From contig JAFIFH010000067.1 in assembly GCA_020832105.1 (NCBI GenBank), positions 25,158 through 89,157 of the forward strand: a DNA stretch of 64,000 nucleotides. Reading direction: 5' to 3'. The position numbers and the translations under genes were made by a program. Below, piece by piece: positions 1 to 64,000 of this stretch (positions are counted from its first letter, which is position 1; each line of letters opens with the position of its first letter). A model generated the notes under the pieces. The model had not been told where the DNA came from. It made no database searches and saw only the letters and a program-made list of their open reading frames with translations. This DNA comes from Idiomarina sp. (lineage in GTDB: Bacteria > Pseudomonadota > Gammaproteobacteria > Enterobacterales > Alteromonadaceae).

Positions 1-42
1 GTGAACAGCACCTTGCAACAGACTATCCTGCAGATCCGTTAA
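1..42 (+). CDS. flgE: C-terminal end of a flagellar gene, probably hook protein FlgE (truncated by window start)
   Basis: Open frame from base 1: VNSTLQQTILQIR*, followed by a terminator and then flgF. Confidence 0.5.
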   Translation: MNSTLQQTILQIR

Positions 43-61
43 TATTTGCTGCGGTTATGAG

Positions 62-84
62 AGGGCGCTTCGGCGCCCTTTTTT
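62..84 (+). terminator. Rho-independent terminator
   Basis: GGGCGC-TTCG-GCGCCC followed by TTTTTT. Confidence 0.85.
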
Positions 85-141
85 GCGTTTTATTGCCGCA
101 TGCGTTGCCGCTTTGCCGTTATTTATTGTTGAGCGTTAATC

Positions 142-215
142 GTAGGTCAGGCTGCGCCTGACGCCGCACAATGGTTAACGTCATCACTGCGTGACGCGGA
201 CGCAGCCTGACCTAC
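142..215. repeat. REP/BIME-like palindromic repeat, full inverted pair
   Basis: GTAGGTCAGGCTGCGCCTGACG...TTAACGTCATCACTGCGTGACGCGGACGCAGCCTGACCTAC; same family at 13 other sites. Confidence 0.9.
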
Positions 216-236
216 CATTCCACCATTAAATCCAGG

Positions 237-254
237 TTGGCACACCTCCTGCAT
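237..254 (+). promoter_or_regulatory. Putative sigma54 (RpoN) promoter upstream of flgF
   Basis: TTGGCACACCTCCTGCAT: GG-N10-GC spacing, ~40 nt upstream of the flgF ATG. Confidence 0.55.
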
Positions 255-292
255 ATACCTTGGTAAGACAGCTAGTTTTACCGAGGCTACCA

Positions 293-1039
293 ATGGATAA
301 CATGCTCTATATCGCCATGAGTTCGGCGAAAGAAAATATGAATGCGGTGTCCGTTCGCGCAAATAACCTGGCGAATGTGAACACCACCGGTTTCCGTGCT
401 GATTTAGCCCAGGCCCGCTCTATGCAAGCCTATGGCGAAGGTCACCCGAGCCGCGTATTCGCACTGACTGAAAGCCCAGGGCAAAACTTTGCCGAGGGGG
501 CATTGCGCACCACAGGGCGTGAGCTTGACGTTGCCGTAGTAGGTCAGGGCTGGCTGCACGTCTTAGATAACAACGGTGAAGATGCGATGACCCGAAACGG
601 AAATCTACAGATTACCGAAGGCGGGATGCTGCAGAACTCCAGCGGACAGCCAGTGATGGGCGAAGCAGGACCCATCTTTATCCCGCTACCGATTACCAAT
701 ATCACCATTGGCAAAGACGGCACCGTCTCTGTGCAGCCTCAGGGCGCACCTTCGGAAGTTCGCGAAACTATTGACCGCATTAGCGTGGTAAACCCAGCAA
801 ACGGTCAGGTAGAGAAAGGCACCGACGGCCTGTTTCGAATGAAAATGGGCCAGGAACTGCCGCTCGCAGACTTTAACGCACGACTTGAAGTAGGCGCGCT
901 GGAAAGCAGCAACGTCAACGCGATAGAAGAAATGACTCAAATGATCTCGCTGCAGCGCAACTATGAGCTCAGTGTAAAAATGATGAAGACTGCTGAAGAC
1001 AACGATCAACGTTCCGAGCAGCTTTTAAGAATAATGTAA
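293..1039 (+). CDS. flgF: Flagellar basal-body rod protein FlgF
   Basis: MDNMLYIAMSSAKENMNAVSVRANNLANVNTTGFRAD N-terminal rod motif; C-terminal LESSNVNAIEEMTQMISLQRNYE; upstream of flgG. Confidence 0.95.
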   Translation: MDNMLYIAMSSAKENMNAVSVRANNLANVNTTGFRADLAQARSMQAYGEGHPSRVFALTESPGQNFAEGALRTTGRELDVAVVGQGWLHVLDNNGEDAMTRNGNLQITEGGMLQNSSGQPVMGEAGPIFIPLPITNITIGKDGTVSVQPQGAPSEVRETIDRISVVNPANGQVEKGTDGLFRMKMGQELPLADFNARLEVGALESSNVNAIEEMTQMISLQRNYELSVKMMKTAEDNDQRSEQLLRIM

Positions 1040-1057
1040 GTTAGGTGGAGGTGGACT

Positions 1058-1846
1058 ATGCATCCAGCACTGTGGATAAGTAAGACTGGTCTAGACGCAC
1101 AGCAACGTGATATTTCAGTTATTTCAAATAACCTGGCCAACGCCAGTACCATCGGCTTTAAAAAAGACCGGGCGATTTTTGAAGATTTGCTGTACCAAAA
1201 CATCAACCAGCCAGGTGGCCAGTCTACTCAGGACACTGAACTGCCTTCAGGTCTGATGATTGGTGCCGGTGCAAAGGTTGTCGCGACGCAGAAGAACTTC
1301 GGTCAGGGCAACATGCAAACCACCGACAACTCACTGGATATCATGGTGAACGGGCCTGGTTTCTTTGAAATCCTGATGCCTGACGGCAGCATTGGTTACA
1401 CCCGCAATGGCCAGTTTACGCTGAATAATGAAGGTGATTTGGTAACGCCGGGTGCGGGCCATCCCCTGCAGCCAGCTATTAATATTCCAGATGACGCACA
1501 GTCAGTGACCATTGCCAAAGACGGTGAAGTGTCGGTGAAGCTTGCCGGTGAAGCGCAAAACCAGGTGGTGGGACAAATTAACCTGGCCATGTTTATCAAT
1601 CCGGCCGGTCTTGAGCCGCGCGGTGAGAACCTGTACGTGGAAACCGCAGCCAGCGGCCAGCCACAGGTGAATGTTCCTGGCATCGATGGTACGGGTTCTT
1701 TGGTACAGGGCGCGTTAGAAACCTCTAACGTGAATGTTACCGAAGAGCTGGTCAACTTGATTGAAAGCCAGCGCGTGTACGAGATGAACTCGAAAGTCAT
1801 CTCATCGGTTGACCAGATGCTTGGCTTCGCTACGCAACAGCTTTAA
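1058..1846 (+). CDS. flgG: Flagellar basal-body rod protein FlgG
   Basis: MHPALWISKTGLDAQQRDISVISNNLANASTIGFKK; LETSNVNVTEELVNLIESQRVYE. Confidence 0.97.
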   Translation: MHPALWISKTGLDAQQRDISVISNNLANASTIGFKKDRAIFEDLLYQNINQPGGQSTQDTELPSGLMIGAGAKVVATQKNFGQGNMQTTDNSLDIMVNGPGFFEILMPDGSIGYTRNGQFTLNNEGDLVTPGAGHPLQPAINIPDDAQSVTIAKDGEVSVKLAGEAQNQVVGQINLAMFINPAGLEPRGENLYVETAASGQPQVNVPGIDGTGSLVQGALETSNVNVTEELVNLIESQRVYEMNSKVISSVDQMLGFATQQL

Positions 1847-1849
1847 TAG

Positions 1850-2551
1850 GTGAATGTTATGTTTACATCAATGTGGCAAAAAATAGCCTTAGCGGCAGCA
1901 GCGCTTAGCTTGGCGGCATGTGCCAGCACACCGCAGCCGACGCCCATGCCGGACGACCCCTATTACGCGCCGGTGATGCCCGAAGAGCAGCTTGACCCGC
2001 CCGTCCCCAACGGCTCGCTGTTTCGTGGTCAGAACATCAACGGCCTGTATTCAGACATTAAAGCCCGCGACTTAGGCGATATCATTACCGTGCAGCTACA
2101 AGAGCAGACCACGGCATCAAAGTCAGCGAATACCGGCTCGTCACGTAATACCAATATCGATTTGCCAACACCCACCCTGTTTGGTCGTGATGTCAGCTTC
2201 CGTGGCAACCCGTTATCGGCGCAGCTAAATGGTGGCACTGACTTCAACGGCGCAGCGTCAGCGGACCAGAGCAATCAGCTGCAAGGGGAAATCACTGTTG
2301 CAGTTATCCGGGTATTACCCAACGGCAACCTGATTGTACGTGGTGAAAAATGGCTGACCCTGAATAACGGCGAAGAATATGTACGCCTGACTGGCATTGT
2401 CCGGCCACAAGACGTGCGCTCAGACAACACCATTCAGTCGAACCGTGTTGCCAATGCGCGTATCGAATATTCAGGTACCGGCAGCCTGGCGAATACCCAA
2501 CGTGAAGGCTGGCTGACCCGCTTCTTTAACGGACCTATCTGGCCGTTTTAA
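1850..2551 (+). CDS. flgH: Flagellar L-ring lipoprotein FlgH
   Basis: Lipobox LSLAAC; L-ring sequence GDIITVQLQEQTTASKSANT...; follows flgG. Confidence 0.96.
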   Translation: MNVMFTSMWQKIALAAAALSLAACASTPQPTPMPDDPYYAPVMPEEQLDPPVPNGSLFRGQNINGLYSDIKARDLGDIITVQLQEQTTASKSANTGSSRNTNIDLPTPTLFGRDVSFRGNPLSAQLNGGTDFNGAASADQSNQLQGEITVAVIRVLPNGNLIVRGEKWLTLNNGEEYVRLTGIVRPQDVRSDNTIQSNRVANARIEYSGTGSLANTQREGWLTRFFNGPIWPF

Positions 2552-2573
2552 TCAGCCCCATAGTTTTAAATAG

Positions 2574-2600
2574 AAAGCGCCTCAGGGCGCTTTTTTCTTT
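2574..2600 (+). terminator. Rho-independent terminator after flgH
   Basis: AAGCGCC-TCA-GGGCGCTTTTTT. Confidence 0.8.
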
Positions 2601-2619
2601 CCTGCTCGACCAATGTGGT

Positions 2620-2640
2620 GTAGGTCAGGCGGAGCCTGAG
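2620..2640. repeat. REP-like half element
   Basis: GTAGGTCAGGCGGAGCCTGAG. Confidence 0.75.
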
Positions 2641-2647
2641 CGAGGGA

Positions 2648-2992
2648 TTATCGGACATTCACATTTTCAAATTGCGTAATCTCTACATCCTGCCCATCAG
2701 GGAATTTAGCATGAAGCTCGAGCTTGCCGCCGAGTGCTTCTATGTATTGAGCGAGTGTACTTAATAGAACATCTGGACGAGACTCAATCTGGGAAACATT
2801 GGATTGCGCGATCTTCAATTCTTGGGCCAGCGTCGATTGGTTGAAACCTCGTGATTTTCGGGTTTCTGCCAGAGTCATCTGAGCTATGATATTGACGGCT
2901 TTAGCTCTGGCTGCGGCTTGAACTTCTGTCTTAATCTCTTTACGAAATTCATTTAATGATTTTGACATCTGTGCCTCCAAACTCTTCAACAT
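2648..2992 (-). CDS. HigA-like XRE-family antitoxin
   Basis: HTH region LAETRKSRGFNQSTLAQELKIAQSNVSQIESRPDVLLSTLAQYIEALGGKLEL; directly downstream of a RelE/HigB-like ORF. Confidence 0.85.
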   Translation of the reverse strand: MLKSLEAQMSKSLNEFRKEIKTEVQAAARAKAVNIIAQMTLAETRKSRGFNQSTLAQELKIAQSNVSQIESRPDVLLSTLAQYIEALGGKLELHAKFPDGQDVEITQFENVNVR

Positions 2993-3006
2993 GGCGTCTT
3001 GGTAAG

Positions 3007-3363
3007 TTACTCACCACTATTCCGTAAATGCAGTAAAAACGCATACTCGGCGATGGGGATCATACGTTTGTAGAAGAGCTTATCTTTCTTTCCATCCTTT
3101 CTCCCACCGCAAAGCAACACGGCGCGGCGAAATGGATCGAATGCATAAAATACTCGGTAGGGTGTCCCAGCATGCTGAATTCTAAGCTCTTTTAAGTGAT
3201 GTATGCGTTTTGTAGCTTTGAGCGTATCAGCATAAGGTCGCCCCAAATTTGGTCCCTTAATCTCAAGTACATCGACCATTGCCTGAATATCTATTTGTTC
3301 GCCATCACTGAGTGAGCAAAACCATTCAGCATAAACGTCTGTAACCAGCACTTCCCATTCCAT
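3007..3363 (-). CDS. RelE/HigB-like toxin
   Basis: RIHHLKELRIQHAGTPYRVFYAFDPFRRAVLLCGGRKDGKKDKLFYKRMI, a RelE/HigB-type core; toxin-first order. Confidence 0.85.
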   Translation of the reverse strand: MEWEVLVTDVYAEWFCSLSDGEQIDIQAMVDVLEIKGPNLGRPYADTLKATKRIHHLKELRIQHAGTPYRVFYAFDPFRRAVLLCGGRKDGKKDKLFYKRMIPIAEYAFLLHLRNSGE

Positions 3364-3375
3364 GGAATACCTATA

Positions 3376-3398
3376 GATATACGCTCAAGTGCATATAT
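3376..3398 (-). promoter_or_regulatory. Putative operator of the toxin-antitoxin operon
   Basis: Imperfect palindrome GATATACGCTCAAGTGCATATAT just upstream of the toxin start. Confidence 0.35.
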
Positions 3399-3527
3399 CG
3401 TCAAGCATATAATATTTATTTTGAGGAGTTTCGTATGATTCATACACAGTATATCGGTCGATACTTAATCAGCGCTGTTCTAACCGACATTTGCGACATA
3501 TCCGCGCTATTTGAAATCGCTTTCTCA

Positions 3528-3674
3528 TAGGTCAGGCTGCGCCTGACGTCGCACAATGGTTAACGTCAGGCGTAGGTCAGGCCACGCCTGACGCAGAGCG
3601 ATGGTTGATGTTCCCGCAGGTCAGGCCCCGCCTGACGCCACACAATGATTAACGTCATGCGCAGCCTGACCTAC
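3528..3674. repeat. REP-like repeat cluster
   Basis: Three successive GGTCAGGC...GCCTGACG units closed by GCGCAGCCTGACCTAC. Confidence 0.9.
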
Positions 3675-3679
3675 CAACC

Positions 3680-3697
3680 TTGGCACGAAACGTGAAT
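3680..3697 (+). promoter_or_regulatory. Possible sigma54-like promoter upstream of flgI
   Basis: TTGGCACGAAACGTGAAT: perfect TTGGCACG half, -12 element is GA instead of GC. Confidence 0.25.
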
Positions 3698-3741
3698 AGC
3701 TCAACCAGTGAACAGTATTTTTGAGGTTGGGGAATAACGAT

Positions 3742-4863
3742 ATGTGGTATACAAGCACAAAGTTTTGGCATGTAGTGGGGCTCAGCGCATTGCTGCTGAT
3801 CACCAGTACGATGTCTCAGGTAGCCCAGGCACAGCGTATTAAAGACGTGGCCCAGGTGGCAGGTGTTCGGTCAAACCAGTTGATGGGCTATGGCCTGGTG
3901 GTCGGCTTACCGGGCACTGGCGAGCGTACACCATTTACCGACCAGACCTTCCGCACTATGCTCGGTAATTTCGGCATTAACTTGCCGGAGAACCAGCGAC
4001 CGCAAATCAATAACGTTGCCGCCGTTGCCGTGCATGCAGAGATCCCCGCGTTTGCTAAACCAGGCCAGCAAATCGATATCACGGTTTCGTCGGTGGGCGA
4101 TGCAGACAGCCTGGTAGGCGGCACCTTGCTGCAGACCTTCCTGAAAGGAGCAGACGGCGAAGTATATGCCGTGGCCCAGGGCAACCTGGTGGTTGGCGGC
4201 TTGGGCGCACAAGGCGCTGATGGGTCTCGCATTGTCATCAATACCCCGACTGTGGGCCGGATCCCCAACGGTGCCATGGTTGAGCGTGAAATCGAAACTG
4301 GTTTTGCGCAAAGCGAATTCATTACCTTTAATCTCAATCGCCCAGACTTCACCACGGCAAAACATATGGCAGAAGCGATCAATAACTTAATTGGCCCTGG
4401 CAGTGCATCACCTATAGATGCCGCTTCAGTGCGCGTGATGGCCCCACAAGACGTGGCACAGCGGGTCAGTTATTTGTCCACGCTGGAAAATATCCATATT
4501 ACCCAGGGTCAGGCAGCTGCCCGCATTGTGGTCAATAGCCGCACTGGGACTATCGTGGTTGGCAATAACGTGCGTTTGCATCGCGCCGCGGTGGCCCACG
4601 GCAATATGCAGGTCAGCATTATGGAAAACTGGCAGGTAAGTCAGCCAGGTGCATTTGCCCAGGGTGACACGGTGATTACCCCCAATAGCACCATTGAGGT
4701 GCAACGGGATGACGCACGGATGTTCGATTTCGACCCGGGTGTATCGCTGAATGATTTAATCCAGGCTATCAACCAGGTAGGCGCAGCCCCAGGCGACATT
4801 ATTGCGGTGTTAGAGGCGCTTAAACACGCTGGCGCCATCGACGGTGAGCTGGTTGTCATTTAA
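3742..4863 (+). CDS. flgI: Flagellar P-ring protein FlgI
   Basis: [44 protein letters not shown]. Confidence 0.97.
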
Positions 4864-4899
4864 TTGGTATTGAAATTGCATTGTTCTAAAACAATGCAC

Positions 4900-4988
4900 G
4901 TAGGTCAGGCTCCGCCTGACGTCCAATAAAGCCATGGGGATACAATTAACCCCATGAATTACGGACCGTCAGGCAGAGCCTGACCTAC
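4900..4988. repeat. REP-like inverted pair
   Basis: GTAGGTCAGGCTCCGCCTGACG ... CGTCAGGCAGAGCCTGACCTAC. Confidence 0.9.
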
Positions 4989-5050
4989 GATAAACAAAAC
5001 CATGGGGGCAACCCCATGATGCAAAAATCAAAACAACAGGTAATCCAAGC

Positions 5051-6088
5051 ATGATCATGGACAGCTTCACCAACAACCATCTCGAGCAGGCACGCAGCAA
5101 CTCTGTGTATGACCTGCAACAGCTGGATCAATTGCGCCAACGTGGCCTTAGCAACGACGAAAGCGCGTTGCGTGCGGCTGCCCAGCAATTTGAAGCCCTG
5201 TTCATGAACCAGCTGATGAAGAGCATGCGCCAGGCGAATAAGGTGTTCGAAGACGAAGAAAACCCGCTCAGTAGCCGCGATGTAGAATTCTTCCAGGACA
5301 TGCATGACAACCAGATGACCAGCGAGCTTTCCAGCCAGGGCAGCCTGGGTCTTGCAGACTTGATGGTGCAACAGCTTAGCCCGCATGGCACAGCGAACCA
5401 CACACCTGCGTCGATGCTGCCAGCAAACCGGGTAGGGGGCTCTGTACATATGACCGAGAACTCAAACCGAACCCATGCCGAAATCTCCGCCAGCATGCAG
5501 CAGCGCGAAGAAGCGTCAGTGCCTTATCAGGCGGCAACCGGCACACGCGACGAGGCAATCAATGGCCGCAGCGACCGAATGAATCTAAGTGGCAGTGAAT
5601 GGCGACCGGCCAACCCGAAAGAATTCCTCGAAACCTTAGCGCCGTATGCGAAGCAAGCCGCAGAGCAAGCTGGCATCGCGCCTGAATCGGTACTTGCACA
5701 GGCCGCCCTTGAAACCGGCTGGGGCCGCCATGTCATCGCCAAAGGCGATGGCAGTACCAACAACTTATTCAATATTAAAGCCGACAGCCGCTGGCAAGGT
5801 GAACAGGCGAAAACCCTGACCACCGAATATTACGAAGGCAAGCCGCAACGAGAGAACGCTTTGTTCCGCGCCTACGATAGCGTGGCTGAAAGCTTCAGTG
5901 ATTATGTCGAGTTTTTACAGGGCAACCCGCGTTATGAACAAGCCCTGCAAGTAGGCCGTGACGGTCATCAGTTTGTCGAAGCATTGCAGCAAGCAGGCTA
6001 CGCCACTGACCCAAGCTACGCACGCAAGTTGCAAACCATTATGCAAAGCGATGCCATGCAAAACGTGCGTGAGAAGTTTGGTTTTTAA
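5051..6088 (+). CDS. flgJ: Flagellar rod assembly protein / peptidoglycan hydrolase FlgJ
   Basis: N-terminal rod-binding region plus C-terminal glucosaminidase region ESVLAQAALETGWGRHVI...NNLFNIKAD. Confidence 0.95.
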   Translation: MIMDSFTNNHLEQARSNSVYDLQQLDQLRQRGLSNDESALRAAAQQFEALFMNQLMKSMRQANKVFEDEENPLSSRDVEFFQDMHDNQMTSELSSQGSLGLADLMVQQLSPHGTANHTPASMLPANRVGGSVHMTENSNRTHAEISASMQQREEASVPYQAATGTRDEAINGRSDRMNLSGSEWRPANPKEFLETLAPYAKQAAEQAGIAPESVLAQAALETGWGRHVIAKGDGSTNNLFNIKADSRWQGEQAKTLTTEYYEGKPQRENALFRAYDSVAESFSDYVEFLQGNPRYEQALQVGRDGHQFVEALQQAGYATDPSYARKLQTIMQSDAMQNVREKFGF

Positions 6089-6097
6089 GGAGTCAGC

Positions 6098-8221
6098 ATG
6101 TCATTTGATTTATTGAACATAGGTAAGAATGCCACGCTGTCCCATCAGCGCTCGCTGCAGATCACCGGTAACAACATCGCCAACGTGAATACCCCAGGCT
6201 ACGTGCGCGAGCGTCCGGTATATACCGAAGCTAGCTTCGGGCCGGGGCTCAACCGCATGGAAGTTGAGCGCATGGTGGATCAGTTCACCCAACGCCAGGT
6301 GCGTATTGACACCTCCCGGGAATCTTTTACCACTGCCTATTTAGATCAAGCGCGTCGTATTGATACTGTACTTGGCAATGACACCGGTGCGGTGATTACT
6401 GCCATTGAAGACTTTTTTGATTTAATGCAGGACACCAATAATGACCCAGGGTCACTCACTTATCGAGAGCTATTGCTTACTGAGGGTGAATCTGTAACTG
6501 CGCGGATGCGTGATTTTGGCAGCTTCCTGGATAACCAGTACGATCAGTTCAACGAACGGCTTGAACTCGAAGTCGACCGTGCCAACAGCCTGGTACAAAG
6601 TATCTCTGAGATTAACCGCGAAATATCCAGCGTTGGTAGTGATAACAAGCTCAAGCAAGGCTCGATGAATTCGTTGATTAACGAACGTGATGAGAAGCTA
6701 CGTGAGTTGTCACAGTACGTAGAGGTGAATGTCAAAGACTTCGCCAATGGCCGGCAAAACGTCACCTTAGCCGGTGGTCAGAGCCTGATTATGGAAGACG
6801 GCACTTTTAACCTGATAGCCTTACAAGGCAACCCAAACCCTAATCGCCTTGAGCTGACCACGCAGACCCAGAGCGGGGGGCAAACCATTAATATTCCGGT
6901 GAATATTGCCACCTTAGGCGGCAAAATTGGCGGCCTGGTAGCCTATCGCGACGAAGTGCTAGAGCCGACTCAGTTCAAGCTTGGCCAAATGGCGATGGGT
7001 TTTGCTGATGCGATTAACGAGCAGGCTCGTTTGGGCATGGACCTGGATAATCAGCTCGGTGTAGATATTTTTGACCTGAGCAATACCCAGATTCAGGCAC
7101 TGCCCTTTACCAGTATCAATGGTTCGCCAAATCAAATTGTCAATGTGCGATTGGAAGCTGGTAACGCTGCAGAGCTCACTGCGCATCGCTATGAAATACG
7201 TATGTTGACCGATAATGAGTTTCAGGTGGTTGCGTTAGATACCAACGGCCGCATGATTGGTGCCGCCGCCGACTACCCCGTAATGGATGTGAATGATGCG
7301 GATGCTGACGGCTGGTTAGGTGGGCTAGGCATTGGTATGGAATTTAATTTCTCTGCCGCCAGTACCTTTAACGCAGGCGATCGCTTTGAAGTGAATTTTA
7401 CTCAGAACGCTGCTGAAAATATCCGCATGGGCGTTACTCGCCCAGAAGATATTGCGCTCGCAGCACCGGTTCGTGTTGCCGAGGGTAGCGAGAATTCCGG
7501 TGGTGGAGTCATGGCCTTTAACGGCATGGCATCGGTAGATAACTTTTTTGATGGCAATGCCCTTGCCGATGACGCGCCGGTGCAATTGGAATATCTTGCG
7601 TTCGAAAATGGGCTACACAAAGTGGCTATTCGGAGTAATGATAATGGCCAGGTAGTGGGTTACTTCGAAGGCACCAACATGCGCGACGTGCTTGCCAACG
7701 CGGTGGCATGGGATGGGGGCGGCTGGGACCAGAGCGAAGCATGGGACAGTGGGACTGTTGCTGTAGATTTTGCTAATGACCCAACATTATATGATTTCAC
7801 GCCAGACTACGATGTGTCCCTAACCGGTAACCCGGCGGCCCGAGATACTTTTAACATCGAATACAACACCAACGGCTTTGCCGACAACACCAACAGTGTT
7901 GCCATGAGTGAATTGCAGCGTGAGAAAACACTACGCCGCAACCCGATGGTGGAAGGCGAAAAAAACATGATGACCTTCAATGAAGGTTACGGCCGCTTAG
8001 TGTCTGACGTAGGTAACAAAGTGGCTCAAGCGCGTACTGCGGACGAAGCGGCAAAGTCGCTGCTTGAGCAGTCTACCGGCTTTTACGAGTCAGTGTCCGG
8101 AGTCAGCCTCGACGAAGAAGCGTCTAACTTATTGAAGTACGAGCAATCATATAATGCTGCCGCGCGCATTATTACCGTGTCACAAACCATCTTTGACACC
8201 TTATTGAACGCCACGCGTTAA
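6098..8221 (+). CDS. flgK: Flagellar hook-associated protein FlgK
   Basis: MSFDLLNIGKNATLSHQRSLQITGNNIANVNTPGYVRERP; C-term YEQSYNAAARIITVSQTIFDTLLNATR. Confidence 0.96.
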   Translation: MSFDLLNIGKNATLSHQRSLQITGNNIANVNTPGYVRERPVYTEASFGPGLNRMEVERMVDQFTQRQVRIDTSRESFTTAYLDQARRIDTVLGNDTGAVITAIEDFFDLMQDTNNDPGSLTYRELLLTEGESVTARMRDFGSFLDNQYDQFNERLELEVDRANSLVQSISEINREISSVGSDNKLKQGSMNSLINERDEKLRELSQYVEVNVKDFANGRQNVTLAGGQSLIMEDGTFNLIALQGNPNPNRLELTTQTQSGGQTINIPVNIATLGGKIGGLVAYRDEVLEPTQFKLGQMAMGFADAINEQARLGMDLDNQLGVDIFDLSNTQIQALPFTSINGSPNQIVNVRLEAGNAAELTAHRYEIRMLTDNEFQVVALDTNGRMIGAAADYPVMDVNDADADGWLGGLGIGMEFNFSAASTFNAGDRFEVNFTQNAAENIRMGVTRPEDIALAAPVRVAEGSENSGGGVMAFNGMASVDNFFDGNALADDAPVQLEYLAFENGLHKVAIRSNDNGQVVGYFEGTNMRDVLANAVAWDGGGWDQSEAWDSGTVAVDFANDPTLYDFTPDYDVSLTGNPAARDTFNIEYNTNGFADNTNSVAMSELQREKTLRRNPMVEGEKNMMTFNEGYGRLVSDVGNKVAQARTADEAAKSLLEQSTGFYESVSGVSLDEEASNLLKYEQSYNAAARIITVSQTIFDTLLNATR

Positions 8222-8246
8222 TTGTTTTGGCGCGTGCGCCGATAAC

Positions 8247-8350
8247 GTAGGGCAGGCTTCGCCTGCCGCGGAACAAATGGTTAACGTCAGGCCGTAGGTC
8301 AGGCTCCGCCTGACGCAACGCAATGCCTAACGTCAGGCGTAGCCTGACCA
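8247..8350. repeat. REP-like repeat cluster between flgK and flgL
   Basis: GTAGGGCAGGCTTCGCCTGCCG (variant), GTAGGTCAGGCTCCGCCTGACG, CGTCAGGCGTAGCCTGACC. Confidence 0.9.
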
Positions 8351-8423
8351 ACATTAAAAAAATATTGGCGTTAAATAATATACGCCCAACGAACACCATT
8401 CCCCACGTGAGGAGGAATAAACT

Positions 8424-9656
8424 ATGCGATTATCCACCAGCCAAATTTACGACAAAGGCTTAAGCTCGGTTATTGACCGCCAGCAAAAGCTGGTCAAGGT
8501 GCAGGACCAAATTGCCAAAGAAACCAAAATCCTCACGCCGGCGGACGATCCAGCAGGCAAGGCCCAGGCCATGGCACTGACTGATCGTATTAAACAGAAT
8601 GAGCAGTTTCAGAAGAACTCGCAGTTGGTGTTGAATGATCTGTCGCGGCAGGAGTCGGTGATGGCGAATATCAGTGAATCTCTATTCCGTGCAAAGGAGC
8701 TGTTCGTACAAGCAGGGAACGGAGCATTAGATCCAACTGATCGTAAATCTTTAGCGCTTGAAATTGAAGTCCTGCGTGACAACGCGCTTGATATGATGAA
8801 CGCGCGCAATGAGAACGGTGATTACTTGTTTTCTGGTTACCAAACAGAAGCTCAGCCATTTGTTTTTAACCCAACGACTGGTGTTTACGACTACGAGGGA
8901 GACAGCGGCGCGAAGAATGTTCAGCTAACTTCTAGCTTGCAGGTTAAATCAAGCACGCCTGGAAGCGAAGCTTTTCAACAGACCCCCGTGCAATTAAAAG
9001 CGCGGGTTGAGGGTTCAGGCGGAGATGTTACGGGTGGTCGCAGTGCTATTGCCGACAGGGCAACTTGGAACAGTTACCATGCTGCAAATTTTGATAAACA
9101 GGATTCAGCCAATAATTTGTATACGGCATCCGTCAATGCAGGTACTTACTCCATCACTAAACCTGACCCAGACGGTGGTGCCCCTATTGAAGTCGCGAGT
9201 GGCGCATATACGCCAGGTGAACCTATCGAGTATCAGGGAATGGATCTTAGTTTATTAGGCGATGCCACCGACGGGACGCTTGAGTTCCGCTTAAGTCAGC
9301 CCAAGCAAAATGTGGCCACAATACTAAATGACATGGCGAGAGCCCTAAATGATCCTACCATCGGTGATGAAGGGTTAGCGCAGGCAGTAGAATTTGGTTT
9401 GTCAGATCTGGATTCTGCAGAAGTGAGTCTGGGTAGCGTGCGTGCGAAAACGGGTAGCCGCATGAACAGCGCAGAGACCGCTATTATGACAAATACCGAC
9501 TTTGAAATTGCCAACAAAGAGACTCGCTCTCGTATCCAGGACGTTGACTATGCAGTGGCAATGACAGAACTTACTAAACAAGATACTGCATTACAGGCAG
9601 CACAGGCAACTTTCACCCGGATTACTCGGCTCAGCTTGTTTGATTACTTACGTTAA
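8424..9656 (+). CDS. flgL: Flagellar hook-associated protein FlgL
   Basis: MRLSTSQIYDKGLSSVIDRQQKLVKVQDQIAKETKILTPADDPAGKAQAM. Confidence 0.95.
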   Translation: MRLSTSQIYDKGLSSVIDRQQKLVKVQDQIAKETKILTPADDPAGKAQAMALTDRIKQNEQFQKNSQLVLNDLSRQESVMANISESLFRAKELFVQAGNGALDPTDRKSLALEIEVLRDNALDMMNARNENGDYLFSGYQTEAQPFVFNPTTGVYDYEGDSGAKNVQLTSSLQVKSSTPGSEAFQQTPVQLKARVEGSGGDVTGGRSAIADRATWNSYHAANFDKQDSANNLYTASVNAGTYSITKPDPDGGAPIEVASGAYTPGEPIEYQGMDLSLLGDATDGTLEFRLSQPKQNVATILNDMARALNDPTIGDEGLAQAVEFGLSDLDSAEVSLGSVRAKTGSRMNSAETAIMTNTDFEIANKETRSRIQDVDYAVAMTELTKQDTALQAAQATFTRITRLSLFDYLR

Positions 9657-9682
9657 TATCGCCTGAGCATCCTCCGTTGATT

Positions 9683-9710
9683 AAAAAGACCGCCTTCAGC
9701 GGTCTTTTTA
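9683..9710 (+). terminator. Rho-independent terminator after flgL
   Basis: AAAAAGACCGC-CTTCA-GCGGTCTTTTT. Confidence 0.85.
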
Positions 9711-9745
9711 ATTGTAAAGATAGTTAAATTAGCTCAAATTTTACT

Positions 9746-9772
9746 TAAAGATACTCCAGCCCCTGCCGTTAT
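9746..9772 (+). promoter_or_regulatory. sigma28 (FliA) promoter, flagellin 1
   Basis: TAAA-N15-GCCGTTAT. Confidence 0.8.
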
Positions 9773-9860
9773 ATATATCAAGCAAGGCGCATAGCGCTAA
9801 CTAAATTAAAAGCCCGTAGGGCTAGATATAAACCGCCATTATACGGCCAGGAGAATAACC

Positions 9861-10766
9861 ATGTCTTTATATGTAAATACAAACGTTTCCTCATTGAATG
9901 CACAACGTCAGTTAATGAGTTCAAGCAACGGTTTAGACACTGCGTTTGAGCGTCTTTCTTCTGGCTTTCGTATCAACAGCGCGGCAGACGATGCAGCTGG
10001 TTTGCAAATCACTAACCGCATGACGTCACAGATTAACGGTCTGAATCAGGCAGTTCGTAACGCTAACGATGGTATCTCTGTTGCTCAGGTAGCAGAGGGT
10101 GCATTGCAGGAAACCACTAATATGCTGCAGCGTATGCGTGAGCTGGTCATCCAGGCGGATAACGGTGTCAATGATGACGCTGAACTATCAGCGATTCAGC
10201 AGGAAATTGATGAACTAGTGACGGAAATCGGTCGTGTTGCGACTACCACTGAGTTCTCTGGTAAGAAAGTTTTGGATGGTAGCGCGGACGGTGGCAATGG
10301 CGGAAACGACTTAAACTTCCTGGTGGGCGCTCGTGGTGGTGCAGATGAAACCATTAGCATCCGTATTGCAAGTATGGACAAAGATGCATTGGGAGCGGAT
10401 GCGGATGGTGTCGCTCAGGCAACTTACGCGAACATTGAAGATATTGATGTGCAGAATATGGTAGCTCATGTTGATGACACTACTGAAAGTTCACAAAACA
10501 TGCTTGCTGTGATTGACAAAGCGATTACTGATGTTGGCGAACAGCGCTCACAATTGGGTGCGATTCAAAACCGTTTTCAATCAACGATTGCTAACTTAAG
10601 CAACGTATCAGAAAACGTATCAGCTGCTCGCTCACGTATTATGGACACTGATTTTGCCGCAGAAACCGCGCAACTGACTCGCTTCCAGATCACTCAACAA
10701 GCATCGACCAGCATCTTGGCGCAGGCGAATCAGCGTCCACAGGCGGCATTGTCACTGCTGGGCTAA
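9861..10766 (+). CDS. Flagellin (copy 1)
   Basis: MSLYVNTNVSSLNAQRQLMSSSNGLDTAFERLSSGFRINSAADDAAGLQI; conserved C-term TSILAQANQRPQAALSLLG. Confidence 0.97.
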   Translation: MSLYVNTNVSSLNAQRQLMSSSNGLDTAFERLSSGFRINSAADDAAGLQITNRMTSQINGLNQAVRNANDGISVAQVAEGALQETTNMLQRMRELVIQADNGVNDDAELSAIQQEIDELVTEIGRVATTTEFSGKKVLDGSADGGNGGNDLNFLVGARGGADETISIRIASMDKDALGADADGVAQATYANIEDIDVQNMVAHVDDTTESSQNMLAVIDKAITDVGEQRSQLGAIQNRFQSTIANLSNVSENVSAARSRIMDTDFAAETAQLTRFQITQQASTSILAQANQRPQAALSLLG

Positions 10767-10821
10767 GTACAAAGTAACGTGAATATAGCGAATTAATGCG
10801 CTTCACCGTAGCAAGACTAAT

Positions 10822-10853
10822 GAAAAGCCAGGCTCATGTAGACTGGCTTTTTC
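10822..10853 (+). terminator. Terminator after flagellin 1
   Basis: AAAAGCCAG-loop-CTGGCTTTTT. Confidence 0.75.
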
Positions 10854-10900
10854 CATGCAAGAAGAATAATTTCTGATGCAAAAAAATAAAATCATTTAAC

Positions 10901-10927
10901 TCAAGTATTTGCAACTCCTGCCGTTAT
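10901..10927 (+). promoter_or_regulatory. sigma28 promoter, flagellin 2
   Basis: TCAA-N15-GCCGTTAT. Confidence 0.7.
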
Positions 10928-11016
10928 ATAAATCAAGCAAGGCGCACTGCGCTAATCAAATTAAAACAGCCCGTAGGGCTAGATTAAACCGCCAATACAA
11001 GGCCAGGAGATTAACC

Positions 11017-11922
11017 ATGTCTTTATACGTAAATACTAACGTTTCATCATTAAACGCTCAGCGTCAATTAATGAGTTCAAGCAACGGCTTAGACACCGCA
11101 TTTGAGCGCCTGTCTTCTGGCTTTCGTATCAACAGCGCAGCAGACGATGCAGCTGGTTTGCAAATCACTAACCGCATGACGTCACAGATTAACGGTCTGA
11201 ATCAGGCAGTTCGTAACGCTAACGATGGTATCTCTGTTGCTCAGGTAGCAGAGGGTGCACTGCAGGAAACCACCAACATGCTGCAACGTATGCGTGAGCT
11301 GGTCATCCAGGCGGATAACGGTGTCAATGATGATGCTGAACTTTCAGCGATTCAGCAGGAAATCGATGAGTTGGTAACTGAAATTGGCCGTGTTGCGACA
11401 ACGACTGAGTTCTCTGGTAAGAAAGTTCTCGACGGTAGTGCTGATGGTGATGCTACAGGAAACGACTTAAACTTCCTGGTGGGCGCTCGTGGTGGTACCG
11501 ACGAAACCATTAGTATCCGTATTGCAAGCATGGACAGCGATGCTCTTGGAGCTGATGCAGATGGTGTCACTCTGGCAGCCTATGGGAGTATCGAGGGTAT
11601 TGATGTGCAAAATATGGAAGCTCATGTAGATGGAAATTCGGAAAGCTCGCAAAACATGCTGGCTGTAATTGACAAAGCGATTAGCGATGTCGGTGAACAG
11701 CGTTCACAGTTAGGTGCGATTCAAAACCGTTTTCAGTCTACGATTGCTAACTTAAGCAACGTATCAGAAAACGTGTCAGCTGCCCGCTCACGTATTATGG
11801 ACACTGATTTTGCTGCAGAAACAGCACAGCTGACTCGCTTCCAGATCACTCAGCAGGCGTCGACCAGTATCTTGGCGCAGGCCAACCAGCGTCCACAGGC
11901 GGCATTGTCACTGTTAGGGTAA
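11017..11922 (+). CDS. Flagellin (copy 2); start trimmed from the supplied ORF at 10909
   Basis: MSLYVNTNVSSLNAQRQ preceded by CCAGGAG; near-identical to copy 1 at both ends. Confidence 0.97.
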   Translation: MSLYVNTNVSSLNAQRQLMSSSNGLDTAFERLSSGFRINSAADDAAGLQITNRMTSQINGLNQAVRNANDGISVAQVAEGALQETTNMLQRMRELVIQADNGVNDDAELSAIQQEIDELVTEIGRVATTTEFSGKKVLDGSADGDATGNDLNFLVGARGGTDETISIRIASMDSDALGADADGVTLAAYGSIEGIDVQNMEAHVDGNSESSQNMLAVIDKAISDVGEQRSQLGAIQNRFQSTIANLSNVSENVSAARSRIMDTDFAAETAQLTRFQITQQASTSILAQANQRPQAALSLLG

Positions 11923-11958
11923 TTAAGCAGAGAATCTATCGCCTCCCGTAGCCGAATC

Positions 11959-12037
11959 TGACCCTTAGCTTTACCGAGGGAAAGAGCCGACCACCCAGGG
12001 AAAGGGGGTCTTATTATGGGGCACCCTGGGTGGTTGG
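11959..12037 (+). ncRNA. Putative structured RNA element A (two hairpins), unknown family
   Basis: CCCTT...GAGGG hairpin, then 14-bp stem CCGACCACCCAGGG/CCCTGGGTGGTTGG with 23-nt loop; sequence and structure similarity to 15392-15462. Confidence 0.5.
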
Positions 12038-12052
12038 TAGATTTATTGAACA

Positions 12053-12079
12053 AAAACCGAGCATTCGCTCGGTTTTTTT
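12053..12079 (+). terminator. Rho-independent terminator following element A
   Basis: AAACCGAGC-ATTC-GCTCGGTTTTTTT. Confidence 0.85.
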
Positions 12080-12089
12080 ATGTCTTCCC

Positions 12090-12116
12090 TAAAGTCTGAG
12101 ATTCTGCCGCCGACGA
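12090..12116 (+). promoter_or_regulatory. sigma28 promoter, flagellin 3
   Basis: TAAA-N15-GCCGACGA. Confidence 0.7.
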
Positions 12117-12201
12117 CCTGTGTGTAGGGGAAAGTATCTATATGCATTCTGCATAAAAATACATACAGGCAGCAAGCGCAATGCTTGCGAAGGAGAGTTT
12201 T

Positions 12202-13074
12202 ATGTCACTATATGTGAACACGAATGTGTCGTCTTTGAACGCACAACGCCAGTTAATGACCTCAGGTCAGGGGCTGGACACTGCATTTGAGCGTTTGTCT
12301 TCAGGTTCTCGTATCAACAGCGCAGCTGATGATGCCGCAGGCTTACAAATTTCAAACCGTATGACCTCGCAAATTGAGGGTCTGAACCAGGCTGTTCGTA
12401 ATGCCAATGACGGCATCTCAGTAGCCCAGGTGGCTGAAGGTGCGTTACAAGAATCAACCAACATGCTGCAGCGCATGCGCGAGCTGGTGATTCAGGCTGA
12501 CAACGGCGTCAATGGCGAAGCAGAACGCACAGCGATTCAGGAAGAAATCGGCCAATTACGTACCGAGCTTGATCGTGTGGCAGAAACAACGGAATTCTCC
12601 GGGCAGACTATTCTGATGGGTGACGGTGATACAGGTGCTGCAGCTGTTGACGCAAAAGAGTTTGATTTCCTTGTTGGCGCAACGGGAGCTGACGGAGAAA
12701 CAATCACAGTGTCTGTCGCAGCAATGAATACCGATAATCTAGGCATTGACGGAGATTTGGCAGATATTAACGCAATTAATGTCACAGATCTGACGCAAAC
12801 CTCGGCAGAACAACTATCTACTATCGACGAAGCAATTAGTGACGTTGGCGAAACTCGGTCTAATCTGGGTGCAGTACAAAACCGTTTTCAATCTACGATT
12901 GCTAATTTGAGCAATGTTTCCGAAAATGTATCGGCAGCACGTTCGCGTATCCAGGATACCGATTTTGCAGCTGAAACCGCACAGTTGACTAAGTTTCAAA
13001 TCACCCAGCAGGCGAGCACGTCGATCCTTGCACAGGCGAATCAACGGCCACAGGCGGCGTTGTCGCTACTCTAA
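12202..13074 (+). CDS. Flagellin (copy 3)
   Basis: MSLYVNTNVSSLNAQRQLMTSGQGLDTAFERLSSGSRIN. Confidence 0.97.
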   Translation: MSLYVNTNVSSLNAQRQLMTSGQGLDTAFERLSSGSRINSAADDAAGLQISNRMTSQIEGLNQAVRNANDGISVAQVAEGALQESTNMLQRMRELVIQADNGVNGEAERTAIQEEIGQLRTELDRVAETTEFSGQTILMGDGDTGAAAVDAKEFDFLVGATGADGETITVSVAAMNTDNLGIDGDLADINAINVTDLTQTSAEQLSTIDEAISDVGETRSNLGAVQNRFQSTIANLSNVSENVSAARSRIQDTDFAAETAQLTKFQITQQASTSILAQANQRPQAALSLL

Positions 13075-13100
13075 ATTAAAATTCACTTTCCCCTTTCAGG

Positions 13101-13125
13101 AGCCGGGCACTGCCCGGCTTTTTTG
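13101..13125 (+). terminator. Terminator after flagellin 3
   Basis: AGCCGGGCACTGCCCGGCTTTTTT. Confidence 0.85.
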
Positions 13126-13171
13126 TGCGTGGTCAACCCTGAAATATTTTGTCTTCGTTATTAAAAAACAC

Positions 13172-13198
13172 TAAAGCTTTGTGCTTTAGGACCGATAC
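13172..13198 (+). promoter_or_regulatory. sigma28 promoter, flagellin 4
   Basis: TAAA-N15-ACCGATAC. Confidence 0.7.
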
Positions 13199-13290
13199 AG
13201 CAGATGTAGGGGAAGTTGTATGCCGGGAGTGGTTGCCTGGAATACAAAAATTACAATTAGGCAGCAAGCTACGCTTGCAAAGGAGATCTT

Positions 13291-14166
13291 ATGTCGTTGT
13301 ATGTAAATACTAACGTATCTTCACTGAATGCTCAGCGTCAGCTGATGAGTTCAGGTCAGGGCTTAAACACTGCGTTTGAGCGTTTATCTTCGGGCTTCCG
13401 TATCAACAGCGCTGCTGATGATGCCGCAGGTCTGCAAATTTCAAATCGAATGACATCGCAAATCAATGGCTTGAACCAAGCGGTTCGTAACGCCAATGAT
13501 GGTATCTCTGTAGCGCAGGTTGCTGAAGGTGCTTTGCAGGAGTCAACCAACATGCTGCAGCGTATGCGTGAACTGGTGATTCAGGCTGATAATGGCGTAA
13601 ATGGTGGCGCTGAGCTTAAAGCTATCCAGGAAGAAATTGTCCAGCTACGCACTGAAATTGACCGTGTTGCTACGACCACTGAGTTTTCTGGTCAGAAAAT
13701 ACTGAATGGGACCGATGACTCCGGCGCTGATGGCGTTGCGGCTAAATCATTTAGCTTCCTGGTTGGTGCAACTGGTGGTGCCGGCGAAAATATCTCTGTT
13801 GATGTTGACGCGATGAATGTCACTAACTTAGGTCAAACTGCTGAAGTAGCTGCAGGCATTGGTGCAATTAATGTTGAGACAGATGCATTTAGTTCTGCAG
13901 AACGCTTAGCTTCAATTGACGAAGCTATTAGTCAGGTAGGCGCGCAGCGCTCAAGCCTTGGTGCAGTGCAAAACCGTTTCCAATCTACGATTGCTAACTT
14001 AAGCAACGTATCTGAAAACGTATCAGCAGCGCGCTCGCGTATTATGGACACTGACTTTGCTGCAGAAACTGCGCAGTTAACCAAGTTCCAGATCACGCAG
14101 CAGGCGAGTACGGCAATTCTTGCACAGGCGAATCAACGTCCACAGGCGGCGTTGTCACTGCTGTAA
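13291..14166 (+). CDS. Flagellin (copy 4)
   Basis: MSLYVNTNVSSLNAQRQLMSSGQGLNTAFERLSSGFRIN. Confidence 0.97.
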   Translation: MSLYVNTNVSSLNAQRQLMSSGQGLNTAFERLSSGFRINSAADDAAGLQISNRMTSQINGLNQAVRNANDGISVAQVAEGALQESTNMLQRMRELVIQADNGVNGGAELKAIQEEIVQLRTEIDRVATTTEFSGQKILNGTDDSGADGVAAKSFSFLVGATGGAGENISVDVDAMNVTNLGQTAEVAAGIGAINVETDAFSSAERLASIDEAISQVGAQRSSLGAVQNRFQSTIANLSNVSENVSAARSRIMDTDFAAETAQLTKFQITQQASTAILAQANQRPQAALSLL

Positions 14167-14190
14167 GCTTTTAAAGAACTCCCCTAACCG

Positions 14191-14216
14191 CGAAGCCGAG
14201 CCTAGTGCTCGGCTTT
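14191..14216 (+). terminator. Terminator after flagellin 4
   Basis: GAAGCCGAGC-CTAGT-GCTCGGCTTTT. Confidence 0.8.
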
Positions 14217-14240
14217 TGCGTTTTAAACATAAAAAAATAT

Positions 14241-14267
14241 TAAAGATATTCAGGCATAGGCCGAAAA
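14241..14267 (+). promoter_or_regulatory. sigma28 promoter, flagellin 5
   Basis: TAAA-N15-GCCGAAAA. Confidence 0.7.
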
Positions 14268-14359
14268 CCTAGATGTAGGGGAAATTGTTTGTCGGGAGTG
14301 GTTGCCTGACTCACAAAAATTATAATTAGGCAGCAAGCTTAGCTTGCAAAGGAGATCTT

Positions 14360-15247
14360 ATGTCGTTGTATGTAAATACTAACGTCTCTTCACTGAATGC
14401 TCAGCGTCAGCTGATGACTTCAGGTCAGGGCTTGAACACTGCGTTTGAGCGTCTTTCTTCAGGTTCACGTATCAACAGCGCTGCTGATGATGCTGCAGGT
14501 CTGCAGATTTCAAATCGAATGACTTCGCAGATTAATGGCTTGAACCAGGCGGTTCGTAATGCCAATGACGGCATTTCCGTCGCTCAGGTTGCCGAAGGTG
14601 CTCTGCAGGAATCAACTAACATGCTGCAGCGTATGCGTGAGTTGGTGATTCAGGCGGATAATGGCGTGAACGGTGAGGCCGAGCGGACCGCAATCCAGGA
14701 AGAAATCACCCAGTTGCGCACTGAGATTGATCGCGTAGCCACGACTACCGAATTCTCTGGCAAGACGCTATTAACAGGTGATTTTGCTGGAACAGATCCT
14801 GGCGTAGATGACCCTTTGTCTTTCCTTGTGGGAGCAACTGGTGGCGCTGGTGAAAATATTAATGTAGCTATTGGTGATATGCAATCAGAAGCGCTGGGCG
14901 TGCTCGATGCTGGTCAGCCAGCCGACATTGCTAACTTGAATGATATTAGCGTGTTGGCAGCAGGCGGCCAGTCTTCTGCTGACCAGTTGGCCGTCATCGA
15001 CCGCGCTATTGAACAAGTTGGGTCTGAGCGCTCAAGCTTAGGTGCAGTGCAAAACCGTTTTCAGTCGACCATTGCTAACTTAAGCAACGTATCTGAAAAC
15101 GTATCAGCAGCGCGCTCGCGTATTATGGATACTGACTTTGCTGCAGAAACTGCGCAGTTAACCAAGTTCCAGATCACGCAACAGGCGAGTACGGCAATTC
15201 TTGCACAGGCGAACCAACGTCCGCAGGCGGCGTTGTCACTGCTGTAA
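14360..15247 (+). CDS. Flagellin (copy 5)
   Basis: MSLYVNTNVSSLNAQRQLMTSGQGLNTAFERLSSGSRIN. Confidence 0.97.
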   Translation: MSLYVNTNVSSLNAQRQLMTSGQGLNTAFERLSSGSRINSAADDAAGLQISNRMTSQINGLNQAVRNANDGISVAQVAEGALQESTNMLQRMRELVIQADNGVNGEAERTAIQEEITQLRTEIDRVATTTEFSGKTLLTGDFAGTDPGVDDPLSFLVGATGGAGENINVAIGDMQSEALGVLDAGQPADIANLNDISVLAAGGQSSADQLAVIDRAIEQVGSERSSLGAVQNRFQSTIANLSNVSENVSAARSRIMDTDFAAETAQLTKFQITQQASTAILAQANQRPQAALSLL

Positions 15248-15271
15248 GCTTTTAAGAACTCCCCTAACCGC

Positions 15272-15297
15272 GAAGCCGAGCCTAGTGCTCGGCTTTT
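15272..15297 (+). terminator. Terminator after flagellin 5
   Basis: Same GAAGCCGAGC-CTAGT-GCTCGGCTTTT as after copy 4. Confidence 0.8.
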
Positions 15298-15356
15298 GCG
15301 TTTGTGCAAGATAGAAATACGGGAAGGGGATGCTTTGTTAGCGAACGCCGAAAAGC

Positions 15357-15383
15357 AAAAAACCAGGCAGGGGCCTGGTTTTT
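15357..15383 (+). terminator. Second terminator just upstream of element B
   Basis: AAAAAACCAGGC-AGG-GGCCTGGTTTTT. Confidence 0.75.
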
Positions 15384-15391
15384 ATGCTGCC

Positions 15392-15462
15392 TGACCCTTA
15401 AAAGGGAAAGAACCGGCTAGTCGGGAAAAGGAGGTTGTAGGGGGGGCATCCCAACTAGCCGG
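15392..15462 (+). ncRNA. Putative structured RNA element B (two hairpins), unknown family
   Basis: TGACCCTTAAAAGGGAAAGAA, then stem CCGGCTAGTCGGG/CCCAACTAGCCGG (12 of 13 paired) with loop AAAAGGAGGTTGTAGGGGGGGCAT; related to element A. Confidence 0.5.
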
Positions 15463-15719
15463 CAGACACAAGTAACTTTGCAGCAAGCGTGCCAATATTG
15501 TCATGGACTGACAAAATCTTTAAAAAAAGAGCCGTTAAGCAATGAGTAGCTTGAAAAATAGCCGCCAAATAAACCCAAAACAGTGCAGCTGAGCTAAAAA
15601 CCGCGACAGTGAGACACCTAGCCGCTTAATTTATTCGGGAAACCGTCACGCAACGGCAGTGAATTGCCACTTAGAAGAGTATTGGCGGCAAACAATGCCC
15701 TGCTTACTGAAATAAAGAC

Positions 15720-15746
15720 TAAAGCTTTGCTAAATACTGTCGATAT
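15720..15746 (+). promoter_or_regulatory. sigma28 promoter, flagellin 6
   Basis: TAAA-N15-GTCGATAT; ~170 nt upstream of the ATG. Confidence 0.6.
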
Positions 15747-15915
15747 ATTAACCGAAGCTGGGGGGCTTTAAATAGAGTTTTTGCTATTTACACCGATCGG
15801 GTCAGGACATAAGCACCAGATTGCTTGGTTGGTTATCAAAATAGCGAAACACGGGAAGGTTGGCTTTCACTGATCCACGCTTTTCTCAGCGCTGTGTCAG
15901 TCAGTTGAGGTGCAA

Positions 15916-16785
15916 ATGGCACTCTACGTAAATACAAATATTTCATCGCTCAATGCGCAGCGGCAATTATTGACCTCAACCCTGGGGCTGAATAGTTCGT
16001 TTCAGCGCCTTTCCTCAGGCTTTCGAATTAATAGCGCCGCAGACGATGCGGCCGGGCTGCAAATCAGCACTCGCATGACTTCCCAAGTTAATGGCCTGAA
16101 CCAGGCTGCGCGCAATGCGTCTGACGGCATCTCAGTGGCTCAGGTTGCAGAAGGGGCTATGCAGGAAAGCACCAATATGCTGCAGAGAATGCGCGAGCTG
16201 GTGATTCAGGCAGACAATGGGGTTAACAGTGATACCGAGCGTAGCGCTATCCAGCAGGAAATTACCCAATTGAGCCTCGAGCTCAATCGCATCGCGGAAA
16301 CGACCGAGTTCTCTGGTAAACGTTTACTAAATGGGGACGCAGCCGGCGGCCTTAACTTTTTGGTCGGCACCCGCGGTAGTGCGGCGGAGCGAATTCAGAT
16401 CTCAATTCAGGACATGCGAACTGATACCTTGGGTGTTGGAGCAACTGTTGATGGTGTGGCCGTGGGAATCACGAGTTTAAGCGAACTTAATGTGAGCTCA
16501 AATCAGTCGTCAGCAGAGCAGTTGGCCGTTCTTGATCTTGCTATCCAAACGGTGGGATCGCAGCGCTCACGCCTTGGTGCTGTGCAAAACAGATTCCAAT
16601 CCACCATCAATAACCTGACAAATATTTCAGAGAATGTATCAGCAGCACGCTCAAGGATTATGGATACTGATTTTGCTGCTGAGACTGCGAAGTTGGTGCG
16701 TTTTCAAATCATGCAACAGGCAAGTATTGCGATATTGGCACAAGCGAATCAAAGACCGCAGGCGGTCTTATCGCTGTTAGGATAA
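15916..16785 (+). CDS. Flagellin (copy 6, divergent)
   Basis: MALYVNTNISSLNAQRQLLTSTLGLNSSFQRLSSGFRINSAADDAAGLQIS. Confidence 0.96.
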   Translation: MALYVNTNISSLNAQRQLLTSTLGLNSSFQRLSSGFRINSAADDAAGLQISTRMTSQVNGLNQAARNASDGISVAQVAEGAMQESTNMLQRMRELVIQADNGVNSDTERSAIQQEITQLSLELNRIAETTEFSGKRLLNGDAAGGLNFLVGTRGSAAERIQISIQDMRTDTLGVGATVDGVAVGITSLSELNVSSNQSSAEQLAVLDLAIQTVGSQRSRLGAVQNRFQSTINNLTNISENVSAARSRIMDTDFAAETAKLVRFQIMQQASIAILAQANQRPQAVLSLLG

Positions 16786-16802
16786 ACTTTACAGGGTATT
16801 TT

Positions 16803-16829
16803 TAAAGTTGGCGAAAATCTCGCCGATAT
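16803..16829 (+). promoter_or_regulatory. sigma28 promoter, flaG
   Basis: TAAA-N15-GCCGATAT. Confidence 0.75.
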
Positions 16830-16931
16830 ATGTTTAATATACAGGGGATGGGCCTGATACAGCAGGGTAGCTGCATAAGCGTTTCAGTCGAAACGTAAGG
16901 CCACGAGCTGCGTATCAGAGGGGGCTATATA

Positions 16932-17342
16932 ATGAGTATTGAATTTTCAGGCGCTGGTTTTTCACCAGAGCCAATAAAACAAGAACAGCCAAAAGAGGCT
17001 GATCTCGAGCAGACCATGCAAGCAGTGCGTGATGCAATACGGTCTGATACCGCTCAACAAAATGAACGAACTAGCGAGTCACAACAGTTATCGGCAGACG
17101 ACATCGCCGAAGCTGCAGAGGCATTTGCTGAATTGGCACAGAATATGAATCGGGATTTAAGGTTTAGCGTGAGTAATGACCTTGAGCAACCCATTATCCG
17201 GGTGATTGACCGCAGTTCTGGCGAAATGATTCGTCAGATCCCAAGTGAAGAAGTGGTTGAATTAGCGCTCAAAATCCGCCAGTTCAACTCTGATGAGACT
17301 TATGACAGTGCGACAGGTCTTTTAATCGACAGCAGAGTGTAG
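16932..17342 (+). CDS. flaG: FlaG family protein
   Basis: LRFSVSNDLEQPIIRVIDRSSGEMIRQIPSEEVVELALKI; between flagellins and fliD. Confidence 0.93.
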   Translation: MSIEFSGAGFSPEPIKQEQPKEADLEQTMQAVRDAIRSDTAQQNERTSESQQLSADDIAEAAEAFAELAQNMNRDLRFSVSNDLEQPIIRVIDRSSGEMIRQIPSEEVVELALKIRQFNSDETYDSATGLLIDSRV

Positions 17343-17351
17343 GAGTCAGTT

Positions 17352-18740
17352 ATGGGTATGTCAGCAATTGGTGTAGGGTCAGGCCTGGATTTAGAAGGCC
17401 TGGTTCAGCAGCTTGTCCAGGTAGAACGAGCACCGCGCCTGCAACGTCTTGATACACGTGAAAAACAGGCTGATGTGCAGTTGTCCGCATTTGGTCGGTT
17501 GAAAAGCACGCTGAATAAGATTAATGACTCTGTGAGTGGTCTTGCAGATCCTAAAATCATGTCTGCGCGGACCGCGACCGTTACAGGTCAAAATGAAGAT
17601 AATCCGTTAATCAACGTAACAGCGAATTCAAAGGCCGCTCGCGGTTCTTACAACATTGATGTACAGGCGCTGGCACAAGGGTCACGATTACAAACCCAGG
17701 CAAATACGTTTACCTCGAGTGATAATGAAGTGACGGCAACTGGCGGTGTGCTCACCTTCAACGCGGGCGACAGTACTTTTGACGTTGAGGTTCAGGCTGG
17801 CGCTACGGTAAGTGAGGTGGCAGCAGCAGTAAACCAGGCGGCGGAAAACTTTGGTGTGAGTGCCAGTGTGGTCAACACGGGTGGCGCCAACCCGCAAACC
17901 TACCTGGTATTTAACTCATCAGTGACGGGCGCAGGGAATGACCTAACGATAGCATCAAGCGCGCCAGACATGGATATGCTGACCACTATGGACGAGGTGC
18001 AAACTGCCGACGATGCAATGATTATTGTGAATGACATTGCTACTTACAGTGCCACTAATACGTTTGAGAATGCAGTAGAAAACCTCGAAATCACGGTGAA
18101 CCGAAAGGATCTCAATAATGGTCCGGTCAGAGTTGACGTGGATGTAGACAAAGAGGGTGTTAAGGAAAACATTGAAGCATTTATGGCGGCCTACAATGGC
18201 ATGATCGATGAAGTGAACCGACTGACCCGATACAACCCTGAAGGCGACAACGGAGCGCTGATAGGGGACTCACTGGTCCGCTCTATTCGTGGTCAGTTGT
18301 CTGGTATGTTGACTCAGCCTGTCGCCGGTGCCGCTGATGGTTTAAACACGCTATTCCAGTTGGGTATCACCCAGGACAATGACGGCAAACTGCAATTTGA
18401 TACGCGTAACCTCGGTGGTGGCACCGGTGAACAGCGTTTTGAGAGAGCTATTAATGAGCAGTTCGACGACATTATTGCTCTATTTTCGGGTGAAAATGGC
18501 GTCGCTACACGCCTTGAGTCGACACTGAAGCAATATACAAAAAGTGGTGGTTTGATCGAAGGCCGTGAGAATGTAGCTAAAAATCAAAAAGATAGCGTGT
18601 CTCGCGAGCGTGAGAACTTCGAGCGGTTTATGGAGCAATATGAACAGAACCTGCGACGCAGATACACTGCTTTGGACGGAACCATTGCACGTCTGAACCA
18701 AAGCTCAGACTTTCTCTTCCAACGCCTGAACCAAATGTAA
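17352..18740 (+). CDS. fliD: Flagellar filament cap protein FliD
   Basis: AIGVGSGLDLEGLVQQLVQVERAPRLQRLDTREKQ; C-terminal coiled-coil RYTALDGTIARLNQSSDFLFQRL. Confidence 0.95.
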   Translation: MGMSAIGVGSGLDLEGLVQQLVQVERAPRLQRLDTREKQADVQLSAFGRLKSTLNKINDSVSGLADPKIMSARTATVTGQNEDNPLINVTANSKAARGSYNIDVQALAQGSRLQTQANTFTSSDNEVTATGGVLTFNAGDSTFDVEVQAGATVSEVAAAVNQAAENFGVSASVVNTGGANPQTYLVFNSSVTGAGNDLTIASSAPDMDMLTTMDEVQTADDAMIIVNDIATYSATNTFENAVENLEITVNRKDLNNGPVRVDVDVDKEGVKENIEAFMAAYNGMIDEVNRLTRYNPEGDNGALIGDSLVRSIRGQLSGMLTQPVAGAADGLNTLFQLGITQDNDGKLQFDTRNLGGGTGEQRFERAINEQFDDIIALFSGENGVATRLESTLKQYTKSGGLIEGRENVAKNQKDSVSRERENFERFMEQYEQNLRRRYTALDGTIARLNQSSDFLFQRLNQM

Positions 18741-18755
18741 CACCAGCAAGCCAGC

Positions 18756-18782
18756 TAAAGTATCGGTGCGGGTCGCCGATAC
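18756..18782 (+). promoter_or_regulatory. sigma28 promoter, fliS
   Basis: TAAA-N15-GCCGATAC. Confidence 0.75.
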
Positions 18783-18820
18783 TTGTAGTAGCGACTAGCA
18801 AACACGAAAGGGTATAAGAC

Positions 18821-19246
18821 ATGTATAAGAAAGGTATTAATGCGTATCAAAGCGTCGGTGGCCGTGACCAGGCAACGACAGCGGACCCGTATCAATTGAT
18901 TCAGATGCTGATGAACGGTGCATTACAGAAGCTGGCGGTGGGTAAAGGCGCGATCGAGCGTAAAGACCTGTCTGCTAAATCTGAAAGCCTGACTAAAGCA
19001 CTGTCTATCGTTGGAGCCTTGCAAGAGAGTCTGGACCTGAACGTGGGTGGCGAAGTTGCAGGTAACATGTTTGATTTGTACGACTACGTGAAGCGCCAAA
19101 TTATTGATGCAATGACCAGCACGTCGACTGAGGCTGTAGAAAACAGCTTGATGGTGATGCGTAGTCTGAAAGAAGGCTGGGACTCGATTCCTGTCGAAGC
19201 ACGTAACCAGGCCTTTGCGCAAAAACAAGCAGCGGTTGCTGGGTGA
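18821..19246 (+). CDS. fliS: Flagellar export chaperone FliS
   Basis: INAYQSVGGRDQATTADPYQLIQMLMNGALQKLAVGKGAIE. Confidence 0.95.
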   Translation: MYKKGINAYQSVGGRDQATTADPYQLIQMLMNGALQKLAVGKGAIERKDLSAKSESLTKALSIVGALQESLDLNVGGEVAGNMFDLYDYVKRQIIDAMTSTSTEAVENSLMVMRSLKEGWDSIPVEARNQAFAQKQAAVAG

Positions 19247-19542
19247 GCGAATTAGTCGCTCAGGCGCAGGTGCTTGAAGCGGAGTTCCTTGGCTTGCTAG
19301 AAGCCGAGGAGCTCGACGATGAGCGTTTAGGCGCTGTGGTTGAGCGTCGCAATGCGCACCTTGAAGCCATGGGTGCGGCAATGGATGAAAACCCTGAGCT
19401 GACGCAGGCCTTTAAGCCAGTATTTGAGCAAGCACTGCAAAATACCAGGAAGCTACAAGCGCGCTGCGAACAAGAGCGTGACGACGTACAAAAAAAACTG
19501 ATTACACTGAATACCTCAAAAAAAGCACGCAAGGCGTACTAA
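19243..19542 (+). CDS. FliT-like small flagellar protein
   Basis: GTG start overlapping the fliS stop; short helical 99-aa protein in the fliT position. Confidence 0.55.
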   Translation: MSELVAQAQVLEAEFLGLLEAEELDDERLGAVVERRNAHLEAMGAAMDENPELTQAFKPVFEQALQNTRKLQARCEQERDDVQKKLITLNTSKKARKAY

Positions 19543-19609
19543 TTTAGCCCTAGAGCGTTAGATGAATACCCTTGCTGAAATGCATGTGCTGTGTGCTCAC
19601 AACTCCGTC

Positions 19610-19639
19610 TCTCCCGATATCTCCCGATATCTCCCGATT
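19610..19639 (+). repeat. Short tandem repeat, 10 bp x3
   Basis: TCTCCCGATA TCTCCCGATA TCTCCCGATT. Confidence 0.9.
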
Positions 19640-19763
19640 TCCGTTAAATCTCCGTAAACAAATCCAAGCTCAGGCAACTGCCTATGTACCTTGGCGACGC
19701 GAAGCGTTAGTATTTTGCTCATAAAAATAGTCAGCACACCCAGTTGGGTAACGGATTATCACC

Positions 19764-20990
19764 ATGAGCACATTACTTAGCTATCTCTCCCAATTCACTG
19801 ACATCGCGCAGCCGCGTGTGCACAGCTATGCCACCCATGTGCATAGTACGCTGACTTTTAAAGCCGTGGCGAAGCAGGCACAGGCCTTACGTCAGCAATA
19901 TTCTGAGATTGCTGGGGCGCGGGTGGCGGTGACCTTAACCGCGAACAGTGATGCGCTGACCTTGTTGGTCGCATTAGACGGCTATGTCGGCGAATTGATT
20001 TTATTGCCGGTTGACCACCCGGTTCCAGTGGGCTGTCATTTCCACCTGACTGAGCGCGGCCACCTGCGGACCCTGAGCGATTTCACCGCCGATAACCTGC
20101 CGGTAGTCACGCAGTGGGGGCTGTTGGATGAGCGCCATGAGCTGATTACATATACGCTGGATGAACTTGCTACCAATGAACTGGTAATGACCGGGAGTCA
20201 CGAACATCCACTGCGCTGGGGCGTCATGCAGGAGCCGGCAGAGCTTGCTGGATTACTGGTGTGGCTGCGGGCACTTAAAAATGGCGAAGATATTGTCTTA
20301 GCTCAGGCTGATAGCCTGAAATCCCTCGCTGATATGTTTAGCCATGCGCAGGTGAGTGCAATTGCAGCGCCGACAAGGTTATGGCGAAATTTGCTGGCGG
20401 GTGCTGATGTTTCGCGGCTGGAATTAGAGCTTGCGATAGTGAATGGTGGGCTGGTGGACGAACCAACGTTGCAACGCATTCGCAATATTTTTAGTGATGC
20501 GTTGGTGGCTCATTCCTTCTCTCACACGGGGGCGGGTATGAGCTGGTTAGTGACCGATGGTAAACCCGGTTTGCCGCCAGTGCTATTTGCCGAGGCGGAC
20601 AATCAAGTGGTGCTGGCTGTCAATCAGGGGCGGCTCGATATTGCGTTCACCGGCTCAGGTGCGACGATTCACACAGACTACCTGGTGGAGCAAGGCGACG
20701 ATGGCCGGGTGATGCTGGTGGGTCACCAACAGAGCATTGTCTCGGTGGGGGGCCGTGAGGTCAACCCTGAGCAGGTGGAAGTGGCGTTGATGGCGGTCCC
20801 TGGCGTCATGGACGTACAGGCGTCAAGTATGCCAGACCCTGTGCTGGGCGAACTGATTAGGGTCGATGTGCTTGCCCCTGGCCACCGCAGTGTGGCCGAG
20901 CGCAAGGTATTCAAGCAAGCTTTGCAGGACCATTGTCGCGAGGTATTAGAGCCCTGGCAGCGGCCGGCTCGGTATTATTTTCACGGCTAA
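19764..20990 (+). CDS. Adenylate-forming (ANL) enzyme-like protein, probably degenerate
   Basis: C-terminal GDDGRVMLVGHQQSIVSVGGREVNPEQVEVALMAVPGVMDVQ resembles the ANL hinge/C-subdomain; no SSGTTGxPK P-loop seen. Confidence 0.6.
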   Translation: MSTLLSYLSQFTDIAQPRVHSYATHVHSTLTFKAVAKQAQALRQQYSEIAGARVAVTLTANSDALTLLVALDGYVGELILLPVDHPVPVGCHFHLTERGHLRTLSDFTADNLPVVTQWGLLDERHELITYTLDELATNELVMTGSHEHPLRWGVMQEPAELAGLLVWLRALKNGEDIVLAQADSLKSLADMFSHAQVSAIAAPTRLWRNLLAGADVSRLELELAIVNGGLVDEPTLQRIRNIFSDALVAHSFSHTGAGMSWLVTDGKPGLPPVLFAEADNQVVLAVNQGRLDIAFTGSGATIHTDYLVEQGDDGRVMLVGHQQSIVSVGGREVNPEQVEVALMAVPGVMDVQASSMPDPVLGELIRVDVLAPGHRSVAERKVFKQALQDHCREVLEPWQRPARYYFHG

Positions 20991-21113
20991 TATATGTTGA
21001 CCTGAAATGCGTTCGATCAATATGTCATTTGTCTGCTTGCCTAATAATCGCGAATGGTTAACTATACCTTTGTATACTGATAAACTGTCCGCCCCGCGAC
21101 CCCTGGAGTACTT

Positions 21114-22409
21114 TTGATGGCGCAAAGCGCAGAGCAACTAATTGAGCGATTTTCTCAATTAGGTGAGCCGACCACTTTTGACATGCCGGACTTTCCAGAG
21201 TATCAACTTGATACGGCTGAGATTCCTGCAGCGCTCTCATTAACCCGCGCGCCTCAAGCAGGCGAGAACAAATTCGTGGCTGCCCACGCATTTATGGCAC
21301 TGACCCAGCGCCGTGATGAGAAGCTTCTTGGCGAGCTGCTACAAACGGCAGATGAAACGCTGCTATTGCGACTCGGTGAGTTTGTAAGCACCCATGCGAT
21401 ACCCTTTTATGACATTGAACTGGTGGGGGAGCTGGATACGATTGTCCGCCACCAAGGGTTAAGCCCTGTCCGGAGGCTCTTCGCTGCGCAACTACTGCAA
21501 GAATTCGCGCTTCTGCATCCGGAATATTACGGTCGCACGATTAAAGTCATTGCTGCATGCTTGCAGTCGTTTGCGACGAACCCGAGTAAAGTTAATGCCG
21601 AGCTGATTGGTGCATGCGTGACGTTGCAGGCGGATGAATTGATGCCAGTGATTGAGCAGGCCTATGCAGCTGACAAAGTCAGCGGTAGCGACTATGCCGC
21701 GGCAACTGATGTCCAAGCGGCGATGTCGGTGCCGGAGACTGCCTTCGAGCAGGGGCTTGAGCAGTTTATGCATACCAAAGAGTTGGATGAGATTCGCCAT
21801 GAACTTGATCAGGTATATGCTATTCGCACCTGTGCAGCACCTGCTGGATTAGAGTTGCCAATTGGTAACCTGGCTGAGCTAGATGGTTTTTTGCATGCAT
21901 TGGCATTAAGTCCAACGCCGGTTGCCCGGTCGTTGTGGATTGAGCAATTAAGCCCGGGCTTGTTGGCCGAGCAGGGCGGCCTTAGCCAGGAGCATCGGCT
22001 GGAGAAAATCACTACCTATTACTCGGTGGTCAAAGAATCATTGGTGGTTGGTGAGTGTGCGCCAAACTTTGAACTGAGTGTTGAAAGTACGGTGATGAAT
22101 TTGAATTCGATGCAGCCCTGGGCTCGCGGTTTCTTGCTGGCAGCTGAACTGTGGACAGAATCTGATATTACCCAGGCCGAAGCGCATGAAGCCTATATTG
22201 AATTAAAAGAATTTTTACAGGCGATGGCCGAAGATACGCCCTTGCCTGAACAATATCAGTCGCTGGCCAACAGCGATTACAGCATGATATTGCAGTTGAT
22301 GGTGCAGCGTGTTTTCTTCGAACTGAATGGAATGGATGATGCCCAGCTCGGCGCATCAGACATCTCCGACGAAGACGCAATGCAGGATTTTTTCGATAAT
22401 TTCTCGTAG
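21114..22409 (+). CDS. DUF1186-like protein, possibly with a UPF0149/YecA-like second half
   Basis: NAELIGACVTLQADELMPVIEQAYAADKVS (DUF1186-like); LDGFLHALALSPTPVARSLWIEQL (YecA/UPF0149-like). Confidence 0.5.
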   Translation: MMAQSAEQLIERFSQLGEPTTFDMPDFPEYQLDTAEIPAALSLTRAPQAGENKFVAAHAFMALTQRRDEKLLGELLQTADETLLLRLGEFVSTHAIPFYDIELVGELDTIVRHQGLSPVRRLFAAQLLQEFALLHPEYYGRTIKVIAACLQSFATNPSKVNAELIGACVTLQADELMPVIEQAYAADKVSGSDYAAATDVQAAMSVPETAFEQGLEQFMHTKELDEIRHELDQVYAIRTCAAPAGLELPIGNLAELDGFLHALALSPTPVARSLWIEQLSPGLLAEQGGLSQEHRLEKITTYYSVVKESLVVGECAPNFELSVESTVMNLNSMQPWARGFLLAAELWTESDITQAEAHEAYIELKEFLQAMAEDTPLPEQYQSLANSDYSMILQLMVQRVFFELNGMDDAQLGASDISDEDAMQDFFDNFS

Positions 22410-22565
22410 GTCAGGCTACGCCTGACGCCCAGCGGTGGTCAACGATTCCTAGGTCAGGCTAAGCCTGACGCCGCGCGATGCCTAACGATTCGAAGGTCAG
22501 GCTACGTCCGCGTCACGCAGTGATGACGCCCAGCGGTGGTCAACGTCAGGCGTAGCCTGACCTAC
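22406..22565. repeat. REP-like repeat cluster
   Basis: Multiple GTAGGTCAGGCTACGCCTGACG-type units, closing GTCAGGCGTAGCCTGACCTAC. Confidence 0.92.
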
Positions 22566-22578
22566 AAATAACCGCATC

Positions 22579-23052
22579 ATGACCAATAACCAAACCCAAA
22601 TAAAACACCAACCTACACGAACTGAACCCATGACCTATTCTGAACTAGAACTCGCCTACATGTTAGTCAGCGCCAAAGGCACCGGCCTTGAGGTGAATGC
22701 GTATGTTGAGCGTAGCACCGGCGAAATCCATATTGATAATATTGAGCTCAATGAAGGTGATGAGATCCCGCAGGATCTAGCTCACGGTGCTAAATACGCT
22801 CAGGTACCAAGCCAAGAGGCGTTACTCAATGAGTTGGAGTTGATGCGGCTGTTGGTGGAGCGGCAGCTTAGCGGCGACGAGCAAGCTGAATTTGATAAAG
22901 CGACCATGGATATGGGTGACGACGAAGCGGTGAAGTCAGGCATTCACTACCTTAACTCCATTGGCAAGCTCGCCACCTGGCGCAAGCTAGTCAGCTCAGT
23001 ACAGGAAAAAGCCCTACGCAATTGGGCCGCTGAAGAGGATCTGCTGCTGTAG
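22579..23052 (+). CDS. Hypothetical protein, possibly UPF0158-like
   Basis: Open frame 157 aa; LEVNAYVERSTGEIHIDNIE pattern; annotation weak; start could be 22630. Confidence 0.5.
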   Translation: MTNNQTQIKHQPTRTEPMTYSELELAYMLVSAKGTGLEVNAYVERSTGEIHIDNIELNEGDEIPQDLAHGAKYAQVPSQEALLNELELMRLLVERQLSGDEQAEFDKATMDMGDDEAVKSGIHYLNSIGKLATWRKLVSSVQEKALRNWAAEEDLLL

Positions 23053-23140
23053 GTCAGGCTACGCCTGACGTTAACCAATGGCGCAGCCTGACCTACCGAA
23101 ACATCAACCATGGCTGTGCGTCAGGCAGAGCCTGACCTAC
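23049..23140. repeat. REP-like repeat cluster
   Basis: GTAGGTCAGGCTACGCCTGACGTTAACCAATGGCGCAGCCTGACCTAC plus GCGTCAGGCAGAGCCTGACCTAC. Confidence 0.92.
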
Positions 23141-23157
23141 GACAAACCCCAGGCACA

Positions 23158-23183
23158 AAAAAACCGGCGAGAGCCGGTTTTTG
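23158..23183 (-). terminator. Terminator of rpsT (bidirectional)
   Basis: AAAAACCGGC-GAGA-GCCGGTTTTT. Confidence 0.8.
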
Positions 23184-23209
23184 CTAAAGCGTTCACAAAG
23201 AATGCTAAA

Positions 23210-23473
23210 TTAAGCCATAGCTTTAATTTGAGCGTTCAAACGACTCTTATGACGAGACGCTTTGTTTTTGTGAATCAGGCCTTTAGATGCAGAACGATCT
23301 AGGATTGGCATCAGAGTTACGAATGCGCTCGTTGCTTTTTCCTGCTCGCCTGCAGCAATAGCTGCGTTAACTTTTTTCATGTACGTGCGCATCATTGAGC
23401 GACGGCTCGCGTTGTGCTGACGACGTTTCTCGGATTGAACCGCACGTTTCTTAGCAGACTTGATGTTAGCCAA
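23210..23473 (-). CDS. rpsT: 30S ribosomal protein S20
   Basis: [35 protein letters not shown]. Confidence 0.98.
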
Positions 23474-23802
23474 GGTAAACTCCTAAATTCTGTAGATTGT
23501 CTGACGATTGTGTCTGATAGCATTAACTGAATTGAGTTAAATGCTTCGCATCTAACGTCATCATTAAAGGCCGCGGACTATATCCGAAAATAGACGCAAA
23601 AGTCAATTACGTTGATAAATTTTGTGCGCGTATTCTACCGACGGAGCGTCTTTATCGCAACAGTTATTTGTATATCATTTGCACGCTGAGGCTATGCCTG
23701 CGCCGGGTGATACCGTAAACTAAATGCCATCTTGTTGATCGCGCCACGCAAAAATGAAAAACGGGCGCGGTATATGGCATCAAAAACACGCAGGGACACC
23801 TT

Positions 23803-25446
23803 TTGAGTCAGTCAGATACGCCACATTCCCCATCCCCGGAACAGCAGCAACCAAAGCACAGCGGGACAAGTAAAGGCAAAGACTTACCGCAGCATGCCCC
23901 GCGACTGATGCGCTCGGGCATGGTGGTCAGCGCGATGACCTTTATCTCGCGTGTGCTTGGCCTGGTTCGCGACATCGTAATCGCGGCCCTGATGGGCGCA
24001 GGTCAAGCAGCTGACGTATTCTTCTTTGCCAATAAAATCCCAAACTTCCTGCGTCGCTTATTTGCCGAAGGGGCATTTGCGCAGGCGTTTGTGCCGGTAC
24101 TGACTGAGTACCATCGAGGTAAAACTGTCGACGAAACCCGGCTGTTGATTGCGCGGGTGGCGGGGACTCTGGGCACCATCATCACCATAGTCACCATCTT
24201 AGCGGTGATTGGATCGCCTGTAGTGGCGGCACTTTTCGGTTTTGGCTGGTTTCTCGATTACTGGCAGGGTGGCCCGAACGCCGAAAAATTCGAGCTGGCC
24301 AGCCTGCTGCTTAAAATCACCTTCCCCTATTTATGGTTTATAACCTTTACCGCTTTGGCGGGCGCGATACTTAATACCATCGGCAAATTCGCGGTGGCTG
24401 CGTTTACCCCGGTGTTTCTAAACGTTGCGATTATCGCCGCGGCGTTGTGGTTAGCGCCACAACTGGCGCAGCCCGAGATTGGTCTGGCTATCGGGGTATT
24501 CGCAGGTGGTCTGATTCAGTTTCTATTTCAGCTACCATTTTTAAAGCGCGCCGGTTTATTGGTCAGGCCGCGGTGGGGCTGGAACGATCCTGGTGTGAGA
24601 CGTATTCGAATTCTCATGTTACCGGCTATTTTTGGGGTCTCAGTGAGTCAGATAAATCTGCTGTTTGATACGCTGATTGCGTCTTTTCTGATGACAGGTT
24701 CCATTAGCTGGTTGTATTACGCAGATCGATTACTTGAGTTCCCGCTAGGGCTGTTTGGTATTGCCATCGCCACAGTGATATTGCCGGCGCTGTCGGCGCG
24801 TCACGTAGATAAATCGCTGGATCACTTCCGCTCTACCCTGGACTGGGGTGTGCGCACGGTGAGTGTGCTCGGCCTGCCTGCAATGGCGGGCTTGATTGTT
24901 TTGGCACAACCAATGTTAATGGTCCTTTTTATGCGCGGCGAATTCAGCCCTGATGATGCGCGCATGGCGTCTTACAGCCTGATGGCATACGGCAGTGGTT
25001 TACTTAGTTTTATGCTGGTGAAAGTGCTGGCGACTGGCTTCTTTTCACGTCAGGACACCAAGCGGCCAGTTAAGTACGGCATCATTGCTATGGCGGCAAA
25101 CATGGTGTTCAACATTATCTTCGCAATCCCCTTTGGTTATGTGGGCCTTGCCATTGCAACGGCGTTATCCGGAACCGTGAATGCGTTTTTGCTGGGTTTT
25201 GTGCTATATCGTGAGGGTATTCTGATACTGCCCCGGGCGACCTGGATATTCTTTATCCGGATCAGCGCAGCCACCTTGTTGATGGTGGCATTTATTCTTT
25301 ATCTGTCACCTGGTATCGAAGGCTGGCTTGAGGCCACAAATAGCCTGCGTAGTCTGTGGTTAACTGGCTTGGTTGTAGGCGGAGGCTTTGTTTACCTGGT
25401 GAGCTTCTTTATTTTTGGTGGCAGGCCCCGTCATTTACGCCATTAA
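23803..25446 (+). CDS. murJ: Lipid II flippase MurJ
   Basis: ISRVLGLVRDIVIAALMGAGQAADVFFFANKIPNFLRRLFAEGAFAQAFVPV. Confidence 0.96.
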   Translation: MSQSDTPHSPSPEQQQPKHSGTSKGKDLPQHAPRLMRSGMVVSAMTFISRVLGLVRDIVIAALMGAGQAADVFFFANKIPNFLRRLFAEGAFAQAFVPVLTEYHRGKTVDETRLLIARVAGTLGTIITIVTILAVIGSPVVAALFGFGWFLDYWQGGPNAEKFELASLLLKITFPYLWFITFTALAGAILNTIGKFAVAAFTPVFLNVAIIAAALWLAPQLAQPEIGLAIGVFAGGLIQFLFQLPFLKRAGLLVRPRWGWNDPGVRRIRILMLPAIFGVSVSQINLLFDTLIASFLMTGSISWLYYADRLLEFPLGLFGIAIATVILPALSARHVDKSLDHFRSTLDWGVRTVSVLGLPAMAGLIVLAQPMLMVLFMRGEFSPDDARMASYSLMAYGSGLLSFMLVKVLATGFFSRQDTKRPVKYGIIAMAANMVFNIIFAIPFGYVGLAIATALSGTVNAFLLGFVLYREGILILPRATWIFFIRISAATLLMVAFILYLSPGIEGWLEATNSLRSLWLTGLVVGGGFVYLVSFFIFGGRPRHLRH

Positions 25447-25511
25447 AACCGCCTGATCAGCGCTTATAGTGGGTGAAATCCGGGCGGGGTTTGCGCTATA
25501 CTCGGGCGCTT

Positions 25512-26435
25512 ATGGAATTAATTCGTGGTTTACATACATTAGCGCCAAAGCATCGCCATTGTGTCCTTACCATTGGTAACTTTGACGGCGTGCATTTAGG
25601 TCACCAGGCTGTGCTACAGCGGGTGCGGGCGCGCGCGGCTGAGTTGCAGTTACCGGCAGCGGTGATGACCTTTGAGCCGCAGCCACTGGAATTTTTTCGA
25701 CCCGAGATTGCCCCCGCACGCCTGACCACCTGGCGTGAGAAGTTACCCTTATTGCAGGCTGAAGGCATTGATCGCATGTTGTGTGTGCCTTTTAACGCAA
25801 AATTTGCCGGGCAACAGCCGGACGATTTCGTCAAAAACATCCTGGTGGGCAAGCTTGGGGTTAAGTTGTTGGTGGTGGGTGATGACTTTCGCTTCGGCAA
25901 AGACCGTGCAGGGGATTTCGAACTCTTGCAACGCGCCGGTGAGCGTTATAACTTCGCGGTTGTGGACACTCAAAGCTACCGCCAGGAATCACGTCGTGTG
26001 TCTTCAACATTGATTCGTGAAGCCCTGGACCAGGGGCATTTTGGCGAGGCTCAGGAGATGCTGGGTCGCCCGTATACGTTGACCGGGAAAGTCAGTCACG
26101 GGGCTAAGAAAGGGCGCACGATTGGGTTCCCCACCGCGAATATTCCGCTAAAGCGACTGCGTTCACCGCTGCAAGGTGTCTACGTGGTGCAGGTGGAAGT
26201 AGCGGGCAAGCGGTATAACGGTGTGGCCAATATTGGGCGGCGGCCGACGGTGGATGGGCAGGGTATGCAGTTAGAAGCGCATCTGTTTAATTTTGCCGGT
26301 GATTTATATGGCCAGCAAATGCAGGTGACCCCATTGCACAAGATTCGCGACGAAGTAAAGTTCGAGTCGCTCGAGGCGCTCAAACAGCAAATACATACGG
26401 ACGTGATGCACGCCCAGGCATACGCCAGCCGGTGA
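25512..26435 (+). CDS. ribF: Bifunctional riboflavin kinase/FAD synthetase
   Basis: CVLTIGNFDGVHLGHQAVLQ; GRTIGFPTANIPL; start trimmed to MELIRGLH. Confidence 0.97.
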   Translation: MELIRGLHTLAPKHRHCVLTIGNFDGVHLGHQAVLQRVRARAAELQLPAAVMTFEPQPLEFFRPEIAPARLTTWREKLPLLQAEGIDRMLCVPFNAKFAGQQPDDFVKNILVGKLGVKLLVVGDDFRFGKDRAGDFELLQRAGERYNFAVVDTQSYRQESRRVSSTLIREALDQGHFGEAQEMLGRPYTLTGKVSHGAKKGRTIGFPTANIPLKRLRSPLQGVYVVQVEVAGKRYNGVANIGRRPTVDGQGMQLEAHLFNFAGDLYGQQMQVTPLHKIRDEVKFESLEALKQQIHTDVMHAQAYASR

Positions 26436-26445
26436 TGTGATTGTT

Positions 26446-26581
26446 GTAGGTCAGGCTTCGTCTGACGCCGCGTGATGGTTGAATGTTTCGTAGGTCAGGC
26501 ACAACATAACCTAACGTCAGGCGGGGCCTGACCTACGGGTGACGCACAATATAACCGAACGTTAGGCGGAGCCTGACCTAC
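26446..26581. repeat. REP-like repeat cluster
   Basis: GTAGGTCAGGCTTCGTCTGACG ... CGTCAGGCGGGGCCTGACCTAC ... GTTAGGCGGAGCCTGACCTAC. Confidence 0.92.
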
Positions 26582-26678
26582 GGACCAATGCACGGAACAA
26601 ATTAAAATCCAACGGGCGGAAAACACCCCGCGACGAGCAAAATTAAACATTAAAATTTAAGCGACGGACTAAATAAGC

Positions 26679-29522
26679 ATGAGCGATTACAAGCACACGT
26701 TAAATCTACCTGATACGCCTTTCCCAATGCGCGGTAACCTGGCGCAGCGGGAACCTAAAATGCTTGAGCAGTGGTATGCGGCTGATCTTTATGGCGAGAT
26801 TCGTAAAGCGCGTGCTGGTCGTGACAAGTTTATTCTGCATGATGGCCCTCCGTACGCCAATGGCCAAATTCATATCGGTCATGCGGTCAATAAAATCCTC
26901 AAAGACGTGGTGGTGAAATCAAAAACCCTGAGCGGTTTTGATGCCCCTTACGTGCCAGGCTGGGATTGCCACGGCCTGCCTATTGAACTGGTGGTTGAAA
27001 AGAAACACGGCAAGCCAGGCGTTAAACTTACCGACGCTGAATTCCGTGAAAAATGCCGCGAATTTGCGATGAGCCAAATCGAAGGCCAGCGCGAAGACTT
27101 TAAACGTTTAGGCGTATTTGGTCAGTGGGACAAGCCCTATATGACCATGGCCTTCACGCAGGAAGCCAACACCATTCGTGCAATGGGTAAAATCATCGAG
27201 CGCGGCCATTTGCAGCAAGGCTTTAAGCCCGTGCACTGGTGTACGGACTGTGGTTCGGCACTGGCTGAGGCTGAAGTCGAGTACAAAGACAAAACCTCAC
27301 CTGCCATTGATGTGAAATACCCAGTGCAGGACGAAGCCGCATTTGTGAATGCATTTGAACACCCCGAGGGGCATGACGGCGAAGGCCCTTTGAGTATGGT
27401 GATCTGGACTACAACGCCGTGGACCATTCCAGCGTCTCAGGCAGTGACCCTGGCAGCAGACCTTGAATATGCGCTGGTACAAATCGAGGCCGGTAATGAC
27501 GACAAGTCAGTTGAGCGTTTGATTATTGCCTCGGACCTGGTCAACGACGTGATGGCGCGCTTTGGCGTCAACAAATACCATAAGCTTGGTTTTTGCACAG
27601 GAGCGGCGCTGGAAAACCTGAAGTTGCATCACCCGTTGTTTGAGCGTGATATTCCGGTCATTCTTGGTGACCACGTGACCACTGAATCGGGTACTGGTTG
27701 TGTGCATACGGCACCAGGCCACGGTGTTGACGACTTCATTGTTGGCAAACAGTATGGCCTTGAGGTGTATAACCCAGTGAACGATCGCGGTGTCTACAAA
27801 GAAGACACCCCTATGTTTGCTGGCCAGCATGTATTTAAAGCCAATGATGTTATCACCGAAGCGCTGAAAGACGCTGGCAACCTGGCTCATCACGAAGCCT
27901 ACCCGCACAGCTACCCACATTGCTGGCGCCACAAAACGCCAATTATTTTCCGTGCTACCCCACAGTGGTTTATCAGCATGGATCAGCAGAACCTGCGCGC
28001 TGACGCTCTTGAGCAAATTAAACAGGTGCGCTGGGTACCAGAATGGGGTCAAAGCCGAATCACCAGCATGGTGGAAGGTCGCCCAGACTGGTGTATTTCA
28101 CGCCAGCGTACCTGGGGTACGCCACTGACCTTATTTATTCACCGCGAAACCGATGAGTTGCACCCTCGCACTCTGGAATTATTGGACCAGGTTGCAGCGA
28201 AAGTGGAAGAGGCCGGTATTCAGGCATGGTTTGATTTAGATCCTGCAGAGCTGATGGGTGGCGAAGCGAGCGAGTACCGTAAGCTCACCGATACCATGGA
28301 CGTGTGGTTTGATTCAGGTGTGACCCATTACTGTGTGTTAGACCAGGATGAAAACCTGGCATGGCCTGCTGATCTGTATCTGGAAGGTTCAGACCAACAT
28401 CGCGGTTGGTTCCAGTCATCTTTGATGACCGGCGTTGCCACTAAAGGTAAAGCACCATACAAGCACGTGTTGACCCACGGTTTTACTGTCGATAAAGACG
28501 GTCGCAAGATGTCCAAATCGTTAGGCAACGTGGTTTCGCCGCAGGAAGTGATGAATAAGCTGGGTGGTGACATTCTGCGCTTGTGGGTGGCATCCACCGA
28601 TTACACCGCCGAGATGACGGTGTCCGATGAAATCTTAAAACGTGCCGCAGATGCGTATCGTCGTATTCGTAACACCGCGCGTTTCCTGCTCTCAAACCTG
28701 AATGGCTTTGTGCCGGCTGAGCATGCGGTGGCCACTGAAGATATGGTTGAGCTGGACCGCTGGATTGTGGGGCGCGCGAAAACCCTGCAGGACGAGATTA
28801 TCAATGCCTATGACAACTATCAGTTCTTAAGCGTGTCGCAAAAGTTGATGCACTTCTGTTCTATTGAGCTTGGTAGCTTCTACTTAGACATTATTAAAGA
28901 CCGTCAGTACACCGCCAAGCAAGACAGTCTGGCTCAGCGTTCTTGCCAGACCGCGTTGTGGCACATTGTCGAGGCACTGGTGCGCTGGATGGCGCCAATT
29001 ACCAGCTTTACCGCCCAGGAAATCTGGGAGCAGATGCCACAGGTAGATGGCCGTGATAGCTATGTGTTTACTGCTGAGTGGTACCAAGCCTGGCCACAGC
29101 TAGACGTTAAAGCTGAGCTGAGCGATGCCGACTGGCAGCAATTGCTTGGGGTGCGCGGTGAAGTCAACCGTGCGTTAGAACAGGCACGTCGCGACGATCG
29201 CATTGGTGGCTCATTACAGGCGAATGTGACGTTGTATGTGAGTGACGAGCTGAACGAGCTGCTGGTGAAGCTTAAAGATGAATTGCGTTTTGTGCTGCTC
29301 ACCTCGCATACAGACACTGCACCTTTGGCGCAAGCCCCGGCAGACGCAGCGATGACTGAAATTGATGGGCTCAAAGTGGTAGTAATGAAGTCGCCACACG
29401 CGAAGTGCGGCCGCTGCTGGCACCACCGTGAGGAGGTTGGCACCATGAGCGAGCACCCGGAACTATGTGGTCGTTGTGTGACTAACGTGGATGGCGAGGG
29501 TGAAGTGCGTGACTTCGCCTAA
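26679..29522 (+). CDS. ileS: Isoleucyl-tRNA synthetase
   Basis: [32 protein letters not shown]-terminal zinc site CGRCWHHRE...LCGRC. Confidence 0.99.
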
Positions 29523-30021
29523 GCGCCCGGCTCGTTGGCAGGACAGCGGTTGGCACCTGTTTTGGGTGCCGTTGCTGGTGATTGTGTTGGATCAGATCAC
29601 CAAACAGGTCATCCTGGCGACGATGTCGCTGTATGAACGAATCAATGTACTGCCGTTCTTTGACATTGTGCATGCGCGTAATTATGGTGCGGCTTTTAGT
29701 TTTTTAAGTGACGCTGGTGGCTGGCAACGTTGGTTTTTTACCATTCTGGCGATTGTGGTGTGTTCGGTGCTGGCCTTTTGGTTGCGTAAGCATTCGCGTC
29801 AGGAATGGCGCCTGAACTGGGCCTTTGCGCTGGTAATTGGCGGGGCGATTGGCAATGTTCTGGATCGCTTACAGCACGGGTTTGTGGTGGATTTTCTTGA
29901 CGTATATGCACGAATTGGAGATTCAACCCATCACTGGCCCGCTTTCAACGTCGCCGACAGCGCCATCGTCATTGGCGCCGCCTTAATGATTTGGGACGGT
30001 TTCAAACGCCCCGCGTCATGA
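29491..30021 (+). CDS. lspA: Lipoprotein signal peptidase LspA (exact start uncertain; overlaps ileS end)
   Basis: [41 protein letters not shown]. Confidence 0.96.
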
Positions 30022-30023
30022 TG

Positions 30024-30094
30024 TAGGTCAGGCCGCGCCTGACGCCGCGATGGTTAACGTCATCACTGCGTGACGCTGACACAGCCTGACGTAC
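30024..30094. repeat. REP-like inverted pair
   Basis: GTAGGTCAGGCCGCGCCTGACG...CATCACTGCGTGACGCTGACACAGCCTGACGTAC. Confidence 0.9.
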
Positions 30095-30141
30095 GACGCA
30101 TCATGCAGGATGCACCGCACCAACCCCGTAATTAAAAAGAG

Positions 30142-30594
30142 ATGAATATGAGTGATTTAGCAGTAATTGGTCAGAACAGCCGCGTAGTGATGCATTTTTC
30201 TATTAAGCTGGAAGATGGCAGTGCCGCAGACAGCTCGAAGGTGCATGGTAAACCTGCGCGTTTTCAAATGGGCGACGGCAACCTGACACCAAATTTTGAA
30301 AAGCACCTTATTGGTCTCAAGGCGGGTGACGAGCGCGAGTTCACCTTAGAGCCTGCAGAAGCCTTTGGTGAGCCTATTGACGAGAACATTTATCAGGTTG
30401 ATAAGACCAAATTTAGTGACGAAACGCCAGCAGACATAGGTTCGATTATTGCTTTTACCCAGCCAGATGGCCGCGAAGTGCCAGGTATTGTACGTAAAGT
30501 GGACGGCAACTCGGTGACCATCGATTTTAATCACCCGTTAGCTGGCCAGCGCATTGTATTTGCCGTTGAGATTCTCAGTGTGGAGGATGCATGA
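30142..30594 (+). CDS. fkpB: FKBP-type peptidyl-prolyl isomerase (SlpA/FkpB-like)
   Basis: [46 protein letters not shown]; between lspA and ispH. Confidence 0.93.
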
Positions 30595-31535
30595 AAATTG
30601 TTTTAGCCAACCCGCGGGGTTTTTGTGCCGGTGTTGACCGCGCCATCACTATCGTGGAACAGGCACTGGCGATGTTTTCACCGCCCATTTATGTACGCCA
30701 TGAAGTGGTCCATAACAAATATGTGGTAGACGGGCTGCGTGAGCGCGGCGCCAGGTTTGTTGAAGAACTTGAACAAGTCCCCGACGACAGCATCGTGATC
30801 TTCTCTGCCCATGGGGTGTCAAAAGCAGTACGCCAGGCCGCCAATGATCGTGGTTTGAAGGTATTTGACGCCACCTGCCCACTGGTAACCAAAGTCCACA
30901 TGGAAGTGACCAGGGCGAGCCGTCGCGGCCATGAGTGTGTGCTAATTGGTCATGCTGGTCATCCCGAAGTGGAAGGCACCATGGGCCAGTACCTCAACAA
31001 CGACGGTGGTATTTACCTGGTTGAATCGGTGGAAGATGTGGCCACTTTGCAGGTTAAAGACGCCGATAACTTACATTATATGAGCCAGACCACACTCTCA
31101 GTGGATGACACCGCAGATGTGATTGACGCACTGCGTCAGCGCTTTCCAAACATCAATGGTCCGCGCAAAGACGATATCTGTTATGCCACCCAAAACCGCC
31201 AGGACGCGGTGCGTGAGATGGCCAACGAAGTCGACGTGATGTTGGTGGTCGGTGCACGAAATAGTTCCAATTCCAACCGCCTGCGCGAGCTGGCTGAGAA
31301 GATGGGCACCCCCGCACACTTGATAGACGATGCCAGCTGCATGGACAAGAGCTGGTTTGCTAATGTCAGCGCAGTAGGGGTGACCGCAGGTGCCTCTGCG
31401 CCAGACATTCTGGTGCAAAACGTGGTTAAGCAGCTGCAGGACTGGGGCGGTGAGGCCGTGGAAGAGCGCAGTGGGCGTGAAGAGAATGTCACGTTCTCGA
31501 TACCCCCAGAACTGCGAGTTACCCAAGTCTCTTAA
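30591..31535 (+). CDS. ispH: 4-hydroxy-3-methylbut-2-enyl diphosphate reductase
   Basis: [45 protein letters not shown]. Confidence 0.98.
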
Positions 31536-31577
31536 GGTAACGTCAGCGATTGCTGATAATGCTCTCAAAGTATTCAG

Positions 31578-31604
31578 AAAAGCCCGCATGAGCGGGCTTT
31601 TTTT
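31578..31604 (+). terminator. Terminator after ispH
   Basis: AAAAGCCCGC-ATGA-GCGGGCTTTTTTT. Confidence 0.9.
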
Positions 31605-31702
31605 ATGAACTAACACATACTGAAAAGTGAGCTGAAGGCGCTCAATGACTAGTTAAAGAGCCACACCATAATCGCACCACAGAAACGGACATAGGGGGTC
31701 GC

Positions 31703-32221
31703 ATGGGTACGGATACTCAACCGCGCAGCGCGTCAGCGCAGTGCAATGCAAAGCGTGGGTTTACCTTAATTGAGCTGATGGTGGTACTTATTATCATCAG
31801 CATTGTTGGCGGCAAGGCATTACCAGCTATCGCGGATGGCTGGGACCAGTTTATGCTGCGCCGCATCGCCGCAAAGGTACTGGCCACTATTAGTGTCGCC
31901 AGGCAGCACGCGATAGCGGACGAGCGTGCAACGCTGGTGAAGTTTGAACACGATGCCTGGTGTATTCAGTATCAGGATGAACCTGAACAGGCGTGTTCAC
32001 TGGGCCGGGGCAGTCTGCCGCCGCGCTACTCTTTTAATCATAATTTAGGTAGCCAGTTTCAGCTGTTGTATAGCGCAGGGCGAGGCTTTTCACCGCTAAG
32101 CGCCGGTGCCATCCGGTTATATTCAAGACCCGGCCTGAGGCATGTTCAGTTTATTAACAGCTCAGTGGGCCGCATCAGGCTATGCAGCGGGCAGCGGATA
32201 CCAGGGATCCCCTCATGTTAG
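31703..32221 (+). CDS. GspH/FimT-like minor pseudopilin (PpdA-like position)
   Basis: Prepilin motif KRGFTLIELMVVLIIISIVGG. Confidence 0.8.
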   Translation: MGTDTQPRSASAQCNAKRGFTLIELMVVLIIISIVGGKALPAIADGWDQFMLRRIAAKVLATISVARQHAIADERATLVKFEHDAWCIQYQDEPEQACSLGRGSLPPRYSFNHNLGSQFQLLYSAGRGFSPLSAGAIRLYSRPGLRHVQFINSSVGRIRLCSGQRIPGIPSC

Positions 32222-32709
32222 CCCGGCAGCGCGCTCACGGCTTTACTCTGCTCGAGTTGTTACTGGTCAGTGGGTTAAGCGGGATCATACTGACCACCTG
32301 GATTGGTAGTCTTAGTCAGCAGCTAGTCGCACTGGATAAACGCCTGCAAACCGCTCGCAAGACACAGCAGTTTAATCAACTTGGGTTCTGGTTAAGCCAT
32401 GAGTTAGAGCGTGCCCGGGATAACGGTGACTATGCCTGGTTGTGGGCAGAGAATTGTTTGATATACGGCGAGTCATCCGGGGTCAGGGTTCAAAACGGGT
32501 TGCTGCAATGGCGCGGAGGGCCGAGATTGTGCACGGACTCTGGCTGGGTCAGCCTGGGTGATCCTGAAGATTATCAAATCACCCACTTGTCAGTGACGCA
32601 CGCTCCAAGTTCCGATGGCAACGGATACCTGCAGCTCAGCGGAATCATTGAAGGTGAGCCTGTAACATGGGAGTACCGCTTTAATGGTAAACTATACTTT
32701 ACTCCCTAG
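32182..32709 (+). CDS. PilW-like minor pseudopilin (PpdB-like position)
   Basis: Prepilin motif AHGFTLLELLLVSGLSGIILT. Confidence 0.75.
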   Translation: MQRAADTRDPLMLARQRAHGFTLLELLLVSGLSGIILTTWIGSLSQQLVALDKRLQTARKTQQFNQLGFWLSHELERARDNGDYAWLWAENCLIYGESSGVRVQNGLLQWRGGPRLCTDSGWVSLGDPEDYQITHLSVTHAPSSDGNGYLQLSGIIEGEPVTWEYRFNGKLYFTP

Positions 32710-33307
32710 CAGGGATGCTGTGTGCAGTCGCCTTAGGTGCGCTCTTCAACAGCAAGGGGTCGCACTTATTACGGCGATTTTAGTCATGCTCGGTCTTGCC
32801 TTGCTGGTATTAAGCCTGTCGGGCCAACAGGTACTGACACATTTTCAGCAGATAAGCCTGGACGAACGTCGGCTGCATCGGCAGCTTGCCACTGAACAGT
32901 TATTTGATGAAGTCGCATTAAGCTTGGAAATGAATGGGCGTATGCAACTGGAGCAGGGGCGGGGCTACGTCGCCCACGCCTTCAACCAAGGTAGTCCGGG
33001 CCAACGGGTACTGTACAGCGAAACGCAAGATGTGCCCTGCCCACACGACTTCTTTACCCTTAGTATGTGCTGGCGCATTCAGGTGCGACAGTCGGGGTCT
33101 GGATTTATTCGCGAGCGCATGTTGGTGATTCCGGAAGCCAGCTGTGCAAGCTCTTATTGGTTTCCACCGGAAGGACGAGTGGTCAGTGCGCCGGTGTTAC
33201 CGCCTGCGGATGCTCCCCCGGAGTCTGACCCGCCACCAGAGCTGATACCAGAGCCGACACCAGAGCCGACCCCACCACCAAGACCAGGCGGGGGGCTAAG
33301 ACCATGA
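32684..33307 (+). CDS. PilX/YgdB-like minor pseudopilin with proline-rich C-terminal tail
   Basis: QQGVALITAILVMLGLALLVLSLSGQQ; tail PPADAPPESDPPPELIPEPTPEPTPPPRPGGG. Confidence 0.6.
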   Translation: MVNYTLLPSRDAVCSRLRCALQQQGVALITAILVMLGLALLVLSLSGQQVLTHFQQISLDERRLHRQLATEQLFDEVALSLEMNGRMQLEQGRGYVAHAFNQGSPGQRVLYSETQDVPCPHDFFTLSMCWRIQVRQSGSGFIRERMLVIPEASCASSYWFPPEGRVVSAPVLPPADAPPESDPPPELIPEPTPEPTPPPRPGGGLRP

Positions 33308-33534
33308 CTCAACGTATACAGGTTCAAGGATTCAGCTTGCTGGAACTGAGTATCGCCAGTGCCATTTTGAGTGTCGGAACTTTGGCAGTGTTTACATTAA
33401 CTTTGTACTGGCTCGAGGCGCCAGAGCGCCAGAAGGCTCGTTACGAAGCCCTGGTTCAGGCTGTGCTTGAGCGGCCCCAGCCCATGTATATCAGGCGATT
33501 CGCTACATTAGAATGCGAACGTGAAAAGGAGTAA
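33304..33534 (+). CDS. PilV-like short minor pseudopilin (PpdC-like position)
   Basis: Prepilin motif VQGFSLLELSIASAILSVGTLAVFTL. Confidence 0.65.
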   Translation: MTQRIQVQGFSLLELSIASAILSVGTLAVFTLTLYWLEAPERQKARYEALVQAVLERPQPMYIRRFATLECEREKE

Positions 33535-33686
33535 GCAAGCTGGCCTGATAATTGAATACTAGTAACCTAAGACACGCGTTGACGCTTTCTTGACACTTTC
33601 TTTACGTGCGCGCCATTCACCGCAGCGCGCACACAGGGTTGGTCAGGCTCACGTGCAGTGGATAATTTATTAGGGTTGGTAGTTGC

Positions 33687-35789
33687 ATGCAGCAGTACGG
33701 CGCGCTGAAAGACTTTTATCAGAACAATTGGCGACATATCAAAGGCATCGGCACGCCTATATTCGTGCTTGCGGTGCTGGCTATGGTTATTTTACCGATG
33801 CCACCCTTCCTGCTTGATACCTTGTTCTCGTTTAACATTACCTTATCGATGATCGTGCTGCTGGTGGCGGTTTACACCAAACGCCCGCTTGAATTCGCGG
33901 CCTTCCCCACTATTTTGCTGATAGCCACCTTGTTGCGTTTGGGCCTGAATATAGCCTCAACCCGGGTGGTTTTACTGCATGGTCATGAAGGGCCAGATGC
34001 GGCAGGTAACGTAATCGAAGCCTTTGGCAGCGTGGTTATTGGCGGCAACTACACGGTTGGTTTAGTGGTTTTCGCAATTTTAATCATTATTAACTTTGTG
34101 GTGATTACCAAAGGTGCAGGGCGGATCTCTGAAGTAACTGCTCGCTTTACCCTCGACGCGATGCCCGGTAAACAAATGGCCATTGATGCGGACTTAAACT
34201 CTGGCCTGATCTCTCAGGAAGATGCGAAGGCACGCCGTCAGGACGTCACCCGTGAAGCGGATTTCTATGGCTCGATGGACGGTGCCAGTAAGTTTGTGAA
34301 AGGGGATGCCGTCGCGGGCATCCTGATCCTGCTGATCAACCTGATCGGTGGGTTTATCATTGGGATGGTGCAGCATGACCTGAGCTTCGGTCAGGCAGTT
34401 GAGATATACACCACGCTCAGTATTGGTGACGGCCTGGCCGCGCAAATCCCTGCATTGTTGCTCTCCGTAGCAACTGCCATCGTGATTACTCGCGAAAATT
34501 CTGAAACCCAGCTCAGTGAACAGATGAACCTGCAGCTGATATCGAATCCGCGAATTCTAATCATTGCCTCGTTTATTCTGTTCTTCATGGGCGTGGTGCC
34601 TGGGATGCCGCATTTTGCGTTCCTCAGCATGGCGCTCGTTCTTGCGGCGATGGCGTACTTACGTATCCGCACGATGAAGGAAGAGACCCAGACCGAACTG
34701 GTGGTAGCGCAGAATAAAACCAATGCAGAGCACCTTGAGCCTGCGCAAAAAGAGATTGGCTGGGACGATGTGCATCAGGTCGACACCATTGGGCTCGAGG
34801 TTGGCTATCGACTGATCCCGATGGTAGACAAGTCTCAAGGGGGTGAACTGCTGGCACGAATCAAAGGGGTTCGTAAGAAGCTGTCTCAGGAACTTGGCTT
34901 TTTGGTGCCAGCGGTACATATCCGTGACAACCTCGATCTGGGCCCTAACCAGTATCGCATTACGCTAATGGGGGTGACCTTTGGTGAGGCCGAGATTCGC
35001 CCCGATTGGGAGATGGCGATCAACCCGGGCCAGGTGTTTGGTGAGCTGAAAGGCGAAAAAACCATGGACCCCGCATTTGGTCTTGAGGCCACCTGGATTC
35101 GTCCGGAAGAACGAGAACATGCGCAAACACTGGGTTATACCGTTGTTGATTCAGCGACCGTGATTGCCACCCACCTTAGCCAAATTCTGACCAACAATGC
35201 AGCGCAGTTGCTGGGTCACGAAGAAGGTCAGCAATTGCTGGATATGCTTGGCAAACAAACGCCTAAGTTATCAGAAGCGCTGGTGCCGGATACCTTGAGT
35301 CTTGCCGCTGTGGTAAAGGTACTCCAGAACCTGCTGAGTGAAGGGGTGCCGGTACGTGACTTCAGAACGGTTGCCCAGACCCTGGTTGAATACGGCGCGA
35401 AAAGTCAGGACACCGACGTGCTCACAGCGGCTACCCGTATCGCCTTGCGGCGTTTGATTGTGCAGGAAGCTGCTGGCGGCATGGACGAGTTACCCGTCAT
35501 AACCTTGGCGCCAGAACTGGAACAGATGTTGCATCAATCCATGCAGGCTGCGGGCAATGAAAGCGCCGGTATTGAACCTGGAATGGCAGAGAAAATTCAG
35601 CAGTCGTTACAGGAAGCACATCAACGTCAGGAAATGAATGGGCAGCCGTCTGTTTTACTGACCTCAGGGGTGCTACGCAATACGTTATCGCGCTTCATTC
35701 GCAATACGATTCCGGGCATGCATGTGCTGTCTTATCAGGAAGTACCGGACGATAAACAAATTCGCATCATGAGCTCAGTCGGCCAGTAG
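33687..35789 (+). CDS. flhA: Flagellar export apparatus protein FlhA
   Basis: PLEFAAFPTILLIATLLRLGLNIASTRVVLLHG; AGRISEVTARFTLDAMPGKQMAIDADLNSGLI. Confidence 0.98.
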   Translation: MQQYGALKDFYQNNWRHIKGIGTPIFVLAVLAMVILPMPPFLLDTLFSFNITLSMIVLLVAVYTKRPLEFAAFPTILLIATLLRLGLNIASTRVVLLHGHEGPDAAGNVIEAFGSVVIGGNYTVGLVVFAILIIINFVVITKGAGRISEVTARFTLDAMPGKQMAIDADLNSGLISQEDAKARRQDVTREADFYGSMDGASKFVKGDAVAGILILLINLIGGFIIGMVQHDLSFGQAVEIYTTLSIGDGLAAQIPALLLSVATAIVITRENSETQLSEQMNLQLISNPRILIIASFILFFMGVVPGMPHFAFLSMALVLAAMAYLRIRTMKEETQTELVVAQNKTNAEHLEPAQKEIGWDDVHQVDTIGLEVGYRLIPMVDKSQGGELLARIKGVRKKLSQELGFLVPAVHIRDNLDLGPNQYRITLMGVTFGEAEIRPDWEMAINPGQVFGELKGEKTMDPAFGLEATWIRPEEREHAQTLGYTVVDSATVIATHLSQILTNNAAQLLGHEEGQQLLDMLGKQTPKLSEALVPDTLSLAAVVKVLQNLLSEGVPVRDFRTVAQTLVEYGAKSQDTDVLTAATRIALRRLIVQEAAGGMDELPVITLAPELEQMLHQSMQAAGNESAGIEPGMAEKIQQSLQEAHQRQEMNGQPSVLLTSGVLRNTLSRFIRNTIPGMHVLSYQEVPDDKQIRIMSSVGQ

Positions 35790-35809
35790 TGGATTGGGGG
35801 AGAAGTTAA

Positions 35810-37183
35810 GTGAAAATTAAACGCTTTTTTGGCAAAGACATGCGAACAGCCCTGGCTCAGGTCAAAGAGGTGCTAGGGCCTGACGCTGTTATTATGTCGA
35901 ACAAACGGGTCAATGGCGGTGTTGAGATTATGGCCGCTTTTGATCAGGAACCGGCAGCCAAACCTGCTTCGCGGGCAGCCCAACCACGCAATGGCGATGG
36001 TGAGATTCGCGGTGGCCGCATGAAACAGGAAGAAATCGCAGATTCACTCCAGGCATTACTCGCCCGTCAGCAACAAGAAGAACAGAATACGGAGCATACC
36101 CCAGCGCCCTCAGAACCGGCCAAGCTGGCACCGCAGCACGACGACCGGGATCAAGCCGGGCGCAGTACAAGGCGCGCATTTGATCAGGATGAAATGACCG
36201 GCCAGCGTCAGTTTGAGCCCAAAGCAGACAGTCAGTTCTCGCAGCGCTTGAGTGCACAGGACGCAACCATCAGCTCAATGAAGTCCGATATGTCGGCGAT
36301 TCGACAGCTGCTTGAAACTCAGGTTTCCGGGTTGATGTGGCAGGATATGGAACGCCGCGAACCAACCCGTGCCATGCTGATCAATAAACTCAGTAAGCTT
36401 GGCTTTACCGATGAAGTCGCTGATCAGATCAGCTGTTTTATCCCTGAAGGCCTGAGCGAAGAAGACGCCTGGGAGCAGACCCTCGATCTTATCCAGGGCC
36501 AGATAGGCACCACGCGCAATGACATTTTAAGTCAGGGCGGGGTGGTTGCGCTGGTCGGCCCTACCGGAGTTGGCAAGACAACCACGATTGCCAAGCTGGC
36601 GGCGCGCTATGCGCAAATTCACGGGCCTGACAGTGTTGCCCTGGTGACCACAGACACCTATAGAATTGCGGCAAGTGAGCAGTTACAAACCTACGCACGA
36701 ATTATTGGTTGTCCGATTAAAGTGGCGCGTGACGCAGAAGAGCTGAATGCTGTGTTGCTGCAGTTCAGACAGCGCCGGCTGGTGTTAATTGATACCGCAG
36801 GGATGGGCCAGCGCGACTTACGCCTTAGCGAGCAACTGTCGACGCTGATGGAGAACTCAAGACTACGCATTCGCCCATACCTGGTGCTTTCTTCTACTGC
36901 GCAGGCATCAGTGCAAAACGAAATTGTTCGCCAGTTTAAAAAAATACCACTGAGTGGGTGCATCTTTACCAAGCTTGATGAGTCGTTGAGCTTAGGTGAG
37001 GTCATTAGTACAGCCATTCATAACAGCTTGCCGATTAGTTACCTGACGGATGGTCAGCAAGTACCAGAAGATATCCAGATCGCCGATGCGCGCGTCTTGG
37101 TTCGTCAGGCTGCGGCCATGGAGGCCAACAGCAAGGAAGGGTCGCGTTACCAGGCGACAACTAAATCTACGCAGCAGTTATAA
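35810..37183 (+). CDS. flhF: Flagellar SRP-like GTPase FlhF
   Basis: MKIKRFFGKDMRTALAQVKEVLGPDAVIMSNKRVNGGVEI; VALVGPTGVGKTTTIAKLAARYA. Confidence 0.97.
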   Translation: MKIKRFFGKDMRTALAQVKEVLGPDAVIMSNKRVNGGVEIMAAFDQEPAAKPASRAAQPRNGDGEIRGGRMKQEEIADSLQALLARQQQEEQNTEHTPAPSEPAKLAPQHDDRDQAGRSTRRAFDQDEMTGQRQFEPKADSQFSQRLSAQDATISSMKSDMSAIRQLLETQVSGLMWQDMERREPTRAMLINKLSKLGFTDEVADQISCFIPEGLSEEDAWEQTLDLIQGQIGTTRNDILSQGGVVALVGPTGVGKTTTIAKLAARYAQIHGPDSVALVTTDTYRIAASEQLQTYARIIGCPIKVARDAEELNAVLLQFRQRRLVLIDTAGMGQRDLRLSEQLSTLMENSRLRIRPYLVLSSTAQASVQNEIVRQFKKIPLSGCIFTKLDESLSLGEVISTAIHNSLPISYLTDGQQVPEDIQIADARVLVRQAAAMEANSKEGSRYQATTKSTQQL

Positions 37184-37191
37184 GAGATAAT

Positions 37192-38064
37192 GTGATGGAT
37201 CAAGCAAGCGGCTTACGCAAAATGATGAAGCAAAGCATGGTCAAAGTGATTGCTGTGACCGGCGGCAAAGGTGGCGTGGGTAAAACTAACGTCTCGCTTA
37301 ATATGGCCGTGGCGATGGCTCAGCAAGGGCAACGTGTATTAGTCATGGATGCCGACCTTGGGCTTGCCAATGTCGATGTGATGCTCGGTATACGCGTGCG
37401 CCGCAATATCGCGCATGTGCTGGCCGGAGAGTGTGAACTGGAAGATATTCTGGTGCAAGGGCCTGCTGGCATTCAAATCGTGCCAGCGACCTCGGGGGCA
37501 CGCAATATGGTGGAACTGAGCGCTGCGGAACATGCGGGGCTGATTCGCGCCTTCAGTGCCCTGCAAGATGACTTTGATGTATTAATTATTGATACCGCAG
37601 CGGGTATTTCAGACATGGTGCTGAGTTTTTCCAGGGCCGCCCAGGACGTTGTGCTAGTGGTGTGTGATGAACCCACATCGATTACCGATGCCTACGCACT
37701 GGTCAAAGTATTGAGCCGTGAGCATGGTGTATTCCGCTTCAAAGTCATTGCTAACATGGTGCGTACCATGCGCGAAGGTCAGGTGTTGTTTAATAAACTG
37801 ACCAAAGTCACTGACCGCTTCCTGGATGTGGCGTTAGAGCTGGCCGCTATCGTGCCGTTCGACGAGAACCTGCGTAAATGTGTGCGCCGCCAGCAATTGA
37901 TTGTAGAAGCGGCACCGAAATCGCCATCATCACTGGCCTTTAAAGCCCTCGCTCACCGGGCGGCCCGCTGGCCAATCCAGGCCCAGGCGAGCGGTGATCT
38001 AGAATTCTTTATTGAAAAATTGGTACAAAAGCCGAGTGTGATGAAAGGGGTAGCTAATGAATAA
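37192..38064 (+). CDS. flhG: MinD-like ATPase FlhG (FleN)
   Basis: VIAVTGGKGGVGKTNVSLNMAVAMAQQGQRVLVMDADLGLANVDVMLG. Confidence 0.97.
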   Translation: MMDQASGLRKMMKQSMVKVIAVTGGKGGVGKTNVSLNMAVAMAQQGQRVLVMDADLGLANVDVMLGIRVRRNIAHVLAGECELEDILVQGPAGIQIVPATSGARNMVELSAAEHAGLIRAFSALQDDFDVLIIDTAAGISDMVLSFSRAAQDVVLVVCDEPTSITDAYALVKVLSREHGVFRFKVIANMVRTMREGQVLFNKLTKVTDRFLDVALELAAIVPFDENLRKCVRRQQLIVEAAPKSPSSLAFKALAHRAARWPIQAQASGDLEFFIEKLVQKPSVMKGVANE

Positions 38065-38782
38065 AGCAGCAGCCTACGCAACAACGGCGGACAATCGCAC
38101 GCAGATAGTAGAGCAGCATACCAACCTGGTGAAGCGCATCGCGCACCATATGGTGGCGCGTTTGCCTGCCAGTGTGCAGGTCGATGATTTAATTCAGGCG
38201 GGCATGATTGGTCTACTGGAAGCCTCAGGCAATTTTGATCATGGCAAAGGCGCGAGTTTCGAAACCTTCGCGGGGATCCGAATTCGCGGGGCGATGCTGG
38301 ATGAAATACGCCGCGGAGACTGGGCCCCACGCTCGGTGCATCGTAACGGCCGGATGATCGCTGAAGCCATTCGAGCTGTGGAAGCACAAACCGGCCGCGA
38401 TGCCCGTGACGTGGAAGTGGCGGAAAAGCTGGAGATGGGGCTGGCCGAATATCATCATATTCTGAACGATGTACGCTCCGGGCGAATGATTGGTATTGAA
38501 GATTTAGGCGTGACGGACGATGTATTACTATCGGACAAGCAGGACGCGTCTTTTGATGGTCCGTTTAATGATATTGAGCAAGATGCCTTTCAAAACGCAC
38601 TGGCAGGCACAATTCGGACTTTGCCTGAGCGCGAAGCACTGGTATTGTCCCTCTACTATGATGAAGAGCTTAACCTGAAAGAAATAGGTGAAGTGCTTGG
38701 TGTCAGTGAATCCCGGGTCAGTCAGATTCATAGTCAGGCCATGGTGCGGCTAAAATCGCGCATGCAGGACTGGACCCTGTAA
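38057..38782 (+). CDS. fliA: RNA polymerase sigma28 factor FliA
   Basis: HTNLVKRIAHHMVARLPASVQVDDLIQAGMIGLLEA; NLKEIGEVLGVSESRVSQIHSQAMVRLKSRM. Confidence 0.97.
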   Translation: MNKAAAYATTADNRTQIVEQHTNLVKRIAHHMVARLPASVQVDDLIQAGMIGLLEASGNFDHGKGASFETFAGIRIRGAMLDEIRRGDWAPRSVHRNGRMIAEAIRAVEAQTGRDARDVEVAEKLEMGLAEYHHILNDVRSGRMIGIEDLGVTDDVLLSDKQDASFDGPFNDIEQDAFQNALAGTIRTLPEREALVLSLYYDEELNLKEIGEVLGVSESRVSQIHSQAMVRLKSRMQDWTL

Positions 38783-38903
38783 CGCATGCTTTGCATGGTG
38801 CACAATAATAATTACATTTCGTGGGGTACCTTCGGTGCCTTGTTGCTTTTGATCAACGGCATGCCATGCATGCCCTACCAATATGACCTCAGTGGAGGGT
38901 ACT

Positions 38904-39287
38904 TTGAATAAAAGTATGAAAATTTTGGTCGTGGACGACTTCTCCACGATGCGCCGTATCATTAAAAATCTTCTGCGTGACCTGGGCTTTAGCAATATCG
39001 ATGAAGCGGATGATGGCACCACCGCATTACCGATGCTGCAAAATGGTGATTTTGATTTCGTGGTGACCGACTGGAACATGCCGGGTATGCAGGGCATCGA
39101 CTTGTTGCGAGCTATCCGCGCAGACGATGAATTGAAGGATATCCCGGTGTTGATGGTTACCGCTGAAGCTAAGCGTGAACAAATCATTGAGGCAGCGCAA
39201 GCCGGCGTCAACGGATATATAGTAAAACCTTTCACTGCAGCCACTTTAAAAGAGAAGCTGGAAAAAGTTTTTGAGCGACTGGGGTAA
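38904..39287 (+). CDS. cheY: Chemotaxis response regulator CheY (likely TTG start)
   Basis: (L/M)[28 protein letters not shown] after GGAGGGTAC; ATG alternative at 38916. Confidence 0.95.
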
Positions 39288-39293
39288 TCTGTA

Positions 39294-40061
39294 ATGGGGG
39301 ATACAATAGGGACTGACTCCGAGTCAATTACGCTCGAGCAGGCCAGACACCTGGTTACCTTGTTAGAAGCAGGAGATCAGGAAGAGGCAGATCAGTACTT
39401 TCTTGGTTTGAGCGATAAATCCAGCGAAGGATTGTTCAACTCGGTTGGTCGCTTGACCCGGCAACTGCACGACTCCTTGCATGACTTCCAACTCGATCCG
39501 CGTATTGAAAAAATGACCGCGGATGATCTTCCTGACGCGCAGAACCGTTTGCAGTACGTTATTGAGCGTACTGAAGATGCGGCAAACCGCACCATGGATG
39601 CTGTGGAGGCGAGTTTACCGCTTGCCGACAACCTCAGTACCAGGTTGAATGACATTGCCCCAGAGTGGGAAAAGCTAATGAGCCGGGATATTGAGCTCAG
39701 TGAATTTAAAGCTCTGTGTCATCAGGTCGATAAGTTTATGAAGCAGGCTCAGGGTGACGCAACACACCTGCAGGGTTTACTCACGGAAGTGCTCATGGCA
39801 CAGGATTTCCAGGACCTTACCGGTCAGGTGATTCGAAGAGTGATTGAGCTGGTGCAGGAAGTGGAAGTTAGCCTGATAGAGCTGCTAAGGGTCTTTGGCG
39901 ATCAGGAACGCGCCAGAGCAGAGCGAAGTCATACAGATAATAAGAAAATAAGTAGCAACTCAACTAAGGCTGAAGGGCCGATAATTAATCCTGACGAACG
40001 CGACGATGTGGTCACAGGACAAGATGAGGTTGACGACTTATTGTCCAGTTTAGGATTCTAG
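39294..40061 (+). CDS. cheZ: Protein phosphatase CheZ
   Basis: DFQDLTGQVIRRVIELVQEVE; C-terminal QDEVDDLLSSLGF. Confidence 0.96.
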   Translation: MGDTIGTDSESITLEQARHLVTLLEAGDQEEADQYFLGLSDKSSEGLFNSVGRLTRQLHDSLHDFQLDPRIEKMTADDLPDAQNRLQYVIERTEDAANRTMDAVEASLPLADNLSTRLNDIAPEWEKLMSRDIELSEFKALCHQVDKFMKQAQGDATHLQGLLTEVLMAQDFQDLTGQVIRRVIELVQEVEVSLIELLRVFGDQERARAERSHTDNKKISSNSTKAEGPIINPDERDDVVTGQDEVDDLLSSLGF

Positions 40062-40074
40062 GAGCAGCGAGCGC

Positions 40075-42183
40075 ATGACCTTTGATGTAGATGAAGATAT
40101 TCTACAGGACTTTCTAATTGAGGCGGGGGAAATCCTCGAACAGCTCTCAGAACAGCTGGTTCAACTTGAAAATGACCCGGACAATCGTGATCTCCTTAAT
40201 GCGATTTTCCGCGGCTTCCACACCGTCAAAGGCGGTGCTGGATTTTTGTCACTGACTGAGCTGGTGCATACCAGTCACGCCGCTGAGAACGTATTTGATA
40301 CCTTGCGCAACGGCCAGCGCAGCGTTAGCGCTGAGCTGATGGACGTGATCCTGCAGGCATTGGACACCATCAATGCCCAGTTCGCTCAGGTGCAAGCCCG
40401 TGACGAGCCAGTTCCGGCAACCCAGCAATTGATTGATACCCTGGAAAAGCTGAGCCGCCCTGAAAGTGAAGATCAGGCTGCGCCAGCAACCGCCCAATCG
40501 ACACCCGTAGAGACTGACAGCAAAGTGTCCGGTGATGGGGGGGTTGATGATATCACCGATGATGAATTCGAATCCCTGTTAGATGAATTGCATGGTGCCA
40601 AAGGAGCGCCGGGTAAATCAGCGCCTACCAATCAACCAGCTGCGCCTGGCAATACAGCGACTAAAAGCTCGGGCCAGGAAGATTTCACCGACGACGAATT
40701 TGAAGCCCTGCTTGATGACCTCCATGGCAAAGGCAAGATAGGTTCCGTCGAGGCTGCGCCAAGCAAGCCTAGCGCAACTGTAGCAAAACCAAGCAATGGC
40801 AACGAGAATGAAATTAGCGATGATGAATTTGAAGCATTGCTGGATGATTTGCATGGCAAAGGCAGTTTTAAAGCCGCGGCAGTAAGCGCTGACAAGGCGA
40901 GTAAGCCAGAGCCTGCGAAGGTCAGCAAAGCAGAACCTGTACAGCCGGCAAAAACCGCTGCAGCGCCTGCACCTGCCAAACCCGCCGCGGCTAAAACAGC
41001 AGCGGCTGGGGGGGAAACCACGGTCCGTGTAGATACCAAACGCCTCGATGAAATCATGAATATGGTGGGCGAGTTGGTGCTTGTGCGAAATCGTTTATTG
41101 AGTATCGATAGTAAGCAAAACATCGAAGACGAAGAACTGAGTAAAACCATTGCCAACCTGGACGTGGTCACCGGCGACCTGCAAGGCGCGGTGATGAAAA
41201 CCCGGATGCAGCCAATTAAAAAAGTATTCGGCCGTTTCCCTCGGGTGGTACGTGATCTGGCGCGCACATTAAAGAAAGAAATTAACCTTGAGCTTGCCGG
41301 TGAAGACACTGATTTGGACAAAAACCTGGTGGAAGCACTAGCCGACCCATTGGTTCACTTGGTGCGCAACGCAGTGGATCATGGCATCGAGATGCCAGAC
41401 GTGCGTGAAAAATCAGGCAAGTCGCGAGTGGGCAGCGTGATGTTATCGGCGTCCCAAGAAGGTGACCATATTCTGCTCACCATCGCAGATGACGGTGCTG
41501 GCATGGACGCGGATAAGCTTAAGCGTATCGCTATCAGTAAAGGGGTGCTGGACGAAGACACCGCCTCACGGATGAGCGATGAGGAAGCCTATAACCTGAT
41601 TTTTGCCGCCGGTTTCTCCACTAAAACCGAGATCTCGGACGTGTCTGGCCGCGGTGTCGGTATGGACGTGGTAAAAACTAAGATCAATCAACTCAACGGT
41701 TCGATCAGAATTGACTCTGAGATGGGGCGGGGTACGACCTTACAAATCAAGGTGCCATTAACCCTGGCAATCCTGCCCACTTTAATGGTGCTGGTTGCTA
41801 AACAGGCATTTGCGTTGCCGCTGGCACAGGTCAGCGAAATCATTGGTCTGGATAAGAACCTGATCAATACCGTTGATGGTCAACGCACGATGATTGTGCG
41901 CGAGAAAGCCATTCCGTTGTTTTATCTGGAGCATTGGCTGAAGCGTGGTGCAGATCGCTCAGTACGGCCGTCAGTGGGTCACGTGGTCGTAGTACAATTA
42001 GGGCCGTTGCAGGTAGGTTTTGTGGTAGATGGCCTGATTGGCCAGGAAGAGGTGGTGATTAAGCCGCTAGATAAATTGCTGCAGGGCACGCCGGGTATGG
42101 CGGGCGCGACCATTACCAGTGACGGTGGTATCGCACTGATCCTGGATACTCCGAACTTACTTAAACACTACGCGAAGCGTTAA
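40075..42183 (+). CDS. cheA: Chemotaxis histidine kinase CheA
   Basis: P1 [42 protein letters not shown]. Confidence 0.98.
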
Positions 42184-42191
42184 GGTTAGCC

Positions 42192-43448
42192 ATGACCGTT
42201 CGTGTATTGGTTGTTGATGATTCAAGTTTTTTCCGTCGTCGGGTGAGCGAAATCTTAGCCGCGGACCCGGATATTGAAGTGATTGGCACCGCCGCTGATG
42301 GTGCGATTGCGGTGGAGCAAACCAAAGCGTTACGCCCCGATGTGATTACCATGGACATCGAAATGCCGGTGCTCGATGGGATCAGTGCGGTACGCCAGAT
42401 TATGGCGAGTTGTCCAACGCCGATTCTGATGTTCAGCTCATTAACCCACGATGGTGCTCGCGCCACTTTGGACGCATTAGAGGCCGGCGCGCTCGACTTT
42501 TTACCGAAGAAGTTTGAAGACATTGCGCGTAATCGCGATGAGGCCACCCATGTATTACAACAACGGGTTAAGGCCATTGGGCGTAAACGGGTGCAAACAC
42601 AGCGGCCTGCCCCAGGTAGTAGCTCGCTGAGTCAGCGCAGTCCGGTACCGCCAACGGCAGCAGCCCGCAATACAACTGCCTTTGGTTCGCGCCCAGCGAC
42701 GCCTGCGCAAAGCAGAACCGCAGCGCCACGGCCGTCAACCTTGGCGCATACCAGCCAAAGTGCGGCACTAAGCCGCCGGGGGCAACCTGAGTCACGGGCC
42801 ACGGCAGCGTCTGTTCATTCGGCTGAGCCCGCGCACAAGCTGACTCAGTTAACTGGCAACAGTCGTTATAAATTACTGGCCATTGGCACGTCAACCGGCG
42901 GTCCGGTGGCACTGCAAAGTATTCTGACCCAGTTACCGGCTAACTTTCCTTATCCGATAGTGCTGGTACAGCATATGCCGGCGGCGTTTACCAAGGCATT
43001 TGCCCAGCGGCTCAACGGTTTGTGCAAGATTGAAGTATGTGAAGCCGCAGACGGCGACATTTTACGCCCCGGTGTGGCGTATCTGGCCCCCGGTGGCATG
43101 CAAATGCTGGCCGACGGGCGTAGTGCACAGGCACGCTTGCGCATCCGCAGTGACGATAGTGACCGTATTACCTACCGGCCAAGTGTAGATTTAACCTTTG
43201 CATCGCTGAGTAAGGTGTATGGAGGGGACGTGCTTGGAGTAATCCTGACCGGCATGGGTGCCGATGGCCGTGAAGGCTGCCGGATGCTGCGTGAGCGGGG
43301 GGCGACCATTTGGGCGCAGGACCAGGAGTCATGCGTGGTGTATGGGATGCCGCAAGCAGTGACCAGCGCAGGGATAGCCACCCAGAGTTATCCACTGAAC
43401 CAGATGGCGGCAAAAATTTTAGCCGAAGTCGGCTTTAGCGCGGCGTAA
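42192..43448 (+). CDS. cheB: Chemotaxis methylesterase CheB
   Basis: Receiver [14 protein letters not shown]...[34 protein letters not shown]. Confidence 0.97.
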
Positions 43449-43478
43449 ACACTGAGCAATTCGATACAGGAGCATAGG

Positions 43479-44333
43479 GTGATAGTCTGGGCAATAGCCA
43501 ATCAAAAGGGTGGGGTAGGAAAAACCACCACCACAGTCAGCCTTGGCGGGATGCTCGCCGAGCGTGGCAAGCGTGTGCTTTTGATTGACACTGATCCCCA
43601 TGCCTCACTGACCTACTACTTTAATATTGATGACGAAGATGGTGGCGCCACGCTGTACGACTTATTCATGCTTGGCAAAGATGTCAGCAAAGAGCAGGTA
43701 GCAGAAGCGATTCGCCCGACCCGCTTTGATAACCTGGCGGTGATGCCGGCAACCATGGCTTTGGCCACGCTGGATCGTAAATTAGGACCACAAAGTGGTA
43801 TGGGGTTGCTGCTGCGCCGGGTGCGCAAACTTCTTGCCGACGAATATGACTACATTTTAATTGATGTGCCACCGGTGTTAGGGGTGTTGATGATTAATGC
43901 ACTGGCGGCGGCGCATCGGGTGATTGTGCCGGTGCAAACGGAGTTCCTTGCTTTGAAGGGGCTGGACCGAATGATGAGCACGCTGAAAATGGTGCAAAGC
44001 TCGAAGGGGCTCAACCACGCGGTGACCATAGTACCGACGATGTACGATAAGCGCACCCGGGCATCGCTCGATGCGTATCAGCAGTTGCGCAAAACCCATG
44101 GGCGCCTGGTTTGGAACGGGATGATCCCCACCGATACCAAGTTTCGTGATGCGAGTACCGCACAAACCCCAATTTCACTGTATGCGAAAGGCTGCAGGGG
44201 GGCATTTGCGTATAACGGGTTGTTGACCAATTTGCTGGCCCAGGACGCGCAGGTGCTGGTTGAGAATACGTATGGCGCCGATACGAATACGCCGACGACT
44301 CGCTTTGATGCCGTACGTGGAGGTCAGTCATGA
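43479..44333 (+). CDS. parC: ParA-family ATPase (ParC-like, chemotaxis array positioning); GTG start
   Basis: IWAIANQKGGVGKTTTTVSLGGMLAERGKRVLLIDTDPHAS; between cheB and a CheW-domain gene. Confidence 0.85.
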   Translation: MIVWAIANQKGGVGKTTTTVSLGGMLAERGKRVLLIDTDPHASLTYYFNIDDEDGGATLYDLFMLGKDVSKEQVAEAIRPTRFDNLAVMPATMALATLDRKLGPQSGMGLLLRRVRKLLADEYDYILIDVPPVLGVLMINALAAAHRVIVPVQTEFLALKGLDRMMSTLKMVQSSKGLNHAVTIVPTMYDKRTRASLDAYQQLRKTHGRLVWNGMIPTDTKFRDASTAQTPISLYAKGCRGAFAYNGLLTNLLAQDAQVLVENTYGADTNTPTTRFDAVRGGQS

Positions 44334-45154
44334 CCCGTCCTGATCAGAACCAGGCCATGCATGAGTACCTCGACGCACTCCTGTTTGAAGACGAGGACGA
44401 GCCCTCATCGCGGGCCACTCAGGTTGCCGACACCGAGCAATTAGAACGCTTGCTATCGAGCGCGACCGTGGTGGGCAAGAGTGTGCAGCCGTTGGTGGAC
44501 ACCACGCCAGTGACGGTCACTACAAAGCTTGATACGGCTCAGCAAGAAGCTGAGCTTGAGGCCGAATTTGCACGCGCCGCTGCACTTGAACGTGAAGCAC
44601 AACTTGCGGCTGAACAGGCATTGGCAGAGCAGTTGCAGGCCGAGCAGCAGGCACAGGCATTGGTGGACGTGCCTCCGCCGCCGGTAAGCAATATGCAGGA
44701 TTACCAGGCCGGTGATTTCCAGGCGTTGTTTTTTAGCGTCGCCGGGCTGAAACTGGCAGTGCCGTTGAAAAGTTTAGGTGGCATTCATCAGTGGAAAGAG
44801 CCAAATACCATCTTTGGAAAACCTAAGTGGTATCTGGGGATGATGACCAACCGTGAAGAAAAGCTGAATGTGGTCGATACCGCCTTATGGGTGATGCCGG
44901 AAAAATATACCCCGGCAATGGCCGAGGCGATAGAATACAAATACCTTATTATGCTGGGTGAAAGCCAGTGGGGGCTTGCATGTGAAACCCTGGTGACCAC
45001 CGAGACACTGTCCCCGGACGATATTCAATGGCGCAGAAGCAGCAATGGCAAACGGCCATGGCTGGCTGGGGTAGTTCGAGAAAAAATGTGTGCGATATTA
45101 GATGTGGATGCACTGACACAGATGCTGGATCAGGGGTTAAACAGTCAGGATTAA
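44330..45154 (+). CDS. parP: CheW-domain coupling protein (ParP-like)
   Basis: Acidic/coiled N-terminus plus CheW-like C-terminal region FQALFFSVAGLKLAVPLKSLGGIHQW; position after ParA-like gene. Confidence 0.8.
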   Translation: MTRPDQNQAMHEYLDALLFEDEDEPSSRATQVADTEQLERLLSSATVVGKSVQPLVDTTPVTVTTKLDTAQQEAELEAEFARAAALEREAQLAAEQALAEQLQAEQQAQALVDVPPPPVSNMQDYQAGDFQALFFSVAGLKLAVPLKSLGGIHQWKEPNTIFGKPKWYLGMMTNREEKLNVVDTALWVMPEKYTPAMAEAIEYKYLIMLGESQWGLACETLVTTETLSPDDIQWRRSSNGKRPWLAGVVREKMCAILDVDALTQMLDQGLNSQD

Positions 45155-45190
45155 AAGTACGCGATGCGTGCCTGACGTAATGGAGTAACG

Positions 45191-45706
45191 GTGAATAATA
45201 TGAATGACAAACACGATAACCGCAGCCTGAAGAATCAAACCGCAAAAGAAGGTGATGATCAGATCCTGCAATGGGTGACCTTTCAGTTAGAGGAAGAAAC
45301 CTACGGTATCAACGTGATGCAGGTGCAGGAAGTACTTCGCTATAGCGAAATTGCACCGGTGCCGGGTGCGCCGGATTACGTGCTGGGCATTATTAACCTG
45401 CGCGGCAATGTGGTGACGGTGATTGATACCCGCACGCGCTTTGGTTTACCGACCAATGAAGTGTCTGACAATAGTCGCGTCGTGATTATTGAGGCGGACC
45501 AGCAGGTGATTGGTATTCTGGTAGACAGCGTGGCTGAAGTGGTTTATTTACGCAGCTCAGATATCGATAGCGCACCGAATGTGGGCACCGAAGAAAGTGC
45601 TAAATTTATTCAGGGCGTGAGTAACCGCGACGGCGAATTACTGATTCTGGTTGACCTCAACAAGTTATTAACTGACGATGAGTGGGACGAAATATCCCGC
45701 ATTTAA
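45191..45706 (+). CDS. cheW: Chemotaxis coupling protein CheW
   Basis: WVTFQLEEETYGINVMQVQEVLRYSEIAPVPGAPDYVLGIINLRGNVVTVIDTR. Confidence 0.97.
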   Translation: MNNMNDKHDNRSLKNQTAKEGDDQILQWVTFQLEEETYGINVMQVQEVLRYSEIAPVPGAPDYVLGIINLRGNVVTVIDTRTRFGLPTNEVSDNSRVVIIEADQQVIGILVDSVAEVVYLRSSDIDSAPNVGTEESAKFIQGVSNRDGELLILVDLNKLLTDDEWDEISRI

Positions 45707-45743
45707 TCGCACTGCGCCTGCTATTATCAATGTGTGGTGTCAC

Positions 45744-45860
45744 GTAGGTCAGGCCCCGCCTGACGTTAGACAATGTATGATGTCACGTAGGTCAGGCTCC
45801 GCCTGACGCCGCACAATGCTTAACGTCATCACTGCGTGACGCGGACACAGCCTGACCTAC
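45744..45860. repeat. REP-like repeat cluster
   Basis: Two GTAGGTCAGGCYCCGCCTGACG heads plus GTCATCACTGCGTGACGCGGACACAGCCTGACCTAC tail. Confidence 0.92.
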
Positions 45861-45885
45861 AATCAACCCAGCAACAGGTAACCAT

Positions 45886-46446
45886 ATGAACATATTGTTT
45901 AATCACTGGTTGAGTTTAAGCGTTGCGCTAGCTGCGTTAGCTGGGGTGATTGTCGTGGTCATTGCGTTGGTGCGCCAACGTCAGGACTTAGCCGCAACTG
46001 CAGACTCAATAGCGCAGGCGGCAGCACGTTCAGCTGCCAATGCTGCCCGCGATGCTGCGGCAGAAGCCGCCTCTGAGGCTGCGACTCGTGAGAGTGAAAA
46101 ACTGACCAAACCTTTGGCGCGTGCACACAAAGATATTTTGCAGCAATTTGCTACGTTGGAGCAGCGTCAGGAAGAGCTGGACACCGGCTTTGAATCGCTG
46201 CGTAAGCAGCAGGTACAAATAGCGGAACAACAGCAGCGCCTGGCGGAGCAGCAGCAACGATTAAGTGAAGCACATAAGTCGTTGCAAGCCCGTCAGGACG
46301 AAGTTGAAGAACAAACCCCGGAAAGTCGCTTTTATCAACGGGCGGCGAAACTGGTAGAAAAGGGTGCTAGCGTCGAAGAGCTCATGACCGAATGCGAAAT
46401 CCCCCGCAACGAAGCCGAACTGCTGATTTCGCTGCATCGTTCGTGA
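45886..46446 (+). CDS. DUF2802 family protein
   Basis: N-terminal TM, coiled coil, C-terminal AKLVEKGASVEELMTECEIPRNEAELLISLHRS. Confidence 0.8.
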   Translation: MNILFNHWLSLSVALAALAGVIVVVIALVRQRQDLAATADSIAQAAARSAANAARDAAAEAASEAATRESEKLTKPLARAHKDILQQFATLEQRQEELDTGFESLRKQQVQIAEQQQRLAEQQQRLSEAHKSLQARQDEVEEQTPESRFYQRAAKLVEKGASVEELMTECEIPRNEAELLISLHRS

Positions 46447-46468
46447 AGCATAGGTATGTAAATTCGGC

Positions 46469-46590
46469 GTAGGTCAGGCTACGCCTGACGCCAGGTAATG
46501 GTTGGCGTTTCATGTTGTAGGTCAGGCTACGCCTGACGCCGAGCGATGATTAACGTCATCACTGCGTGACGCGGACACAGCCTGACCTAC
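46469..46590. repeat. REP-like repeat cluster
   Basis: Two GTAGGTCAGGCTACGCCTGACG heads plus GTCATCACTGCGTGACGCGGACACAGCCTGACCTAC tail. Confidence 0.92.
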
Positions 46591-46609
46591 CACCTCGCAC
46601 AAATTGACA

Positions 46610-46882
46610 TCAGGCCTTAAGATCGAGCCAGGTGGCAAAGGCGATGAGTTCGGCGATGATCACGTACAAGGCTTCGGGAATCTCATCACCGACTTCCAGG
46701 CGTTGCAGAAAGTCGGCAAGATCAGGGTCTTCGTGGACCAGAATGTCATGCTCTTTGGCCAGCGCGATAATCTCTTCAGCAAGATCATTGTAACCTTTAG
46801 CAACCACCGTCGGTGCACCCTCAGCGCCGCCATGCAGTTTCGCATAGCCCAAACCCACCGCAGTTTTATCTTGCTTAGCCAT
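46610..46882 (-). CDS. FlhB C-terminal-domain-like (YlqH/FlhX-type) protein
   Basis: AVGLGYAKLHGGAEGAPTVVAKGYNDLAEEIIALAKEHDILVHEDPDLADFLQRLEVGDEIPEALY; start trimmed. Confidence 0.85.
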   Translation of the reverse strand: MAKQDKTAVGLGYAKLHGGAEGAPTVVAKGYNDLAEEIIALAKEHDILVHEDPDLADFLQRLEVGDEIPEALYVIIAELIAFATWLDLKA

Positions 46883-48023
46883 AGGGCCCTCGCTGTTGTG
46901 TTTTGCTTTTAACCAGTTCGTGGGCAGTAGGTGCCAGACTGTCCGGAACCACACCCAAATACACTTCATGCTGAATATCACCAACCCCAGCTTTGCTTAA
47001 CCGCTGAGTAAAGGTATCCAGCGCAGTTTTAAAGCTGGCCACGGCCGCTTCCCCTGTTTGTTGATGAACGTCACCTTGTAAATAAAAGCGTAATTCAGTT
47101 ACTGGCTGCTGGCCTTCGCGCTGCTTCACCACGCCGCTGTAGCGCCCTTTGACTAGAATCGGGCCATAGCTTTGGGTAGCAAAGCGCAGGCTGAATTGCC
47201 AGCTCGCCGCTGCCGGCTGCTGCGGCGTCCGCGCTTGTTTTTTTAATAACCATTCTAAAACATGGGCCTTGTCACCCACTTGATAGGGCAACACCAGATA
47301 ATACTCTGGTTGCATCTGGCCGCTGGTATCGGCCAGATGCACCTGGCTGAGCCGAATGTCTTGCATACTGCCGAGCAACAATGCGCTTAACGCAGCCAGT
47401 GTCGGCGGCGTGATATTGACCGCAGACGGCGCAGCGTTGCCGGCTGTCGCCTGTTGTAGCAACTGGGTCAGAGGCTGATGGCTACTACGCTGCACGAGCA
47501 GCCACTGCAGCATAGGCCCCAGCTGACTCATCCAGCTCGCACTAGCGGCTGGCGGTGGGCTACTTAGCGCCTGGCCGGGATGAAAGGAGAACCATTGGCT
47601 AACCAGTTGCCGCAGTTGTAACGGATTGAGTTGTTGACCGGGGGTTGCCAATTGTTGGGTTAATAGTGGCAGTAATGCACTTAGCAGTTGGGCGTTGGCC
47701 GGGTTACTTGTTGACGCTGTGCTCGCCCCGGCTGGTTGGCTGATGGTGCTTTGCAGAGCACGTAGTTGAGGCAACAGCTGGTGCAACTGCGCATGCTCCG
47801 CTAGCAACTGGCGCAGCGCAGGGGGCAGGTTAATCTGGGTATTGGCGCTGGCAGCCAGGGTGTTAGGCATCGCCGTAACCTGGTGTGCGGGACCCGCAGC
47901 TAAGAGACTTGTCTGAGTGCCAGGGGGCGAAGTGCGAGAGCCCTGGCTGGCACGTAGCAAATGCTGCAAAAGATCGGCTTTGATGCCAGCGGTTAATTTG
48001 TCCATATGTTGAGCATAGTGCAT
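46875..48023 (-). CDS. FliK-like flagellar hook-length control / hypothetical protein
   Basis: Ala/Gln/Pro-rich N-terminus; C-terminal FliK-like GEAAVASFKTALDTFTQRLSKAGV; adjacent FlhB-C-like gene. Confidence 0.6.
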   Translation of the reverse strand: MHYAQHMDKLTAGIKADLLQHLLRASQGSRTSPPGTQTSLLAAGPAHQVTAMPNTLAASANTQINLPPALRQLLAEHAQLHQLLPQLRALQSTISQPAGASTASTSNPANAQLLSALLPLLTQQLATPGQQLNPLQLRQLVSQWFSFHPGQALSSPPPAASASWMSQLGPMLQWLLVQRSSHQPLTQLLQQATAGNAAPSAVNITPPTLAALSALLLGSMQDIRLSQVHLADTSGQMQPEYYLVLPYQVGDKAHVLEWLLKKQARTPQQPAAASWQFSLRFATQSYGPILVKGRYSGVVKQREGQQPVTELRFYLQGDVHQQTGEAAVASFKTALDTFTQRLSKAGVGDIQHEVYLGVVPDSLAPTAHELVKSKTQQRGPYG

Positions 48024-48103
48024 GCCTTTACTCGTGCTGTAAAGTCGCGCTTTGCTATAGAGTTATGGTAAAATAGCCGCCATTTTGGCAGAGAGTACTA
48101 AGC

Positions 48104-48793
48104 GTGCAGATAGAGCAACCAGCGCAAACAAAGGCCCAGACTGAGCCACCACAGGCCACATCAGCAGCCCCCTTGTTGGAGATCTGTGAGGTGACGTCGG
48201 TGCGCGGTGAACGCACGCTGTTCACTGACTTTAGTCTTAAGGTCAGCGCTGGCGCCATGTACCAGATCGAAGGCCCGAACGGGGCTGGTAAATCAACGCT
48301 GTTGCGTATTGTGGCAGGGTTGTTGGCACCACAGGCTGGCGATATTCGCTACAAAGGTGAGCTGAGTCAACATGTGCGCAGAGCGTTTTTGCGAGACTTA
48401 CTGTTTATCGGCCATAAAGCGGCGGTGAAGCCCGAACTTACCGCCTTAGAGAATTTGCAGTTCTTTGCCGCAACGCAGGGCGTGCCTTGCAGTGAGCCGC
48501 CGTTTGCGTTGCTCGCCAAAGTTGGTCTGGTAGGGCTTGAAGATGTGCCTGCGGGGAACTTGTCAGCCGGACAGCAACGGCGTATTGCGTTAGCGCGGTT
48601 ATGGGTGACCAATAGTCAGCTATGGGTGCTTGATGAGCCTTTTACGTCACTGGATGTAGCGGGCATTGACATGCTGCACCAACGATTCGCTGAACATTTA
48701 CAGGCTGGGGGCGCCATTGTGCTGACCTCACATCAGGCATTAGATTGGGCGAGTGCCTCATTGGTGCGCATACAACTGGAGTACAACTGGTGA
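48104..48793 (+). CDS. ccmA: Heme exporter ATP-binding protein CcmA (GTG start)
   Basis: IEGPNGAGKSTLLRIVAGLLAP; LSAGQQRRIALARLW; followed by ccmB. Confidence 0.96.
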   Translation: MQIEQPAQTKAQTEPPQATSAAPLLEICEVTSVRGERTLFTDFSLKVSAGAMYQIEGPNGAGKSTLLRIVAGLLAPQAGDIRYKGELSQHVRRAFLRDLLFIGHKAAVKPELTALENLQFFAATQGVPCSEPPFALLAKVGLVGLEDVPAGNLSAGQQRRIALARLWVTNSQLWVLDEPFTSLDVAGIDMLHQRFAEHLQAGGAIVLTSHQALDWASASLVRIQLEYNW

Positions 48794-49476
48794 CCAAGAA
48801 GCTGTCCAACACCAGTATTTTAAGCCAGCTTATTCGTCGTGACATGCGTGTAGCCATGCGTCAGCGCAGTGAGTTTCTTAATCCGATAATATTTTTGCTG
48901 GTGGTCATAACTTTATTTCCTTTGGCGGTAGGGCCCGGGGCTGATACCTTGAGTCGCATCGCGCCGGGGGTTATCTGGGTGAGTGCGCTACTTTCGGCGA
49001 TGCTCGGCCTTGAACGAATGTTTCGCGATGATTTTCGTGATGGTGCGCTGGAGCACATGATGTTGCTGCCATGCCCCATTGAATTGTCAGTACTGGGCAA
49101 GATTATTGTTCATTGGCTGGTCACCGCCGTGCCGCTGTTGCTGATTTCTCCGCTGCTGGCATTGTTACTGAACCTGTCAATGCAGGCATTACCCGTTTTG
49201 ATATTGACCCTGTTACTGGGTACGCCCGTATTAAGTGCGGTGGGTGCGATTGGTGTCGCGCTGACCGTGAGCCTGAATCGTGGTGGCGCGCTGCTAAGCC
49301 TGTTGCTGCTGCCGCTTCTGATTCCGCTGCTGATTTTTGCTACCGCCGCAGTTGAAGCTGCGAGTATGGGGCTGTCAGCAGGCGGTCCCCTGGCTTTCAT
49401 GGCCGCATTTTTAGTATTGGCTTTAGGATTATCACCGCTGGCAGTCAAAGCAGCTTTACAAGTGAGTGTGAATTAA
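48790..49476 (+). CDS. ccmB: Heme exporter membrane protein CcmB (GTG start overlapping ccmA stop)
   Basis: LIRRDMRVAMRQRSEFLNPIIFLLVVITLFPLAVGP. Confidence 0.95.
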   Translation: MTKKLSNTSILSQLIRRDMRVAMRQRSEFLNPIIFLLVVITLFPLAVGPGADTLSRIAPGVIWVSALLSAMLGLERMFRDDFRDGALEHMMLLPCPIELSVLGKIIVHWLVTAVPLLLISPLLALLLNLSMQALPVLILTLLLGTPVLSAVGAIGVALTVSLNRGGALLSLLLLPLLIPLLIFATAAVEAASMGLSAGGPLAFMAAFLVLALGLSPLAVKAALQVSVN

Positions 49477-49477
49477 T

Positions 49478-50230
49478 ATGTGGCGTTGGTTACACCCCTA
49501 TGCAAAACCTGAGGCAACATACCGCCTGAATCGCAAACTATTACCATGGTTCGCCATACCGGGCATCATTCTGATGATTGTCGGTATGGTTTGGGGCCTG
49601 GTGTTTGCCCCTGCTGATTACCAGCAAGGCGACAGCTATCGGATTATTTTCATCCATGTACCAAGTGCGATGTGGGCGATGGGTTTTTATGTCGGCATGG
49701 CCATTGCCGCGCTGATTGCGGTGGTCTGGCAAATACGGACTGCGGAATGGGCGATTATGGCGATTGCCCCGGTGGGCGCTGTGCTGACTTTTATTTCGTT
49801 ATTTACCGGTGCCATTTGGGGCCAGCCCATGTGGGGTACTTGGTGGATCTGGGACGCACGACTGACCTCGCAGTTAATTCTGCTGTTTCTTTATCTGGGG
49901 GTGATGGCGTTGTATGTGGCGTTTGAAGATCAGCGCACTGGCGCCAAAGCAGCGGGTATTCTGGCGATGGTTGGGGTTATTAATATTCCCATCATCCACT
50001 ACTCGGTATACTGGTGGAACACGCTGCACCAGACATCAACGATTACCCAGATGGTCACGCGTTTAGAGGCACCGGCGATGCCGCCAGAGATGCTGTGGCC
50101 CTTGCTGACCTGCGTGTTTGCATTCCTGCTGAGCTGTTCGGCGCTGATTATTATGCGTTTGAATAACGAGATTCTACAGCGTGAAGTTCGCCGCCCCTGG
50201 GCGATTGAAATTTTAAAAGGAGGTAAGTAA
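49478..50230 (+). CDS. ccmC: Heme exporter protein CcmC
   Basis: VWGLVFAPADYQQGDSYRIIFIHVPSAMWAMG; TGAIWGQPMWGTWWIWDARLTSQLILL. Confidence 0.98.
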   Translation: MWRWLHPYAKPEATYRLNRKLLPWFAIPGIILMIVGMVWGLVFAPADYQQGDSYRIIFIHVPSAMWAMGFYVGMAIAALIAVVWQIRTAEWAIMAIAPVGAVLTFISLFTGAIWGQPMWGTWWIWDARLTSQLILLFLYLGVMALYVAFEDQRTGAKAAGILAMVGVINIPIIHYSVYWWNTLHQTSTITQMVTRLEAPAMPPEMLWPLLTCVFAFLLSCSALIIMRLNNEILQREVRRPWAIEILKGGK

Positions 50231-50442
50231 TGGGCCAGTTTGATTCCTTTGCTGACTTTCTCGCTATGGGCACGTATGGCATGTATGTCTGGAGTGCATT
50301 TGCTGCAACTTTTCTGTGCTTGGGCGTACTAACCTGGCACACCTTTTATGTACGCAAGGTGCTGCGTCGCGAGGCTCTCAAACAGCTCGCCCGCATCGAG
50401 CGCATTAAAGCCGCCCGCGCCGGTAGGTCTGGCTCCGCCTGA
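50230..50442 (+). CDS. ccmD: Heme exporter protein CcmD, C-terminus encoded by a REP-like element
   Basis: FADFLAMGTYGMYVWSAFAATFLCLGVLTWHTFYVRKVLRREALKQLAR; final GRSGSA* lies in GGTAGGTCTGGCTCCGCCTGA. Confidence 0.9.
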   Translation: MGQFDSFADFLAMGTYGMYVWSAFAATFLCLGVLTWHTFYVRKVLRREALKQLARIERIKAARAGRSGSA

Positions 50443-50450
50443 CCAATGGA
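50423..50450. repeat. REP-like element overlapping ccmD 3' end
   Basis: GTAGGTCTGGCTCCGCCTGACCAATGG. Confidence 0.8.
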
Positions 50451-50456
50451 TTTGGG

Positions 50457-50605
50457 GGCATTGTTGGTGATGGCTCCTGTGGGGGAGGCACATACCTTGA
50501 TGGGGACGCCGTAAATACGTCCATGTAGGCTCGGCTCGCGCATCCATGCGCTCGACGCCCCCTCAAGGTAATATGCCGCCCCCACGCGCCAGCACCACCA
50601 ATGCC
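50457..50605. mobile_element. Long imperfect inverted repeat, MITE-like intergenic element
   Basis: GGCATTGTTGGTGATGGC..TGTGGGGGAGGCACATACCTTGATGGGGACG versus inverse complement of CGCCCCCTCAAGGTAATATGCCGCCCCCACGCGCCAGCACCACCAATGCC. Confidence 0.65.
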
Positions 50606-50627
50606 GCGAGGCTTGGTGGTAATGAAT

Positions 50628-50652
50628 GTAGGTCAGGCTGCGCCTGACCTAC
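50628..50652. repeat. REP-like element
   Basis: GTAGGTCAGGCTGCGCCTGACCTAC. Confidence 0.9.
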
Positions 50653-50698
50653 GTGGCGCGACGAAACGAATTTAAATTTAGCTGATGAAGATGTAACT

Positions 50699-51319
50699 AT
50701 GAACCCAAGACGTAAACGCCGCCTGACCGTGGTTAGTATCATCCTGATGACCTTAGCTGGCGCTACCGGGCTCGTCCTGTATGCGCTGTCACAGAACATT
50801 GACTTGTTTTACACACCAACAGAGCTGGTGGAAGGGAAGGGCGCTGCGCAGGTAAAACCTGAAGTCGGCCAGCGTTTGCGAATTGGTGGTCTGGTCGTGC
50901 CGGGCAGTGTGCAACGCATTGGTGACGGCTTAACCGTCGCTTTTGATTTGATTGATGAAGGCCCGGCGCGGGTCACCGTAGAGTTCACCGGGATCTTGCC
51001 GGACCTGTTTCGCGAAGGACAAGGTATTGTCGCCCAGGGGGAACTGGTAGGCCCGAACCGTATTCGTGCCAGTGAAGTGTTAGCTAAACATGACGAAGAG
51101 TATATGCCAGCGGAGCTTGCTGAAGCGTTAAAAGGCATTCGCCATGTGCCACCATCTGAATGGCAGAACGAAACAAGCAGCGACTATAACTCTGATTATC
51201 AGCAGCGCGGTGGTTACGATTACGGCTCTGAACAACCAAGTGACAATGAACAGCCGGAAGAGGCTGACAATAGCAGTGGTTACGGCTCAGGTGGTTACAA
51301 CCAGGGAGGGCGTTCATGA
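50699..51319 (+). CDS. ccmE: Heme chaperone CcmE with extended hydrophilic tail
   Basis: [30 protein letters not shown]; heme-ligand region [10 protein letters not shown]. Confidence 0.97.
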
Positions 51320-53310
51320 TCGCTGAAATTGGTCACTTTGCGCTGGTTATCGCCTGCGCGTTTTCAATCCTGTTAACCGTTATTCCGCTGATTGGTGTTG
51401 CTCGCCGTCATGGTGGGCAGATGGCAATGGCCCGTCCGCTTACCCACGGCATGTTTATATTCACCTTAATTTCTTTCATTGCGCTGTGCTGGGGTTTCCT
51501 GGTCAGTGATTTTTCTATTCTTAACGTTGCGCAGAACTCAAATACTCAGCTGCCTGCGGTCTATCGACTCACCGCCGTATGGGGCTCCCATGAAGGCTCC
51601 TTCCTGCTATGGATGTTGGTCCAGGCGAGTTGGGCTGCGGCGCTGGCAATCTTTTCCAAGCGCCTGCCGTTAGTGTTTGCCGCCCGCGTGCTGGCGGTGA
51701 TGGGCATGATCGGGGTCGGCTTCTATTTCTTCATGCTGATGACCTCGAATCCATTTGACCGCACGATTCCGTTAATTCCGGTGGACGGCCATGATTTGAA
51801 CCCCCTATTACAGGACCCTGGGATGATCATTCACCCACCGTTACTGTATATGGGGTATGTCGGCTTCTCAGTGGCTTTTGCGTTTGCCATTGCAGCCTTG
51901 TTAGGCGGCCGGCTTGATGCCTCATGGGCACGCTGGTCGCGGCCCTGGACTATTGCAGCCTGGATTTTCCTGACGCTGGGTATCGCCTTAGGTAGTTGGT
52001 GGGCGTATTACGAACTCGGCTGGGGTGGCTGGTGGTTCTGGGATCCGGTTGAAAACGCATCCTTTATGCCCTGGCTGGCGGGTACTGCATTGATGCACTC
52101 GTTGGCGGTGTCTGAGAAGCGCGGTAGCTTCAAGTCATGGACCGTATTGCTCGCCATCGCAGCCTTCAGTTTAAGTCTGCTAGGAACATTCCTGGTGCGT
52201 TCCGGGGTGTTGGTATCGGTGCATGCATTTGCCACCGACCCTGAGCGGGGTACTTTCCTGCTTGCCTTCCTTGGCGTGGTGATCGGCGGCTCGCTGTTAC
52301 TGTACGCGATTCGCGCGTCAAAAGTGGTCAGTCACTCACGGTACGAATTGTTCTCCCGTGAGGTGATGTTGCTTGGCAACAATATTCTGTTGGTGGTGGC
52401 GACCATGGTAGTGCTGATTGGTACCTTACTGCCACTTGTCCATCAGGAGCTTGGCCTGGGCACGATTTCGATTGGTGAACCCTTCTTTGACGAAGTCTTT
52501 ATGTGGATCACGGTGCCATTTGCGTTAATGCTTGGTTTAGCACCCATGGTGCGCTGGCGTCGGCAGAAATGGCCGGAACTACAAAAAACAGTACTGCTTG
52601 CCTTTGCGCTTGCGGTGGGTCTGGGTTGGGCGTTGCCAGCGATTTTCGCCGGCCATGTCAGCGGCCTGGCGGTGCTCGGTTTGATCCTCGCATTATGGGT
52701 ACTGTTCGGAACTGTTGCAGAGCTGCACATGCGTGTTGCACACCAGGAAAACAAGTTCAATGGGCTGGTCAAACTTGGCCGCAGTCATTGGGGTATGGTG
52801 CTCGGCCACGTTGGTTTTGCGGTGATGATTATCGGTGTGACCATGGTGCAAAATTATGAAGTTGAGCGCGATGTGCGGATGTCACCGGGCGATACATTCA
52901 GCGAGCAGGGTTATACCTTCCACTTTGAAGAAATGCGCGAAGTGCAGGGGCCGAACTATGTCAGCGACAAGGCGGTGATTCGGATCAGCCGCAATGGGCG
53001 TGATATTGAAACGGTGTTCACTGAAAAACGTTTTTATCATGTACGCCGTCAGGTGATGACTCAGACCGGGCTGCAGGTCGGCTTATTCAGAGACTTGTAT
53101 GTGGCACTGGGCGACGAGCTTGGCGATGGCAGTTATGCGTTTCGCATTCACTACAAGCCATTTGTCCGCTGGATTTGGGCAGGTGCGCTGATTATGTCGA
53201 TTGGTGGCTTGTTATCCATCACGGACCGCCGGTATCGGATGCGCAGACGACAGTCCCGGGTGATGAGTATGCAATCTAAGCAGCGCCAGGTTGACGGAGG
53301 TCAGGCATGA
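51316..53310 (+). CDS. ccmF: Cytochrome c heme lyase subunit CcmF
   Basis: [31 protein letters not shown]. Confidence 0.98.
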
Positions 53311-53909
53311 ATCAGAAAGTGAAAACCACGATCTTCCTGCTGCCATTGGTTGCCTTCATGGGCATGGCTGTCTTTTTATACAGCGGCCTGTTTTCTGACC
53401 CGAGCAAGCTTGAATCGGCCTTGGTCGGCAGGCAGGTGCCATCGTTTGAACTGCCGGACCTGTATACGCCGGATCGCACCCACAATGAGTCGATTATTGG
53501 CGGCCGGCCGATGCTGCTAAATGTATGGGCCACCTGGTGCCCTACCTGTTACGCAGAACACACGTTCTTAAACCAACTGCGTGAGGAAGGGGTCTATATT
53601 ATTGGCCTGAATTATAAAGATGATTCCCGCCGTGCGGCGGTGAACTGGCTGCAAGAGCTGGATGACCCCTATCAGATTAACCTGTTTGATGAGACCGGCA
53701 TGCTGGCTTTGGATTTAGGCGTGTATGGCGCCCCTGAAACCTACGTGATTGACGCCGACGGGGTGATTTTACATCGCCATGTAGGGGATATGAACCAACG
53801 AGTGTGGGACACCCAGGTGGCGCAGCTTTACTATCAGGCGCGCGTTGCTGCGGGAATGGATGTTCCAGAGCAGTATCAACACCTGGTGGTCGACGGAGGT
53901 AGCCAATGA
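53307..53909 (+). CDS. ccmG: Thiol:disulfide interchange protein CcmG/DsbE
   Basis: LLNVWATWCPTCYAEHTFL thioredoxin-like motif. Confidence 0.96.
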   Translation: MNQKVKTTIFLLPLVAFMGMAVFLYSGLFSDPSKLESALVGRQVPSFELPDLYTPDRTHNESIIGGRPMLLNVWATWCPTCYAEHTFLNQLREEGVYIIGLNYKDDSRRAAVNWLQELDDPYQINLFDETGMLALDLGVYGAPETYVIDADGVILHRHVGDMNQRVWDTQVAQLYYQARVAAGMDVPEQYQHLVVDGGSQ

Positions 53910-54463
53910 CTCAGCGTATCGTACAGAGCTTTTTACTGACGGTGGTGGTGGCATTGAGCAGTATCGCGCTGAGCGCCCTCAGTACCCAGGCGGCGCTGGC
54001 CAATAACGCGGCCTATACCTTTGAAACCGAAGCGCAGGAACGTCAATTCAGGCAGTTAATCAACGAAATACGCTGCCCTAAATGTCAGAACCAGACCATT
54101 GCCGAATCGGATGCCCCCCTGGCGCTGGACTTACGCGAGCGGGTGTATCAGATGACCGTGGACGGCTATAGCCGGGCAGAGATTCTCGACTTCATGCGTA
54201 CTCGCTATGGCGATTTTGTTCATTATAAACCGCCGCTTCGGGCCAGTACGGTGATTCTGTGGGCCGGGCCGGGGCTGGCGCTGTTGATTGGAGTGGTCAC
54301 CGTTATTGGCATCACGCGCCGTCAACGTCGGGCTGAAGGCCTGAGCGCCGAAGAACAAGCACGCCTGAACACCTTGCTAGACGATGAACCATCAGCAGCA
54401 GATTCGTCTCATTCCGATGAGGCCGAATCCGCTAAGACAAACACAAAGGAGCGAGGCGAATGA
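53906..54463 (+). CDS. ccmH: Cytochrome c biogenesis protein CcmH
   Basis: LINEIRCPKCQNQTIAESDAPLALDLRERVYQM. Confidence 0.97.
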   Translation: MTQRIVQSFLLTVVVALSSIALSALSTQAALANNAAYTFETEAQERQFRQLINEIRCPKCQNQTIAESDAPLALDLRERVYQMTVDGYSRAEILDFMRTRYGDFVHYKPPLRASTVILWAGPGLALLIGVVTVIGITRRQRRAEGLSAEEQARLNTLLDDEPSAADSSHSDEAESAKTNTKERGE

Positions 54464-55662
54464 TGTGGTATATAGCGCTAGCTATTTTATTGATAGCCGC
54501 CGTCCTGTTGATGCTGCTGGTCAAACGTCAGCAACATACAGCCTATAGTATTCAGGCTGCCAACCGAGAGCTTTACGATTCGCGGTTGGAGGAACTTGCT
54601 GCCGATAACGCCGAAGGTTCGATTACCGATGAAGACTACCAGGCCGCTATCCTTGAGTTGAAAAAATCGTTCGTGGCAGATAACGCGGATGACGAGCGAC
54701 CGATTTTAGAAAAACCTGCGAATATGCTGGTGCCGGTGCTGCTGTTGGTTGGCATCACCCTGGTGTTGTACTTCTGGATGGGTGACAGCTGGCGTCAGCA
54801 GCAACGCGCTGATGACGCGCTGGCGCAGCTCAATGAGTTGTCACAGCAAATCGTCGGCGACAACGCGATGCAGGCGTCCGCTGAAGACATAGAAACCTTT
54901 GCGTTAGGCTTGCGTCAGCGCTTACAGCAGAAACCCGATGCAGGGGCCTGGATGTTGTATGGTCGCCTGATGATGCAAATGCGTCAGATAGAGCAGGCCA
55001 CCGAGGCTTATGAGCGCTCACTGAGCCTTGACCCTGGGCGTACCGCTACCTTGATAGCGCATTCCCAGGCCCTCATTATGCAAGGCAGTGACGGCGATCT
55101 AGCGCGTGCCGCACGCAATATCCGGCGAGTACTTGAAAATCAGCCGATGAATGCAGAGGCACTTGGGTTGCTGGGGATTATCGCTTACGAGCGCGGTGAT
55201 TTTGAGCAAGCCGGACAGGCCTGGAGTATTGCCTTGCAGCTGATTGACGAGAGCGATCCACGGTACGCGGCGATAGAGAACTCTCTGCGTAGTGTTGAAC
55301 AGCGCCTGTCTGGGGACCTTATTTATATTACGGTCACTGTCAATATTAGCGACGAGCTGCGTAATGAACTGCCGCCACAAGCGAATCTATTTGTATTTGT
55401 GCGTGACCCGGACGGTCAGCGCGCACCGGCAGCGGTGGTGCGACAGCCGATTTCTGATCTACCGGTAACTTTGACATTATCCGAGGAAGACGCCATGGTA
55501 GATGGCCATACATTAGCAACTATCCAGAGCTGGCTGGTTGGTGCCCGCCTGACGACAGGGGATACTATCGATATTCGCCCAGGGGTCATGGAAGCCCGAC
55601 CGCGCTTAGTAGAAACCGAATCTGGACAGCAAATTGAGCTGACTATTACTGAGATGCATTAA
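54460..55662 (+). CDS. ccmI: Cytochrome c biogenesis protein CcmI (TPR)
   Basis: N-terminal two-TM segment and TPR-like region; ccm operon position. Confidence 0.9.
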   Translation: MMWYIALAILLIAAVLLMLLVKRQQHTAYSIQAANRELYDSRLEELAADNAEGSITDEDYQAAILELKKSFVADNADDERPILEKPANMLVPVLLLVGITLVLYFWMGDSWRQQQRADDALAQLNELSQQIVGDNAMQASAEDIETFALGLRQRLQQKPDAGAWMLYGRLMMQMRQIEQATEAYERSLSLDPGRTATLIAHSQALIMQGSDGDLARAARNIRRVLENQPMNAEALGLLGIIAYERGDFEQAGQAWSIALQLIDESDPRYAAIENSLRSVEQRLSGDLIYITVTVNISDELRNELPPQANLFVFVRDPDGQRAPAAVVRQPISDLPVTLTLSEEDAMVDGHTLATIQSWLVGARLTTGDTIDIRPGVMEARPRLVETESGQQIELTITEMH

Positions 55663-56555
55663 TGAAACCATGGTTTAAGTTACCGATGATCGCGATCCTG
55701 TGTTTGGGATTTGCAGCCTGTTCTTCGACGCCGAATGGCGACGCGGTGGAGCAGGCTGAGGATGATCAGATGCAGCCTGAACATGCTGCTGAGCCAGACT
55801 TTGACTTTCGCGATGAACGTGACCCATTCGAGGGTTTTAACCGCAGAATGTGGAGTTTTAACCGCAACATTCTTGACCCGTACCTGGTAACGCCTGCGGC
55901 AACCGCATACTCTTACGTACCTGGCCCGCTGCGCTGGGGCCTGTACAATATGACCGAAAACCTCACTGAGCCGGCGTCTGCAGTGAATAACCTGCTGCAA
56001 GGCAAGGGCAAGTCGTCACTGATCAGCGCCAGTCGCTTCGTGCTCAATAGCACCGTGGGTTTATTCGGCTTTTTCGATGTGGCGACTGAAATGGGCCTCG
56101 AACAGGATCGTGAGACCTTTGGTGAAACCCTGGCTATTTGGGGCACCCCAGACGGCCCCTACGTGATGCTGCCGGGCTTTGGCCCAACGGTGGTGATTGA
56201 CCGGGGTGGTGACTTTGTCGATGATTTCTACTCGCCAGCGGCGTTTTTTAATATCTATATCACAGCCGCACGGTTTGTGGTGCGCGGTCTCGAGCAACGC
56301 CTGGAACTGCGTGAAGTAGAACCGATGTTAGAAAACTCCCTCGACGAATATGCGTTCGTTCGTGACGTCTATTTCTCCTACTGGCAGGATAAGGTTTACG
56401 ACGGCGAACCCCCGCGGCAAGACCGTTGGGACCAGGACCTCGATGATTGGGATGACTGGGACGATGAAGGCTGGGCGCAGATTGACTGGTCCCATCGTGG
56501 TTGGGAAAATGACGATGACGCCTGGGCCTGGCAAAGTGTAAAACGCCAGCGCTAG
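55662..56555 (+). CDS. mlaA: MlaA/VacJ outer-membrane lipoprotein with Trp/Asp-rich C-terminal tail
   Basis: Lipobox LGFAAC; DPFEGFNRRMWSFNRNILDPYLVTPAATAY; GTPDGPYVMLPGFGPT. Confidence 0.95.
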   Translation: MKPWFKLPMIAILCLGFAACSSTPNGDAVEQAEDDQMQPEHAAEPDFDFRDERDPFEGFNRRMWSFNRNILDPYLVTPAATAYSYVPGPLRWGLYNMTENLTEPASAVNNLLQGKGKSSLISASRFVLNSTVGLFGFFDVATEMGLEQDRETFGETLAIWGTPDGPYVMLPGFGPTVVIDRGGDFVDDFYSPAAFFNIYITAARFVVRGLEQRLELREVEPMLENSLDEYAFVRDVYFSYWQDKVYDGEPPRQDRWDQDLDDWDDWDDEGWAQIDWSHRGWENDDDAWAWQSVKRQR

Positions 56556-56663
56556 TGTATATGACAGTTGCCATAGTGATAATTTCTTTTGGGCTTTAAC
56601 GTTGACGAACTCCGGTCGCTCTACAATGCTTATGCGATGAAACGAGAGCAACTGGAGGCAAGC

Positions 56664-57665
56664 ATGCTCAGTACACGGGTACTGCTGATTGAGGACGACC
56701 CGGTTTTCCAAGGTTTGGTTCGTCGCTTTTTAGAGCAGCGTAGTTATCATGTGGTCTGTGCGGATGATGGTGAGCAAGGTCTCAAATTAGCCAAGCGAGA
56801 CGAGATTGACGTCGTACTTTGTGATTTAAACCTGCCTGGCATAAGCGGACTGGAAGTCTTAGAGGCACTACTACATAGTTTTTCGCAGCTACCAATTATA
56901 GTGATTTCCGCATCGGAACGAATGTCTGACATTCGCGAGGCGGTCCGGCTTGGTGCCTGGGACTACATGGTTAAACCCATAGAGCAGTTGGAAACGATTG
57001 ATATCGCCATCCAGAACTGTCTCAATCGCTCGACCCTGGAACATAATTGGGAAATGGAACGGTGGGAGCTGGATGATCATATCGACGTGCTGTTCGACAG
57101 TGACGAGATGGTGCAACAGCTTGCTGCTGACCTAACGCCGCACGAGCCTTTGCAGTTAGGTTCATTTGAAGTATCGCATCAGGTTGCCGAAGATGACCAC
57201 GACAGTTATTGGGTGGACTACCATCGGTTACCTGACAATCAAGCGATTGTGGTGATAGCCAGCGCTCAGGCGTTGACCGGGCAAAGCTTATTGTCGCTAC
57301 TGGTGCTAAAAACCATCTTTAACCCTATCGTACGCAGTGCAAGCTCAAACCATCCGCGCATGCTGCAAGAGCCCCATAAAATTCTTGAGCGGCTCAACGT
57401 AGAGTTATGCCACTCTAAAATGAAATCAGCTTTCGATATGGTGCTGTTATGGCTTGATGGCGACAGTGGCACGATGCACTGGGGCCATGCCGGTGACAGC
57501 CTGCGCATGAGCCTGGACAGTAAACCCGACCTGGCATTGGGCATCTGGGCCCATGCCAACTATCAAGCCCACCAGGGTAAGGTGCAAAGCGGTGATCAAC
57601 TGAGTATCGGCGATGACACCAGCTTTGTTCGTATTCTAAACCGCAAAGCCGTCTCAGCGGCCTGA
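56664..57665 (+). CDS. rssB: Response regulator with PP2C-like C-terminal domain, RssB-like
   Basis: VLLIEDDPVFQGLVRRFLEQ...VVLCDLNLPGISGLEVLE; PP2C-like MHWGHAGDSLRM; upstream of galU; GGAGG before ATG 56664. Confidence 0.75.
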   Translation: MLSTRVLLIEDDPVFQGLVRRFLEQRSYHVVCADDGEQGLKLAKRDEIDVVLCDLNLPGISGLEVLEALLHSFSQLPIIVISASERMSDIREAVRLGAWDYMVKPIEQLETIDIAIQNCLNRSTLEHNWEMERWELDDHIDVLFDSDEMVQQLAADLTPHEPLQLGSFEVSHQVAEDDHDSYWVDYHRLPDNQAIVVIASAQALTGQSLLSLLVLKTIFNPIVRSASSNHPRMLQEPHKILERLNVELCHSKMKSAFDMVLLWLDGDSGTMHWGHAGDSLRMSLDSKPDLALGIWAHANYQAHQGKVQSGDQLSIGDDTSFVRILNRKAVSAA

Positions 57666-58007
57666 ATTTTGCTCGTCTTCCTGGCTACTGCCTGGTTCTT
57701 CCTGTTGTGCACGAAAGTCCTCTGCAGCTTGAGGCAGATAGGGCAGAGCAAGGTTTAACGTCAATGGGTGCAGCAGTAGTGGGTAGAGCAGCCCAGCTGC
57801 CAGCAGGGCAAGGATACGCAACGTCCAGCCTTCGACACTGACCAATTGCCAGAACAAGACGATAAGAACAAGCAATTTTAAGGTATTGGTAAAAAAACGC
57901 CGCGGCAAAGGCATGGCTCGCGCGGCGCCTTGAATAATTTGTGCACGTTCTGTGGCGCGAAATTTGGCCAGGCTCGGAATTTTCCGCGCACTCCAGTAAA
58001 TCTTCAT
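57654..58007 (-). CDS. Small membrane protein, hypothetical (DUF6170-like)
   Basis: 117-aa ORF with TM region LLVLIVLFWQLVSVEGWTLRILALLAAGLLYPLLL; convergent with rssB-like gene. Confidence 0.6.
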   Translation of the reverse strand: MKIYWSARKIPSLAKFRATERAQIIQGAARAMPLPRRFFTNTLKLLVLIVLFWQLVSVEGWTLRILALLAAGLLYPLLLHPLTLNLALPYLPQAAEDFRAQQEEPGSSQEDEQNSGR

Positions 58008-58109
58008 AACAACATCCTAAAAGCTTGGTTCAGACCACCTGCATGATATCATTTCCCGCACGGACAATGCTAAACTTGAGCATGCAAATTTAACCACAAG
58101 GACAGAACC

Positions 58110-59021
58110 ATGACTAAGATGTCAGCGACGTCAGGGCAAAAAATTTCTAAAGTGATTATTCCCGTGGCGGGCCTGGGCACACGAATGCTGCCTGCAACCA
58201 AGGCGATTCCCAAGGAGATGCTGCCGTTAGTGGACAAGCCGCTAATCCAGTACATTGTCAATGAATGTGCAGCAGCCGGCCTGACAGAAATTATTCTGGT
58301 CACTCATTCAAGTAAGAACTCCATTGAGAACCATTTTGATACCAGTTTTGAGCTTGAAGCAACCCTCGAGAGCCGGGTTAAGCGCCAATTGCTTGAAGAA
58401 GTACAGAGTATTTGCCCGCCAGGCGTGACTATTATGCATGTGCGTCAGGGTGTCGCTAAGGGGCTGGGCCATGCCATACTCACTGCGCGCCCATTGGTTG
58501 GAGACGAACCTTTTGCCGTGGTGCTACCGGATGTACTCATCGATGATGTGGCGTCTGATGCGCACAAAGACAACATGGCTGAGATGGTGGCGACTTTTGC
58601 TGAGCAAGGGGTGAGCCAGGTGATGGTTGAGAAAGTCCCGCAGGAGCTGGTGAGCAGCTATGGTGTGGCTGATATTGGCGGTGCTAAGTTAAAAGCTGGT
58701 GAGCAGGCGCCTATTCATCAATTGGTGGAAAAACCGCCGGTAGAGACTGCGCCGTCTGATCTGGCGGTCGTTGGCCGTTATGTGTTCACCCGTGAATTAT
58801 GGCCATTATTAGCTGTCACCCCAGTGGGCGCTGGCAACGAAGTACAGTTGACAGACGCGATCGCAATGCTACTTAAAGAGCAGCCAGTGAACGCTTATTA
58901 TATGAAAGGCAGAAGCCATGACTGTGGCAACAAGCTTGGCTATGTGCAGGCATTTGTAGAGTACGCAAAACGCCACCCTGAATTTGGTGCCGAGTTTAAA
59001 GCATGGTTGGATAAAGCGTAG
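58110..59021 (+). CDS. galU: UTP-glucose-1-phosphate uridylyltransferase
   Basis: [43 protein letters not shown]. Confidence 0.98.
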
Positions 59022-59070
59022 GTCAGGCTTCGCCTGACGTTCCGCAATGGTGCGGCGTCAGGCGCAGTCT
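59018..59070. repeat. REP-like element overlapping the galU stop codon
   Basis: GTAGGTCAGGCTTCGCCTGACGTTCCGCAATGG...GCGTCAGGCGCAG. Confidence 0.88.
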
Positions 59071-59113
59071 TTCATACATGCAATGTGGCAGCGTGAACAC
59101 CATGCCCCACAAA

Positions 59114-60058
59114 TCAACCAGCTACTGCGTGCCCCTGGGTGTTAGGAATGCTGGTTGCAGTCATCTTTAGCAGCATGTCTGCCAGCAGTTTGCTGCACGG
59201 CCCTGTTTTCTCACCTTTTGGTAAGACCAGGTATAACAAACCACTGCGATAGGAACTGCCGTCGATCTTAAGACGGGTAAGTTCGTTACGTTGTAAACAT
59301 TCTTCAATCATATAGGTTGGTAACCAACAGAAACCAAGCCCACTCTTGACCAAGCGTAATGCTTCATCAAAATGACTGACAGTCCAACGTTGCTCCGCTT
59401 TCAACCAGCCAGAGGTTTCGTTTGGTCTGTTGGCCGTGTCACGGATAACAACCTGCAAATGATTAAGTAGATCGGCCTGTTTGATAGGCTGAGGTAACTT
59501 GGCAAGTTCATGTTGTGGATGACACACCAGCTCCATGCGAAACTCGCCAAAGGGCTCACCTAACACACCTTTTGGCAGGTTATGGGTGATCACAACATCT
59601 GCTGACTGGTCCACGATCTGCTCGAGGGTGCCGGTCAGTACAGTGTCGTCAATGACCAAGCGACTGCCGCGGCTTTCACGATTGAAATCAGCGAACACTG
59701 ATAACAACGGTGAGCGGTCACAAACCATTTCAATGGCAAGACTAACTTCCGGCTCCCAGCCGAAGTGAAGATTGTCAGCGAGCTGTTCAAGCTCGGTTAT
59801 GGTTTGGGTGAGCTGACGCGAACGACGTAACATTACTTCACCGATGTCGGTGAGGTAAGCTTTGCGCCCACGTACTTCAAGCAGTTGAACACCAAGAACC
59901 TGCTGCAGCTTAGCCACTGCATGGTTTAATGAAGATTGGCTCTTATTCAGTTGTTCAGCCGCATGAGCATAGCCGCCAAAATCGACAACGGCTTGCAAAA
60001 TACGCCATTGCTCTACGGTGGTTTTTGGTCTGTAAACGCTCACGTTATATTCCTTCAA
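59114..60058 (-). CDS. LysR-family transcriptional regulator
   Basis: HTH WRILQAVVDFGGYAHAAEQLNKSQSSLNHAVAKLQQVLGVQLLEVRGRKAYLTDIG. Confidence 0.92.
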   Translation of the reverse strand: MKEYNVSVYRPKTTVEQWRILQAVVDFGGYAHAAEQLNKSQSSLNHAVAKLQQVLGVQLLEVRGRKAYLTDIGEVMLRRSRQLTQTITELEQLADNLHFGWEPEVSLAIEMVCDRSPLLSVFADFNRESRGSRLVIDDTVLTGTLEQIVDQSADVVITHNLPKGVLGEPFGEFRMELVCHPQHELAKLPQPIKQADLLNHLQVVIRDTANRPNETSGWLKAEQRWTVSHFDEALRLVKSGLGFCWLPTYMIEECLQRNELTRLKIDGSSYRSGLLYLVLPKGEKTGPCSKLLADMLLKMTATSIPNTQGHAVAG

Positions 60059-60102
60059 ACATCAGGAGGTCGCAGGCTTAGCCCGACTCGCATTGATGTT
60101 TG

Positions 60103-61080
60103 TCAAATTCTGCGAGCCGTAATTACCGCACGTAATGGTGCGGGATACCCTTCAATAGTCTTACTTACATCATTTGGATCAAGAAAATCCGATAAAGATT
60201 GATTTTCCATCCATGGTGTAGTTCGTTGTTCATCAACCGTAGTCTGATTGATATCCACTACGTTGATGTCGGTAAAACCTGTTCTGCGTAACCACAGGCA
60301 AAGTGTCTCGGTGCTAGGTAAAAACCAGACGTTGCGCATTTGTGCATAACGACCTTCCGGCATTAGCACACAGTGCTCGTCCCCTTCAACCACCAACGTC
60401 TCCAGCACTAGCTGACCTCCGCGACGCAATTGATCGCGGCATTGTATCAGAAAATCGATAGGAGAGCGTCGATGATATAGAACACCCATGGTAAATACTG
60501 TGTCAAAGACTTCAAGTTTCGGTAGGTCTTCCACCCCTAAAGGTAGCAGATCTACGTCAGTTGCAAGGGAAATTGGCACATACTTTTGTATGGCTTTGAA
60601 CTGCATTACGAAAAGCTGCCCGGGATCGATACCAATCGCCATCTGCGCGCCAGCACCCTTCATGCGCCATAAATGATAGCCGCTACCGCAGCCGATATCC
60701 AGAACATAACGTCCTGCTAAATTATCAATATGTGGGAGAACCCGCTCCCATTTCCAGTCAGAGCGCCATTCAGTGTCAATGTAAAGGCCAAATAAATCGA
60801 ATGGACCTTTGCGCCACGGCTTCATTTGCTTAAGTAAACCCTCAAGCTTTGCGCGGTTGCCGTCGTCGATGTCCTGTGCAGTACCAATTTTTACCTGAGA
60901 ACTGAAATCAACAATGTCAGTGTTAAGCTCCGGCAATAGGTGGAGAATTTTGACCCACCTGGCAAAATCGCCATGCAGCTGATGTTCTTGCCAACGATGT
61001 ACGTCCGCCGGTAAGGAGCGCAGCCAGTGGTGTAGTGGGGATTTCGCTATTCTTGCATAAAAATCTGAGTAATCAATCAC
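60103..61080 (-). CDS. cmoB: tRNA U34 carboxymethyltransferase CmoB
   Basis: LEGLLKQMKPWRKGPFDLFGLYIDTEWRSDWKWERVLPHI...VLDIGCGSGYHLWRM. Confidence 0.97.
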   Translation of the reverse strand: MIDYSDFYARIAKSPLHHWLRSLPADVHRWQEHQLHGDFARWVKILHLLPELNTDIVDFSSQVKIGTAQDIDDGNRAKLEGLLKQMKPWRKGPFDLFGLYIDTEWRSDWKWERVLPHIDNLAGRYVLDIGCGSGYHLWRMKGAGAQMAIGIDPGQLFVMQFKAIQKYVPISLATDVDLLPLGVEDLPKLEVFDTVFTMGVLYHRRSPIDFLIQCRDQLRRGGQLVLETLVVEGDEHCVLMPEGRYAQMRNVWFLPSTETLCLWLRRTGFTDINVVDINQTTVDEQRTTPWMENQSLSDFLDPNDVSKTIEGYPAPLRAVITARRI

Positions 61081-61087
61081 ATGTAAC

Positions 61088-61870
61088 CTATTTTACGGCG
61101 AAACTAGAAGTGAAGTTGTAGTAACGGAACCAGTTTTGTACGTGGGTGAAACCAACAGCATGCAACCGCTGCATATGCTCATCTAAGCTATTCAGGCGCA
61201 TGACATTTTCTATGGCTGCACGCTTTTGACTGATTTCTAATTCGCTATAGCCATTGTCCCGTTTAAACTCATGGTGAAGATCGACCAGCAGGTCGTTACT
61301 AAAGTTGTCTGGCTCCTGCACTTTTTCCGACAGGATCAGAATACCGCCCGGTACCAGCGCGTGATAAAGGCGCTGCAGTAAATTCTCGCGTTGTTGCGGG
61401 GGAATGAACTGCAACGTAAAATTGAGCACAATCACCGACGCGGGCTGGTATTCGGTGGTCACAATATCAGCTAAGCGAATGTCCACCGGGGTGTCTCCGC
61501 GAAATGCGTTGACGTGATTCTGGCAACGCTCGACCATGGCTTTTGAATTATCGATACCAATAATCAGGCAGTCTTTGGCCGGATTATTTTGCTTCATGGC
61601 AAGGGTCGCGGCCCCCAGTGAACAACCAAGGTCATAGAGCCGGGTGTTTGCCTGGGCAAAGCGTTGGGTAAGCCGGCCGATACCATGAATCATGCTGGCG
61701 TAACCAGGTACCGAGCGGTTGATCATGTCTGGAAAGACATCTGCCACGCGCTCATCGAAAGTAAAGTCAGCCACTTGCTGTTGCGGTTTGGCGTAAATAG
61801 CGTCCCGAGTCGCGCCGCTATGCGAGTATAATGTATCGCCTGGGATGCTTTTTTCAGGGAAATCTGTCAT
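61088..61870 (-). CDS. cmoA: Carboxy-SAM synthase CmoA (start trimmed)
   Basis: FDERVADVFPDMINRSVPGYASMIHGIGRL; VIVLNFTLQFIPPQQRENLLQ. Confidence 0.97.
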   Translation of the reverse strand: MTDFPEKSIPGDTLYSHSGATRDAIYAKPQQQVADFTFDERVADVFPDMINRSVPGYASMIHGIGRLTQRFAQANTRLYDLGCSLGAATLAMKQNNPAKDCLIIGIDNSKAMVERCQNHVNAFRGDTPVDIRLADIVTTEYQPASVIVLNFTLQFIPPQQRENLLQRLYHALVPGGILILSEKVQEPDNFSNDLLVDLHHEFKRDNGYSELEISQKRAAIENVMRLNSLDEHMQRLHAVGFTHVQNWFRYYNFTSSFAVK

Positions 61871-61961
61871 AACAGTACATTTATATAAATGAAATACATG
61901 ATCGAATTGTAACTGAAGCCGAGCGTGGCAACCAGTTAGAATAAACAGGCGACAGAACCGG

Positions 61962-64000
61962 ATGAAAAATAATAAAACGACTGCGCTAAAGGCCTGCTGG
62001 GTGTGGTTTTGCTTAGCCCTATGCATGGCTAGTTTTTCGGTTTTTGCGCAGACCATAGATGACGCGACAAATAGGGTGCACCCAGCGCTCGAAGCAGAGC
62101 CTGACAGCGTGCGACGAGTGGCGTTACAAAGCCGGCAACCACCATATAGTCAACTGCTGCGCGATCTTTGGTTACTGACTGCAGAGCAGCTGGGCACCCA
62201 GTCCGAGCTGTATATTTTACCTGCAGACGCTTTTAACCGGGCCCTGCTTACAGCACCGCACGCGGACGGTGAGAGCGATGGGCACGAGGCCCCAGCCATT
62301 GACTGGTTTGTTGGCCTACGTGCTGAGCAAGCTGAGGCTGCGGGTTTGTATCTCGGTCCGCAGATTCTGACCCATGACATTACGCTGTTTCAACGCCGTC
62401 ACTTACCGGTGATGAATAGTGTTGAAGATGCCAGCGGGTTCGTGGTGGGTGTGGTGGAGGCGAGTTATATCTACGAATGGCTGCGCGCCGAGCACCCTGA
62501 ATTAACCCTGCGCACTTATCCTGATTTAAAGACGTTAGTCGACGCAGCGCTCGCCGGGCGCATCCATGTATTTGCCGGGCCCGCATTGCTGGGTAGCCAG
62601 CTTTCTGCCGCACACAACAGCCCTCAGACAGCCTCAGGTCATGGGGCTAACGCATCGCCACTGACAGAGTTAGGCCGCGCGTTTCCAGCGGATAGGCGGT
62701 TGTCGTTGTTTAGTGTGCCTTTGTTTCTCGCGGCCCGGAATGCAACAGATATTGGTGAGCTGGAGCGGGCTTTTGGCGCCTTAAGTGACGCTCAGCAACG
62801 TTACCTGCAAACCCAGGCGAATCGAGATATGACCAGTCTGGTATCGCTGCAACAGGATGAGCTTGAATGGCTACTGGCACGGGACAGCGTGCTTGTTGGT
62901 GTCCCCTCAGATTCCCGACCAATTTTGTTTTTTGACCGGCAAGGTGAAGCGGTTGGGCTGGATGCTGATTTTCTAAGCTTACTCAGTCAGCGCAGCTCGA
63001 TAAACTTTAGTTTTATCGGTTGTGGGAACTGGGACGCCTGTTTGCGCGCACTGGCACAGCGCGATATCGATGTACTGAGCTTTGTCAGCGATACCCCGGC
63101 GCGGCGTGAATTTGCGGCCTTTACGTCAGTTTACTGGGAAACCCCCTGGGCTATCGCCTCGACGGAGGCAGGTTTGTTCAACGCCGACCAACTGTCTGCG
63201 ATGCAAAACAAACGCATTGCGATTACGCGCAGCTACAGCGTGTTTGAGCAGGCCATGCAGATGCCTGGTATCGAGGTTCATCCGGTAAGCTCGCCAGAAG
63301 AGGGCATGATTGCGGTGATCGAGGGGCGGGTAGATGGCTATCTGGATAGCTTGCCTTTGTTGGTGGAGCGGGTACGCGAGCAACATACCGGCAATTTATA
63401 TCTAAATATATTACATGGCCAGCAAGGCGATGCGGTTACCTTTGCGGTGCGCAAGGACTGGCCAGTGCTGCGAGATATACTGGACCGCGCAGTGCAGACG
63501 ATTAGTGATGCGGATCAACAGCAAATTGCAGAACGCTGGTTTGATGTGAATTACGAGCAAGGGGTGAGCTTTACCGATGTACGGCGTTGGATGTTTTACA
63601 CGGCGCTGGCGGTGGCCGCGCTAATTGCTTTCTTTTTATGGCGTAACAGTAAGCTTAGGCAGGAAGTGAAGCGGCGCAAAAGTGCAGAAAAGAAAATGCG
63701 CCACCTTGCCCGCCATGATGATCTCACCGGCTTGCCCAATCGCCACTTACTGGATGACCGGATGAAACAGATAGTCGCCAGTCACCAGCGTTATAAACGT
63801 CAGTTTGCGGTGCTGTTTTTAGACCTCGATGGATTCAAAGAGGTGAATGATGAGCAAGGCCACGACGTAGGTGATGCGTTGCTCAAACAGGTGGCCACGC
63901 GATTAAACGAGAGCGTGCGAGCCCAGGACACGGTGTGTAGATTCGGTGGCGATGAATTTATTGTAGTCCTCACCGAGCAGCATAATGCGACCCAGGCGAT
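61962..64000 (+). CDS. Periplasmic-sensor diguanylate cyclase (solute-binding-like domains + TM + GGDEF), truncated by window end
   Basis: Signal peptide; open through window end; MRHLARHDDLTGLPNRHLLDDRM...VCRFGGDEFIVVL. Confidence 0.9.
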   Translation, partial: MKNNKTTALKACWVWFCLALCMASFSVFAQTIDDATNRVHPALEAEPDSVRRVALQSRQPPYSQLLRDLWLLTAEQLGTQSELYILPADAFNRALLTAPHADGESDGHEAPAIDWFVGLRAEQAEAAGLYLGPQILTHDITLFQRRHLPVMNSVEDASGFVVGVVEASYIYEWLRAEHPELTLRTYPDLKTLVDAALAGRIHVFAGPALLGSQLSAAHNSPQTASGHGANASPLTELGRAFPADRRLSLFSVPLFLAARNATDIGELERAFGALSDAQQRYLQTQANRDMTSLVSLQQDELEWLLARDSVLVGVPSDSRPILFFDRQGEAVGLDADFLSLLSQRSSINFSFIGCGNWDACLRALAQRDIDVLSFVSDTPARREFAAFTSVYWETPWAIASTEAGLFNADQLSAMQNKRIAITRSYSVFEQAMQMPGIEVHPVSSPEEGMIAVIEGRVDGYLDSLPLLVERVREQHTGNLYLNILHGQQGDAVTFAVRKDWPVLRDILDRAVQTISDADQQQIAERWFDVNYEQGVSFTDVRRWMFYTALAVAALIAFFLWRNSKLRQEVKRRKSAEKKMRHLARHDDLTGLPNRHLLDDRMKQIVASHQRYKRQFAVLFLDLDGFKEVNDEQGHDVGDALLKQVATRLNESVRAQDTVCRFGGDEFIVVLTEQHNATQA

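Follow-up and report, generated by a model that had tools for sequence, protein, structure and literature searches.

In Campylobacter jejuni, FlmE and FlmR (CJnc230 and CJnc170) are an RpoN-dependent and a FliA-dependent flagellar RNA that have opposing effects in the flagellar cascade (PMC11187230). FlmE arises mostly by processing of the flgE mRNA, and its repression concerns flgM and Cj1387c rather than a flagellin ribosome-binding site; FlmR is a separate sRNA and has not been described as FlmE's mirror paralogue (PMC11187230). In Helicobacter pylori, RepG uses the C/U-rich loop of its terminator to bind a G-run located in a leader far upstream of the ribosome-binding site, and in this way regulates tlpB-hp0102 through a phase-variable G-repeat (PMC8295292). 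E. coli FliX derives from the 3′ end of the flagellin mRNA and pairs within fliC and with S10-operon sequences (PMC10578931). Finally, the Campylobacter sRNAs CjNC1 and CjNC4 are paralogous, sigma28-dependent and predicted to pair with 5′UTRs of the other flagellar sigma class, that is, with sigma54 leaders (PMC4626219).

The two hairpins considered here, A and B, were found in a window of 64,000 nucleotides, the whole stretch of DNA that was analysed. Compared by description, they resemble FlmE and FlmR in that an RpoN-type RNA (B) and a sigma28-linked RNA (A) are proposed to have opposing roles. A FlmE-type origin from the 3′ end of the flgE mRNA was not observed, as B is located on the other strand, in the space between flagellin genes, and has a promoter signal of its own. 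Like RepG, B would present a C/U-rich terminator loop to a leader G-run far upstream of the ribosome-binding site, but with a fixed sequence, the UGUAGGGG of flagellin leaders, as its putative target and with a promoter of the sigma54 type. A, like FliX, is proposed to be an RNA from the 3′ end of a flagellin mRNA, but one that would pair with another sRNA. Relative to CjNC1 and CjNC4, the sigma classes are reversed. We take FlmE/FlmR and RepG as functional parallels rather than relatives of A and B.

The stem of hairpin A is formed by CCGACCACCCAGGG (11987–12000) and CCCTGGGTGGTTGG (12024–12037), with 13 Watson–Crick pairs and one G-U pair, and encloses a loop of 23 nt; both arms are as given in the initial annotation. 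The second copy reported there, element B, is also present (15392–15462), with a 14-position stem at 15413–15426 and 15449–15462. Between A and B, six of the 14 stem pairs are altered on both sides with pairing kept, and one B pair is broken if element B is read on the plus strand. Fold z-scores are −3.15 for A (plus strand) and −4.97 for B (minus strand). The only matches to the pattern TGACCCTTN{0,20}AGGGAAAG in the genome are the A and B sites, and the chance expectation for a slightly shorter form of the pattern in the window is 0 matches. Both copies are located inside an array of six flagellins that is followed by FlaG, FliD and FliS. Judged by their sequences, A and B are paralogous 14-bp hairpins within the flagellin array of an Aliidiomarina-group genome. 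Neither copy is explained by a known RNA family, since an Rfam scan returned no match in the window at the curated gathering score (the best sub-threshold match had 28.2 bits against a cut-off of 50). The window also holds REP-like palindromes (GTAGGTCAGGC..GCCTGACG) as intergenic repeats, at 139–200, 3524–3670, 4897–4989, 8244–8353, 22403–22566, 23046–23141 and 26443–26582. The features of the locus are collected in Table 1.

Table 1. Predicted features of the flagellin array around hairpins A and B (window coordinates)
Feature	Position	Strand	Basis or remark
Flagellin 2, 3′UTR with hairpin A	11017–11922	+	ORF called from TTG 10909, ATG at 11017; neighbours Flagellin_N/C
Small 5′ hairpin CCCTT..AGGG of the initial annotation	11962–11980	+	In this genome only
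Hairpin A, 14-bp stem, loop AAAGGGGGTCTTATTATGGGGCA; plus-strand RNA of flagellin 3′UTR, proposed B decoy	11987–12037	+	Stem covariation, wobble polarity
Intrinsic terminator of flagellin 2 mRNA, downstream of A	12052–12077	+	
TGTAGGGG, predicted 5′ end of flagellin 3 mRNA, right after sigma28-like −10 GCCGACGA; candidate site for B loop CCCCUACA	12123–12130	+	
Flagellin 3 Shine-Dalgarno AAGGAG; candidate site for B loop CUCCUU	12190–12195	+	
TGTAGGGG, predicted 5′ end of flagellin 4 mRNA	13205–13212	+	
Flagellin 4 Shine-Dalgarno AAAGGAG	13279–13285	+	
TGTAGGGG, predicted 5′ end of flagellin 5 mRNA	14274–14281	+	
Flagellin 5 Shine-Dalgarno AAAGGAG	14348–14354	+	
Second intrinsic terminator downstream of B	15358–15383	−	
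Putative sRNA B, ~64 nt: hairpin 15462–15413, loop UGCCCCCCCUACAACCUCCUUU, then UUCUUUCC	15405–15468	−	Covariation; model match 84.7 bits; predicted start and end
Sigma54 promoter TTGGCACGCTTGCTGC (GG-N10-GC) heading B	15480–15495	−	Such a site beside B in 11/11 genomes; +1 predicted near 15468

A covariance model built from the A and B copies gave strong matches in 10 of the 19 genomes of the genus; refined models (R2 and R3) brought in an eleventh genome (G018), where B was detected but not A, and recovered a copy of A in another (G006). Relatives with covarying stems are therefore present in 11 of 19 genus genomes, bearing out the proposal that an RNA structure is under selection. The initial annotation had described a double-hairpin element. 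In the alignment, conservation is confined to the 14-bp hairpin, the ends of its loop and a few bases on either side; the small 5′ hairpin, which accompanies both A and B in this genome, is not kept in the relatives. The exact motif of that hairpin matched once in the relatives, within an sspA-like ORF, and we judged this match to be due to chance. Each positive genome has one to three hairpin copies in a fixed place, between flagellin genes or directly behind them. At two loci, two B hairpins stand in direct tandem behind one sigma54 promoter (L030:10122–10270 and L031:9729–9874). At another (L032:9208–11243), an IS200/IS605-type insertion with a TnpB-like ORF (9604–10902, Pfam) and a small ORF resembling TnpA (10839–11243) interrupts the divergent flagellin between A and B. 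We also considered the A–B interval as a cassette or recombination site, and discarded this idea when the odd interval of G013 turned out to be an IS200/IS605-type insertion into a flagellin.

The 11 positive genomes are exactly those with an MSLYVNTN-type flagellin array beside flgL, while the other eight have different flagellin arrangements. Since B and this flagellin type co-occur perfectly, the absence of B elsewhere is not independent evidence. With strict filters, model R2 matched only within the genus among 199 family and 395 order genomes; R3 matches in other genera (E 0.02–0.08) were not near flagellins and were set aside. When the exact 17-mer of the B loop was searched in 84,980 species genomes, real matches came only from Aliidiomarina-group records, and the remaining ones, which mostly fit the model over the searched 17-mer alone, were rejected.

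On which strand do the hairpins function? Read as minus-strand RNA, the B class has all of its 126 stem cells paired (126/126), with 10 of 14 pairs changed on both sides. The A class, read as plus-strand RNA, is 96% paired, with 8 of 14 pairs changed on both sides. The imperfect pairs of the two classes are of opposite types. On the plus strand, B has no G-T and 18 A-C wobbles, the latter equivalent to G-U on the minus strand, whereas A has 18 G-T, no A-C and four other mismatches. As the wobbles occupy seven different stem positions in B and eight in A, they do not go back to one inherited change. We regard this opposite polarity as decisive: it indicates that selection acts on B as a minus-strand RNA and on A as a plus-strand RNA. 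The original notion of two copies of one plus-strand RNA is not supported: for B, the minus strand is the one under selection, and it also carries the sigma54 promoter. The loops also differ between the classes. On the plus strand the B loop, AAAGGAGGTTGTAGGGGGGCA, is identical in 11 of 12 aligned copies, with one extra C in the twelfth (the G018 loop, which differs at one end, is outside this alignment). The near-invariant loop of the B RNA is UGCCCCCCUACAACCUCCUUU. In A copies, the loop ends are conserved and the middle is variable.

Next to every B cluster, the minus strand carries a sequence match to the sigma54 −24/−12 element, TTGGCA(C/T)-N7-GC, at 160 nt or less from B in all 11 loci; 7.6 matches would be expected in all 216 kb on both strands. 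Moreover, a UUCUUUU-like tract follows the B hairpin in most copies. Given this combination of promoter and U-rich tract, B looks like an RpoN-type sRNA; two of the features that would characterise a sigma54-dependent base-pairing sRNA, GG-N10-GC on the 5′ side and a conserved structure on the transcribed strand with a terminator-like 3′ end, are found. Beside A there is no sigma54 promoter, save for one poor match in G013. Instead, A always lies in a flagellin 3′UTR, between the stop codon and the terminator of that gene. This placement had been noted for the present copy and is correct: the stop codon of flagellin 2 is at 11920–11922, with A upstream of the intrinsic terminator.

What might B recognise? 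Its loop holds CCCCUACA, the exact complement of UGUAGGGG, which stands where the sigma28-type mRNAs of adjacent flagellins are predicted to start. The other half of the loop, CUCCUUU, is complementary to AAAGGAG, the ribosome-binding site of flagellins 4 and 5. In every one of the 11 B-positive genomes, GTAGGGG, mostly as TGTAGGGG, comes immediately after sigma28-like −10 boxes that belong to flagellin genes or to the gene following the array; genomes without B have no such site at their flagellins. In the present genome, the three promoter-linked GTAGGGG matches are the only ones in 3 Mb. Within Aliidiomarina this complementarity is present without covariation, and it is best at the 5′ end of the mRNA, 70–90 nt from the start codon, rather than at the ribosome-binding site. 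The match to the ribosome-binding site is just 6–7 nt long and resembles any strong Shine-Dalgarno. Folding of the leaders with the 5′ site blocked neither consistently freed nor consistently closed the start codon, and the idea that B unmasks start codons was dropped for want of consistent support from folding. In G018, the divergent B loop CCUCUUA (L070:6891–6951; CCUCCUUU in the others) has a match in AAGAGGU, located in the leader of the gene that follows the flagellin array, possibly a co-evolved target, although a single case.

Outside Aliidiomarina, 40 flagellin loci of other genera were examined, and 24 of them, which come from 13 genera of the family, carry two sigma54 promoters on the minus strand in the corresponding intervals. 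A single flagellin gene, in most cases the penultimate one, lies between the two promoters, of which one is shortly before its start and the other ~300 nt or more after its stop. The promoters head two conserved putative RNAs, sRNA-I and sRNA-II. The loop of sRNA-I is ACCUC-A-ACCUCUCACUACCUCCUGGC, and sRNA-II is marked by ACUGGCCUCUCAACC...CUACACUCUCAGUCC. Both covary, and wobble counts favour the minus-strand RNA by 78 to 1 for sRNA-I and 66 to 3 for sRNA-II. No Rfam threshold was reached for either in the eight other-genus loci scanned, the exact sRNA-II motif was not found outside the family among 395 order genomes, and we found no mention of these RNAs in the open-access papers searched.

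For sRNA-II, the target itself covaries. Over 15 nt, CUACACUCUCAGUCC is antisense to GGACUGAGAGUGUAG, a sequence abutting the Shine-Dalgarno of the first flagellin, and compensatory changes occur at positions 8, 10, 11, 12 and 13 among 10 distinct sRNA–mRNA pairs. Cognate pairing is better than shuffled pairing (permutation P 0.0005 for the 10 distinct pairs, with L116, which has a one-base deletion in the seed, left out of the count). Loci that lack sRNA-II lack its target sequence as well. The UACCUCCUGG of sRNA-I matches CAGGAGGUA of the last flagellin, without covariation evidence. In the other-genus loci (L107–L146), sRNA-II also has a conserved hairpin that displays CACGUUAGGAGA, a sense copy of the ribosome-binding site of the middle flagellins, CGUUAGGAGA; this hairpin might titrate CsrA or another factor that binds ribosome-binding sites. 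One array (L127) contains three copies of the sRNA-II loop motif.

B has in common with these RNAs its place, promoter and strand as well as the short motifs CUACA and ACCUCC, and weak matches of the B model to some of them were obtained (best E 0.001 over 26 loci). On these grounds we infer common descent: B would probably be the Aliidiomarina counterpart of flagellin sRNAs that occur across the family behind sigma54 promoters.

The remaining element, A, has a loop complementary to both ends of the B loop, and of the duplexes predicted, A:B is the most stable (−48 to −84 kcal/mol). In nine of nine genomes it is stronger than the mean of duplexes formed with shuffled A. Cognate pairs are not systematically better than non-cognate ones, and the complementarity is due in part to paralogy. 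A lies in a flagellin 3′UTR and its loop is complementary to that of B; on these grounds it may be a decoy.

Taken together, these observations make it fairly probable that B is a sigma54-dependent flagellin sRNA and A its opposite-strand paralogue that titrates it; we infer the expression of B, the repression and the decoy role of A from sequence comparisons. According to this model, sigma54 RNA polymerase would transcribe the ~64-nt B RNA in the direction opposite to that of the flagellin genes. The 14-bp hairpin of this RNA would double as a terminator and present the C/U-rich loop, in which CCCCUACA would pair with UGUAGGGG at mRNA 5′ ends and CUCCUUU with AAAGGAG ribosome-binding sites. 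B would most likely lower flagellin translation until sigma28 transcription of flagellins is high, and A, in the 3′UTR of a flagellin mRNA, would most likely titrate B once flagellin is transcribed.

The same pairing could be read the other way round, with A as the main target of B, the duplex changing the stability of the upstream flagellin mRNA (for example, through RNase III cleavage) and the leader matches being secondary. Such a role would suit both the strength of the A:B duplex and the constant location of A within a flagellin 3′UTR. It is at odds with G018, where B occurs without a detectable A, with the ribosome-binding site as the covariation-supported target in other genera, and with the B loop positions that match UGUAGGGG, which are invariant yet largely unmatched in A; we therefore consider it unlikely. 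We give a similarly low probability to B being an activator of flagellin expression that covers the mRNA 5′ end, protecting it from decay, or opens the leader. The UGUAGGGG site does lie at the extreme 5′ end, distant from the ribosome-binding site, and folding predicts for some leaders that it pairs with the start region, but the effect on the leader differs between genes, and the paired site in other genera abuts the Shine-Dalgarno, which favours repression.

Two further explanations fare worse. The initial annotation had suggested a CsrA/Rsm target, and A, or A together with B, could in principle be a CsrA/Rsm-binding RNA: CsrB-like sRNAs exist in Alteromonas (PMC5864184), and GGA motifs occur in or near the A loop of several species, some of them as ANGGA. 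However, the B RNA is C-rich, and the present A loop (AAAGGGGGUCUU...) has no ANGGA. A sponge of the CsrB/RsmZ type does not fit either, as B is a single hairpin with no GGA in its loop and repeated GGA hairpins are found in neither RNA. This makes CsrA/Rsm binding a poor fit and quite improbable. Least probable by far is that the hairpins are DNA features, either ends or remnants of mobile elements (REP/MITE or IS200/IS605-type) or recombination sites in the flagellin array. One could point to the two copies per array with occasional tandem duplication (L030, L031), to the IS200/IS605-type insertion that one genome has between A and B, and to the REP-like repeats elsewhere in the window. But that insertion sits inside a flagellin gene and not at A or B, and no dispersed copies were found, the two in this genome both being in the flagellin cluster. 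Moreover, the one to three copies per genome keep a fixed place with a sigma54 promoter beside every B cluster, and the opposite wobble polarity of A and B would not be expected from DNA hairpins.

Beyond the decoy model itself, we tentatively propose a broader scenario, plausible though somewhat short of probable. An ancestral hairpin would have been duplicated and its copies kept on opposite strands, one as a sigma54-driven silencing sRNA and the other as an antisense decoy in a sigma28 flagellin 3′UTR. The result would be an sRNA/anti-sRNA timer within a family-wide system in which separate sRNAs serve separate flagellins of the same array.

Many polar-flagellated bacteria carry several flagellins in an array, which naturally raises the question of how each one is adjusted relative to the rest. 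Our analysis predicts that, in at least 13 genera, sigma54-timed sRNAs encoded between flagellin genes pair with the ribosome-binding sites of individual flagellins, with covariation support for one of these sRNAs. In Aliidiomarina, the mirror pair A/B suggests a route by which an sRNA and its own antagonist may arise from one sequence. If this is true, A and B would constitute a self-derived sRNA/anti-sRNA timer in the flagellar cascade.
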